IMG/VR virus record: IMGVR_UViG_3300027782_000159
Location: 1 to 40,069 of that record
Length of the DNA stretch: 40,069 nucleotides
From: a virus
Reading direction: 5' to 3' (one strand)
How positions within the stretch are numbered: position 1 is the stretch's first letter; every line of letters starts with the position of its first letter. The notes beneath the pieces are model-generated. The model saw nothing but the letters and a program-made list of their open reading frames with translations. It was not told the origin of the DNA and searched no databases. Both the position numbers and the translations under genes were made by a program. Below are positions 1-40,069 of the stretch, in pieces.

Positions 1-1016
<1,016 letters not shown>

Positions 1017-1080
1017 AATTTCCTCCTCCAATTATTTAGGCTAAACGCCTCTAAATAAAAAATTATTTCACAATAAATGG

Positions 1081-1109
1081 TTGACCTTTCCATGCAACTC
1101 ATACATAAT
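1081..1109 (+). promoter_or_regulatory. Sigma70-like promoter for uvsW
   Basis: TTGACC (1081-1086), 17 bp spacer, CATAAT (1104-1109), 20 bp before the uvsW start codon. It lies in the short gap between two divergent genes. A small hairpin (ATTTAGGC with GCCT..AAAT, about 1033-1056) sits beside it. Confidence 0.6.
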
Positions 1110-1128
1110 TGCGCTCCAAGGAAAAAAC

Positions 1129-2565
1129 ATGGAAAAAGACACGATACTCATAATAGAGAACGATTTCTGCCAACTCGTAACGACCAACGGAAAGCTCAAG
1201 CACACCCTCTGGGATTGCCTTCGTTTTCGTGAACGCAACTATTTCCACAGCAGGCTCTACAAGCAGAAACTGTGGGACGGGTACACCGAGTTCTTCAAGA
1301 AAGAAACCGGGAGATTCCTCACGGGGCTGCTTCCGGAGGTCAAGGCGGCGATGAAACACTTCGAGATAGACGCCGAGGTGAGGGACAACAGGACGAATGT
1401 CGATTTCAGGCACGACGAGATAAACCACAGCTTCCTCAACTCATGGCTTCCCGAGGGCATGGACAGGATAACCCTCCACGACTACCAGGTCGAACTCATA
1501 AACCAGTCGATAAAGCACCGTCGAGGAGTGGTCTACGCCCCGACGAGCGCGGGCAAGACCTTCATCATGCTCGGCATACTCAAGGCTCTCCCCCCGAACA
1601 CGCCGACCCTAATCCTGCAGAACAGGGTCGGTCTGGCTGAGCAGAACTACTCCGAGCTGTCCAAGTGGGGGTTCGAGAACCTCGGAAGGCTGTGGGGCGG
1701 GAAATTCGATCCGAACATCGTGACCGTAGCCAGCGTCCAGTCCGTCGAGAAGATAGAGAAGGAACTCCCGAAGATAAAAGTCCTGATAGTCGACGAGATA
1801 CACGACATGATGTCCGCGACCCCGAAGGGCGTCTACAAGAAGCTCAAGGGCGCCGGCGTACGCATAGCGATCAGCGCCACCCCGTTCAAGTTCGGCGAGA
1901 CCGACAAATGCCAGAAACACCTCGTGAAGGGTTTTTTCGGACCGGTGCTGAAGATAAAGTCGGCGGAGGGCGGCGTGCTTACGACCGCGAAACTGCAGGA
2001 GCGTGGCATACTCTCGTCCAGCAAATGCGTTTTCTACCCGGTGAGCGAGCCGAGGATACCGCACGACATATACATCGACGCCGTCACCAGGGGCATAGCA
2101 CAGAACCAGATGCTCAACGACATGGTGACCAAGATAGCCAGGAAGTGTTCCGGGAGGACGCTCATACTGGTCGACCGCATAGCCCACGGGGACAAGCTCA
2201 GCGAGCTCATACCAAACTCGCTCTGGGTGCAGGGGAGCGACAACTCCGAGACCAGGAAGAAAGTCATATTGGAGCTGCAGAAGTCCAAGAAGTCGGTTGT
2301 CGCCATAGCGACCCAGCAGATATTCAACACGGGCATAAACGTCTACTGCCACAACCTCATAAACGCCGCCGGGGGTCAGGCTGACCACCAGATCATCCAG
2401 AGGATGGGAAGGGGTCTGAGGACTGCGAATGACAAGGACGGGCTCAGCTACTACGATTTCACGTTCGACATAAACCCGTACCTCCTGGAACACAGCAACA
2501 AGAGGATATCCATCCTGAGGAAGGAAGGTCACGAGGTCGACGTCCGCGAGGCTTTCGACCTATGA
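1129..2565 (+). CDS. uvsW: UvsW-like superfamily II helicase
   Basis: 478 residues, close to T4 UvsW (about 500). Seen: a UvsW-type N-terminal region to about residue 110, then HDYQVELI (Q-motif-like), Walker A APTSAGKTF, Walker B/DEAH-type VDEIHDM, motif III ISATPFK and motif VI QRMGRGLRT near the C-terminus. In T4, UvsW unwinds R-loops, Holliday junctions and stalled forks and drives the switch from origin- to recombination-dependent replication. The ATG at 1129 has AAGGA 6 nt upstream; the in-frame TTG at 1081 falls in the promoter. The last 4 bp overlap the next gene (ATGA), so translation is probably coupled. Confidence 0.9.
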   Translation: MEKDTILIIENDFCQLVTTNGKLKHTLWDCLRFRERNYFHSRLYKQKLWDGYTEFFKKETGRFLTGLLPEVKAAMKHFEIDAEVRDNRTNVDFRHDEINHSFLNSWLPEGMDRITLHDYQVELINQSIKHRRGVVYAPTSAGKTFIMLGILKALPPNTPTLILQNRVGLAEQNYSELSKWGFENLGRLWGGKFDPNIVTVASVQSVEKIEKELPKIKVLIVDEIHDMMSATPKGVYKKLKGAGVRIAISATPFKFGETDKCQKHLVKGFFGPVLKIKSAEGGVLTTAKLQERGILSSSKCVFYPVSEPRIPHDIYIDAVTRGIAQNQMLNDMVTKIARKCSGRTLILVDRIAHGDKLSELIPNSLWVQGSDNSETRKKVILELQKSKKSVVAIATQQIFNTGINVYCHNLINAAGGQADHQIIQRMGRGLRTANDKDGLSYYDFTFDINPYLLEHSNKRISILRKEGHEVDVREAFDL

Positions 2566-2873
2566 ACACCCCTGAATTCGAGAAATCGTTCTACGACAGC
2601 CAGATAGATCTCATGTGCGAACGCTACTCGTCGGTGTTCAGGAAATGGAACATGAAATGGGAAAGCTTCTTCTCCATGGTGTCCGTGAAGCTCAAGGGCA
2701 ACCCGTACAAGACGTGGATATTCCTTTTCGGTCTCGAGCCGGTTCTCCGCGAGTGCGGCAGGATAAAGAACCGGTCCGACAGGGTGTCAGCCCTCAAGGC
2801 GACCACCCAGAAGAGGCTCATGTCCCTCACGAAGGGTGATGACGACATAAGGTTTTACATAAACAACATCTGA
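2562..2873 (+). CDS. Small unknown protein coupled to UvsW
   Basis: 103 residues, predicted mostly helical, rich in Lys, Arg and aromatic residues. Its ATG overlaps the uvsW stop by 4 bp. In T4 a small helical protein (UvsW.1) also follows uvsW; position and size make that comparison attractive, but no diagnostic residues support it. A role together with UvsW is inferred from coupling only. Confidence 0.75.
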   Translation: MNTPEFEKSFYDSQIDLMCERYSSVFRKWNMKWESFFSMVSVKLKGNPYKTWIFLFGLEPVLRECGRIKNRSDRVSALKATTQKRLMSLTKGDDDIRFYINNI

Positions 2874-2888
2874 AGCATTGAAAAAAAT

Positions 2889-2919
2889 ATCCCCCAAGCC
2901 TTATAACTCTATGGGGGAT
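2889..2919 (+). promoter_or_regulatory. Hairpin that hides the HNH ribosome site, with a TTATAA promoter in its loop
   Basis: ATCCCCCA (2889-2896) pairs perfectly with TGGGGGAT (2912-2919). The 15-nt loop begins exactly with AGCCTTATAAC (2897-2907), the motif also found upstream of the gp32 and prkA genes. The 3' arm holds the GGGGG ribosome-binding site of the HNH gene, whose ATG is at 2925. Read-through transcripts from uvsW would fold and hide this site. A transcript started from the loop promoter would lack the 5' arm. T4 I-TevI is controlled in this way. Confidence 0.6.
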
Positions 2920-2924
2920 CAAAC

Positions 2925-3194
2925 ATGAGAAAGACGATAAACAAGATAGCCAAGAAACATACCGAGGGCAAGTGCCAGCTGTGCGGTGAATCCGACTACG
3001 CCGTCCTGGACTGCCACAGGATAGTCCCGGGGGAGGATGGCGGCGAGTACAGCGACTTCAACACCGTGGTGCTCTGCTCGAACTGCCACAGGAAAGTGCA
3101 CGACGGTCAGATCGTGATGGACAGGAAGTACCAGACGCTGGAGGGGAGGTGGGTCCTGCGGTATACCGTCGGCGACGAGGAAAAGTGGACTTGA
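2925..3194 (+). CDS. HNH endonuclease (small, free-standing)
   Basis: 89 residues. A treble-clef/HNH layout is visible: CQLC (17-20), the HNH histidine in DCHRIV (H31), N46 in the SDFNTVVLC stretch, CSNC (51-54) and the final His pair H55/H59. Such proteins nick or cut DNA and in phages often act as homing endonucleases. The neighbours are an intact uvsW block on one side and a minus-strand gene abutting its stop on the other, typical of a free-standing homing gene dropped between genes. See the overlapping hairpin entry for its control. Confidence 0.85.
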   Translation: MRKTINKIAKKHTEGKCQLCGESDYAVLDCHRIVPGEDGGEYSDFNTVVLCSNCHRKVHDGQIVMDRKYQTLEGRWVLRYTVGDEEKWT

Positions 3195-3491
3195 TCATCT
3201 CATCTCGAGCTGATCGGCGATCTGCTTGACTATGTCGAACACCGTGCCGGGCTTTTCCGAGTCTATCCTCGACATGACGTCATCCCTCGATTTCCTCGTG
3301 AGGCTGGCGAACGACCCCATCGACTTGATCCTAGCCTTGAGCGAGGCTGTGTCGAACACTTCTATGGGGGTGTCCTCGGCGACTTTAGACGAGTCGCTTG
3401 TCTTGATGGCGGAAAGCGACGAGACGACCTCGTCCCTCACGTCTTCGAAGTCGGATCTCGACTCCAGCCACTGCCTGAATGTTTTTTCCAT
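3195..3491 (-). CDS. Unknown small protein with an F-x-x-W-L leader
   Basis: 98 residues. It starts MEKTFRQWLESRSDFED, resembling the leader of several other small proteins in this window (28684, 31553, 31855) and T4 capsid-targeting sequences. The rest is polar, Ser-rich and probably helical. Its stop codon directly abuts the stop of the convergent HNH gene. An AGGG lies only 2 nt before the ATG, so the ribosome site is poor. A packaged internal-protein role is inferred only from the leader. Confidence 0.65.
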   Translation of the reverse strand: MEKTFRQWLESRSDFEDVRDEVVSSLSAIKTSDSSKVAEDTPIEVFDTASLKARIKSMGSFASLTRKSRDDVMSRIDSEKPGTVFDIVKQIADQLEMR

Positions 3492-3545
3492 GCCCTATCT
3501 ATGGAACACGGGCGACAATTACGCCACAAACAACTATATAGATTT

Positions 3546-4352
3546 ATGGAAAAATACAGCTTCAGGAAATACGCCGAATGGGCGGACTACGGATTCAACA
3601 CCAAGGACGTCAAGGACGAGAAGGTCGTCGGCGGCACCGTGGACGTTTCCGGCCACAACCCCATGGACATAATACATTCCGGGAAGATAATAGCCGAGAT
3701 CACGGACGGGAAAGACATCGGCAACCTCGTGATGAACCACAGGTTCCAGGGCTTGGTGGAGTGGGGGGCGGAGCCGGGCGCGCTGCAGCTCCAGCTCACG
3801 CCCCTCGGAAGCTACAAGATAATAACGAGAAGGATGATAAGCGACCTGCAGGGTCAACCCAAGTGGATATGCAAGAAGATATTCCCGCTCGAGGAGGACG
3901 TGCACAACACCAGGGAGGAAGCCTACGCCTCCGAGGTCAGGGACTACCTGGAGTCGCTCAACGAGACGATGCTGGACACCGCAAAGCCGAAGTTCGAGAA
4001 GTTCGACATGCTATCGAGCAGGATGTTCGCGTCCGTGAGGAAGAACTACCCTTCGTACATCATGTTCCCCATCGGCATGGTCAAGAAGAGCGACAACTAC
4101 CACAAGTACGTGTTCGAGTTCAGGGGTCACGGGGCTGAGGGTCCGGGCAAGTCCAGGGCGGAGCAGTTCAACATAGACCTGTATTGGGACGAGAAGGCTG
4201 GTCTGGTCAAGTGCTGGGGATACGACATAGATTCGTCCATGCGCCACCACACGTGGTACGTGCAGCCTTCCGAGTGGGAGGAGTGGTTCGCGCCGTCGCA
4301 GGACCACAAGGAGATCATAGAGTCCGTGGTCGCCGCGTTCATGACATACTAG
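3546..4352 (+). CDS. Unknown conserved-looking phage protein
   Basis: About 268 residues from the ATG at 3546; an in-frame ATG at 3501 would add 15 residues, and neither has a convincing ribosome site. The 3546 start gives MEKYSFRKYAEWADYGF, another possible F-x-x-Y leader. The body mixes beta and helical segments, with aromatic-rich patches near the C-terminus (TWYVQPSEWEEWF). No enzyme motif is recognised. CTATATAG lies 5 bp upstream of this ATG in the divergent gap. It is followed closely by the thioredoxin gene, whose ribosome site overlaps its stop codon. Confidence 0.75.
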   Translation: MEKYSFRKYAEWADYGFNTKDVKDEKVVGGTVDVSGHNPMDIIHSGKIIAEITDGKDIGNLVMNHRFQGLVEWGAEPGALQLQLTPLGSYKIITRRMISDLQGQPKWICKKIFPLEEDVHNTREEAYASEVRDYLESLNETMLDTAKPKFEKFDMLSSRMFASVRKNYPSYIMFPIGMVKKSDNYHKYVFEFRGHGAEGPGKSRAEQFNIDLYWDEKAGLVKCWGYDIDSSMRHHTWYVQPSEWEEWFAPSQDHKEIIESVVAAFMTY

Positions 4353-4360
4353 GAGATAAA

Positions 4361-4810
4361 TTGAGAAGCCCGTTCAACATCATCCTGTCGCTGGTCTGCC
4401 TTTCCATGCTCGTCATGGCGACGAAGAACAAGAACGAGATCAAGCTCACGAAGGCTAGGTCCGAGGGGCGGGCGGAAAAGCCGAGCGCCGAATCGACCTA
4501 TTCCGCGGTCATGGGGAAGGCGAAACTAGAAGGTAGCCGAGTGGTCTTGGTTTTCGGCGCCGGATGGTGCGTATGGTGCCAGAAGCTGGAGTCCGAGACG
4601 CTGACCGCCTTGAGGGTGAAGTCCAAGATGTACGAGATGAAAGTCGTCAAGCTCAAGGTCGACATCGAGAAAAACAAGGACATAGCCATGAGGTACAACG
4701 TTAAGTCGATCCCGGTTCTGGTGCTGGTCGACGGCGACGAGAAGGTGATCGGGAGGCGTGATGGCTACATGAACGTCAAGGACATGCTTTCGTGGCTCAA
4801 CCTCAACTGA
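4361..4810 (+). CDS. Exported or membrane-anchored thioredoxin-like protein
   Basis: 149 residues from a TTG start at 4361, chosen because AGGAG sits 5 nt upstream and overlaps the previous stop. Residues 2-20 (RSPFNIILSLVCLSMLVMA) form a signal peptide or membrane anchor, followed by a charged linker. The thioredoxin fold starts near 58: a beta strand VVLVFGAGW, the redox pair C70-V-W-C73, and a cis-proline in KSIPVLVLVDGD (P118). The W-C-x-x-C site in a DsbD-gamma-like context suggests disulfide reduction or exchange outside the cytoplasm. Phage thioredoxins are usually cytoplasmic, so export is unusual. Its 3' end overlaps the convergent gene by 8 bp. Confidence 0.85.
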   Translation: MRSPFNIILSLVCLSMLVMATKNKNEIKLTKARSEGRAEKPSAESTYSAVMGKAKLEGSRVVLVFGAGWCVWCQKLESETLTALRVKSKMYEMKVVKLKVDIEKNKDIAMRYNVKSIPVLVLVDGDEKVIGRRDGYMNVKDMLSWLNLN

Positions 4811-5498
4811 ACTCGTTCGGGAACGTCTTCCTGAAGAAATCCTTGGCGTTATCGTCGACACCGTTCTCGTACAGCTTGACGTCGAAATTGAGCTTGGAAA
4901 GCATTTCCTCCCTGACCACCTTGGACATGAACGGAGACATCACCACGTAGTACGGCGAGATCTTCCCGAAATTCATCCACCTGTACAGGGTGCCGTCCGA
5001 TTCAGCCTTCACGTATTCGGACATCGCCGGGCTTTCGCCTAGCTCCGCCTTCAGGAACATCTTTGACTTCCTCAGGGCGTCGAGTATCTTTTGGTTCGAG
5101 ACCTTCGACGGCGCGGCGTCCGTCTTCATGTTGGCTAGGGAGTCATACCTCCTCTTCCAGAGTTTCCACCTTCTCCAAGCCTTGTCGCCTATGAGACATC
5201 CGGCGTCGACTGAAGGGTGACCATCGCCGATCTTGATGTTCTTGAGTATGTCTATCTGAGCCCTGATGTAGAGGTGGAACTCGTCGTCCTTCACGATACC
5301 TTTGGTTTCCCTAATGAGCTTGTAGCAGAGCTTGAAAAGGTAACTCTTCCTCGGGTCTCCCCTGCCCATGCCGGCGTTCTTGTAGTCGGGGAAAGCCTTC
5401 CTGCTCTTCTCGATCCAGACGAGACCGACCGTGTAGGCTAAGGATTCCGTCTCGTCCATCTTGTACTTGACTATGACTTTCTGCACTTCCTTGTCCAT
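4803..5498 (-). CDS. Unknown 231-residue protein
   Basis: The start at 5498 (MDKEVQKVIVKYKMDETESL) is fixed by AAGGAG upstream. The protein is basic and mostly helical, with Trp/Arg-rich segments such as KAWRRWKLWKRRY. I considered a gp59-like helicase loader because of size and the helical basic N-terminal half, but could not align diagnostic residues. A 17-bp palindrome lies 13 bp before its start and could control it. It converges on the thioredoxin gene and overlaps it by 8 bp. Confidence 0.7.
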   Translation of the reverse strand: MDKEVQKVIVKYKMDETESLAYTVGLVWIEKSRKAFPDYKNAGMGRGDPRKSYLFKLCYKLIRETKGIVKDDEFHLYIRAQIDILKNIKIGDGHPSVDAGCLIGDKAWRRWKLWKRRYDSLANMKTDAAPSKVSNQKILDALRKSKMFLKAELGESPAMSEYVKAESDGTLYRWMNFGKISPYYVVMSPFMSKVVREEMLSKLNFDVKLYENGVDDNAKDFFRKTFPNEFS

Positions 5499-5510
5499 GG
5501 TAACTCCTTG

Positions 5511-5527
5511 TGCTATACAATATAGCA
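5511..5527 (-). promoter_or_regulatory. 17-bp palindrome, possible operator or -10 region
   Basis: TGCTATA-CAA-TATAGCA, perfect 7-bp arms. On the minus strand it contains TATATT and TATAGC, suitable as a -10 element, and lies just upstream of the AAGGAG of the 4803-5498 gene. It may be a repressor site overlapping the promoter. Confidence 0.4.
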
Positions 5528-5625
5528 TACTGCCTATATTCTTGGCTACCGATTTCGTTGGTCGGCGAGATTTTTCTCATTATCGAGAAACCCAGCCACT
5601 TTATTTTATAAAAGAAAATTAATCA

Positions 5626-5653
5626 TTGATTTCGTCGGGTTTCATGGTATCTT
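5626..5653 (+). promoter_or_regulatory. Sigma70-like promoter for the structured RNA
   Basis: TTGATT (5626-5631), 16 bp spacer, TATCTT (5648-5653). It lies directly in front of the hairpin-rich, gene-free stretch, so transcription would start near 5660. Confidence 0.5.
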
Positions 5654-5659
5654 AACCTT

Positions 5660-6265
5660 AACTTGTCACAGAAACCTTTGAGTAACGAAGACGGTAGCTT
5701 TCTCTACCACTTTGGATTCGGGAATTGAATGTACCCCAGCCCCGGATCCAACTTCAGAAGAAACCTGAGCAGCCCTAACGGGTAAGTCTTTGTAGTAATT
5801 ATTTTACGAATGGCGCCACGAGAGCCATTGTTATGCTCGGAATGCTAGGTAAGCCTTGGATAGAACAAAAAACGCCGACATCCGTTCCTGCAGACAAGGG
5901 AATGGACTAGCCAAGAGTTAGGACGCATAAACTGGTACTGTTGTTTTCGGTTTCAGGGTCGTCAACCCAAAGTGACGTTCCGTTTCGCGTTGTTTGGTCC
6001 GACAAGTGAAAGAACAGATGTTTTTGACTTGAAGGCAAGACAATGACGACGCGTATCGTCTCGTTTGTATTGTCGATCCAACTTAGCGGTATTTTGGGTT
6101 GAATGGTGTGGGATATGTTTAAACACAGAGAATCCCATTCAATTTAGATGTGGAAACAAGAGGATTCAAAGGGAATCCATATGTCTTTACACTGAACAAG
6201 ATACAACACTAAGTCGGCACTCGTTTTATGGTAATTAAAGACAAACTTGGTAGGAATATACCAAT
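5660..6265 (+). ncRNA. Candidate large structured non-coding RNA (class unknown; GOLLD/ROOL-like in size and setting)
   Basis: The 816 bp between 5499 and 6314 hold no convincing gene on either strand and have lower GC than the neighbours. From about 5690 there is a dense series of perfect or GU-containing stems: 5693-5697/5704-5708; 5714-5722/5741-5749 (9 bp); 5773-5775/5780-5782 with a UAAC tetraloop of the UMAC type; 5809-5814/5824-5829; 5881-5888/5899-5906 (8 bp); 5956-5959/5965-5968; 6028-6031/6036-6039; 6039-6044/6069-6074 enclosing 6048-6051/6057-6060; 6099-6106/6135-6142; 6162-6167/6173-6178; and TTGGTA/TACCAA near 6247-6265. Purine-rich loops and the promoter favour the plus strand. 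GOLLD and ROOL RNAs are long ornate phage RNAs of about 600-800 nt; membership is not shown here. The 3' end is uncertain; 5528-5625 and 6266-6314 hold nothing else I can identify. Confidence 0.55.
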
Positions 6266-6314
6266 TTGGCTGAATAGTGTTTGTTTTGCGACGATTATCG
6301 TGTATCATCCCATC

Positions 6315-7649
6315 ATGTTGCTAACAAACGAAACACAGATGATCTCGGCTCTAGCCGAACTTGACTCCGAAGGGGTCGTTTACTTCTCCTGCAGCGACGA
6401 AATACTCGACTTCACGGACAAGTCGAGGCATGGAGCCTATACGGTGGCTTTGTCGTCGAAAAAGGGCGTATACGAGTTCCTGGTGCATGACGAGTGGGCT
6501 GTCAGGTTGTTCGTGAAGGCTGCGTCGATGACCGTCTTCACCAAGGGCAAGAAGGTCATAGCCTGGGACTGGAAGAATTTCTGCAGCTTCTGCCTCGGGA
6601 GGCACGGAGTCAAGGTGGTCGTCGAATGCTCCCTGATCGACCTGAAGATAATCGAGCATTACGTCGGGTTCAGGAACGAAAAGCCGAAAACGGTCGGCGA
6701 GTGCACGAGGCGTCTCAGGTCGGTCGTCGAGTCCGGGTGCTGGGACAAGCTCCAGGTCGTGTACAAGGGCGTCTACCTTCCCCTCGCCTGCGAGGTCCTC
6801 CCGTGCATGGAGACGGTAGGCATCCTCGACAGGGAGAAGCTCCATGCCCACTACGACATAGCCGGTCAGGAGAACGGGAGGCTGCTCTGCTTCAACGCGT
6901 ACTCCAGGGGCTATGTGCCGCATGTCATCACGCAGGAGCAGAAGGGATGCCTCAAGCCGATAGCCCTGGACCAGCTGTTCGTGTACCTCGACTACAGGAG
7001 CATGGAGGTCAGGGTTCTTGAGTGGCTCACGAAGGACACGGAACTCACGAAGGCTTGCGAGTCGCCGGACATATACAAGGCGTTGTACGAGACGGTCACG
7101 AAGAACGCCTGCGACTCGCCCGAGAAAAGGTCGTTCTGCAAGTCGTTTTTCCTTCCCGTGTTCTACGGCATGTCGCCGTCCACCCTTTCGGAGAGGCTTG
7201 GCGTGTCGCAGTCCACGTCCGAGTCCATAGTGGACAGGGTCAGGAAGATATTCCCGACTGCTTACGGTTGGGTCGAGAGGCAACAGGCGGAAGCCAAGGA
7301 CGCCGGCGTGTCCACGGACATCTTCGGCAGGAGGAGGGTTCTGGAGGACAAGCACTACAGGGCGAGGAACTTCGCGGTCCAGTCGCCCGCGGCTCTGTTC
7401 TGCCTGAAAAAGCTCGTACATCTCCACGAGTCATTGAAGGGCAAGGGTTCCGTCGCTTATAATGTGCATGACGGATACATGATCTATTCCAGCAGGGAGA
7501 ATGTAAGGGACGTGGTTCTGGCGGCGATGTCGGCTCTCCGTTCGGAGGACTCGGCGTTCCCGTCGCTGAGGATGGAGGTCTCCTGCTCCGTGGGCAGGCG
7601 GCTGACGGAGATGAGAGAGTTGAACGTCGCAAAAAAAGGAACAGCATGA
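6315..7649 (+). CDS. polA: Family A DNA polymerase (Leu762 type, degenerate exonuclease region)
   Basis: 444 residues from the ATG at 6315; the in-frame ATG at 6228 lies in hairpin-forming sequence and neither start has a clear ribosome site. Polymerase motifs: motif A YLDYRSMEVRVLEW (catalytic Asp near 226), motif B RSFCKSFFLPVFYGMS (272-287) and motif C NVHDGYMIY (near 385). Aligned on YGMS, the residue matching E. coli Phe762 is Leu, and motif C has HDG instead of HDE. The N-terminal 180 residues lie where the 3'-5' exonuclease should be but lack the D-x-E motif, so proofreading may be absent or separate. Its stop overlaps the next start by 4 bp. Likely the replicative or recombination-coupled polymerase beside the helicase genes. 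Confidence 0.88.
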   Translation: MLLTNETQMISALAELDSEGVVYFSCSDEILDFTDKSRHGAYTVALSSKKGVYEFLVHDEWAVRLFVKAASMTVFTKGKKVIAWDWKNFCSFCLGRHGVKVVVECSLIDLKIIEHYVGFRNEKPKTVGECTRRLRSVVESGCWDKLQVVYKGVYLPLACEVLPCMETVGILDREKLHAHYDIAGQENGRLLCFNAYSRGYVPHVITQEQKGCLKPIALDQLFVYLDYRSMEVRVLEWLTKDTELTKACESPDIYKALYETVTKNACDSPEKRSFCKSFFLPVFYGMSPSTLSERLGVSQSTSESIVDRVRKIFPTAYGWVERQQAEAKDAGVSTDIFGRRRVLEDKHYRARNFAVQSPAALFCLKKLVHLHESLKGKGSVAYNVHDGYMIYSSRENVRDVVLAAMSALRSEDSAFPSLRMEVSCSVGRRLTEMRELNVAKKGTA

Positions 7650-8209
7650 AAAGCATATGTCAGTCCTTCCCGATAACGCACACGGAGTTCGAGGAGTTGA
7701 ACAAGAGTTTCGGGAAGCTTTGCTTCTACGCAGCCCACCAGCTCCAGAAGAAGAATTCCAAGAACAACTACACCGACGACTTCGACGACATAAACCAGGA
7801 GCTCCAGCTCTCGATAGTCCGCGCCGGGTCGTACTACAAGAGGCAGATATACATAGAGAGGTGTTTCGAGGTCGTCTACGAGTACAATTCCGACCCTTTC
7901 CTGCTGGAGATCGTAAACAAGCTACGGGACCTTTGGACCAACCGCACGAGGCACGGAGCCAACCGCCAGAAATTCGGGGGCAGGCAGGAGGTCATGCTCG
8001 AGAGGATGGTCATCAGGACCGTGCCCAGGGGCAAGAGACCGGACAAGATGTCGCAGCTCACCATCGACACCAAGTTCTCGACGTATTGCAAGGCTATAGT
8101 CTGGAACGGGCAGAAGAGCATGGGGAAGAAGATAACCAGGGAGAAGTCGATAAGGAGCGGGCAGGTATCGCTCTCGGAATTTGACTATTTGGGCTCAAGC
8201 GAATTATAA
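7646..8209 (+). CDS. Sigma-factor-like protein (possible gp55 equivalent)
   Basis: 187 residues, start overlapping the polA stop by 4 bp. Two stretches resemble sigma70 region 2: FDDINQELQLSIVRAG (about 46-61) and KFSTYCKAIVWNGQKSMGKK (about 143-162, compare FSTYAxxxI-type core sequence). Unlike ordinary sigma factors, about 80 residues rich in Arg/Lys lie between them. T4 gp55 is a similarly reduced sigma (185 residues) that recognises late promoters. If this is its counterpart, the TTATAA-core motifs in this window are natural targets. A role as another DNA-binding or replication protein cannot be excluded. Confidence 0.5.
   Translation: MKSICQSFPITHTEFEELNKSFGKLCFYAAHQLQKKNSKNNYTDDFDDINQELQLSIVRAGSYYKRQIYIERCFEVVYEYNSDPFLLEIVNKLRDLWTNRTRHGANRQKFGGRQEVMLERMVIRTVPRGKRPDKMSQLTIDTKFSTYCKAIVWNGQKSMGKKITREKSIRSGQVSLSEFDYLGSSEL
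8204..8209 (+). promoter_or_regulatory. TTATAA-core promoter candidate
   Basis: TTATAA at the very end of the sigma-like gene (GAATTATAATG), 6 bp before the 5' arm of the leader hairpin that precedes the glycosyltransferase. A transcript from here would begin almost exactly with that stem. Confidence 0.4.
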
Positions 8210-8214
8210 TGAAC

Positions 8215-8288
8215 AAGGGGCGGAGAAATAGGTTGCCGGGCTAAACATATATTCTTTCAAGACCCAGTGCTGCAGCCCTGCGCCCCTT
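8215..8288 (+). promoter_or_regulatory. Stem-loop leader before the glycosyltransferase gene
   Basis: AAGGGGCG (8215-8222) pairs perfectly with CGCCCCTT (8281-8288). Inside, GGGCT (8248-8252) can pair with AGCCC (8274-8278). The whole element is 74 nt and ends 14 nt before the ATG at 8303, which has no ribosome site of its own. It is not a tRNA (see rejected list). It may protect the 5' end of the transcript or control translation. Confidence 0.45.
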
Positions 8289-8302
8289 TCTCAAACACAT
8301 CT

Positions 8303-9133
8303 ATGAAGATAGTATACATACTTAACGAGTTCGAGTTCTACCTGTCTCTGGCGGTGTGCAGCATGACCACGCTCAGGAGGTACAACCCCGACATCCCGGT
8401 CGAGGTGTTCTACGTCTGCGACAGGGGCGAGAACAACAGGAACCTCGGTCGACTCCCTTCCGGCAACATACCGAATGTCACGAAGGACGAGTTCATGCTG
8501 TTCTGTTCCGAGAAAAACGTCACGGTGAGAATGGTGGAGGACCTGGACATGGGTTCCGAGTCGAGGTACGCGCCGGTCCAGAGGATGTGCCTCTCTTCCT
8601 TGGGCGACGAGAGGGTGATGCTGATGGACGCCGACACGTTCGTGTTCGGCGACGTGTCGCCCCTTTTCGGGCTTCTGGACGATTGCGATTTCGTAGCGGA
8701 CAAGAACAACTACGGGGAGAAGGCGACCATAACTCACAACGGCGTCTGCCTTCGCCCGTTCAACTCGGGGGTCACGCTTTGGGGCAATGGCATGCTCCGC
8801 GAATACGCCAAGGTCGTGTACGACTACTGCCTCGCGCTCAAGGAGAGGAGGCACTACCTCGGGGAGTGGCTCTACAAGGTGAGTCCGGACGCCATAGGTC
8901 GCGAGGAGCTCGCCTGCACGCTCTTCGTGGCGGACAGGAAACTGAGGTTCAGGTATTTCTCCCCGTCCGAGGTCCAGACCGGAATCCGCCAGGGAGACAC
9001 GCTGGTCTACCACACCCTCACCCAGAACTGGATGGAATCGTACTTCGGGCTGCGGGGTCACGTCTTCGGAGAGAGCCGAAACAAGCCGAACATCAAGCCC
9101 ATGCTGGTATCTCGGAAAAAGCGCTTTACTTGA
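8303..9133 (+). CDS. GT-A type glycosyltransferase
   Basis: 276 residues from ATG 8303 (MKIVYILNEFEFYLSL). A nucleotide-sugar-binding start is followed by MLMDADTFVFGDV (about 107-119), a D-x-D metal/UDP-sugar motif of GT8-like or similar retaining transferases, then ITHNGVCLRPFNSGVTLWGN, where an N-S-G acceptor-site segment is typical of these folds. It sits between the sigma-like protein and the helicase, far from the other sugar genes. Substrate is unknown; candidates are virion proteins, host surface glycans or modified DNA. Confidence 0.75.
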   Translation: MKIVYILNEFEFYLSLAVCSMTTLRRYNPDIPVEVFYVCDRGENNRNLGRLPSGNIPNVTKDEFMLFCSEKNVTVRMVEDLDMGSESRYAPVQRMCLSSLGDERVMLMDADTFVFGDVSPLFGLLDDCDFVADKNNYGEKATITHNGVCLRPFNSGVTLWGNGMLREYAKVVYDYCLALKERRHYLGEWLYKVSPDAIGREELACTLFVADRKLRFRYFSPSEVQTGIRQGDTLVYHTLTQNWMESYFGLRGHVFGESRNKPNIKPMLVSRKKRFT

Positions 9134-9171
9134 GACGGCATTTCTGATATTTTTTCCACACGGAGAAAAAC

Positions 9172-10689
9172 ATGAGACCATTGACGCCCGAAGAGCAGCA
9201 GAAACTCGATTCGTTCACGGATCCGGACACGGTCAAATCAAGGTTCGCCTGGGACGACACGTTCCAGAGGAAGCTCCTGAGCATGCTGATGTGCGACGAC
9301 TTCATGCTGATACAGAGCATAGACAAGCTCCAGCCGAACTACTTCAGCAACGAAGTCCACGTCATGGTCTGCAAGACTCTTTTCGCCCTCTTCCAGAAGA
9401 ACAAGGGCGTCCCCAAGAAATGGGTGATGAGCCAGGAGATAACGGACCAGCTCAAGGACAAGGACAAGTCGGTCCAGCTATACCATCTGGCCGAGCTCGA
9501 CGCCCTGTACGACTATTACACTCCCGGGGTCGACACCAGGGAGTATCTTCTCGACAAGGTGACCTATTTCGCGAAGGTGCAGGCTATAAAGGTGGCTTTC
9601 CATGGTTGTCTCGAGAAGATGTCCGAGGCTCCGGAGGACGAGGCTACCTGGACCTACATATACGACAAGATGCGTTCCGCGATGACCGTGGACAGGAGTT
9701 ACGAGCCGGGTCTCGAGTACTTCCTTAACATCGAGGAGATGTTCCGGAGGATGGAGAACCAGTTCGAGGGCAAGGAGAGGTACACCTCCGGATTCGAGTC
9801 CATAGACAACGCGTTGACGGGAAACGGGATCTTCAACGGGCAGATAGGTTCGTGGATAGGTCTCCCGGGCACCGGCAAGAGCCTGGCTCTGGTCAAGGCA
9901 GCCGTAGCCAATGTCCTGCTGGGGCACAAGGTCCTCTACCTCACGATGGAGATGGACGAGCTCGGCATCACGCAGAGGTTCACCTCCCAGTTCGCCAAGA
10001 TAGACATAAACCTGCTCCTCGAGCAGAGGGAGGAGATCAAGAGGACCATAGCCGAGTTCGGCAAGGACAAGGAGGACAAGAACCTCCTCATAGTCAAGCA
10101 GTTCCCCGGAGGCACGGTAGACGTCAACGGCATCAGGGCTTTCTGTTCGCAGCTGGAGATAAGGGGATGGAAGCCCGGTCTCATCGTGATCGACTATGTC
10201 GGCGAGATGAGGGACGACCCGAACGTCAAGAAATACGAGAGCGCGTACAGGATATTGAGAGACTTGCGCGGATTCGGGGTGGAGAAGCAGCATTGCACGC
10301 TGACATGCGTCCAGCCGAACCAGACGGCAGCCAAGCTCGAGATCAGCCAGTACATAGACGAGAGCAACATCGGCACGTCTTTCGACCAATTCAAGCCCCT
10401 TGATGCGTTCTGGAGCATCAACCAGCAGACCATAGAGAAGGACGCGGAGGTCGGTCGCGGTTTCGTGATCAAGCACAGGAACGGGAGATCGAGATTCCCT
10501 TTCAAGATGGGTTTCGATTTCTCTATGGGAACTCTCGACATATTCGAGATATCAAAGGAACGCTACAAGGAAAGGCTCATGAACGTCCAGCAGAAGCGTT
10601 CGGAGGAGATTGAGTTCGACACGTACTCTGTTGACAAGAGGAAGAACAAGAAACCAAGGAACGGCGTCATAGACGCAGATGAGGAATAA
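9172..10689 (+). CDS. Replicative DNA helicase, DnaB/T4 gp41-like
   Basis: 505 residues. The N-terminal helical domain (about 25-165) is followed by a RecA-type core: Walker A GLPGTGKS (230-237), LYLTMEMDELG (motif 1a region), and Walker B LIVIDYVGEM (D341). Length and layout match hexameric replicative helicases that unwind ahead of the fork on the lagging strand. GGAG precedes the ATG by 8 nt. The next gene starts 1 bp after its stop. No recognisable primase gene is adjacent. Confidence 0.88.
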   Translation: MRPLTPEEQQKLDSFTDPDTVKSRFAWDDTFQRKLLSMLMCDDFMLIQSIDKLQPNYFSNEVHVMVCKTLFALFQKNKGVPKKWVMSQEITDQLKDKDKSVQLYHLAELDALYDYYTPGVDTREYLLDKVTYFAKVQAIKVAFHGCLEKMSEAPEDEATWTYIYDKMRSAMTVDRSYEPGLEYFLNIEEMFRRMENQFEGKERYTSGFESIDNALTGNGIFNGQIGSWIGLPGTGKSLALVKAAVANVLLGHKVLYLTMEMDELGITQRFTSQFAKIDINLLLEQREEIKRTIAEFGKDKEDKNLLIVKQFPGGTVDVNGIRAFCSQLEIRGWKPGLIVIDYVGEMRDDPNVKKYESAYRILRDLRGFGVEKQHCTLTCVQPNQTAAKLEISQYIDESNIGTSFDQFKPLDAFWSINQQTIEKDAEVGRGFVIKHRNGRSRFPFKMGFDFSMGTLDIFEISKERYKERLMNVQQKRSEEIEFDTYSVDKRKNKKPRNGVIDADEE

Positions 10690-10690
10690 C

Positions 10691-11176
10691 ATGTCAGAGG
10701 CTCCACTGGAAAAGGTTACGGTCACGGTCAACGGCAAGGATCTCGTGCTTGACCCCGAGAACATGAAGTTCAACGAGTTCACGCTCAGCGAGTACATGGA
10801 CAAGGAATACGCGTGGATAGATTATTTCGGCAAGCAGCTTGAGATCGCGACTAAGGAGTTGGCTCTCGCCGAACTGGCGTACGACACCAAGTTCAACGAG
10901 ATATTCATAGAGACCAAGGACGGCGGCGGCTCCGACACCTACGGCAAGGCTAAGTCCCAGTCGCATCCGGATTGCGTCGTCCTCCACCAGGCTGTCATAG
11001 AAAGGAAGTCGGTCGTCGGGTTCCTCAAGTCGCACCTCAAGGCTTGGGACAGGAACCACGACAACGCCCAGAACCGAGGACACACTCTCAGGAAGGAGCT
11101 CGACAAGCTCAACAAGGACATCTACCACAAGAAGGAAGATGGTCTATGTGAAGCGGAGGACTTTCTTGGAAAATAG
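10691..11176 (+). CDS. uvsY: UvsY-like recombination mediator (tentative)
   Basis: 161 residues; the ATG at 10691 follows the helicase stop by 1 bp with GAGGAA upstream. After a short N-terminal domain the protein is helical and charged: residues around 40-75 resemble the basic helix of T4 UvsY, and a Y-G-K-A-K...V-L segment followed by a long helix (KSVVGFLKSHLKAWDR) resembles the YEKSEMK...L region of UvsY. UvsY loads UvsX onto gp32-covered DNA. The presence of uvsX, gp32 and a gp41-like helicase in the same window supports this. Similarity is by eye and moderate. Confidence 0.5.
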   Translation: MSEAPLEKVTVTVNGKDLVLDPENMKFNEFTLSEYMDKEYAWIDYFGKQLEIATKELALAELAYDTKFNEIFIETKDGGGSDTYGKAKSQSHPDCVVLHQAVIERKSVVGFLKSHLKAWDRNHDNAQNRGHTLRKELDKLNKDIYHKKEDGLCEAEDFLGK

Positions 11177-11183
11177 GGGAACG

Positions 11184-11687
11184 ATGAATCAGGAAATAAG
11201 ATGGGTGACCGGCAGGGACATGTCGTCCATGACCGCGATCGAGTCGGCTTCCTTCTCGAAGCCATGGAAGAGGTCCGACTTCGACAAATGTCTCGGCGAC
11301 CCTACCAACAACAGGATAGGAAAGGTTTTCGAGGTCGATGGCGAGGTTGTCGGCTTCATAATATACGAACTACAGTTCGACAGGTTCTACATCATAAACA
11401 TGGCTGTCATGCCGAGCCACAGGAAGCGCGGCATAGCCAGGGAGATGATAGGTCACGTGACGGACAAGCTGGACAACGGCTACAAGCGCAGGAGGAAGGT
11501 GGAGACATACGTTTCCGACCATTTCCTTGACGCCCACATTTTCTTCAAGAGGGTCGGGTTCAGGGCTATAGGGGTCGAAAGGGATTTTTTCGGCAAGGAT
11601 TCCGGCGACGCCTACCTTTTCTGCTACCGCTCAGACAGTCTCGGTTTCGATTTTGACGATTCAGTTTTCGTCGGGGACTACGCATGA
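11184..11687 (+). CDS. GNAT-family N-acetyltransferase (RimI-like)
   Basis: 167 residues from ATG 11184 with AGGGGA upstream; a longer frame from 11139 overlaps the previous gene. GNAT features are clear: an alpha1 region with SASFSKPWKRSDF, central strands GFIIYELQFDRFYIINMAV, then the acetyl-CoA loop PSHRKRGIAREMIGHV (R/Q-x-x-G-I/A). The SFxxPW motif resembles RimI-type protein N-terminal acetyltransferases. The target may be a host or phage protein, or toxin-like small amine. It overlaps the dCMP deaminase start by 4 bp. Confidence 0.82.
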   Translation: MNQEIRWVTGRDMSSMTAIESASFSKPWKRSDFDKCLGDPTNNRIGKVFEVDGEVVGFIIYELQFDRFYIINMAVMPSHRKRGIAREMIGHVTDKLDNGYKRRRKVETYVSDHFLDAHIFFKRVGFRAIGVERDFFGKDSGDAYLFCYRSDSLGFDFDDSVFVGDYA

Positions 11688-12136
11688 ACGACAAGTGGGA
11701 CTTGAGGTTCATAGGTCTGGCGAAACATGTCTCGTCGTGGAGCAAGGACCAGTCCACAAGGGTCGGAGCCGTCATATTCGACCGCGACAACAGGGTCGTA
11801 TCCGTTGGCTACAACGGTTTCCCCAGAGGCGTCGGCGACGACCCTTCGAGGTATGCCGACCGCGAACTGAAGTACAAGATGGTGGTTCACGCGGAGATGA
11901 ATGCCATCATTTTCGCCGGCTGCGACCTCAAGGGCTGTTCCATGGCGACCTACCCGTTCATGTCCTGCTCCGCCTGCGCAGCGTCGATAATACAGTCCGG
12001 CATATCGCGGTGCGTCGCGCCGACGCTCACCGATGATCTGGCTGCAAGATGGCAATCAAGCTGCGATGTCGCGACGACGATGTTCAGGGAGTCCGGAGTC
12101 GAGCTCAAGCTTGTGGATCACGTTTCGATCCCGTGA
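11684..12136 (+). CDS. Deoxycytidylate (dCMP) deaminase
   Basis: 150 residues. Zinc deaminase motifs: HAEMNAI (His and catalytic Glu) and MSCSAC, the second Cys pair, with the usual leading Pro shifted. N-terminal STRVGAVIFD and GYNGFPRGV are typical of dCMP deaminases. The enzyme converts dCMP to dUMP, the substrate of ThyX encoded at 29002. T4 uses the same route for thymidylate supply. Its 3' end overlaps the convergent glf gene by 32 bp. Confidence 0.9.
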   Translation: MNDKWDLRFIGLAKHVSSWSKDQSTRVGAVIFDRDNRVVSVGYNGFPRGVGDDPSRYADRELKYKMVVHAEMNAIIFAGCDLKGCSMATYPFMSCSACAASIIQSGISRCVAPTLTDDLAARWQSSCDVATTMFRESGVELKLVDHVSIP

Positions 12137-13241
12137 AGTCCTTGAATTTCTGTATTGCCGAGGCTACGCTCTGGTCCATGTCGAGATATTTGTACTCCCC
12201 GAGACGACCGCCGAATATCACGTTGCTTGGCTTTATCGACTTGTACTTCTGGTACATTTCCGAATTAGCCTTGTCCCGTATCGGATAGAACGGGTCAGGG
12301 TTGTCCTTGTAGGAGACGGGGATATCGTAGGTCACCACGCTCTCCTTCTTTTGGCTCGCCGCGTCGTAGTGCTTGACTGATTCCCCATGCCTGTAGAAAT
12401 GCCGGTGTTCGATGCTCCGTATGTGCGGCACAGAGTCGTCTGCGTAGTTGACCACGGCGTTACCCTGGAAGTCTCCCTGATGGACTTCCTTGGCGAAGCG
12501 TAGCGTGTTGTATTCGAGCTTGCCGAATTCGAATCCGAAGAATTCGTCGACCGGTCCCGTGTACACGACATACTTGCACATGGACAACAGCCTGTCTCTT
12601 TCCTTGATGAAGTCGACCATGGTGTCCACGTCTATGCCATCCAGCATTTTCGTTATGAGGTTCGTATATCCGTTCTGCGGCACCCCTTGGTGCTTGGTCG
12701 TGAAGTAGTTCTCGTCGTACGTGAGCCTTATGGGAATCCTCTGTATGATCGAGGCTGGAAGTTCCCTTGGCTCGCGCATGTATTGCTTCTTCGTGTACCC
12801 GTAGAAGAATTTCCTGTAGATCTCCTCGCCGACCATGGATAGAGCCCATTCCTCGAAGTTCGAAGGCTTGTCTATCTTCACCCTCACCTCGTCGAGCTTC
12901 CCCGAGGCTTCGGAAGGCGTTTTCACGCCCCACATCTGGTGCAGCGTCATGAGGTTTATGGGGAAGGAGTACATCACGCCTCCGCTCAGAACCTTCGGTC
13001 TGTTGACGAACGGAGTGAACTTCTCGAATTGGTTGACGAAGTTCCACACCTCCTCGCTGTGCGTGTGGAATATGTGGGCGCCGTAGGACGAGACATAGTA
13101 GTCGTCGTGCTTCGTGTCATGGGCTGCGCCGGCTATGTGGTCCTTCTTTTCGACCACCAGGCACTTCATTCCGGAATCGGTCGCCTTCCTCGCAAACGAA
13201 GAACCGAAGAAGCCAGATCCTACAATCAGAAAATCGTACAT
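12105..13241 (-). CDS. glf: UDP-galactopyranose mutase
   Basis: 378 residues, the usual length. The N-terminal FAD-binding site is seen in FLIVGSGFFGSSFARKA, followed by EKKDHIAGAAHD and the family motif YGAHIFHTHSEEVWNFVNQF, which contains the active-site His loop. Further on come PINLMTLHQMWG and the NYADDSVPHIRSIEHRHF region near the C-terminus. The enzyme converts UDP-galactopyranose to UDP-galactofuranose, used in O-antigens and capsules. AAGGTG precedes the ATG. In phages it probably supports glycosylation of virion or host surface. Confidence 0.93.
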   Translation of the reverse strand: MYDFLIVGSGFFGSSFARKATDSGMKCLVVEKKDHIAGAAHDTKHDDYYVSSYGAHIFHTHSEEVWNFVNQFEKFTPFVNRPKVLSGGVMYSFPINLMTLHQMWGVKTPSEASGKLDEVRVKIDKPSNFEEWALSMVGEEIYRKFFYGYTKKQYMREPRELPASIIQRIPIRLTYDENYFTTKHQGVPQNGYTNLITKMLDGIDVDTMVDFIKERDRLLSMCKYVVYTGPVDEFFGFEFGKLEYNTLRFAKEVHQGDFQGNAVVNYADDSVPHIRSIEHRHFYRHGESVKHYDAASQKKESVVTYDIPVSYKDNPDPFYPIRDKANSEMYQKYKSIKPSNVIFGGRLGEYKYLDMDQSVASAIQKFKDFTGSKRDPQA

Positions 13242-13257
13242 ATTTCACCTTGGGTTG

Positions 13258-13268
13258 AGTCTTATAAT
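13258..13268. promoter_or_regulatory. TTATAA-core promoter between glf and the methyltransferase gene
   Basis: AGTCTTATAAT on the plus strand, one mismatch from the AGCCTTATAAT motif. TTATAA reads the same on both strands. For the minus strand it leaves room for the AAGGTG of glf; on the plus strand the ATG at 13274 would be almost leaderless. The glf direction is more likely. Confidence 0.4.
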
Positions 13269-13273
13269 ATTTT

Positions 13274-13900
13274 ATGGTGAGAGCCGAAGATATACAAAAA
13301 GAAATCAACGAAATTCTGCACAACAAGCTTTTGGGCGGCAAGGTGCTTTTGCAGGACTGCCGTTTCGTGGACGAGAACTCGAGGCTGAGTCCAGCCTATG
13401 GCGATCCCATGTACGCCCCGTTCTATTACCATCTCGGGAAGCTGGTCAAGCCGAGGAGCGTCATGTCAATGAGTTTCAACCTCGGATTCCTGGAGAAGTG
13501 CTTTTTCATGTCTTGCAAGGAAACGGACAAGTTCCTGGCTTTTAGGCAGGATGATTCGAAGCAGTATTACTCGACTAGGATGGGATTCTACAACGTGAGG
13601 AAGTCGTTCAAGAAGGATTTCCTGTTCTACCAGGGAGACATAAACGACGACAGGATGTCTGTCGGGCATTTGGGTTCAGATTGGGATCTGGTTTTTTTGA
13701 ACGAGGATTCGACCTACGACGAGATACTTCTCAAGATCGAACATTCTTGGAAGCTCATGGCGGAAGGGGCTATGTTGGTGGTTGAAAACGTCTGCGATAT
13801 AAAAAGGGTCAAAAAAGCTTTCGAGGCTTTCACGGACAGCGTGGATGGGAAGGCTGTGGTGTTTGAGACAAGGTACGGAACGGGAGTTTTGACGAAGTAA
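13274..13900 (+). CDS. Class I SAM-methyltransferase-like protein (Methyltransf_24 type)
   Basis: 208 residues. A degenerate motif I region, RSVMSMSFNLGFLEKCFF, is followed by an acidic loop and strand WDLVFLNEDSTYDEILLKIE, matching the LVFIDGDHSYE-type motif of small methyltransferases, then a helix and LMAEGAMLVVENV (the PGG/strand-5 motif). The glycine-rich SAM loop is poor, so activity is uncertain. Such genes often accompany glycan-synthesis clusters. The position between glf and unknown phage genes fits sugar or lipid modification, but the substrate is unknown. Confidence 0.6.
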   Translation: MVRAEDIQKEINEILHNKLLGGKVLLQDCRFVDENSRLSPAYGDPMYAPFYYHLGKLVKPRSVMSMSFNLGFLEKCFFMSCKETDKFLAFRQDDSKQYYSTRMGFYNVRKSFKKDFLFYQGDINDDRMSVGHLGSDWDLVFLNEDSTYDEILLKIEHSWKLMAEGAMLVVENVCDIKRVKKAFEAFTDSVDGKAVVFETRYGTGVLTK

Positions 13901-13931
13901 AACTATATTACATGGAACACCGGGGGTATTT

Positions 13932-14657
13932 GTGGGCTACGAAGTAATTTATTCATATCACGAGCGGATCGATGGTGTGTACAACAAGGATGAGACAAAG
14001 ACCCTCAAAAAGAAGGTCGGAGACCCATTCGAGGAGATCCACCTTGAGAAACTGGCTTCCACCATAATGGGTCAGTTGGCTAGGCGCGACATATTCGTCG
14101 TTGGCGTCGAGGTGTTCGAGCTTGCCAAGAAGAAGATCACTTTCCGAGAGACGGACAACGGCGTGGTCATAAAGAACAAGAAGTTCTCTTTCGACAAGAC
14201 GACTGGCGACTTCTGCGTGCAGGATGCGCCGGACCCATCGCAGGCTGGAAATCACGCGCCGACACAGCAGCAGACCAACCAGAAGTTCATGTATCCGCAC
14301 GAGCAGATGGCTATAAACAAACAATCCGAAGGTCCGACCCGCAGAGCCATAGACACTATGGTTTTCTCTCCCGAATTGCCCATGATTCATGAGGTGAAGA
14401 CCAAGGGTTTCAAGTTGACGGTGGACAAGAGATATCAAGTTTTCTCTCGAAAAAGTTCCATCACCGGGGAAATGCTCTCCATAGTGGACGACCAGGACAG
14501 GGAGATTCAGATATCCGACAAGTATTTCATTCCAGCCAATGTTTCGCTGATAGCCGACAAGGAATTGAACTTCTCGGAGAAGTCCAAGGACAGGGATGGC
14601 GGCAACCTTTTTTGGGGCAACGCCAGCAACGAAAACGTTCCAATTATTCGAAAGTAG
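13932..14657 (+). CDS. Unknown phage protein
   Basis: 241 residues from a GTG start at 13932 preceded by GGGGG. The N-terminal 100 residues look alpha/beta (MGYEVIYSYHERID, then a FVVGVEVFELAKKKITF strand-helix). A Gln/Asn-rich linker follows (AGNHAPTQQQTNQKF, about 104-118). The C-terminal third is beta-rich with FKLTVDKRYQVFSRK, possibly an SH3-like barrel. No known motif. The downstream basic coiled-coil gene follows by 9 bp, so both may act together near the gp32 gene. Confidence 0.75.
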   Translation: MGYEVIYSYHERIDGVYNKDETKTLKKKVGDPFEEIHLEKLASTIMGQLARRDIFVVGVEVFELAKKKITFRETDNGVVIKNKKFSFDKTTGDFCVQDAPDPSQAGNHAPTQQQTNQKFMYPHEQMAINKQSEGPTRRAIDTMVFSPELPMIHEVKTKGFKLTVDKRYQVFSRKSSITGEMLSIVDDQDREIQISDKYFIPANVSLIADKELNFSEKSKDRDGGNLFWGNASNENVPIIRK

Positions 14658-14666
14658 AGGTTCATC

Positions 14667-15089
14667 ATGAAAAGAGAAGACAAGATAGCAAAGAAACGCA
14701 AGGAAAGAGCGAAAAAATCGAGATCAAAGGTGCTCAAGATAAGGGGCGTGGTCCGCAAGGACAGGAAGGAGGAGTCGAGAAAGCAGAGACTGGAGAAGAT
14801 GCTTTCCCCGAAGCAGAAGCCGATAGTCAACGAAAAGAAAGAGGATGAGGAGACCAAGAACCAGAGGATCAGGGACCAGCTGGTCAAGAACCAGCAAATA
14901 CTCGCGGCTATAGAGGAAGAGATGAACAGGGAAAGATCGCTGAGGCAACATGTCAATGAGAGCCTGGAGTCCGACGGTCACGAAACCATGAAGGAAAAGT
15001 TTTCCGCGATGCACAAGTCCGCGGTGGAATCCCAGGAGAAGTTCAAGGACGGCGACCAGCAAGCCATGATCGGCAATGATCAGAAGTGA
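14667..15089 (+). CDS. Highly basic coiled-coil protein
   Basis: 140 residues. The first 60 are extremely rich in Lys and Arg (MKREDKIAKKRKERAKKSRS onward). The middle is a heptad-like, charged helix (residues 65-110, with QRIRDQLVKNQQILAAIEEE), and the end is polar. It may bind nucleic acid or be a head-scaffold-type protein; nothing diagnostic is present. The stop codon lies within the stem of the terminator that closes the transcript. Confidence 0.72.
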   Translation: MKREDKIAKKRKERAKKSRSKVLKIRGVVRKDRKEESRKQRLEKMLSPKQKPIVNEKKEDEETKNQRIRDQLVKNQQILAAIEEEMNRERSLRQHVNESLESDGHETMKEKFSAMHKSAVESQEKFKDGDQQAMIGNDQK

Positions 15090-15122
15090 TTTTCTTTTTT
15101 AAAAAAAAGTCACTTTCTTTTA
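15084..15122 (+). terminator. Intrinsic terminator before the gp32 gene
   Basis: AAGTGA (15084-15089) pairs with TCACTT (15110-15115), with a T-run/A-run inner stem (15090-15108), followed by TCTTTT. The stop codon of the preceding gene is inside the 5' arm. Confidence 0.65.
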
Positions 15123-15150
15123 TAAATTAATCTTGTGCGAAAAACTAAAT

Positions 15151-15161
15151 AGCCTTATAAC
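15151..15161 (+). promoter_or_regulatory. AGCCTTATAAC promoter candidate for gp32
   Basis: Identical to the motif in the HNH hairpin loop (2897-2907). It stands between the terminator of the previous gene and a hairpin that starts 10 bp downstream at 15171, so transcription would begin at or next to that hairpin. Confidence 0.5.
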
Positions 15162-15170
15162 GATGAAAAG

Positions 15171-15225
15171 GGATTGGGGGAATGTCTCCCAGTCCAAACT
15201 TTTGTGTAACTTTTGTGTAACTTTT
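15171..15225 (+). promoter_or_regulatory. Probable autoregulatory leader of gp32
   Basis: A stem GGATTGGG (15171-15178) with CCCAGTCC (15188-15195) is followed by an unstructured U-rich tandem repeat: AACTTTTGTGT at 15197-15207 and 15208-15218, then AACTTTT at 15219-15225, ending just before the GAGGTG ribosome site of the gene at 15244. In T4, gp32 represses its own translation by nucleating at a 5' pseudoknot and spreading over unstructured repeats toward the ribosome site. The layout here is the same, though no pseudoknot pairing was found. Confidence 0.5.
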
Positions 15226-15243
15226 AACCTACGAGGTGTAACG

Positions 15244-16284
15244 ATGTCACTTGACTTTGAAGAACTTGACGTAAACGAATTGAGATCAGAATCCAAGAGG
15301 GTAAACTCAGAATCCACCGGCGGTGGTGGCTACAGCGATGAGTACCTCGAGAAGTTTGTGAGGCTTCCTGAACGGGACGGATTCGTCCTGATGAGATTGC
15401 TGCCAAAGAGGAAAGGTCAGAAACTCTATTGCGCAACCAGAACCCACATGCTTACGAACCCAACCACCAGACAGAAGAAGAGCATCCATTGCCCAAAGGT
15501 GTTGACAAGCACCGACAAGGGCGACATGTGGAAGGGCGAATGCATAATATGCAAATACTACAGCGACCTCTGGCAGAAATCCGACTCCTGCTCCGGCAAG
15601 GAACAGGAAGACCTCCAGAACAAGGCTCGGGAACTCAAGCCCCTTGAACGGTACTACTACAACGTTATCGTTCGGTCTGAGAGCGACCCGAAAAACAAAT
15701 CCGTGGTCAACACCAATGTCGGACCGAAGATATACAGCTGCGGCAAGCAGGTTCATGCCCGCATACTGCGAGCCATACTAGGCGATGACGCCGCTGGAGA
15801 GAAGGCTCTTGGCGACGTAACCCACCCGACTACCGGCAGGGATTTCCGTCTCGTGAAGAAGGTGGTTAAGAGCGGCACCCGTGAGTATCCCAACTACGAC
15901 CATTCGAAGTTCGAGGATGTTTCGTCTGCCGGAACCACAGCGGAACTCGAGAAATGGCTGAGCAATCTCAACGATCTTCAGGGCTTGAGGAAGCTAAGAC
16001 CGGTCGAAGAGATGAAGCAAGAACTCCGTGTGCATGTCGGCATGGTGGTAGTGGGCGACAGATCTGCCGACAGCGAACTTGACGAGTTCAGGAACGCGGA
16101 CGCCAGCATGCTGAAGTCGGCTAGATCGAGCCAAGGGTCCAATTCCGGTTCGTCCGTCATATCTGGCGCGGACAACATCAACGAGGACGCTATCAAGCCA
16201 AAGCCATCCGCCAAGTCGGCTATCGAGGATGACTCGACATCGCTAGCGGACGAGGAGTTCATGAAGGATCTGGAAGGAATTTAG
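15244..16284 (+). CDS. gp32-like zinc single-stranded DNA-binding protein
   Basis: 346 residues from ATG 15244, fixed by GAGGTG; a longer frame from 15133 crosses the promoter. A short N-terminal region precedes an OB-type core. A zinc site is suggested by H68, C83, C100 and C103 (HCPK... CIIC), matching the His-Cys-Cys-x2-Cys order of T4 gp32. The C-terminus is Ser-rich then acidic (DDSTSLADEEFMKDLEGI), like the gp32 tail that contacts partner proteins. It coats ssDNA during replication and recombination. A strong terminator separates it from uvsX. Confidence 0.85.
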   Translation: MSLDFEELDVNELRSESKRVNSESTGGGGYSDEYLEKFVRLPERDGFVLMRLLPKRKGQKLYCATRTHMLTNPTTRQKKSIHCPKVLTSTDKGDMWKGECIICKYYSDLWQKSDSCSGKEQEDLQNKARELKPLERYYYNVIVRSESDPKNKSVVNTNVGPKIYSCGKQVHARILRAILGDDAAGEKALGDVTHPTTGRDFRLVKKVVKSGTREYPNYDHSKFEDVSSAGTTAELEKWLSNLNDLQGLRKLRPVEEMKQELRVHVGMVVVGDRSADSELDEFRNADASMLKSARSSQGSNSGSSVISGADNINEDAIKPKPSAKSAIEDDSTSLADEEFMKDLEGI

Positions 16285-16306
16285 TTCCCTCTGGCTTTTA
16301 AATTGA

Positions 16307-16343
16307 GGGCGCTGGCATTTTTTATGTCCGCGCCCATTTTTTT
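16307..16343 (+). terminator. Strong intrinsic terminator between gp32 and uvsX
   Basis: GGGCGC (16307-16312) pairs with GCGCCC (16330-16335), followed by A and seven T residues (16337-16343). This would let gp32 be made independently of uvsX. Confidence 0.85.
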
Positions 16344-16372
16344 CACATCTAAAAAACAAAAAGAGGTTTCAA

Positions 16373-17575
16373 ATGGCTAAGAAAAAAGTCGGAGAAGAAG
16401 ATTCGTTTTTCCAGGATTTGGCCAGCAAGACTGGCGGGGACATAGTGGCGAACATAGACAGCGTCAAGTATTTCGTGGATGCTGGAAACCTAGCCGTAAA
16501 CTACATATGCAGCGGGCGGTTCATGGGCGGCGGCATACCGGGGGGCAAACTGACCGAGATATACGGTCCATCCTCGTCTTCGAAGTCGCTGATAGGAACA
16601 AACATACTTTTCGGCTGCCAGAGGGCTGGCGGCGTGGCGATACTCGAGGACTGCGAGAATTCCGCGAACAAGGAATTCATACAGATGGCTTCCCACTGTG
16701 ATCTCTCGAGGATAGTCAGGCACACGCCGCAGACGCTCGAGGAGGTTTTCCACAAGATGTACAAGTCCATGGAATTCATCCGGTCCAAGAAGAAGGACGG
16801 TCCGATAGCGATAGTTTACGATTCGATAGGAGTCAGCCCCTCAGCAAGGGAACTCAGGGAGGTCAACTTGCCCGAGAACGCCTCGAAGGCTGATTTCAAG
16901 CGCATAGTTGGCGGGAACGAACAGCCCGGCGAGAGAGCCAAGATTTGCTCCAGGGAGTTCCGCAAGCTCAACACCGTCATGGAGAAGAACGACGCCACCG
17001 TCGTTATCCTCAACCAGACGAGGTCTAAGATAGGAGTCATGTACGGCAACCCAACAACTACCGCCGGTGGCGGCAACGCGTTGCCTTTCTATGCCAGCTG
17101 CAGGCTCGAGACTTCCACGATGAAGAAGATAGAGTACAGGTTGTCCGCCAAGAAGACAAAGATTCTCGGCATAAACATCAGGATAAAAAACGTCAAGAAC
17201 AAGACCCACAGACCGTTTATTTCGACCGAGAACATCCAGCTGCTTTTCGAACACGGGATAAATCCGGTCAGCGGTCTTCTTTCCTGCCTCATGGACGCCA
17301 ACAGGGTTGTCGCCAAGGGTACCGGGTATTTCGTCGTGTCCGAGCCGTACTGCAAAGGGGAAGAGGTCAAATTCAAGGCTTCCCTCGAGAAGAACGAGGT
17401 TCCGATCGAAGTCCTGCTGAGGTGTCCGTCCATCATAGACGCCGCTTCCGAGGAAGAGGTTTCCGAATACCTCGCGCCTTTCAAGGCAGCCATGGATTTC
17501 CAGATTTCCGGCGACATCATAGAGACTGACATCATGGGAGAGTCGGACGAAGACATCGACTCCGAAATTGAATAG
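16373..17575 (+). CDS. uvsX: UvsX-like RecA-family recombinase
   Basis: 400 residues, as in T4 (about 390). Walker A is GPSSSSKS (65-72): the usual Gly before Lys is Ser, comparable with the GPSKSFKS of T4 UvsX. AILEDCENSANKEF is the strand-2 acidic site, IAIVYDSIGV the Walker B strand, and ATVVILNQTRSKIG the Q/N motif preceding loop L2. The C-terminal tail is acidic (MGESDEDIDSEIE). It pairs homologous DNA during strand invasion and starts recombination-dependent replication. AGAGG precedes the ATG. The convergent gene's stop codon abuts its own. Confidence 0.92.
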   Translation: MAKKKVGEEDSFFQDLASKTGGDIVANIDSVKYFVDAGNLAVNYICSGRFMGGGIPGGKLTEIYGPSSSSKSLIGTNILFGCQRAGGVAILEDCENSANKEFIQMASHCDLSRIVRHTPQTLEEVFHKMYKSMEFIRSKKKDGPIAIVYDSIGVSPSARELREVNLPENASKADFKRIVGGNEQPGERAKICSREFRKLNTVMEKNDATVVILNQTRSKIGVMYGNPTTTAGGGNALPFYASCRLETSTMKKIEYRLSAKKTKILGINIRIKNVKNKTHRPFISTENIQLLFEHGINPVSGLLSCLMDANRVVAKGTGYFVVSEPYCKGEEVKFKASLEKNEVPIEVLLRCPSIIDAASEEEVSEYLAPFKAAMDFQISGDIIETDIMGESDEDIDSEIE

Positions 17576-18025
17576 TCATTGAGGTTTTTCGCTCGGCTTT
17601 ATCTTGTATTGGGATTTGTCCGTCTTCTCTAGGTTCATTCCGATGCTTTTTAGATGCTTGACAGCCATGTTTATTTGGGAGTGGATTTTTTTTTCGTCCA
17701 CTCCTTCCTTTTTGAACTTAACCATTATCTTTTCGATGTCTATCGACTTCTTTTGCCTCAGGGTTTTAACGATGTAGTCGAAAATCTTCCGGTTGTTTTT
17801 CCTTACTACCTTCTGAATCTCCTCATAGGCGAAATCTTCCTGCTTTTTGTTGGTGTCGCATATCTCGTCTGCAAGTTGTTCAAGCGTTTTTATGTTGTTG
17901 TGGCTGGTTCTTACTATTGATAATTCGGCGTTGAATGTCTTGGAGAACTCGACCAGGTGGTTGATGTTCTTTTTGTTTGTGAGAAACTTTCTTTTGTCGC
18001 TGAGCTTTATCATTAGGCAGTTCAT
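17576..18025 (-). CDS. Unknown protein with a probable winged-helix C-terminus
   Basis: 149 residues, Lys-rich and AT-rich compared with the neighbours. Residues 20-60 (HLVEFSKTFNAELSIV...) are helical. The last 65 residues read helix, KKSIDIEKIMVKFKKEG, helix, then a likely beta hairpin at SIGMNLEKTDKSQYKI, as in winged helix-turn-helix domains. It could bind DNA as a regulator; this is structural inference only. A TTATAA core (18052-18057) lies upstream. Confidence 0.6.
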   Translation of the reverse strand: MNCLMIKLSDKRKFLTNKKNINHLVEFSKTFNAELSIVRTSHNNIKTLEQLADEICDTNKKQEDFAYEEIQKVVRKNNRKIFDYIVKTLRQKKSIDIEKIMVKFKKEGVDEKKIHSQINMAVKHLKSIGMNLEKTDKSQYKIKPSEKPQ

Positions 18026-18072
18026 AGTTCAAACCCTCTTGAATGCCTTCATTATAAAAGGGACGAGAAGCA

Positions 18073-19086
18073 GTGAACAATGACATTGGCAAAATATACT
18101 GTAATGTTTTCAGGCGTTTCGGCGTCGAGATAGAGCTCAACTCGTTCGACGGGAGGAACAGACCGGTCGACTACGAGTTCGGGGTTCTCCCGAAAGGCTC
18201 GCACCACATAGCGAACCTTGTGCACAAGTCCGTCGGGGACAAGGTGTTCCTTCAGAAATGGCAGAACAACCACAATAACGACTGCTGGATACTGAAGCCA
18301 GACAGCAGCTGCGGAATAGAGGTTTGCACCCCCGTACTCAAGGGCATGGGAGGTCTCAGAAACGTGTGCTCCGTAATAGACGCGTTCTCGAGAGACGCAT
18401 TGGTCATGTCGGACCAGAGGTGCTCGTTCCACGTGCACGTGGACGTGCATGACATGAACGTGGGCGACATCGCCGCCCTTGTGTCGTGGTGGGTCAAGAT
18501 GGAGCATTTTTTCATGCGTATCGTTCCGATGAGCAGAAGAAGGAGCAGGTATTGCCAGATGCTGTCTTTTTCATCGATATTCGAGAAAGGGGTGGGATGC
18601 ATGATGTCTGACGCCCACCTTGTGGGGTCCGTCGGAAGGCACAAGTATTATTCCCTCAACACGTACCACATGCAGAAGAAGAAGCGTAAAACGGTCGAGT
18701 TCAGGATCATGGACTCCTCGTGCTGCCTAAGCTACCACGAAGCCAAGAACTACCTCCTCCTTTTGCTTCACTTTGTCGAGCTAGCCGTGGAAAAGGGAAC
18801 GCCAAGGGAGTATGACCAGGATGACCCGTTTACCGGGTATTCTTGGCTCGGGGTCTCAGAATCCCTCAGTTTTTTGAGGATGGAGGAGAAATCAATCCTG
18901 TCCGAGGGGATGTCCGAGGTCAGAACGTGGCTTTACGGAAGACTTTTGCGAAATGAGCACAATGGAGAAAGGGGAATATTCGGATATAGATGCAAGTCAT
19001 TGTCCGAAGAGGATTTGCGTCTGTTCGGCTTGTTTTGTGATGATTATGGTAATTTTAAATTTTCGGAAGATAAGTTCCTTGAGTAG
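18073..19086 (+). CDS. Amidoligase-family protein (glutamine-synthetase-like fold)
   Basis: 337 residues from a GTG with GAGAAG upstream. Family features: the N-terminal FGVEIELN strand (16-23), the WILKPDSSCGIEVCTPVL block (about 74-91; usual D-x-S-x-E pattern of ATP/metal ligands), SFHVHVDVHDM (His-rich strand) and the RRSRYC and VEFRIMDSS segments. Amidoligase_2 enzymes use ATP to join carboxylates to amines and are known from phage and peptide-modification clusters (Iyer and Aravind's analysis). The acceptor is unknown here; no glutamine amidotransferase lies next door. A phage use in modifying protein, cell wall or DNA is inferred. Confidence 0.72.
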   Translation: MNNDIGKIYCNVFRRFGVEIELNSFDGRNRPVDYEFGVLPKGSHHIANLVHKSVGDKVFLQKWQNNHNNDCWILKPDSSCGIEVCTPVLKGMGGLRNVCSVIDAFSRDALVMSDQRCSFHVHVDVHDMNVGDIAALVSWWVKMEHFFMRIVPMSRRRSRYCQMLSFSSIFEKGVGCMMSDAHLVGSVGRHKYYSLNTYHMQKKKRKTVEFRIMDSSCCLSYHEAKNYLLLLLHFVELAVEKGTPREYDQDDPFTGYSWLGVSESLSFLRMEEKSILSEGMSEVRTWLYGRLLRNEHNGERGIFGYRCKSLSEEDLRLFGLFCDDYGNFKFSEDKFLE

Positions 19087-19121
19087 TGATATATAGAGTC
19101 AGACATAGGAAGGTAAATCAT

Positions 19122-19592
19122 ATGTCGGATAAAATGAAAAAGATCGAAAAATCGGTGCTGGAACTAAAGAATCTTGGAAAGATTCTTATTCCATACAATT
19201 ACCCAATTTCCAATTCAAATCTTTACGAGGACGACCTCGTAATTCTGAAAACAAGACTTTTCGCAATAGACGGATACTCGATAGTCGCCCACTACCAAAG
19301 GTGCGATTACGATGATTGCTATATGGATGTCTTGCAGATTTACGGCGACTACAGCAACTTCCTCCCGATATCGGTTTCGTGCAAGATGGCGAAACTGTTT
19401 CTCGGCGAAAGCGAGCTGTTCCTCATAGAGACGTATAAGGAAAGCAAGAAGATATATTGTTGGACTGTTTATCTGGACAAGGACGGCAATGTCATAAAGT
19501 CGCCTTCGAAGGATGAGGGCGACCTGCCCTATAGATATTACGATGATTTTAAGTACTTTTATGTTCCTCCGAACAAGGTTTTTTTCATTTAG
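19122..19592 (+). CDS. Unknown protein
   Basis: 156 residues from ATG 19122, with AGGAAGG upstream. It appears to be mainly beta (repeated Tyr/Phe/Ile strands) after a helical first 20 residues. Acidic and Tyr-rich near the end (YRYYDDFKYFYVPPNKVFF). AT-rich codons differ from the core genes. No motif is recognised. It lies between the amidoligase and another small unknown, all in one direction. Confidence 0.65.
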   Translation: MSDKMKKIEKSVLELKNLGKILIPYNYPISNSNLYEDDLVILKTRLFAIDGYSIVAHYQRCDYDDCYMDVLQIYGDYSNFLPISVSCKMAKLFLGESELFLIETYKESKKIYCWTVYLDKDGNVIKSPSKDEGDLPYRYYDDFKYFYVPPNKVFFI

Positions 19593-19617
19593 AAAAAATT
19601 CACAACGAGGTGCCAAT

Positions 19618-19917
19618 ATGAGCAAGAACAAAATTCAGTCTATGATAGTGGAGCATTTGATGAAACACGGTCAAATAGAGTTGCTTCTTCCGGACAACGT
19701 AACGTTGGAAATAGGCATAACCCAAGAGAATCAGACGGGAAAATTTGTTAAAAAGAACAATTATTGCTGGGTCATGGCATCGCGTGAGGATAGGACCGCG
19801 TGTCTTGATTCCTTCAATCTTGGGCTTCGTTTTGCGGATGAAAAAGCCGCCCTCATACTGGATGACACCATTATAAACCAGTACGGGGAGCATGTCAGAC
19901 GACTAGATGTCGTTTAA
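19618..19917 (+). CDS. Unknown small protein
   Basis: 99 residues from ATG 19618; ACGAGGTG upstream decides the start. An N-terminal helix (KIQSMIVEHLMKHGQIELLL) is followed by an alternating strand segment and a C-terminal helix. It may be a small alpha/beta regulator. The same ACGAGGT ribosome-site sequence occurs before gp32, the dNMP kinase and yeaH. It overlaps the convergent gene's stop by 4 bp. Confidence 0.65.
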   Translation: MSKNKIQSMIVEHLMKHGQIELLLPDNVTLEIGITQENQTGKFVKKNNYCWVMASREDRTACLDSFNLGLRFADEKAALILDDTIINQYGEHVRRLDVV

Positions 19918-20258
19918 TCGCTCCCGAATATATTGCCTAAAGTCTTTGACACGCTTAAAATTCCATTAGACAGTAGGAACATCTCGGTTGTTCCTACGGC
20001 AACTTGGTCTTTTTGCAAGGGAACTAAAAAGTCAATCCATATAGTGAATCCGTGGCTCGCCATTTGGAAGCGCGAAACCATTATCTGGATGCCCTTTTTT
20101 TTATATTTCGTGTTCACAACATGCTCGAATGAATCCCTGTTATCCTCGACGAGGCGAGATATGAGCTCGATAAGTTTCGAGCCGTCGATGAATTCCGTCC
20201 ATTTCAGGACCAGAAGATCCTCGAATTTCTTTTGGTCGAATATTTTTTCAGTTCGCAT
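19914..20258 (-). CDS. Unknown small protein
   Basis: 114 residues, start MRTEKIFDQKKFEDLLVLKW. Helical N-terminal half, then strands (KGIQIMVSRFQMASHGFTIW) and a hydrophobic segment without a full membrane span. No ribosome site is visible and the start codon abuts the next plus-strand start region, so translation may be weak. The opposite strand is also open here, but with poorer codons. Confidence 0.5.
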   Translation of the reverse strand: MRTEKIFDQKKFEDLLVLKWTEFIDGSKLIELISRLVEDNRDSFEHVVNTKYKKKGIQIMVSRFQMASHGFTIWIDFLVPLQKDQVAVGTTEMFLLSNGILSVSKTLGNIFGSD

Positions 20259-20270
20259 ATGAGGTTCGCA

Positions 20271-20525
20271 ATGAAGAAGAATGATCCGCTTTTGAAGGAA
20301 TATTTCTATAGGCTTTCCGACGAGAACCTAAAGATAATCCACAGCAGGTTGAATTTCAGGTACTCCGGAGACATACCGGAGATACTGAACTATGTTTCCA
20401 ACAACAAGGATATCGACCGATGGCTCGGGAACGCGGCATCCTGTGTCGAATTGTATGGGATGATAGACAATATGCACGAGGTGGTCAATAGGGAGTACTA
20501 CAAAAGGTTCGACGTAAACAGGTAG
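20271..20525 (+). CDS. Unknown small helical protein
   Basis: 84 residues from ATG 20271, with GAGG 6 nt upstream; an in-frame ATG at 20259 is possible but lacks a site. The sequence is helical and charged, with Asn-rich central NYVSNNKDIDRWL. It ends 5 bp before the glycosyltransferase start and is probably co-transcribed with it. Confidence 0.6.
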   Translation: MKKNDPLLKEYFYRLSDENLKIIHSRLNFRYSGDIPEILNYVSNNKDIDRWLGNAASCVELYGMIDNMHEVVNREYYKRFDVNR

Positions 20526-20530
20526 TTCCC

Positions 20531-21361
20531 ATGGAATTCTCTCTGGTTGTTTTGTATTCGGAAGACCGCAGGTCGCAGTTTCTGAATTCGGTCGAGTGCT
20601 GGGGCGATTGCCACGGTTACGCGTCGGCGCAGAAGATCCTTTGCGTCGACGGGGAATCCGACATTTCGATCGAAGGTTGGACGATCTTGAAGATAGAGCG
20701 CGCTGGCGATTTCTTCTGCTGGGCTGACAGCATCAACAATGGTGTCGGCTCGGCTTCCGAGGAAATTGTCTTCTATATGGATTCGGACCGTATAGTTCCG
20801 ACCGACTGGTTTTCCAAATGCTGCTCCCTATTGTCCGTCGATAAAAATCGTTTCCTGTACCCGTCCAGGCTGTATTCCCTTAAAATACATGTCGGCGTCG
20901 AAGCCCTGCGGGAAATAAGGGACAATGTCGGTTCGAACGAGCGGCTGCTGACGCCAGACCACAGGCAGGACGACCCGAAGGTCTACGGAAGAAAGAACCC
21001 GTTTTCCGGATGCGTAGCCTTTGGGAGATCGGCTTTTTTGGATTGCGGCGGGTTTGACGGGAAATTCGTCGGCTGGGGATACCCGGACTACGATTTCATG
21101 ATGAAGGTCAAGACTCGCGGGATTCCATTGATCCCGATCGACGCCTCGGAACTTCACCAAAGGCACGAATACGCCATCGACAGGAGGATGTTCAGGATGC
21201 ATAACCTGTACAACCTACGCCAGTATGTCGAGAAGTGGGATCTCCCCAGAGACCACTTGGAGAGGGTGGCGGAGAGCATCGGCGTCGACAGGCGTTATCT
21301 CTATGGCAGCGAATCGCTGAGGAGATTCCTGTCTTTGGTCAACGGACCTAAGCTTGGCTGA
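20531..21361 (+). CDS. Family-2/galactosyltransferase-like glycosyltransferase
   Basis: 276 residues. GT-A features: VVLYSEDRRSQFLNSVECW at the N-terminus, the D-x-D motif in YMDSDRIVP (about 80-88), and an acceptor/catalytic block GGFDGKFVGWGYPDYDFM (about 176-193), which matches the GGFDExFxGWGxEDxD pattern of galactosyltransferase C-terminal domains. It transfers a sugar from a nucleotide donor to an unknown acceptor. It lies tail to tail with a second transferase, whose stop codon abuts its own, so the pair may act on one glycan. Confidence 0.82.
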   Translation: MEFSLVVLYSEDRRSQFLNSVECWGDCHGYASAQKILCVDGESDISIEGWTILKIERAGDFFCWADSINNGVGSASEEIVFYMDSDRIVPTDWFSKCCSLLSVDKNRFLYPSRLYSLKIHVGVEALREIRDNVGSNERLLTPDHRQDDPKVYGRKNPFSGCVAFGRSAFLDCGGFDGKFVGWGYPDYDFMMKVKTRGIPLIPIDASELHQRHEYAIDRRMFRMHNLYNLRQYVEKWDLPRDHLERVAESIGVDRRYLYGSESLRRFLSLVNGPKLG

Positions 21362-22192
21362 TCATATTGGCATGTGCACAGTCTTGAATTCCTTGAATAT
21401 ATCCCATCCAGGATGGTCGCACCTCCGGTTCGCCCCCACGAAATGAAATCCCTTGCATCTGCCTATGGTCTTCCAGATCCTGGAATTGTACTTCTCTATT
21501 CTTTTGTTCCCCTCCGAAAGATTGCACCAGAAGAACCCGTGGGCATGCAGGGTCACGATCGAAGACGTCTTGACCAATATGTGATCCACGCTGGTCAGCA
21601 CATGTGAAACCAGACCCTGCTCGTCGGCGTAGGTCATCCTTTTGTTCTTGTTGATCGACCAGGCATCGTTCAGTTTCTTCTTGAAGTCGAATCCGGGGGG
21701 AAGCCCTATGAGACCGGAATTGTAGCATCCACCTTTTTCGATCATGGAGTCGTACCTTCCGTAGAACCTTCCGGCGCCCTGCGTGATCATCGTCTTTTCG
21801 GAAGCGAGGAATTCATCTATCTCGTGGAGTCTTTTCTCGATAACTATGTCGTTGTCCATGATTATCTCATGGCGACCAATATCGATCCTTGGAGGGCATA
21901 GTTTCCAGGTGCTGCCCGTGGAGTCCTGAGGGTTGTCGAAGTTGTAAGCCGTTTCCGGCAGGATGTCGTTCACCGGGGAATCGTCCCATTTCTGTTTCAT
22001 CGTCTTGACGCCGTACTTACTCGAGATCGAAAGTACCATTTCCGTCTTTTCCGGATCTTCGCCGTTGTGGCATATCATCCACTCGAACGAATCTCCGTAT
22101 ATGCCTATGGCTTTTTTGATTGACATGTCAAGCACGTCGAAGCCCCTTTTCAGCGAGTTGCAGCCTATTGTCCATCTAAATATTGGTTTCAT
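21362..22192 (-). CDS. Glycosyltransferase-like protein
   Basis: 276 residues from the ATG at 22190-22192 (MKPIFRWTIGCNSLKRGFDV); a further in-frame ATG at 22222 is possible, and neither has a ribosome site. The order strand, helix, EIIMDNDIVIEKRL (D-x-D near residue 112-114), an internal GGCYNSGLIGLPPG segment and late His/Trp residues (HAHGFFWCN) fits a GT-A transferase. The DxD is weaker than in its convergent neighbour. Function is probably glycan assembly. Confidence 0.65.
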   Translation of the reverse strand: MKPIFRWTIGCNSLKRGFDVLDMSIKKAIGIYGDSFEWMICHNGEDPEKTEMVLSISSKYGVKTMKQKWDDSPVNDILPETAYNFDNPQDSTGSTWKLCPPRIDIGRHEIIMDNDIVIEKRLHEIDEFLASEKTMITQGAGRFYGRYDSMIEKGGCYNSGLIGLPPGFDFKKKLNDAWSINKNKRMTYADEQGLVSHVLTSVDHILVKTSSIVTLHAHGFFWCNLSEGNKRIEKYNSRIWKTIGRCKGFHFVGANRRCDHPGWDIFKEFKTVHMPI

Positions 22193-22231
22193 GGATATAT
22201 AATAGTGCGCCCAAATCAACATGATTCAAAA

Positions 22232-22242
22232 CTATGGGGGAT
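22232..22242 (+). promoter_or_regulatory. Ribosome-site block shared with the first HNH gene
   Basis: CTATGGGGGAT, identical to 2909-2919 in front of the other HNH gene. Here no matching ATCCCCC arm is present, only a weak CCC in GCGCCC upstream. A TATAAT-like sequence lies at 22197-22203. Confidence 0.45.
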
Positions 22243-22243
22243 A

Positions 22244-22705
22244 ATGAAGGAATGGAAATGCCGCACCTGCGGCAGCAACGACATGTCTCTTCGGTACACT
22301 TCGGGTCTCAAGTTTTGCAAGGACTGCCAGAAATACAAAAACATCAAGACTAACTCAAAGGTCGCCAGGAAATACAAGAAATGCCCAAAGTTCAACCTCG
22401 AGCACGAGGATTTCATGGCTTGGATTTCCTCCAAGGAGAAGAAGTGCGAATACTGCTCCATATCGGAGTGCGACCTCCAGGGGCTTCAGATGAGGTCGTC
22501 CATCGGTCTGGTGATCGAGTCATTAGGCATTGACAGGGTCGACAGTTTTGGCGATTATACCTTCGACAACATGGTGCTCTGCTGTTTCGTGTGCAACAGG
22601 ATCAAGGGAATTCAGTTCTCCAGCGCCGAGATGAAGATCATAGGCAAATCCATATGCCAGATATGGGAATCCAGAATGAAGGTCAACGATGCCTCCGATT
22701 ATTGA
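22244..22705 (+). CDS. HNH endonuclease with an N-terminal zinc ribbon
   Basis: 153 residues from ATG 22244 with GGGGG upstream. A first zinc site is CRTCG...CKDC (about 6-27). The HNH domain has KCEYC (about 68-72), then GIDRVDSFGDYTFDNM with the conserved Asp-Arg and Asn, then LCCFVCNRIKG. The IDRxDxxxxYTxDN...CxxCNxxKG pattern is typical of phage homing-type HNH nucleases; the first catalytic His is replaced by Asp as in many of this subfamily. The last 17 bp overlap the helicase gene. Confidence 0.82.
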   Translation: MKEWKCRTCGSNDMSLRYTSGLKFCKDCQKYKNIKTNSKVARKYKKCPKFNLEHEDFMAWISSKEKKCEYCSISECDLQGLQMRSSIGLVIESLGIDRVDSFGDYTFDNMVLCCFVCNRIKGIQFSSAEMKIIGKSICQIWESRMKVNDASDY

Positions 22706-24713
22706 TGTTGGCGACAATAATGATCTTGTGCCGACCAAGAGCTATGCTCACGCCTCGTGGGATTTCGAGAATTTCAATCCGGTCCAGAGCCGTGTCTTCG
22801 AGTTTTTCGACAAGGACATCAACGCCTTGATAGCCGCTAGGACAAGCGCCGGGAAAACCGTCATCGCCGAGATGTTTTTGGCTCACGAGATAAGGGTGCG
22901 AGGAGGGAAGGGAATGTTCCTCGCCCCGCTCAAGGCTTTGGCGCAGGAAAAGATAGACCAGTGGACAGACCCGGATTCGCATTTCGGAGACATAAACATA
23001 TCCATATGCACCGGCGACTACCGCATCACGCCCAAGCGGCAGATGGAACTCGACGAGTCCAACCTCATAATCATGACCTCGGAAATGCTCAACCACAGAG
23101 CCAGGAACATAAAGTCCGAGAAGAGCGCCTATCTCAAGGACATCGGGACGTTGGTCATCGACGAGTCGCACCTTCTCACGGTCCCTGGAAGGGGGGAGCA
23201 TCTCGAGGTCGGACTCATGAAATTCACCCAGATAAACCCGAAAGCCAGAATCGTGCTTTTGTCGGCGACGATGCCGAACGTGAACGAGATAGCCGAGTGG
23301 CTTTCCTATTCCCTGAACAAGAAGGAGACCTATGTACTCAACTCGGAGTACAGACCGGTTCCGCTCGGCGTCCATTACGAGAACTACGACGACGAGGCGC
23401 GCACCTACGACGACATGGAGAAAAACAAGGTCGAGAAAGCTCTGGACCTAATCAAGGACTACCCCGACGACAAGTTCCTCGTTTTCGTCCACACGAAGAG
23501 GACTGGCGAGCTGATGACCCAGACTCTGAAGTCCAACTCGATAAACGCCGAGTTCCACAACGCCGATCTCGACAAGGAGAAGAGGATAGACCTCGAGAAG
23601 AGGTTCAAGGGGGACAAGAACCTCAGGGTCGTCATAGCGACCCCGACTTTGGCTTGGGGCGTCAACATGCCGGCTAGGAGGGTGATCATAGTCGGAATCC
23701 ACAGGGGAAGGGACGAGGTGGAGACCTACAACATAACGCAGATGATAGGGAGGTCCGGAAGGCTCGGGATAGACCCTCGCGGTGACGCCTACATCCTGCT
23801 GCCGAATTCCGAAGCCAAGAAGCACAGGGACAGGCTCAACACCCCGCAAAAGATAACGTCGAAGATTTTGGACAAGCCAAGGAATCTGGCGTTCCATCTG
23901 GTCAGCGAGATACACCATGAGGACATAACGAACTTCGACCAGATCAAGGTCTGGTTCGAGAGGTCGCTAGCCTATTTCCAGAACAGGATCCTCAACCAGA
24001 CCTACCTCAAGGAACTTTTTGAGGAGCTGATAAAGAAGGAGATCGTCCATGACGATGACGGCGTTTTGTCCGCCTCCAGTATCGGCAGGATATCGAGCAT
24101 ATTCTATTATTCCCCGTTCGACGTGGCTGATCTCAGGAGGAACTTCTACTTCCTCTTCCTGCACAACAAGCATGAGGACGACATGCATGTCGCCCTCGCT
24201 TTGGCGAAGACGGACACGCACAGGTCCGTGATCGTGAACAACGCGGAGAAGCAGGAACTGCGCATGTTCGACCAGAAGCTCCAGCGAGACCTAGGGGTCG
24301 ACTACAAGTACATCACCGAGGGCATCAAGAAGACGGCTTTTTGCTATCAAAACCTCATGAACGGTCGAAACTCCGGAGCCTTGTCCGGATTCCAGAGGGG
24401 ATTGCAGATAGACTTCGAGAGGATGGAGCAGATATTGGTGGCTATGGACTCGATGAGCGGCAAGTGGGGCAAGGAGACGTTCATGAGAAATCTGGCGAAG
24501 AGAATCAGGCACGGCGTCCCGAGCCACCTGGTCGACCTGTGCCAGCTTCCGAATGTCGGCAAGGTAAGGGCTAAAAAGCTGTACGACATGGGATACAAGG
24601 GGGTCGAGGACATCGTCGCCCTCGGGCACGACAAGGTCAAGTCCATTCTGAACATGAAGGAAGCCATGGTCGGCGACATCATCAAAGAGGCTTTAAGGAT
24701 TTCTTCTCTTTAG
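22689..24713 (+). CDS. Ski2/Hel308-like superfamily II helicase
   Basis: 674 residues. Q-motif region NFNPVQSRVFEFF, Walker A ARTSAGKTV (50-58), LAPLKALAQEK (Ia), VIDESHLL (157-164), LLSATMPN (III), VFVHTKRTGEL (IV), IATPTLAWGVNMPARRV (V) and QMIGRSGRLG (VI). After a winged-helix/ratchet region the C-terminus holds a helix-hairpin-helix: LPNVGKVRAKKLYDMG. This is the Hel308 layout: a 3'-5' helicase acting at forks or recombination intermediates. It is unusual in T4-like phages, which rely on UvsW and Dda. AAGG precedes the start. The 3' end overlaps the Cys-rich gene by 21 bp. Confidence 0.85.
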   Translation: MPPIIDVGDNNDLVPTKSYAHASWDFENFNPVQSRVFEFFDKDINALIAARTSAGKTVIAEMFLAHEIRVRGGKGMFLAPLKALAQEKIDQWTDPDSHFGDINISICTGDYRITPKRQMELDESNLIIMTSEMLNHRARNIKSEKSAYLKDIGTLVIDESHLLTVPGRGEHLEVGLMKFTQINPKARIVLLSATMPNVNEIAEWLSYSLNKKETYVLNSEYRPVPLGVHYENYDDEARTYDDMEKNKVEKALDLIKDYPDDKFLVFVHTKRTGELMTQTLKSNSINAEFHNADLDKEKRIDLEKRFKGDKNLRVVIATPTLAWGVNMPARRVIIVGIHRGRDEVETYNITQMIGRSGRLGIDPRGDAYILLPNSEAKKHRDRLNTPQKITSKILDKPRNLAFHLVSEIHHEDITNFDQIKVWFERSLAYFQNRILNQTYLKELFEELIKKEIVHDDDGVLSASSIGRISSIFYYSPFDVADLRRNFYFLFLHNKHEDDMHVALALAKTDTHRSVIVNNAEKQELRMFDQKLQRDLGVDYKYITEGIKKTAFCYQNLMNGRNSGALSGFQRGLQIDFERMEQILVAMDSMSGKWGKETFMRNLAKRIRHGVPSHLVDLCQLPNVGKVRAKKLYDMGYKGVEDIVALGHDKVKSILNMKEAMVGDIIKEALRISSL

Positions 24714-25433
24714 CCTTCTCACTTTCTCGACCAGCTTCTGTTTGTTGAGGTAAGATTTGTTTCCTTTCTCCACGGAGCTTATTCTGTAGAGGAGGTTTCT
24801 CCTGGCGTAGTTGTACGTCGAAGTGCACACGATGTTTATGAGGCAGGACTGGCAGCATTCGGAGTTGGGGCTTATGGCTTGGATTGTGATGTTGACGACA
24901 TCGCCGTCATTCAGGTTCGCAGCGTCTTTCGTGCCGTTCACCATCACCATGAAATTGCAGTTGGCGGACATGTAGGACGCGGATACTATTCCGTCTCCCA
25001 CAGCCCTTATGGTAGCAGCAGGACCTACTCCTATAACCTCGAGGCAGCATCCCAATGTCGTCAGCAGCACGTCGATCGTAGCGCATGGGATCGAACAGGA
25101 ACTTCCGAGAGAAAAAACGAAATCGTCGTTCCCGAACATCTCCTTCTGAGTTTCTTGGCTGAATTTCGGGAATGGTATCTTTTTCTTGCTGCCGAAGTTG
25201 GAATCCCAGTCTATCTCGTCATGCAGCCTTATTTCCCTGGGCTGAACCATGGGGGATGGGGATGGGGTGTCGCAATGGCATCCGGAAGGTACTATGTCGT
25301 AAGACGTGCCTATCTCGTAGGTAAGGGTCACGGAGCTGCAGCATGCCGGCGGACAGCACTTGCTCTCTGGGCACAAACACCCACAGACTAAATCTCCTGC
25401 AACTCCGTACTTGAATGGACCGGAACAACCCAT
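24693..25433 (-). CDS. Cysteine-rich unknown protein, possible virion protein
   Basis: 246 residues with 19 Cys by my count, ten of them in the first about 53 residues (CGCLCPESKCCPPACC). A Pro/Ser linker and a polar middle follow, then beta-rich sequence with two further CC pairs, and a basic tail (KLVEKVRRLKRRNP). No signal peptide is seen. The CC pairs suggest metal binding or disulfide cross-links, as in extracellular or virion structures. It has no recognised family. The gene downstream of it shares the direction with a short gap. Confidence 0.72.
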   Translation of the reverse strand: MGCSGPFKYGVAGDLVCGCLCPESKCCPPACCSSVTLTYEIGTSYDIVPSGCHCDTPSPSPMVQPREIRLHDEIDWDSNFGSKKKIPFPKFSQETQKEMFGNDDFVFSLGSSCSIPCATIDVLLTTLGCCLEVIGVGPAATIRAVGDGIVSASYMSANCNFMVMVNGTKDAANLNDGDVVNITIQAISPNSECCQSCLINIVCTSTYNYARRNLLYRISSVEKGNKSYLNKQKLVEKVRRLKRRNP

Positions 25434-25439
25434 TGTTCA

Positions 25440-25697
25440 TCAGTCCTCTTTTCCAAAGAAGTTCTTGGGATACTCTATTTTCACAGTTCCGTTTCCATCA
25501 GTGATCTCTCCTTTGTTGTTTTCTGTCCACCATCTGACTTGCTGAACCTCTATGCCGAGTTCGTCCATGTGACAGCGGTCGTTTGGACTCACGGGAAGAT
25601 GGTGCTCCACGCCATCGATTAGGATCGCGACTTTGCACTCGCGCTTATCGTGGTTGTACAGCAAACAGTTCTTGCAATATGGCTCTGTCTTTTTCAT
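25440..25697 (-). CDS. Small zinc-binding protein
   Basis: 85 residues: a C-x2-C (YCKNC, 8-11), a third Cys at 21 (RECKVA) and a fourth in DRCHMDELG make a plausible zinc site. The C-terminus is beta-like with VRWWTENN. A CTTATAAT motif on the minus strand (25715-25722) lies upstream. Probably co-transcribed with the Cys-rich gene 6 bp downstream. Confidence 0.65.
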   Translation of the reverse strand: MKKTEPYCKNCLLYNHDKRECKVAILIDGVEHHLPVSPNDRCHMDELGIEVQQVRWWTENNKGEITDGNGTVKIEYPKNFFGKED

Positions 25698-25714
25698 AAA
25701 TTATCACTCGATGA

Positions 25715-25722
25715 ATTATAAG
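25715..25722 (-). promoter_or_regulatory. CTTATAAT promoter candidate, minus strand
   Basis: Shares CTTATAAT with the motif at 33351-33358. It stands 18 bp before the start codon of the zinc protein and would drive both minus-strand Cys-rich genes. Confidence 0.4.
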
Positions 25723-25754
25723 TTCAAAACTGTGCAGAAAAACAGATTGATGTG

Positions 25755-25783
25755 TTGATATTGTTCTTAAATTGTTTTATCAT
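25755..25783 (+). promoter_or_regulatory. Sigma70-like promoter for the dNMP kinase operon
   Basis: TTGATA (25755-25760), 17 bp spacer, TATCAT (25778-25783), in an AT-rich gap 34 bp before the ATG. A further TATACAAT lies at 25789-25796. Confidence 0.55.
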
Positions 25784-25816
25784 TATCGTATACAATGAAT
25801 CAACGAGGTTACCGCC

Positions 25817-26449
25817 ATGTCTATTATCGGTTTCGCTTCGCAGTTGGCTATGGGCAAGGATACGGCTGCCGACTACCTAAGCGACGAGATGAATCGTCTG
25901 GGAATATTCGGAAAATGGGAAAGGTCAGCCTTCGCCAACGCCGTAAAGGAGACATTCTGCACGTCTTTCGGCGTAGACCGCCAGTTCCTGGAGAAATGGA
26001 AGCGCATAGACGAAGCCCCTCCCGGGATGAACATGAACGTGCGGAAGGCTTTGCAGTTCATAGGAGACGGATTCCGGCAGATAAGGGAGAACATCTGGAT
26101 AGAAATAGCCTTGAGGAACAAGGGTAGAAAGCTCATAATATCCGATTGCAGGTACATCAACGAAGCCAAGCACATAAGGCGCCACGAAGGCATAAACGTC
26201 ATACTCTACAGACCGAACTACATCAACGACGATCCGAACCCGTCAGAGTCGCAGATGCGAACCATGATAGATTGGTGCTTGCGCACGCAGAAAGAGGGCG
26301 CCATATTGCACAGCACGGAAAACCCCCCGGAAGGAAGCCAGTACTACGATTTTTTCCTTGTAAACGATGGCGACATACCGCAGCTTCACGGCAAGATAAG
26401 GAATTTGCTCATACCTTACATAGAGAGGACTTACGGATGCCAAATCTAA
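25817..26449 (+). CDS. Deoxynucleoside monophosphate kinase (T4 gp1-like)
   Basis: 210 residues. An atypical P-loop, GFASQLAMGKDTAADYL (5-21), opens the protein as in phage dNMP kinases. RKALQFIGDGFRQI and LIISDCRYINEA (Walker B/DR motif) follow, with ESQMRTMIDW in the lid region. It phosphorylates dNMPs to dNDPs for DNA synthesis, in line with dCMP deaminase and ThyX in the window. ACGAGGT precedes the ATG. The cupin gene overlaps its 3' end by 13 bp. Confidence 0.86.
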   Translation: MSIIGFASQLAMGKDTAADYLSDEMNRLGIFGKWERSAFANAVKETFCTSFGVDRQFLEKWKRIDEAPPGMNMNVRKALQFIGDGFRQIRENIWIEIALRNKGRKLIISDCRYINEAKHIRRHEGINVILYRPNYINDDPNPSESQMRTMIDWCLRTQKEGAILHSTENPPEGSQYYDFFLVNDGDIPQLHGKIRNLLIPYIERTYGCQI

Positions 26450-26808
26450 CATCTACCATAGACCCCAACGTCTTTGTCCCAAAGGGCTGGGGCAACGAGC
26501 TTTGGATATGCAACGGGGATAAGTACTGCGGCAAGATACTGACTTTCAACCCCAACAAGAAGTGCTCCATACATTACCATCTTGTCAAGGACGAGGTCTT
26601 GTTCATAGACAGCGGCTCGGTCGAAATGGTTTATTTCTGGAATGATGGTGACGAGAAAAGCTCGCTGACCCTGACCCAAGGCATGTCGTTCCATGTATCG
26701 CCAGGATTGAGGCATCAGATGATAGCCGGCGATGACGGAGCCAAAATAATAGAGTTCTCGACGCACCATGACGATGCCGACTCAATAAGGATCGTCAGGG
26801 GCGACTGA
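26437..26808 (+). CDS. Sugar-phosphate-isomerase-like cupin
   Basis: 123 residues from ATG 26437 with AGAGGAC upstream, inside the end of the kinase gene. The cupin motif 1 is SIHYHLVKDEVLFIDSG (H-x-H with Glu), and motif 2 is VSPGLRHQMIA. The short length and this pattern match the C-terminal cupin of type II mannose-6-phosphate isomerases/sugar epimerase-like proteins. It may feed GDP-mannose synthesis, consistent with the GDP-mannose dehydratase at the right edge. Enzyme specificity is inferred. Confidence 0.72.
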   Translation: MPNLTSTIDPNVFVPKGWGNELWICNGDKYCGKILTFNPNKKCSIHYHLVKDEVLFIDSGSVEMVYFWNDGDEKSSLTLTQGMSFHVSPGLRHQMIAGDDGAKIIEFSTHHDDADSIRIVRGD

Positions 26809-26831
26809 TCTCTCGACCCGAGCCAAAGCAC

Positions 26832-27176
26832 ATGAGCGACAGCAATCTCCCCACTTCGATTGGCGCAAAGAATCCGACCGCCATCGCCTACAACATAACC
26901 TTCTGCGACTCCAACGGCGGTCTGTACGTCAACGAAACGCAGGTTAGCAGCACGCTGACCCAATCCGGGATCGGCACCAACATCGTCTGCCGCGGAGTCA
27001 GACGCCTGACTCCCGTGGAGTGCGAGCGTCTGCAGGGATTTGACGACAACTACACCGATATTCCTTGGAAGGAAAACAGCCACTCGCCCGACTCGGCTCG
27101 GTACAAGGCTCTGGGCAACTCGATGCCGGTTTCCGTCATGAGATGGATTGGCGAGAGGATAAGGTCGACGGTCTGA
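26832..27176 (+). CDS. C-terminal part of a cytosine-C5 DNA methyltransferase
   Basis: 114 residues. GVRRLTPVECERLQGFDDNY (motif IX, RxLTPxExxRLQGF) and RYKALGNSMPVSVMRWI (motif X) are unmistakable. Catalytic motifs I, IV, VI and VIII (SAM binding, PC dipeptide, ENV) are absent from the window. No ribosome site precedes the ATG. It may be a decayed remnant, or one half of a split enzyme as in M.AquI, whose small subunit carries TRD and motifs IX-X. By itself it cannot methylate DNA. Confidence 0.78.
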   Translation: MSDSNLPTSIGAKNPTAIAYNITFCDSNGGLYVNETQVSSTLTQSGIGTNIVCRGVRRLTPVECERLQGFDDNYTDIPWKENSHSPDSARYKALGNSMPVSVMRWIGERIRSTV

Positions 27177-27178
27177 GG

Positions 27179-27841
27179 TCAGTTTCCCTTGGCGCTCTTC
27201 TTCAGCTTCCCTATCCCGACCTCGGTCATGACCATGAATTTCCACCCTCGAGCCTCGCAATGGTGCTGGCAGGCAGCCCATTTAGCCTGGTTCTTTGGGA
27301 GCGCCGTCTGGTTGGCTGGCTTTATCTCCCAGATCTCGACATGCCCGTCCATGAAGTATATGCTCAAGTCGGGATTGTACTCGTGCCTGTCCCCTTCGAA
27401 TATGTAATCCACCTTGAAAGGCTCGACATCGTATTTTATGACCTCGTGGAGGCACTCCAGGCACTCATACACGTCGCATTCGTATCCGCTGCGATAATGC
27501 ATTTCCTTGCCGTTCTTCGCCGACATGTAGTAGCCCTCGCGGAAATTCGGCTTCCTCTGCGTCATCTTGCCGGTCTGCTTGTTTATGTCCTTCCACACCG
27601 TAGCCCTCATCTGCCCGCATTTCGGCACCTCCTTCTCGTTCGGGTGCTTGGACGAGAAATGAAGCCTGAGATCGCGGACCGGGGCGCGGCACCTCTGCAG
27701 GGGGCACACCACGTATTCCCTTCCCTGCTCGTGGCTTTCGGTTATGTGCGCGGAGTATTCCTCGTAGAGGTCATAGTTCTTGCCGCAGACGAAGCACTGG
27801 TATCGCCTCTTCGAGTCGGCTTTCTTGAATGGAAGGCTCAT
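27179..27841 (-). CDS. gp4-like head-completion nuclease with two zinc fingers
   Basis: 220 residues. The C-terminal 110 residues match phage head-completion/TnsA-type nucleases: YRSGYE (116-121), EYNPDL (D158), IWEIKP (E172, K174), then NQAKWAACQHHCEARGWKF and a final MTE. This is the E-D-ExK restriction-like fold. Unusually, the N-terminus carries two C2H2-type fingers: C16-C19-H32-H37 and C46-C51-H61-H66. In T4, gp4 acts in head completion, probably trimming packaged DNA ends. The fingers could add DNA targeting. Confidence 0.75.
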   Translation of the reverse strand: MSLPFKKADSKRRYQCFVCGKNYDLYEEYSAHITESHEQGREYVVCPLQRCRAPVRDLRLHFSSKHPNEKEVPKCGQMRATVWKDINKQTGKMTQRKPNFREGYYMSAKNGKEMHYRSGYECDVYECLECLHEVIKYDVEPFKVDYIFEGDRHEYNPDLSIYFMDGHVEIWEIKPANQTALPKNQAKWAACQHHCEARGWKFMVMTEVGIGKLKKSAKGN

Positions 27842-28185
27842 TTGGGTTTCAGAAGCATTTTCTCGGCTTCCTCCCGGTCTATGATCTTTATTCCCTTCAG
27901 GTCTTTTTTCGAAAGGGTCGCCTCGGACTTATACCCGTCAATGCTCTTGCTCAAGTTTATCGCCAGAATCCTTATCTCGTTCTTGAATTTCGACTTCTCC
28001 TTCTTGTCCTTCATCGTGGCGAAAGCCATTCTCCCGTCCTCGGAAGTCCCGTATACGCTTCCTCCCTTGACGAAAAAAAGTATCAGGTCGTTTTCCTCGA
28101 TCAGCTTGATCAAGCTGTTCTCGAAAAGGACGAATATGTCCCATGCGGATTGTGTTTCCTTGTATCTTTCTATGAAGTTTTTCAT
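27838..28185 (-). CDS. Unknown small protein coupled to the gp4-like gene
   Basis: 115 residues, stop overlapping the gp4-like start by 4 bp. A helical N-terminus (MKNFIERYKETQSAWDIFVL) is followed by a hydrophobic stretch LIEENDLILFFVKGGSV and a basic helix. AGGAAT precedes its ATG. Its start codon is 19 bp from the divergent start at 28205. No family is recognised. Confidence 0.68.
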   Translation of the reverse strand: MKNFIERYKETQSAWDIFVLFENSLIKLIEENDLILFFVKGGSVYGTSEDGRMAFATMKDKKEKSKFKNEIRILAINLSKSIDGYKSEATLSKKDLKGIKIIDREEAEKMLLKPK

Positions 28186-28192
28186 GGTTATT

Positions 28193-28202
28193 CCTATATA
28201 GG
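28193..28202. promoter_or_regulatory. Palindrome CCTATATAGG between divergent starts
   Basis: A perfect 10-bp palindrome in a 19-bp gap between two divergent start codons. Each outer end supplies an AGG that could serve as part of a ribosome site for its side. A related CTATATAG lies at 3534-3541, also in a divergent gap. Confidence 0.35.
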
Positions 28203-28204
28203 GT

Positions 28205-28687
28205 ATGAGTTATTTATTCAGAAGCTTCAAAACTTTTTTCGAGGAAATGGATTCGGACATGGAAAAGATGTCCGGCAGCGACCCGATCGGGAAAGACCCG
28301 GTCGGAAATGATTACATAGACACCCTCGAGGACGAATTCGGAATCAACTGGAAAAGCATAAGCAGCACCCTGACCTCGGAGCCTTGGATAGCGACCCATT
28401 TCAAGCTCGGAGACCTCAATGACGAAATGACGTACAAGATATCCGCCTGGGAGATAGACAAGGACACCATCACCCCCGAAGGCGCCTACATCAGGTTGAA
28501 GCCGACAAAGGGGATGAGGGGCTTCCTCAAGAACGGCGACATCAACAAGGCGCCGCCGGACGGCAAGAGATACTATCTCGACAGGGATGAGCTGGTCGAC
28601 TTCCTCACCACCGCGTGGGTTCCGCCAGAAGCCCCACCCGGAGGCGACCCCGGCATGGGCGGTCCTGGACTAGGAGGACTGCAATGA
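28205..28687 (+). CDS. Unknown protein, possible capsid-targeted
   Basis: 160 residues. The start MSYLFRSFKTFFEEMDSD is an amphipathic leader similar in pattern to others in the window. The middle is mixed alpha/beta; the C-terminus is Gly/Pro-rich and flexible (PPGGDPGMGGPGLGGLQ). The ATG has AGGG only 1-2 nt upstream. It overlaps the next small gene by 4 bp. A virion or prohead role is inferred from the leader and neighbours. Confidence 0.68.
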   Translation: MSYLFRSFKTFFEEMDSDMEKMSGSDPIGKDPVGNDYIDTLEDEFGINWKSISSTLTSEPWIATHFKLGDLNDEMTYKISAWEIDKDTITPEGAYIRLKPTKGMRGFLKNGDINKAPPDGKRYYLDRDELVDFLTTAWVPPEAPPGGDPGMGGPGLGGLQ

Positions 28688-28941
28688 TAGGATTCAAACA
28701 ATGGCTTCAGAATGAGGTCGGAACGTCGACCGCGAGCATAGCCACTTTCGCCAGACCCATAGGCATAGGCACGGTTTCCAGAACCTCGCCCAGCCTGATC
28801 ACCGTGGACGATCTCGAAAGGGAGAAACACGAGAAGCACAAGAAACACAAGAAGCACAAGAAGCACGCGAAACGCAAATCCAAGGTTCTCGACATGTTTC
28901 CCGGAAAGAACGTCGTCATGGGCGACATCGGCTATTTTTAG
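28684..28941 (+). CDS. Small basic protein with Lys/His repeats and capsid-type leader
   Basis: 85 residues from ATG 28684 with GGAGG upstream. The leader MIGFKQWLQNE resembles the T4 internal-protein leader (MKTYQEFIAE). The middle is neutral; residues 54-66 form a K-H-K-K-H repeat (EKHKKHKKHKKHAKRK), strongly basic, as expected for a protein packed with DNA. It ends VVMGDIGYF. The repeat also shows at DNA level as tandem AAGCACAAG units. Function as an injected internal protein is a hypothesis. Confidence 0.7.
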   Translation: MIGFKQWLQNEVGTSTASIATFARPIGIGTVSRTSPSLITVDDLEREKHEKHKKHKKHKKHAKRKSKVLDMFPGKNVVMGDIGYF

Positions 28942-29001
28942 CCTAGGATTCATTTTCAAATCTTGATAACATCATCGTGACACAACCAAGGAGTCTCGAC
29001 G

Positions 29002-29877
29002 ATGCATGATGTTCTGGAAAACATACCAAACAAGACGATCAAGTGCCTGGACAAGGGTCACGTGACCATAATGGACACCATGCCCAGACTGGTCCCGGAC
29101 GACAGGAAAACCGCCGACTACGCCATCGTGCAGGCTGCGAGGGTGTCCTACGGCGACGGAACGAAGACTGTCAACGAGGACCGCGGTCTCATACGCTACC
29201 TCATGAGGCACAAGCACACTACGCCGATGGAGATGATAGAGTTCAAGTTCTGCATGAAAATGCCCATATTCGTAGCCAGGCAGATGATACGCCACCGGGC
29301 TGCCAGCGTGAACGAATACAGCGGACGCTATTCCATCATGAGGGACGAGTTCTATATGCCGGAAGCCGAAAACGTCAGGGCTCAGTCCAAGACCAACAGG
29401 CAGGGCGGCGAAGAACCAATGAGAAACAGCGATGCCGTAGGGTTTCTCTCCGACCTCGAATCAATCTGTTCCAAGTCATACCAGAACTATGAGTCCAGCA
29501 TGGCTTGCGGGGTCTCGAGGGAGCAAGCAAGAATGCTCTTGCCAGTCAATTTGTACACGGAGTGGTACTGGAAGATAGACGCCCACAACCTCCTTCACTT
29601 TCTGGCTCTGAGGTGCGACAGCCACGCGCAGATGGAGATAAGGGTTTTCGCAGATGCGATACTGGAACTCATCAAGCCGATAATCCCATTGACGATCGAG
29701 GCTTGGGAGGACTACAGCGAGCATAGGGGGGCGAGAAAGCTCACGAGGCTCGAGCTTGACGCCATCAAGTCATCGCTCGAAGGGTCGATGGTCGACAAAA
29801 TAAATTCGGATAACTCCAGAGAGCAAGCGGAATGGTCGGAAAAAGCGAAAATCATGGGGCTTCAGGTCAGGAAATAA
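29002..29877 (+). CDS. thyX: Flavin-dependent thymidylate synthase ThyX
   Basis: 291 residues. The ThyX signature RHRxxSxNExSxRY is present as RHRAASVNEYSGRYS (97-111). RHKHTTPMEMIEFKF and YTEWYWKIDAHNLLHFL are further conserved blocks. It makes dTMP from dUMP with FAD, NADPH and methylene-THF, taking its substrate from the dCMP deaminase at 11684. AAGGAG precedes the ATG by 11 nt. The gene stands alone between the basic small protein and the heptose enzyme. Confidence 0.95.
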   Translation: MHDVLENIPNKTIKCLDKGHVTIMDTMPRLVPDDRKTADYAIVQAARVSYGDGTKTVNEDRGLIRYLMRHKHTTPMEMIEFKFCMKMPIFVARQMIRHRAASVNEYSGRYSIMRDEFYMPEAENVRAQSKTNRQGGEEPMRNSDAVGFLSDLESICSKSYQNYESSMACGVSREQARMLLPVNLYTEWYWKIDAHNLLHFLALRCDSHAQMEIRVFADAILELIKPIIPLTIEAWEDYSEHRGARKLTRLELDAIKSSLEGSMVDKINSDNSREQAEWSEKAKIMGLQVRK

Positions 29878-29890
29878 AGACGAACCGACA

Positions 29891-29920
29891 CTCGAATAAT
29901 GGTAACCAACATTATTCGAG
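29891..29920 (+). promoter_or_regulatory. Perfect 11-bp inverted repeat just before hldE
   Basis: CTCGAATAATG (29891-29901), 8-nt loop GTAACCAA, CATTATTCGAG (29910-29920). It ends 3 nt before the hldE ATG at 29924, which has no ribosome site. No T-run follows, so it is not a normal terminator. It may be a repressor operator or a translation-control hairpin. Confidence 0.5.
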
Positions 29921-29923
29921 CGC

Positions 29924-31303
29924 ATGAACATGATTGACATATTGGAGAAGATAAGGAACAGCGACTTGAGGATAGGAGTCGTCGGCGACGCCATGCTCGA
30001 CGAGTACTTCGACGTCAAGGTGAAGAAGATATCTCCGGAGTTCCCCATCCCGGTCATGCACAGCGACGAGGCTGAGCCAAGCCTTGTTCTCCCCGGCGGA
30101 GCCGCGAATGTCGCGTTCCAGCTAGCCAACTTCAACAAGAAAACATTTTTGTGTTCGCTCCTGGATGGGCACGCCGAGGCTGTCCTTTCGAGGCACGGGA
30201 TAGACACCTCGTTGTCGGTCAGGATAGACCCGTGCCACGTGCCGAGGAAAAGGAGGTTCTACAGCGACGGATTCCCGACATACAGGTGGGACGTGGAGAG
30301 ACCTCTGTACGGTTCGGAGAAAGAAGATCTGAGGTCATACTGCGCCGAACTGAAGAGGAAGATAGACCAGAGCGATTTCGACGTGCTGATATTCTCCGAC
30401 TACGACAAGGGAGTGTTCTTCGACGACATGGTGTCCGAACTCTCAAGGACCCACCGATGCGCGATACGCATGGTCGATCCCAAGAACGACATCCTCAAGT
30501 GGAAGGGATGCACCCTCATAAAGCCGAACCTTTCGGAAGCCAAGTCCATAACCGGCAAGTCAAAAGTCGTCGACCAGATAGAGGAGATAATGAATATGAC
30601 CTCAGCCGGCAGCGTGGTCGTAACTAGGGGGGGCGACGGTTTTTCCGGGTATGACGGAAGCCATTTCGAATACGACGTTCGCGAAAGCTCTGACAAGGTG
30701 AACAGCGTCATAGGCGCCGGGGACTGCTTCATAGCGTTCTGCGGCTTGTGCCTAGGGAACGGGGTCGACCTTCGCAGGGCTTCCGAGTTCTCCTTCAACA
30801 TGGGCGCGATCTATGTCACCGACAAGCACAACAAGCCCCTTGACCACCAGAGGATAACGACGTTCATCGACAAGCCCAGGTCGAAGATCGTTTCCCCGGA
30901 GACCCTGGCGAAGCGCGACTTCACCTTGGTCATGACGAACGGTTGCTTCGACCTGCTGCATGCCGGTCACCTCAACAGCCTGAACTTCGCGAAGAGGCAT
31001 GGGGAGAAACTGGTTGTCGCAGTCAATGGCGACGGTTCCGTCTCCAGGCTCAAGCCCGGGAGACCGATCAACAAGCTGTCGGACAGGATGTCCATGCTTT
31101 CCAACCTGGAGTGCGTGGACTATGTCGTCAGCTTCGACGAGGACACTCCCCTTGAGGTGATAAGGAAGATAGTTCCGGATGTGCTAGTGAAGGGGTTCGA
31201 CTACGACGGCAAGGAGGTAGTCGGCTCTGATATCGTCAAGTCGGTGGTTCTCGCGCCGATGCTGGACGGGTTCTCCACCACCGGGATGCTCGGAAGGATC
31301 TAG
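29924..31303 (+). CDS. hldE: HldE-like heptose-phosphate kinase/nucleotidyltransferase
   Basis: 459 residues, close to bacterial HldE (about 475). Residues 1-315 are a PfkB/ribokinase domain: LPGGAANVAFQLANF (57-70) and the GAGD catalytic loop (264-267). Residues 335-459 are a cytidylyltransferase-type domain: TNGCFDLLHAGHL with HxGH (346-349), and KGFDYDGKEVVGSDIV near the end. The enzyme makes ADP-heptose for LPS core. A phage copy could supply heptose for surface glycans or alter ADP-heptose signalling. The two-ATG start lacks a ribosome site. Confidence 0.92.
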   Translation: MNMIDILEKIRNSDLRIGVVGDAMLDEYFDVKVKKISPEFPIPVMHSDEAEPSLVLPGGAANVAFQLANFNKKTFLCSLLDGHAEAVLSRHGIDTSLSVRIDPCHVPRKRRFYSDGFPTYRWDVERPLYGSEKEDLRSYCAELKRKIDQSDFDVLIFSDYDKGVFFDDMVSELSRTHRCAIRMVDPKNDILKWKGCTLIKPNLSEAKSITGKSKVVDQIEEIMNMTSAGSVVVTRGGDGFSGYDGSHFEYDVRESSDKVNSVIGAGDCFIAFCGLCLGNGVDLRRASEFSFNMGAIYVTDKHNKPLDHQRITTFIDKPRSKIVSPETLAKRDFTLVMTNGCFDLLHAGHLNSLNFAKRHGEKLVVAVNGDGSVSRLKPGRPINKLSDRMSMLSNLECVDYVVSFDEDTPLEVIRKIVPDVLVKGFDYDGKEVVGSDIVKSVVLAPMLDGFSTTGMLGRI

Positions 31304-31497
31304 TCGCAAAGGCATTTTTCCTTGCATCTGTCCTTGTCCGCCCCGCATGAGCAGGATTTCTCGCACACGCATTTCTGGCAATACTTGTGGTCGTGCTTCT
31401 TCTCGTCCTTGATCAGGATGGCGCTCATCACGAATATGCACAGGAAAAAGCCGAATATGAATCCGAATATCATGTTTTGTAGGCAGCGAAGTTTCAT
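31300..31497 (-). CDS. Small membrane protein with a Cys-rich tail
   Basis: 65 residues. Residues 9-29 (MIFGFIFGFFLCIFVMSAIL) are one transmembrane segment; the tail HKYCQKCVCEKSCSCGADKDRC onward holds nine Cys in about 25 residues. AGGAAT sits upstream. The tail may bind metal or form disulfides; the side of the membrane is unclear. It could be a lysis accessory or a redox partner of the exported thioredoxin; neither is shown. The end overlaps the hldE stop by 4 bp. Confidence 0.65.
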   Translation of the reverse strand: MKLRCLQNMIFGFIFGFFLCIFVMSAILIKDEKKHDHKYCQKCVCEKSCSCGADKDRCKEKCLCD

Positions 31498-31552
31498 TTT
31501 TGATTCCTAAAAGTTAAAACCGATGACATATATATTGTAAAAGAGAGGAAAT

Positions 31553-31858
31553 ATGATCGGATTCGCAGAATGGCTCAGAATTGACGAGACACCTGACCTT
31601 GCAGGCATAATAGGACCGCTCACGGCTGCGGAGATAGCCGCTTCGGGCGACAAAGCCAATCCAGGGGAAATTGTTGCCAAATTGATTAAAAACAAAACCT
31701 TGACCGATTTTCAGAGAGACCCAAAAAACGTTACTGTAATTGATCCCAAGAAGCTCGGCGTTTTAGTGCAGGGGCAAATAGCGGATTCGAAAAAGAAATC
31801 TCCCGGCGCAGTCGGAACCGTCGGCGCGGCAGGAACAGTCGGGGCTGCAGCCAAATGA
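31553..31858 (+). CDS. Small protein with capsid-type leader and Gly-Ala tail
   Basis: 101 residues; GAGAGGAA precedes the ATG. The leader MIGFAEWLRIDE starts exactly like that of the 28684 protein (MIGFxxWL). The centre is helical; the tail is a Gly/Ala/Val/Thr low-complexity repeat (GAVGTVGAAGTVGAAAK). Its stop overlaps the next start. Likely virion-associated by leader only. Confidence 0.68.
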   Translation: MIGFAEWLRIDETPDLAGIIGPLTAAEIAASGDKANPGEIVAKLIKNKTLTDFQRDPKNVTVIDPKKLGVLVQGQIADSKKKSPGAVGTVGAAGTVGAAAK

Positions 31859-32004
31859 TGACATTCTGGCAATACATCTCAGAGATGAGGATCGGCTCCG
31901 GCAACCGCCGCGTCATCGCCGTCGTGAGACCCGCCAGCCCGGCAAACCCGGAAAAGCCGCCAAAGCAGAAAAAGATTCCCGTCAAAAAAATGTTCGGCAA
32001 CTAG
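31855..32004 (+). CDS. 49-residue basic protein with an I-S-E leader
   Basis: The reading starts ATGATG at 31855 (or 31858), overlapping the previous stop by 4 bp, and ends TAG at 32002-32004. The leader MMTFWQYISE closely matches the T4 internal-protein leader MKTYQEFIAE, including the I-x-E cleavage site for the prohead protease. The rest is basic and proline-rich (RRVIAVVRPASPANPEKPPK, then KKIPVKKMFGN). It is a good candidate for an internal head protein. Confidence 0.65.
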   Translation: MMTFWQYISEMRIGSGNRRVIAVVRPASPANPEKPPKQKKIPVKKMFGN

Positions 32005-32012
32005 ATTAAAAC

Positions 32013-32636
32013 ATGATTGGAAACCTAGGCGAGAACCTCAGCGTCCTCATATACTGTAATCACTCGGTCGCGCACGACTGGATGTCGTTCCTCTGCTGGT
32101 ACTCTTTCTACAAGAACCTCCCGGAAGCGAAAATAGCCGTTGGGTGCTCGAGGAGCAACCTGCGGTTCGACCTTTACTTCTGGACCAAGAGGCTCAACAT
32201 AGACTTCGAGTACATTAAGGGCGACTCGCCGATCTCCTACATGGAGCGGTTTTCGTCGAAGGGTAAGCTCTCGCTCCCGTGCCTCCTGGTCACGCCGGAC
32301 ATACTCAGCGTAAGGGAGATGGACGGGCATGAGGGTTTTTTCGGCGCGGGAAAAAACCATCAAAAAAGGGGATTCATGGTCGTCAACGACCCGAAAGCCG
32401 GGTTCGAGCCGAGGGAGGATTTGTTCTGCGAGGCGGTCGAAAACAAAATATCGAATTTTGTGTCCTATTCGCAGGGATGGGGAAACTTTAACACGGCAGA
32501 ATGGATAGATAGGGATGTGAATGCCCTCACGCCGTACATGCGTCTAAGCAAGTCGCCGTCGGGTCTGAACGAGAAGAGGATCAGCGAACTTTGGCACGGA
32601 GCCGTAAACGTTTTCAAGAATGTATCGAGAGGTTAA
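32013..32636 (+). CDS. Unknown protein, possibly transferase-like
   Basis: 207 residues. The opening SVLIYCNHSVAHDWMSFLCW suggests an N-terminal alpha/beta domain; FYKNLPEAKIAVGCSRSNLR and a late YSQGWGNFNTAEWIDRDVNA follow. The pattern vaguely recalls glycosyltransferases but has no D-x-D. Start ATG 32013 follows the previous stop by 8 bp. No family assigned. Confidence 0.65.
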   Translation: MIGNLGENLSVLIYCNHSVAHDWMSFLCWYSFYKNLPEAKIAVGCSRSNLRFDLYFWTKRLNIDFEYIKGDSPISYMERFSSKGKLSLPCLLVTPDILSVREMDGHEGFFGAGKNHQKRGFMVVNDPKAGFEPREDLFCEAVENKISNFVSYSQGWGNFNTAEWIDRDVNALTPYMRLSKSPSGLNEKRISELWHGAVNVFKNVSRG

Positions 32637-32638
32637 TC

Positions 32639-32938
32639 ATGAAAAGGTTCGATTTTGAAGGCGAAAATGATGACGAGGAATTCTTCGAGGACGAGGACGA
32701 CGAGGACGGAGAGGGCAAGGCTCTGTCGCCGAGGGAATACAGGGAGTTGCTCGACGAGGAGCAGATGATACAGCAGGAAAGCGTCGAGTTGGCGTACATA
32801 TCGCTCAACCAGGAACTCATAGGCAAGGCTATAAGCCTGTGCAAAAATTCATTTTGGTGGAAGTTTTGCACACTCGACACTCAGATAGGTATGATATCCA
32901 AGGTTTACGACAAACTCAAAAAGCTTCAGGATTCATAG
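32639..32938 (+). CDS. Acidic small protein
   Basis: 99 residues from ATG 32639, with GAGGTTAATC upstream. Residues 6-28 are almost all Asp/Glu (DDEEFFEDEDDEDGEGK); the rest is helical with hydrophobic SFWWKFCTLDTQIGM. It may mimic nucleic acid or act as a chaperone or scaffold; this is inference. It precedes the zinc-ribbon gene by 11 bp. Confidence 0.65.
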   Translation: MKRFDFEGENDDEEFFEDEDDEDGEGKALSPREYRELLDEEQMIQQESVELAYISLNQELIGKAISLCKNSFWWKFCTLDTQIGMISKVYDKLKKLQDS

Positions 32939-32949
32939 GAACAAAACAC

Positions 32950-33315
32950 ATGCCTCTATATGCCTTCAGATGCAAGAAATGCGAGAAAGTTTGGGAAGAG
33001 ATAGCAGACCACGACAAGCGCGGGAAATACAGCGGCGTGTCATGCCCGGGCTGCAAGTCGAAATCCAAGGAAAAACTCCTTACCTCCTGCACTTTCAAGT
33101 TCTCCAACCCCGTGGGGACAGACAAGTGGAACAGCGATTCCACTGGTCATGACTTCAGGCACAAGTACAACATGGAGCGACCAGGTGGGGTTTCCGAACA
33201 GAGGGCGTTCGCGGAGGACAACTCCCACGTTGGCGCCAGACCATACCAGGAAGCCGAACGGTCGAACCCGATAAACGATATCGAAATCGACAGTTCCTGG
33301 GGCGAAGTAAAATAA
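32950..33315 (+). CDS. FmdB-type zinc-ribbon protein
   Basis: 121 residues. MPLYAFRCKKCEKVWEE and SCPGCKSKSKEKLL give the two C-x2-C knuckles of the FmdB/CxxC_CxxC_SSSS family in the first 50 residues. The remainder is polar, disordered, ending with an acidic IDSSWGEVK. Such ribbons occur in phages near structural genes. Its role is unknown. Confidence 0.75.
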   Translation: MPLYAFRCKKCEKVWEEIADHDKRGKYSGVSCPGCKSKSKEKLLTSCTFKFSNPVGTDKWNSDSTGHDFRHKYNMERPGGVSEQRAFAEDNSHVGARPYQEAERSNPINDIEIDSSWGEVK

Positions 33316-33347
33316 TTCCGAGCAGACCTTCCCAACCAAAACAAGCC

Positions 33348-33358
33348 AGCCTTATAAT
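33348..33358 (+). promoter_or_regulatory. AGCCTTATAAT promoter candidate for the prkA operon
   Basis: Third copy of AGCCTTATAA in the window, placed 36 bp before the prkA ATG in a short intergenic gap. A weak GTGG/CCAC stem follows at 33364-33384. Confidence 0.5.
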
Positions 33359-33394
33359 GCTAGTGGCAAACCAGAATTTCCACGGAGACAAACA

Positions 33395-35467
33395 ATGAGC
33401 GGACTGAAAAAATTCATAGGCAACTTCAACCAGAGCAAGTTCAAGACACTAAACAGCGAGATGTCGTTCTCCGAGTACGTAGATCTCTGCTACCAGACCC
33501 CGAGGCTCATAAGGAACTCCTGGCAGATGATATACGACATGATCATCGAGAAGGGTCACGGGGTCACCGAGGAATACCGGAAGACCTACAAGCACTACAA
33601 CTTCTTCGACAACCCAGAATGCCCGATCATCGGTCTGACCCCGACGAAGGACGCCCTCGTCAAGTTCATCAAGGGAGCAGCCGGCAGTTTCGGCGCAGAG
33701 AAGAGAATACTCCTGCTCCACGGACCCGTGGGAAGTTCCAAGTCGACCATATGCCGATTGTTCAAGAGGGAGATGGAGACATACTCCACCACCGAATCCG
33801 GAGCCTGGTATTCGTTCAAGTGGGTCGACCTCCCCACCGGTCAGGACGGGATATACATCAAGGACGAGGACGAGTGCCCCATGCACGAGCAGCCGCTGAA
33901 GCTCCTGCCCCCGGAAGTCCGGAATCCGATCGTCGCGGACCTAAACCGCATACTGCTGGAATCCGTCTCCCCCGAGGAGAGGACCGACATGTACACGCTC
34001 AAGTGCGAGGGCGACCTCGACCCGAGATGCAACCTGTTCATGAACGAGCTCCTGAAGAGATATGACGGCGACCTGGAGAAGATACTTGAGAAGCACATCA
34101 GGGTCGTCCGAAAGGTGTACAGCGAGTCGTCGAGATGCGGCATCGCGACCTTCCAGCCGAAGGACGAGAAGAACCAGGACAGCACCGAACTCACCGGCGA
34201 CATAAATTTCAGCAAGATCAGCATGTTCGGCGCGGACTCGGACCCGAGGAGCTTCAACTTCGACGGGGAGTTCTGCGTGGGGAACCGCGGCATCATAGAG
34301 TTCATAGAGGCTCTCAAGCTGGACCAGGCGTTCCTCTACGACCTGCTCGGCGCGAGCCAGGAGCAGAGCATCAAGCCGAAGAAGTTCAGCCAGGTGTCCA
34401 TAGACGAAGCCATATTCTGCCATACAAACACCCCCGAGTACGAGAAGCTGAGGAGCAACCAGTACATGGAGGCTCTCAGGGACCGAACCGTCAAGATAGA
34501 TGTGCCGTACACGATCAGGTGGTCAGAGGAACTGAAGATACTGGAGAAGGACTACGGGTCGAGCAAGGTGAGGCAGCACATAGCCCCGCACACGCTCGAG
34601 GTCGCGGCTCTCTGGTCGGTCCTGACCAGACTCCACGACGACAAGGACGGCAAGCTGAGCCTCGTAGAGAAGGCTGAACTCTATGACGGCAAGCTGCTCC
34701 CGGGATGGACCGACGAGCAGGTCAAGGAACTCAAGGACAGGTACGCCGACGAGGGAATGTCCCGCGGCATATCGGTTCGTTACGTGCAGGACAAGCTCTC
34801 CAACTGCCTCGCCAACAACCACGAGTACGTCAACATGTTCATGGTCCTCAACGAACTGCGAGAGGGTCTGGAGGGGAGTTCGCTCCTCAACAACAAGGAT
34901 GACGTTGGTCGGTACATCACATGCATAGACTTGGTGGTCAAGAAGCTGACCGACATATTGAAAGCCGAAGTCCAGAAAGCCCTGGTCGGGGACGAGGACG
35001 CGGTGATCCGACTTTGCGGCAACTACATCGACAACATCATGGCTTACATCAACAAGTCGAAGATCAAGGACCCCATCACGGGGCAGGACCGAAAGCCCGA
35101 CGAGAGGCTCATGCGCTCCGTCGAGTCCAAGATAGACATCCCCGAGCCGGGCGCGGACGACTTCAGGAGGCAGATAGCGGCATTCATCGGCGACCTCGCG
35201 GTAAAGCAGAAGCAGTTCCGCTGGGATTCCAACCCGAAGCTCAGGAACGCCTTGGAGGCGAAGCTCTTCGAGGACGTCAAGGACACGATCAAGCTATCGG
35301 CGCTCAACGTCAGCGGGGCTACCGTGGTCGACAAGGACATCCAGGAGAAGATCGACGCGATAAAGACCAGGCTGATCAAGCAGTACGGTTACAACGAGCG
35401 GTCCGCCACCGACGTACTCGATTTCGTCGGAAGCATCTTCGCCCGCGGCGACCTCGCGGAAGACTAA
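33395..35467 (+). CDS. prkA: PrkA-family AAA/serine-kinase protein
   Basis: 690 residues, near bacterial PrkA/YeaG (about 640). The AAA module has Walker A GPVGSSKST (110-118), where usual GPVGGGKS is slightly changed, and a DEAIFCHTNTPEYEK sensor region (about 347-361) typical of the family. The second half carries the PrkA C-terminal domain with SRGISVRYVQDKLSN. In bacteria PrkA acts with YeaH and SpoVR in starvation and stress responses; it was described as a kinase and more recently as an AAA protease-like protein. Operon promoter at 33348; yeaH starts 43 bp downstream. Confidence 0.92.
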   Translation: MSGLKKFIGNFNQSKFKTLNSEMSFSEYVDLCYQTPRLIRNSWQMIYDMIIEKGHGVTEEYRKTYKHYNFFDNPECPIIGLTPTKDALVKFIKGAAGSFGAEKRILLLHGPVGSSKSTICRLFKREMETYSTTESGAWYSFKWVDLPTGQDGIYIKDEDECPMHEQPLKLLPPEVRNPIVADLNRILLESVSPEERTDMYTLKCEGDLDPRCNLFMNELLKRYDGDLEKILEKHIRVVRKVYSESSRCGIATFQPKDEKNQDSTELTGDINFSKISMFGADSDPRSFNFDGEFCVGNRGIIEFIEALKLDQAFLYDLLGASQEQSIKPKKFSQVSIDEAIFCHTNTPEYEKLRSNQYMEALRDRTVKIDVPYTIRWSEELKILEKDYGSSKVRQHIAPHTLEVAALWSVLTRLHDDKDGKLSLVEKAELYDGKLLPGWTDEQVKELKDRYADEGMSRGISVRYVQDKLSNCLANNHEYVNMFMVLNELREGLEGSSLLNNKDDVGRYITCIDLVVKKLTDILKAEVQKALVGDEDAVIRLCGNYIDNIMAYINKSKIKDPITGQDRKPDERLMRSVESKIDIPEPGADDFRRQIAAFIGDLAVKQKQFRWDSNPKLRNALEAKLFEDVKDTIKLSALNVSGATVVDKDIQEKIDAIKTRLIKQYGYNERSATDVLDFVGSIFARGDLAED

Positions 35468-35509
35468 CGGAAAGCTGTAAGCCGAACAAAAAAAGGAACG
35501 AGGTGATTT

Positions 35510-36724
35510 GTGCCACGACGCATAGAAGAGGACCATAAGGACTTTATAGATGTCGTCTCGGGGAGACTCAGGAAAGCCCTGAAGAAATTCATAAAGTCAG
35601 GCAAGATAGTAAGGTCCCGCGGGAAGCGCGGGAAGATATCAATCACCATCCCGAAGATAGACATACCCCAGATACTTTATGGTGACAACGGCACGGGAAC
35701 CGGTCGCGGTCAGGGCAAGGACGGCGACGTGATAGACAAGGGCAAGAAGGACAAGGGCAAGGGCAACGGCGCCGGGCAGGACGAGGGCGAGGGCATAACG
35801 GTCAGCCTCGACCTCGACGACGTCCTCAAGTTCATGCAGTCCGAGCTGGAACTCCCGAACCTCAAGCCCAAGGTAAACGACACTTTCGACGACATCAAGA
35901 TCAAGTACAACAACATATCGATGGTCGGTCCGGAATCCCTGCGCAACAACAAGAGGACTTTCCTCGAGGCTCTCAAGAGGCAGTCCGCCGACGGCAGCAT
36001 CGACAAGCTCGAGATGGTCCCGGGCATCAAGGTCCCGATCAAGATGGTCAAGCCGATCAAGAGGGACAAGCGCTACAGGCAGTACAGGGAGATCAAGATA
36101 CCTTCCAGCAACGCCCTCATCGTCTACGCCAGGGACGGTTCCGGGTCGATGGACCAGATGAAGTGCGAGATAGTCTCCGACATGGCTTGGTGGATAGACG
36201 TCTGGATCAGGAAGTTCTACAAGCGCGTCGAGAGGCTCTTCGTCTGGCACGACTCCATAGCGATGGAGGTGGACGAGGAGAAGTTCTACAACTACAGGTT
36301 CGGCGGCGGCACGACCTGCTCTTCCGCCCTCAAGTTCATAGCGAAACAGTTCGAGAACCGGTACAACCCGCACAAGTGGAACATATATGTCTTCTACTTC
36401 ACGGACGGCGACAACTGGAGCGAAGACAACAAGGTGTTCATCGACACGCTAAGGGAGTCGTTCCCGGAGAATCTCGTCAACATGGTCGGCATAACCCAGA
36501 TACTGCCGTGGAACTACACGAACAGCGTCAAGCACGTGGTCGACCAGGCTGTGCAGAGCGGCGACGTCGACAAGAGGAACGTCAGGACCGCGGAGATAGG
36601 CTCCAACGGCTCGGATTTCACGGAGGAGATGAGGAACGAGCAGATAATGGAGGCGATAAAGACGCTGATGGGTTCTGACAGAAATAAAATAAAGTTTCCC
36701 AAGGAGCTAGAGGATGGCGAGTAA
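35510..36724 (+). CDS. yeaH: YeaH/DUF444 protein with von Willebrand A domain
   Basis: 404 residues from a GTG start with ACGAGGTG upstream. A basic N-terminal segment (RSRGKRGKISITIPKI) is followed by a Gly/Lys linker (60-92) and a vWA domain with the MIDAS metal site DGSGSM (209-214) in NALIVYARDGSGSMDQMK; the FGGGTTCSSALKF and YFTDGDNW loops complete it. The usual partner of PrkA and SpoVR. The start of spoVR lies inside its last codons (11 bp overlap). Confidence 0.92.
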   Translation: MPRRIEEDHKDFIDVVSGRLRKALKKFIKSGKIVRSRGKRGKISITIPKIDIPQILYGDNGTGTGRGQGKDGDVIDKGKKDKGKGNGAGQDEGEGITVSLDLDDVLKFMQSELELPNLKPKVNDTFDDIKIKYNNISMVGPESLRNNKRTFLEALKRQSADGSIDKLEMVPGIKVPIKMVKPIKRDKRYRQYREIKIPSSNALIVYARDGSGSMDQMKCEIVSDMAWWIDVWIRKFYKRVERLFVWHDSIAMEVDEEKFYNYRFGGGTTCSSALKFIAKQFENRYNPHKWNIYVFYFTDGDNWSEDNKVFIDTLRESFPENLVNMVGITQILPWNYTNSVKHVVDQAVQSGDVDKRNVRTAEIGSNGSDFTEEMRNEQIMEAIKTLMGSDRNKIKFPKELEDGE

Positions 36725-38291
36725 GTTTTTCCACGGATCTTCGCTTCTCATAGGCAACAACACCATACCGGGCGTTCAGCTCCCGAAGGATCTGCGGGAT
36801 TTCGCGCAGAAGATACTGTACGCGTGCAGGGACTGGGGTCTGGACTTCTATCCCACGGTCGTCCAGCTTCTGACCTACGACGAGATATCCGAGGTCGCCG
36901 CGTACGGAGGCTTCCCTGTACGTTACCCCCACTGGTCTTTCGGGATGCAGTACGAGGAACTCCAGAGGGGATATGAATTCGGTGCGCACAAAATATACGA
37001 AATGGTTATCAATGCCTCGCCCTGCTACATCTATTGCCTCGACAGCAACACGCTGCTGGACCACCTGACCGTCATAGCCCACGCCACCGGTCACAACGAC
37101 TTCTTCAAGAACAACATACACTTCTCGGCGACCGACACCAACATGCTCAACAACATGGCGAACCACGCCAGCCGCATAAAGAAGTACATGACGCGTTGGG
37201 GCAAGGAGAGGGTCACGGAGTTCCTCGACTACCTCCTCAGGATAGACACGCTCATAGACGGCGCGTCAGCCTGGCACCAGAAGGTCATCAAGGACCGCAA
37301 CATAGCCGACAAGAGGGACTACAGGGTCCCGGTCAGGCTGAAAGTCGACAGCGACAGGTTCTACATGGACTCCTACATAAACACCAAGGACTTCAAGGTC
37401 CGCGAGGACGAGAAAGCCAAGGACAAGGACCTGGCTGACGAGCTTGGGTTCTTCATCGAGCCGGTCAAGGACATATTCGGGTTCCTCAGGGACAACGCGC
37501 CGCTCAAGCCGTGGCAGCAGGACATCATGTCCATGATCTACGAGGAGTCGATGTATTTCTACCCGCAGAGGCAGACCAAGGTATTAAACGAGGGCTGGGC
37601 TTCACTCACGGACCATGTCATCATGGCTGAGCAGGGCTACGTTTCCCTCGGTCAGAAGACGCACGACTCCGGCATAATCGATTACGCCATACACAAGATG
37701 GGGGTGCTCGGCGGCAAGTATTCCACGAACCCCTACAAGCTTGGCTTCAACCTCCTCATGGACATAAAGAAGAGGTGGGACAAGGGGCAGTTCGGCATGG
37801 AGTGGGACAGGTGCACCAACTCCAGCACGAAGGAGAAGTGGGATACCAAGGCTATGCTCGGCAAGGAGAAGATTTTCGAGGTGAGGAAATATTACGACGA
37901 CCTCACCCTGATCCACGAGTTCTTCACCGACGACTTCTGCCGCGAGCAGGAGTATTTCGAGTACAAGAAGTACCCGAACGGCGAGACCGTCCTCGAGAGC
38001 CACGACCACAAGAAGATAAAGAGGCATCTCATGGCTCGCCACGTCAACGGCGGGCTTCCCGACATAAGGCTGGCTGAGCCAAACTACAAGGGCAAGGGAT
38101 ACCTCATGCTCGAGCACCACCACGACGGGAGACCGCTGTACGACCCCTACCTCCGCGACGTCATGGTGGGTCTGAGGTTCATATGGCAGAACGACGTGTA
38201 CCTGTCGACCAAGGGGCACGACGGGAGCGACGTGGTGTACGAGTGTTTCGACTCGGACCCAGCCAACGTCAAGGTCAAGGGCAAGAAGTAA
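36714..38291 (+). CDS. spoVR: SpoVR-family protein
   Basis: 525 residues, typical length. The family hallmark HATGHNDFFKNN (123-134) follows YCLDSNTLLDHLTVIA; another conserved block is LNEGWASLTDHVIM (about 287-300), a putative metal or active-site region. SpoVR/YcgB partners PrkA and YeaH in proteobacteria and is needed for spore cortex in Bacillus; its biochemical activity is unsettled. GGAG and AGAGG precede the ATG within yeaH. It completes the three-gene operon. Confidence 0.94.
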   Translation: MASKFFHGSSLLIGNNTIPGVQLPKDLRDFAQKILYACRDWGLDFYPTVVQLLTYDEISEVAAYGGFPVRYPHWSFGMQYEELQRGYEFGAHKIYEMVINASPCYIYCLDSNTLLDHLTVIAHATGHNDFFKNNIHFSATDTNMLNNMANHASRIKKYMTRWGKERVTEFLDYLLRIDTLIDGASAWHQKVIKDRNIADKRDYRVPVRLKVDSDRFYMDSYINTKDFKVREDEKAKDKDLADELGFFIEPVKDIFGFLRDNAPLKPWQQDIMSMIYEESMYFYPQRQTKVLNEGWASLTDHVIMAEQGYVSLGQKTHDSGIIDYAIHKMGVLGGKYSTNPYKLGFNLLMDIKKRWDKGQFGMEWDRCTNSSTKEKWDTKAMLGKEKIFEVRKYYDDLTLIHEFFTDDFCREQEYFEYKKYPNGETVLESHDHKKIKRHLMARHVNGGLPDIRLAEPNYKGKGYLMLEHHHDGRPLYDPYLRDVMVGLRFIWQNDVYLSTKGHDGSDVVYECFDSDPANVKVKGKK

Positions 38292-38310
38292 AAAACAAAA
38301 GGAGTCCGTC

Positions 38311-38529
38311 ATGGATTGGTTGCTTTCGGAAGAGTTTGTATCGTTCTCGCAGAAGATAGCCGAAATATACGCGGAGAAGAAGAAGGTCAAGCAGGAGCTC
38401 AAGGAGTTCTACGACAAGTCGCAGGGCAAGCTGAAGGAGCTGGAGTCCAAGGCTTCCTCCCTCCAGGACGATTTCGAGTCGTGGAAGAAGTCCCAGCCGG
38501 ACGACCAGGCTAAACCCGCCAGAAAATGA
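38311..38529 (+). CDS. Small coiled-coil protein
   Basis: 72 residues, with AGGAG upstream. After MDWLLSEEFVSFSQKIAEIY it is one long charged helix (KKKVKQELKEFYDKSQGKLK onward) and ends with a polar tail. It follows spoVR by 19 bp and may belong to the same transcript, which then ends at the hairpin at 38535. Confidence 0.7.
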   Translation: MDWLLSEEFVSFSQKIAEIYAEKKKVKQELKEFYDKSQGKLKELESKASSLQDDFESWKKSQPDDQAKPARK

Positions 38530-38534
38530 CCTTG

Positions 38535-38555
38535 TCAAAAGACGGCTTTTGATTT
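38535..38555 (+). terminator. Weak intrinsic terminator
   Basis: TCAAAAG (38535-38541), loop ACGG, CTTTTGA (38546-38552), then TTT. The stem is AT-rich and the T-run short, so termination may be partial. It closes the prkA-yeaH-spoVR block. Confidence 0.4.
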
Positions 38556-38602
38556 AGATTCTCCCTCATGTCTTTTCCAGGCGCGAGTAAGTGGGTTTCG
38601 CT

Positions 38603-39958
38603 ATGAAGGTTGAAATCGTCGGTTTCGAGCATTTGCATTTACACTCCGACTTCTCCGTCCTTGACGGGCTTGGGACATGTGAGGAGTATGCCCTCCGCGC
38701 CACCCAGATAAACCAGAACTTCCTCACCATCAGCGACCACGGCATGCTCGGCGCCGTACCGAGGCAGATACGGGCATGCGACAAGGTCTGCGACAAGTTC
38801 GGCAAGGACAAGCTTTCCCCCATATTCGCCACCGAGCTTTACGTCAACAGGCTCCAGCCGCAGAGCAACTCGCTCGAGGACATGCAGAAGTTCTCTGGAG
38901 ACCTTTCCCCCGAAGAGTTACTGGAGCTCCGCCCAAGCCCCCACCTCCTCGCCATAGCGCACAACGAGATCGGCTACAAGAACCTCGTGAGGCTCACCAG
39001 CTGGGGCTGGACCAAGGGGTTCTACCGCAAGCCGAGGGTGAACTACGAGCAGCTCGAGAAGCACAAGGAGGGCTTGCTCTTCACGAGCTGCTGCTACAAC
39101 AGCGAGATCGGGCGGGCGTTCGAGTCCGGCGGCGAGGAGGCGGCGCTCTCCATGATCGACAGGTATGTCGGGATGTTCGGCAGGGAGAACTATTTCCTCG
39201 AGATAATGCTGCTTGATTTCGTGAAGCAGAAGCCCTACGACGCCTTCATAGTCAAGGCTCACCAGAAGACTGGTCTGAAGATAATCCTTTCGAACGACGT
39301 CCACTACTGCCGCAAGGAGGACAGCAAGCTGCAGCGGCTCATGCTGATGGTGCAGACCGGCAGGACGATACAGGACATAGAGAAAGCCATGAAGGGGGAC
39401 TCCATGCAGGACTTCTTCGAGCTGCAGGACAGCAACCTCTGGATGAAGTCGGAGGAGGAGATCAACGAGAAGTGGCTGAGCCACTACAGCGACGTGATCC
39501 CGTACGAGATATTCTGCGAGGCCAAGAAGAACACGGTCGAGATTTGCAGGAAGGCGAAAGGGGTGCAGCTGGACAGGAGTCTGAAGCTTCCCGTCTTCCC
39601 GGACTGCGACGAGAGGCTCAAGGAATATGTCGTCATCGGTTTCAGGGGAAGGAACCTACCGTCGACCAGGGAATACAGGGACAGGATCAAGGAGGAGCTC
39701 AGCCTTATCATAAGGAAGGGGTTCAGCACGTACTTCCTCATCCAGAAGATGATGACGGACGAGGCTAGGAAATGGTGCAGGGAGAACGTCGGCGGCGACG
39801 GTACCCAGGCTGTGGGTCCGGGGCGCGGATCCGCTTGCGGTTCGCTGGTGTGCTACTGTCTAGGGATAACGGACGTCGACCCCGTCTACGAAGGTCTGCT
39901 GTTCAGCAGGTTCATGAGCGAAGCCCGCGGGGGCAGGTCTATCTGCTTCGATGCCTGA
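38603..39958 (+). CDS. dnaE: N-terminal half of a family C (DnaE) DNA polymerase, ending before the catalytic site
   Basis: 451 residues from ATG 38603. The PHP domain opens with FEHLHLHSDFSVLDGLG and contains TISDHGML and SNDVHYC metal motifs. The palm begins: FSTYFLIQKMMTDEARKWCR and the nucleotide-binding GPGRGSACGSLVCYCLGITD (E. coli GPGRGSGAGSLVAYAL). After LLFSRFMSEARGG the sequence leaves the family pattern and stops within eight residues, just where the PDxDxDF catalytic aspartates should be. It therefore cannot polymerise alone. The second half is not in the window. The end overlaps the convergent gmd gene by 20 bp. Confidence 0.85.
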   Translation: MKVEIVGFEHLHLHSDFSVLDGLGTCEEYALRATQINQNFLTISDHGMLGAVPRQIRACDKVCDKFGKDKLSPIFATELYVNRLQPQSNSLEDMQKFSGDLSPEELLELRPSPHLLAIAHNEIGYKNLVRLTSWGWTKGFYRKPRVNYEQLEKHKEGLLFTSCCYNSEIGRAFESGGEEAALSMIDRYVGMFGRENYFLEIMLLDFVKQKPYDAFIVKAHQKTGLKIILSNDVHYCRKEDSKLQRLMLMVQTGRTIQDIEKAMKGDSMQDFFELQDSNLWMKSEEEINEKWLSHYSDVIPYEIFCEAKKNTVEICRKAKGVQLDRSLKLPVFPDCDERLKEYVVIGFRGRNLPSTREYRDRIKEELSLIIRKGFSTYFLIQKMMTDEARKWCRENVGGDGTQAVGPGRGSACGSLVCYCLGITDVDPVYEGLLFSRFMSEARGGRSICFDA

Positions 39959-40069
39959 CGTTTCTGGCGTGGAAGTCTATGTCTCTCTCGACCATGTCCT
40001 TCACCAGCGACGAGAAGTTCGTTTTCGGCTTCCACCCTAGGCTTTCCCTGGCTTTGCCGGACATACCCC
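39939..40069 (-). CDS. gmd: GDP-mannose 4,6-dehydratase, C-terminal end
   Basis: Only the last 42 codons are in the window (stop TAG at 39939-39941). KARESLGWKPKTNFSSLVKD matches the C-terminal KAxxxLGWKPxxxFxxLVxxM motif of GDP-mannose 4,6-dehydratases and related short-chain sugar-nucleotide enzymes. Gmd makes GDP-4-keto-6-deoxymannose for fucose, rhamnose or perosamine sugars. The gene lies beyond the right edge. The assignment rests on this short tail. Confidence 0.65.
   Translation of the reverse strand, partial: GMSGKARESLGWKPKTNFSSLVKDMVERDIDFHARNVRHRSR

Follow-up and report, generated by a model that had tools for sequence, protein, structure and literature searches.

Genes and signals at the HNH locus

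The window, meaning the whole 40,069-nucleotide stretch of DNA analysed here (a 40-kb virus record), carries a UvsW-like helicase gene and a 103-aa open reading frame (ORF) that are both co-directional with a small HNH endonuclease-like gene, and 51 nt lie between this ORF and the HNH start. The features of the locus are as follows:

1100-1108, plus strand: late-promoter-like CATACATAA (CATAGATAA in contig G001), score 9.98, 29 nt before uvsW
1129-2565, plus strand: UvsW-like helicase gene (Pfam ResIII/DEAD/Helicase_C; PHROG DNA helicase)
2562-2873, plus strand: 103-aa ORF between uvsW and the HNH gene, no family match
2878-2883, plus strand: TTGAAA, a sigma70 -35-like box, 18 nt before the loop box
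2889-2896, plus strand: 5' arm of the hairpin, ATCCCCCA
2897-2911, plus strand: 15-nt loop AGCCTTATAACTCTA, which starts exactly with AGCCTTATAAC
2902-2907, plus strand: TATAAC, a putative sigma70 -10-like box in the loop
2912-2919, plus strand: 3' arm of the hairpin, TGGGGGAT, which pairs with ATCCCCCA and holds the Shine-Dalgarno-like GGGGGA
2925-3194, plus strand: HNH endonuclease-like gene, 89 aa (Pfam PF01844, E 7.9e-8; alignments)
3195-3491, minus strand: convergent 98-aa gene with the capsid-targeting-like N-terminus MEKTFRQWLES, preceded by late-like CATAGATAG
3495-3503: late-like CATAGATAG before the 98-aa gene

The PF01844 match reaches 32.8 bits (curated cut-off 21.4), and alignments show the HNH/zinc-binding residues C17, C20, H31, N46, C51, H55, and H59 to be conserved. 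The 103-aa ORF was considered as a counterpart of T4 UvsW.1 and rejected for lack of detectable similarity to T4 UvsW/UvsW.1. The position of the HNH gene varies among phages, and neither an interrupted target nor an empty homing site was defined in relatives. The gene that follows it has a capsid-targeting-like N-terminus (M..F..[WFY][LIF], compared here with T4 MKTYQEFIAEA) at 25 of 52 non-redundant loci (L103-L238); among the genes of five such phages, the share is 10% (Fisher p ~1e-10, ignoring kinship). These counts suggest a link of the HNH family to late, head-targeted proteins.

At the edge of the window, a coding sequence for collagen-like Gly-X-Y repeats occupies positions 1-450 of the minus strand and gives several shifted repeat matches when compared with G001.

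A conserved hairpin over the HNH ribosome site

The initial annotation had described a perfect 8-bp stem with the HNH ribosome site in its 3' arm and a loop opening exactly with a recurring motif, and both descriptions are accurate: positions 2889-2896 pair without mismatch with 2912-2919, GGGGGA lies inside the latter, AGCCTTATAAC begins at 2897, and the HNH ATG follows at 2925. A simple score for stems that overlap the ribosome site gives 21 for this hairpin (p = 0.007 in dinucleotide shuffles of the 75-nt upstream region), which puts it in the top 2-4% of genes of the same phage. The 131-nt region as a whole folds no better than its shuffles and was rejected as a structured RNA, and the fold shuffle tests concern short segments chosen post hoc; gene caller and promoter scores are simple and home-made. 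Rarity of the stem alone is suggestive, not decisive, and the hairpin convinces because it is conserved.

The window is 95% identical to one end of the 189-kb contig G001, its sole close relative, so that covariation within its own lineage rests on four changes; a search of the annotated phage collection for direct DNA relatives of the window returned none. In G001, the element reads CTCCCTCA-AACCTTATAACTCTA-TGGGGGGG, and while 4 of the 16 stem bases differ from the window, all 8 pairs are kept, one of them with both bases changed and two in the form of G-U. According to simulation, four changes would leave 8 of 8 pairs intact with a chance of 0.015-0.05. The sense RNA hairpin is equally stable in the window and G001 (-12.3 and -12.0 kcal/mol, respectively), whereas its antisense counterpart drops from -15.2 to -7.6 kcal/mol (z -0.3 in G001). 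Since G-U pairs hold the sense stem and weaken the antisense one, this pattern supports selection of the hairpin as a sense-strand RNA and speaks against selection for a minus-strand terminator or for an inverted repeat in the DNA. We thus confirm a hairpin over the HNH ribosome site whose stem covaries and is specific to the sense strand. That it hides this site, as had been proposed, is well supported by the verified stem, its rarity in shuffles, and the pairs kept in a 95%-identical genome.

Similar hairpins precede other members of the HNH family. The homologues in L110, L111, L114, and L122 (52-57% identity) lie in other genome contexts and have their ribosome site within a hairpin around TAGATATKATTCTR, with fold z values of -2.6 for L111, -4.4 for L114, and -4.1 for L122. 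A 15-nt loop as in the window is found in L103, L110, and L111, and when the stems of these four sequences are compared, 93.8% of cells pair, against at most 68% in slid registers, and two pairs have changed on both sides. L110, L111, L114, and L122 form a supported clade apart from that of the window, and hairpins are present, too, in L104, L106 (p 0.052), and L207, the close kin of the window, so this device would be either old in the family or gained repeatedly. The initial annotation had suggested a search for the same arrangement before other HNH genes, and we find a ribosome-site hairpin at p<0.05 in 11 of 53 non-redundant HNH representatives (21%); among 540 control genes from these phages, the figure is 5.4%. 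A scan of the genome collection added one useful relative, L193.

Most relatives have a divergent gene upstream of HNH. In L104, L110, L114, L132, L193, L207, L221, and L227, the product of this divergent gene is a short protein with a sequence resembling a signal peptide, and it is cysteine-rich in L110.

Promoter-like signals in the loop and before uvsW

The boxes TTGAAA-18-TATAAC reach a two-box score of 9.4, are identical in G001, and match the sigma70 consensus at 10 of 12 positions. Shuffled sequences yield a 10/12 match with its -10 box in the loop region at a rate of 0.34%, and by sigma70 score the HNH gene comes no higher than 5th among the 50 genes of the window. The geometry of these boxes predicts a transcript start at about 2913-2915; it supports the earlier proposal that RNA from a loop promoter would lack the 5' arm, with the start itself being a prediction. 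RNA begun at 2914 folds as nearly unstructured (-1.8 kcal/mol). Use of the promoter, its start site, the effect on translation, and the timing are all inferred from such sequence signals.

The loop motif had also been said to precede two other gene blocks. Indeed, AGCCTTATAAC recurs exactly at 15151 before a gp32-like gene and, with its last letter changed to T, at 33348 ahead of a PrkA-like gene, but of the three sites only CTTATAA[CT] is kept in G001, which places the leading AGC outside the conserved motif. This core occurs 5 times upstream of genes, a count that only 4 of 400 permuted 8-mers reach. Before the gp32-like gene, CTTATAAC is found as well, just ahead of a leader hairpin and repeats. 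As for the loop motif of the L110 group, a general promoter role was considered and rejected: it occurs once per genome, and 4 of its 15 exact matches in viral contigs lie before HNH genes, all of them already known.

Two of these sites have features of their own. The gp32-like leader (window 15160-15243; L093 15407-15522) consists of a stable hairpin GGGATTGGGGGAATGTCTCCCAGTCC, tandem TTTTGTGTAAC repeats (the window has 2, G001 has 5), and then the ribosome site, and it may be a gp32-style autoregulatory RNA. The PrkA-like serine protein kinase gene (PF08298/PF06798; 33395-35467), is here carried by a phage, and the two genes after it have their matches in phage families whose function is unknown.

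Motif discovery in 161 upstream regions of G001 yielded [CA]ATA[TG]ATA[TG] in ~47% of them, and this motif, found in G001 and the window, is a variant of the late promoters TATAAATA and NATAAATA (PMC2984593). It is concentrated 10-60 nt before gene starts and enriched before genes with capsid-targeting-like N-termini (13/27 vs 45/206, p 0.0075); large proteins tested as a means of naming structural genes gave no structural-family match. We infer a late class for [CA]ATA[TG]ATA from its resemblance to TATAAATA/NATAAATA, its position, and its enrichment before capsid-targeting-like N-termini. The late-like motif is present at the two neighbours on the downstream side of the HNH gene. Over the HNH loop, by contrast, it scores at most 0.9 in the window and G001 (0.1% genome threshold ~7). 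The claim of a late loop promoter is thus not supported by the phage's own late-like motif or the 10/12 sigma70 fit, the hairpin falls outside a strict late-promoter class on the promoter feature tested, and the loop box looks like a host-type sigma70 rather than a phage late element. Loops of relatives differ in this respect: that of L110/L111 holds late-like AGTAGATAT (score 8.1) and also TATKAT with TTGATG 16 nt upstream, and that of L215 holds AATATATAG.

The late-like motif does occur before uvsW, the presumed source of read-through RNA, in both genomes, where it is overlapped by sigma70-like TTGACC-17-CATAAT, so that uvsW could be active both early and late. A late promoter drives uvsW in T4 (PMC3016281). 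Read-through from uvsW, proposed to be early, may hence be late, and with a late-like motif at uvsW and a sigma70-like box in the loop, the timing in this phage more probably runs opposite to that of I-TevI.

Known ribosome-site hairpins and competing explanations

Ribosome-site hairpins that form only on long transcripts have been described for I-TevI, I-TevII, I-TevIII, segB, and mobE (PMC2988022) as well as for T4 genes e and soc (PMC3014915). Exclusion of long transcripts by such hairpins is thus established, and the HNH hairpin belongs to a known kind, possibly as a variant of reversed polarity. The initial annotation had likened it to I-TevI of the T4 td intron, and the architecture bears this out: the ribosome site lies in the 3' arm, both arms are present on long upstream RNA, and the I-TevI promoter lies inside the hairpin so that local RNA lacks the 5' arm (PMC2988022), as predicted for the HNH leader. 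For late timing, the likeness is not supported. I-TevI is a GIY-YIG intron endonuclease with a T4 late-class promoter, whereas here a free-standing HNH gene follows a loop with a sigma70-like box and without the phage's late motif. MobE of Aeromonas phage Aeh1 is likewise an HNH endonuclease with its ribosome site in a hairpin (PMC2988022), but its gene interrupts a ribonucleotide reductase gene, while the HNH gene here follows uvsW with no interrupted target identified. On long RNA, the ribosome site of T4 e (lysozyme) is hidden and local transcripts escape (PMC3014915), as is predicted here; its leader hairpin scores 23.8 in the same stem test (11 bp, 8-nt loop) and differs in holding the late promoter TATAAATA and in serving an unrelated gene product.

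We favour, at a probability of roughly 0.5, a cis-acting RNA hairpin that would hide the HNH ribosome site on any RNA entering from upstream (uvsW and the 103-aa ORF), combined with a loop promoter whose -10-like box would start host-type RNA at about 2913-2915, within the 3' arm. Lacking the 5' arm, this RNA would leave the ribosome site open, so that RNA begun locally would be the only source of HNH protein, whose expression would more likely be tied to early or host-type transcription, with late read-through RNA kept silent. What counts against this explanation is the divergent upstream gene of most relatives, which leaves no simple read-through to silence. The specific form of a reversed I-TevI switch, with the nuclease silent on late uvsW read-through and translated only from an early host-type loop promoter, is offered tentatively.

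A classic switch of the T4 I-TevI type, with a late promoter in the loop, silent early read-through, and late HNH expression, has in its favour the same architecture in I-TevI, segB, mobE, and T4 e, the late-like loop boxes of L110/L111 and L215, and TATAACTC, which matches T4 TATAAATA at 6 of 8 positions. It nevertheless appears unlikely, given that the loop in the window stays far below the threshold for the phage's own late-like motif and that this motif sits before uvsW itself. Alternatively, the hairpin could just lower or gate HNH translation, be it at a constant low level or until a protein, temperature, or a small RNA releases it, with the box being no promoter. Several relatives indeed have ribosome-site hairpins without a promoter-like loop (e.g., L104, L207, and L227) and the upstream gene is usually divergent, but we consider gating without a promoter rather unlikely in view of the rarity of the sigma70-like pair in shuffles and the enrichment of CTTATAA[CT] upstream of genes, including directly before the gp32 leader.

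It is quite improbable that the element is mainly a terminator for the opposite strand, since the antisense stem is broken in G001 while the sense stem is kept, and the same hairpin is found in HNH relatives far from uvsW. Such a terminator could be a remnant of the conserved two-way terminator reported after uvsW.1 in T4-like phages (PMC1524935), and on the minus strand of the window the stem, which folds at -15.2 kcal/mol, is followed by ATATTTTTTTC. Least credible of all is a DNA operator through which the HNH protein represses itself, for which I-TevI, a repressor of its own late promoter (PMC2988022), provides a precedent and L114, with an 11-bp near-perfect inverted repeat over a promoter-like box, a candidate; G-U pairs in L103, L110, and L122 hold RNA pairing and break DNA symmetry.

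The favoured explanation, a hairpin hiding the ribosome site around a loop promoter, would take a control device of T4, Aeh1, and their near relatives into an uncultured, divergent group of T4-like phages and into a new HNH family, in which it is kept by compensatory change. The loops compared here suggest that the class of the loop promoter can be swapped between lineages, changing the timing and leaving the hairpin unchanged. If the reversed switch is true, one hairpin architecture would serve opposite timing in different phage lineages.

Follow-up and report, generated by a model that had tools for sequence, protein, structure and literature searches.

A single-copy structured non-coding RNA gene upstream of polA in metagenomic phages

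Directly upstream of polA, the phage contig studied here carries a single-copy non-coding RNA gene of roughly 450-600 nt, and the plus strand of this element is under selection for a defined fold. The window, i.e. the whole stretch of DNA that was analysed, comprises 40,069 nt of the IMG/VR record IMGVR_UViG_3300027782_000159. The best supported classification is that of a large structured RNA of phages representing a new class.

A preliminary description of the window had claimed a large hairpin-rich non-coding RNA before polA, in about 800 bp without a convincing gene. The listing of open reading frames confirmed the gap: approximately 790-815 bp separate the start of a minus-strand gene for a 231-aa protein (5498 or 5528) from the polA start at 6315, which is the start common to the relatives, and reading frames of at least 60 aa are absent from this gap, except for an in-frame upstream ATG of polA at 6228. 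The RNA itself is borne out by homology, covariation and folding, and the hairpins that stand out in this region belong to the set of helices that covary. The locus is composed of the following genes:

4803-5498, minus strand: 231-aa protein, divergent neighbour (tblastn synteny across the lineage)
5660-6262, plus strand: structured RNA gene, inferred extent (A1 conservation, folding z-score of -4.5, core model matches)
6315-7649, plus strand: small family-A DNA polymerase of 444 aa (PF00476, E 1e-24; synteny)
7646-8209, plus strand: 187-aa all-helical protein downstream of polA (52-76% identity across the lineage)

The start of the RNA gene was placed ~7 nt past the -10 element and its end past a conserved A-rich 3' tail. 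The plus strand of 5661-6268 folds with -187 kcal/mol compared with -157 +/- 6.7 kcal/mol for 100 dinucleotide shuffles (z-score -4.5, 0/100); before trimming of the ends (5590-6320) the z-score was -3.5. The minus strand yielded -1.8; for eight equally long coding segments of the window, values ranged from +0.3 to -2.4. The z-scores of the homologues lie between -2.6 and -7.7 in eight cases and at only -2.0 in L007.

A search with the polA protein detected 19 IMG/VR contigs, the intact ones of which share a conserved block ahead of polA that persists although these polymerases are only about 50% identical. A DNA pattern derived from this block recovered the same contigs and one new contig. 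Seven versions, aligned with MAFFT, served to build covariance model R1, and searches with the conserved protein encoded downstream and with aligned polA sequences brought distant relatives to light. R1 matches at the same place in many of these distant polA relatives (E 6e-6 to 3e-24), the RNA being also present in some contigs upstream of a polA with only ~35% identity, and a second model (R2) added L149 and L158. In total, ~50 IMG/VR contigs with a length of up to 381 kb contain the RNA, and every whole record with a match harbors one copy, located upstream of polA. About 25 divergent versions of the RNA were collected; all relatives are metagenomic, and DNA similarity to deposited phages was not detected. 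Four pattern matches in bacterial and archaeal genomes, all judged by eye, were attributed to chance, as were the pattern matches L040-L044, which lie within coding sequence. Within the PrkA gene of the window, a weak R2 match (34867-34981, E 0.014) is probably a chance match.

The structure was assessed by compensatory base changes. In the MAFFT alignment A3, which is not structure-fitted, double changes occur in 19 of 38 pairs, a number reached by 0/500 shuffles, and 91.5% pairing drops to 33-43% when the partner is slid by 1-3 columns. Related phages without compensatory changes had been named beforehand as an argument against an RNA; in alignment A7 of 22 divergent sequences, which was fitted to the model and hence leans towards it, 34 of 37 core pairs changed in a compensatory manner (0/500 shuffles), 94% of the cells pair, and the covariation score is 0.751 as compared with at most 0.112 after sliding, all of which favours an RNA. 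The core consists of the helices P3, P3a (UNNC tetraloop), hp4a, P4b (ACRAG loop), P4, P5 and P5a. These and the other structural elements, all on the plus strand, are located as follows:

5685-5692 (ACGAAGAC) with 5786-5793 (GUCUUUGU), plus strand: helix P2, tentative, from alignments
5693-5708, plus strand: hairpin P2.1 (GGUAG/CUACC), covarying to GGAAG/CUUCC and GAAGG/CCUUC in relatives
5712-5751, plus strand: hairpin P2.2, from the MFE structure, with an equivalent hairpin found by folding relatives
5766-5770 (UGAGC) with 5835-5839 (GCUCG), plus strand: helix P3, compensatory changes in A3 and A7
5773-5782, plus strand: hairpin P3a (CCC-UAAC-GGG) with UNNC tetraloop; 3/3 pairs covary, 100% paired in 22 sequences
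5809-5829, plus strand: hairpin P4b (AAUGGC..GCCAUU); 5/6 pairs covary, 98% paired
5842-5845 with 5925-5928, plus strand: helix P4, enclosing P5 and P5a
about 5855-5863 with 5907-5915, plus strand: helix P5, inside P4
5881-5888 with 5899-5906, plus strand: helix P5a, inside P4
5731-5735 (GUACC, P2.2 loop) with 5934-5938 (GGUAC, just past P4), plus strand: kissing interaction, from covariation
5874-5879 (GCCGAC) with 6213-6218 (GUCGGC), plus strand: long-range (340-nt) pseudoknot, from covariation and 0/20000 permutations
6116-6127, plus strand: hairpin UGU-UUAAAC-ACA with near-invariant loop, in the variable 3' domain
6220-6227, plus strand: conserved 3' element CUCGUUUU, CYCGGU in relatives and kept in most

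Helix P3 encloses P3a, hp4a and P4b, the loop of the latter holding ACGAG (5818-5822). The UAAC loop pointed out earlier is a genuine tetraloop (5776-5779) that caps a conserved stem of 3 bp, with UGAC, UCGC or UAGC in relatives. For P4, P5 and P5a together, 20 of 20 pairs show compensatory changes in A7. The 3-bp stem of the UUAAAC hairpin covaries in most members (GGC/GCC, GGU/ACC, AGC/GCU, AGU/ACU). The surrounding 3' domain varies between members and is enlarged in the window. Within 5940-6115, the window shares with L002 an additional branched segment of ~100 nt that L016, L007 and L020 lack. Two further pairings are plausible but were not established from the alignments of relatives, where they are weakly supported: P2, which displays little covariation and mismatches in some relatives, would tentatively form a pseudoknot with P3, and the 3' element may pair with AAAC (5761-5764) in a short helix P1.

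Long-range contacts add to this architecture. The kissing interaction exists in 13 distinct sequence versions with the middle four pairs being Watson-Crick in 21 of 21 homologues; anchored counts of this type, for the kiss as well as for the pseudoknot, are biased by the picking of strands for fit, which does not apply to the permutation retests. Examples are GAUACC/GGUAUC (L016), AGUAUC/GAUACU (L020), UGCGUU/AACGCA (L107), UAUGCU/AGCAUA (L155) and CGCACU/AGUGCG (L129). In the retest, in which loops were taken from local folding alone and the 22-nt window was fixed by the model end, the mean self run was 5.48 versus 3.68 between species (0/20000 permutations). The pseudoknot joins the core to the 3' end of the RNA and recurs elsewhere as GCUGAC/GUCAGC, GGCUGA/UCAGCC, UGCAGA/UCUGCA, CCCGA/UCGGG and GCCGU/ACGGC. 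In its permutation test the window sequence was mis-anchored by the motif rule and so counted against the hypothesis. The pseudoknot is apparently missing in the branch of L151 and L155.

These features also bear on the question whether the conservation might reside in the DNA, i.e. in an origin, packaging or recombination site with palindromes mimicking RNA stems. The vicinity of replication genes and a gene-orientation border in some contigs would fit such a site, but folding is strand-asymmetric, G-U pairs occur, and compensatory changes connect strands separated by more than 300 nt while unpaired loops are conserved; these are signatures of RNA and render a DNA site highly improbable. Catalytic RNAs, in turn, typically display interlocked long-range pairings as well as unpaired motifs that are near-invariant, and a ribozyme or a guide-like catalytic RNP, self-cleaving or acting with the conserved 231-aa or 187-aa neighbour, was therefore considered. 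It is very unlikely, given that Rfam ribozymes were unmatched at E-values up to 10 in four RNA regions and that clades lacking the RNA retain both proteins.

Comparison with known RNA families was carried out with 4227 Rfam families, including GOLLD, ROOL, OLE, ribozymes, riboswitches, RNase P and tmRNA, none of which matched the window or 21 relative loci at gathering score; for four RNA regions, no credible match appeared at E-values up to 10. Transfer RNA genes are absent from the window and from 12 RNA-bearing loci of 7-20 kb, and a tmRNA identity was ruled out by ARAGORN for the same sequences. Membership in GOLLD or ROOL, with whose models an Rfam search had been proposed, was rejected since neither covariance model matched and the tRNA neighbourhood is absent. 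What is left of the resemblance noted in the preliminary description is an analogy in phage setting, size, pseudoknots and kissing contact, whereas its other suggestion, a new class, gains support from the lack of Rfam matches at gathering score in window and relatives.

According to PMC12286853, GOLLD is a large, ornate non-coding RNA of phages that contains pseudoknots and kissing contacts, ROOL is a large RNA of phages or prophages in which a conserved kissing loop accompanies several pseudoknots, and OLE is likewise ornate, with extensive tertiary contacts. With GOLLD, the element shares the character of a large ornate phage RNA with pseudoknots and kissing contacts; however, GOLLD often exceeds 800 nt and is often found near tRNA genes, whereas the RNA described here has about 450-600 nt, no tRNA neighbours, other helices, a single place upstream of polA, and no Rfam match. 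The likeness to ROOL is one of analogy only: pseudoknots and a covarying kiss are present, but the elements themselves differ in sequence and architecture, no Rfam match exists, and the tRNA islands often close to ROOL are lacking. GOLLD forms an RNA-only nanocage and ROOL a homo-oligomeric RNA cage; for the present RNA, assembly into a large particle would be a further parallel, and its kiss may act within one molecule or between molecules. OLE, with a size of ~600 nt, is encoded chromosomally in Gram-positive extremophiles beside other genes. It is similar in size and in its ornate tertiary contacts and differs in its chromosomal location and in the lack of an Rfam match. The novelty thus lies at the level of the RNA class, with neither a family match nor descent from GOLLD or ROOL being seen, and the working mode may resemble theirs.

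For transcription, promoter-like sites upstream of the RNA and upstream of polA were considered:

5626-5653, plus strand: sigma70-like promoter of the RNA, TTGATT (5626-5631), 16 nt, TATCTT (5648-5653)
6281-6308, plus strand: separate promoter-like site of polA, TTGTTT-16-TATCAT, 6 nt ahead of the ATG

The first of these, already proposed in the preliminary description, matches the consensus in only 8 of 12 positions, is indistinguishable from background by its score in the window and was not listed by an automatic promoter scan of the window; weak by score alone, it is upheld by motif and position in relatives. In many of these an equivalent site lies ~102-125 nt ahead of the core (~110 nt in the window), with a 10/12 match in L016 and a full TTGACA-16/17-TATAAT in L140 and L127, as read from the sequence. 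The polA site recurs 6-7 nt from the start codon in L002, L020, L016, L007, L008, L141 and L142. These sites score near background, and their weight comes from their constant position; constant positions before both the RNA and polA favour an RNA of its own. Transcription from its own promoter at ~5660, ending before the separate polA promoter, is thus a supported prediction, although a clear terminator between RNA and polA was not found in the window. In L008, iteron-like tandem copies of CAGACTAATA (1-220) are located just ahead of the RNA, at the place taken by the promoter in other members; these repeats lie at a contig end, and an assembly effect is possible.

The same region is the ground for an alternative in which the element is a cis-acting polA leader, i.e. 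a very long 5' UTR or a riboswitch-like control of the polymerase operon. Its position upstream of polA is unvarying, and the 3' element keeps a rather uniform distance to polA (about 80-110 nt in most cases), which counts against a stand-alone gene because a cis-acting leader might show the same. Moreover, L129, L133 and L140 possess a Shine-Dalgarno-like stretch ahead of polA, and in these the RNA and polA may be co-transcribed by read-through. Size and tertiary complexity are beyond those of ordinary leaders, however, in the window and in several relatives the polA ATG is preceded, at 6-7 nt, by a promoter-like site, and neither a conserved terminator/anti-terminator nor a switch sequestering the Shine-Dalgarno sequence was seen. 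We regard a leader as unlikely, albeit as the foremost of the alternatives.

The family-A polymerase is always found directly downstream of the RNA. In the window protein, as read by eye, VHDG replaces VHDE in motif C and the exonuclease region is apparently degenerate. The 187-aa protein downstream is more conserved than polA and showed no match to Pfam, PHROGs, PDB or known folds; a role as sigma factor is unsupported by the Pfam, PHROG, PDB sequence and fold searches. Likewise without family or fold match, the 231-aa protein adjoins the polA locus in every clade, irrespective of whether the RNA is present. On a polA tree of 50 rows, the labels RNA, primase and r387 are strongly clustered (3 changes versus 17 in shuffles). 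All 25 of the 25 RNA-bearing rows fall into one half, alongside six rows with a non-coding gap of similar size and no model match, several of which (L147, L154, L196) fold better than shuffles. The RNA tracks the polA tree, which points to vertical inheritance with polA.

In sister clades, the same slot is occupied by an archaeo-eukaryotic primase of ~427 aa (PF22548, best E 2e-8) and in others by a 387-aa gene without known family; LR756511, a phage of 595 kb, is an example of the latter. The slot upstream of polA is thus swapped between lineages, holding the structured RNA, the PF22548 primase or the 387-aa gene (slot examples: L104:3362-4645, L116:3390-4655, L110:659-1951; L070:2838-4001, L112, L114, L115). 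The lineage is thus related to huge metagenomic phages of the type reported in PMC7162821; searching that paper by term revealed no such RNA. In a literature search whose scope left subscription papers and preprints outside, the RNA was not reported, and a prior description is possible.

The replication equipment of the window phage includes, besides the PolA-like enzyme, a DnaB-like helicase, a Pol III alpha-like polymerase, a gp32-like SSB and RecA; the Pol III alpha-like gene runs from 38591 to the contig end. Other genes of the window are PrkA kinase, DUF444 (YeaH-like) and SpoVR in a row (33395-38291), a set known from bacterial stress operons, and a PfkB kinase fused to a cytidylyltransferase-like domain (29924-31303), which resembles the bifunctional HldE of the heptose pathway.

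This equipment and the adjoining polymerase would suit a replication primer or origin RNA comparable to ColE1 RNA II or to the R-loop transcripts of T4 origins. The 3' end of the transcript would hybridise to the template strand, be cut and be extended by the PolA-type enzyme, followed by the Pol III-type polymerase. ColE1 RNA II is a structured replication pre-primer of ~555 nt that acts with DNA polymerase I, and the present RNA is alike in its size, its structure and its PolA-type neighbour; in contrast, ColE1 is a plasmid and not a phage, and its antisense RNA I and origin evidence have no counterpart here. The primase in the slot of a sister clade and the conserved A-rich 3' tail also agree with a primer. 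In two long contigs, the cumulative GC skew changes direction close to the RNA; this is suggestive at best, as the turn coincides with a switch of gene orientation and differs from the global minimum. Conserved origin repeats were not seen, and the RNA-bearing 381-kb contig encodes a DnaG-type primase that shares 49% identity with its counterpart in LR756511, on which ground a replacement of the only primase by the RNA was rejected. A primer function is accordingly rated unlikely, behind the leader. Ranked lower again, and doubtful, is a role as dedicated partner of the family-A mini-polymerase, by priming or by being used by it so that genome replication starts before the Pol III-type enzyme takes over; if true, it would represent an RNA solution in the slot where sister phages carry the archaeo-eukaryotic primase.

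On balance, we consider it fairly probable from the sequence comparisons that the element is a stand-alone gene whose product, a large structured phage RNA, represents a new class. Most likely, this RNA would be made from its own promoter and act as a folded RNA, as a particle or an RNP, in the replication module. The transcript is predicted to fold into a multi-helix core, complemented by the kiss of the P2.2 loop and by the pseudoknot to the 3' end, and would work in trans, alone or with a phage or host protein; the near-invariant loops UNNC, ACRAG and UUAAAC may serve as docking or protein-binding points. A trans-acting folded RNA in the replication module fits best with the fixed fold, the probable own promoter and the fixed neighbour. 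The nearest models for its way of working would be GOLLD and ROOL, although the RNA is a member of neither.

To our knowledge, only a small number of RNA classes exceed about 400 nt and contain several long-range pairings. Most of the large classes that are understood are central ones, such as ribosomal RNA, RNase P, group I and II introns and tmRNA, and GOLLD, ROOL and OLE are still puzzles. For the RNA presented here, ~25 divergent versions and a covariance model are available, the neighbour gene is fixed, and the predicted tertiary contacts lend themselves to disruption and rescue, which makes it ready for structural and functional work. Vertical inheritance with polA, together with the primase or other gene in the slot of the sister clades, makes a link to phage replication directly testable.
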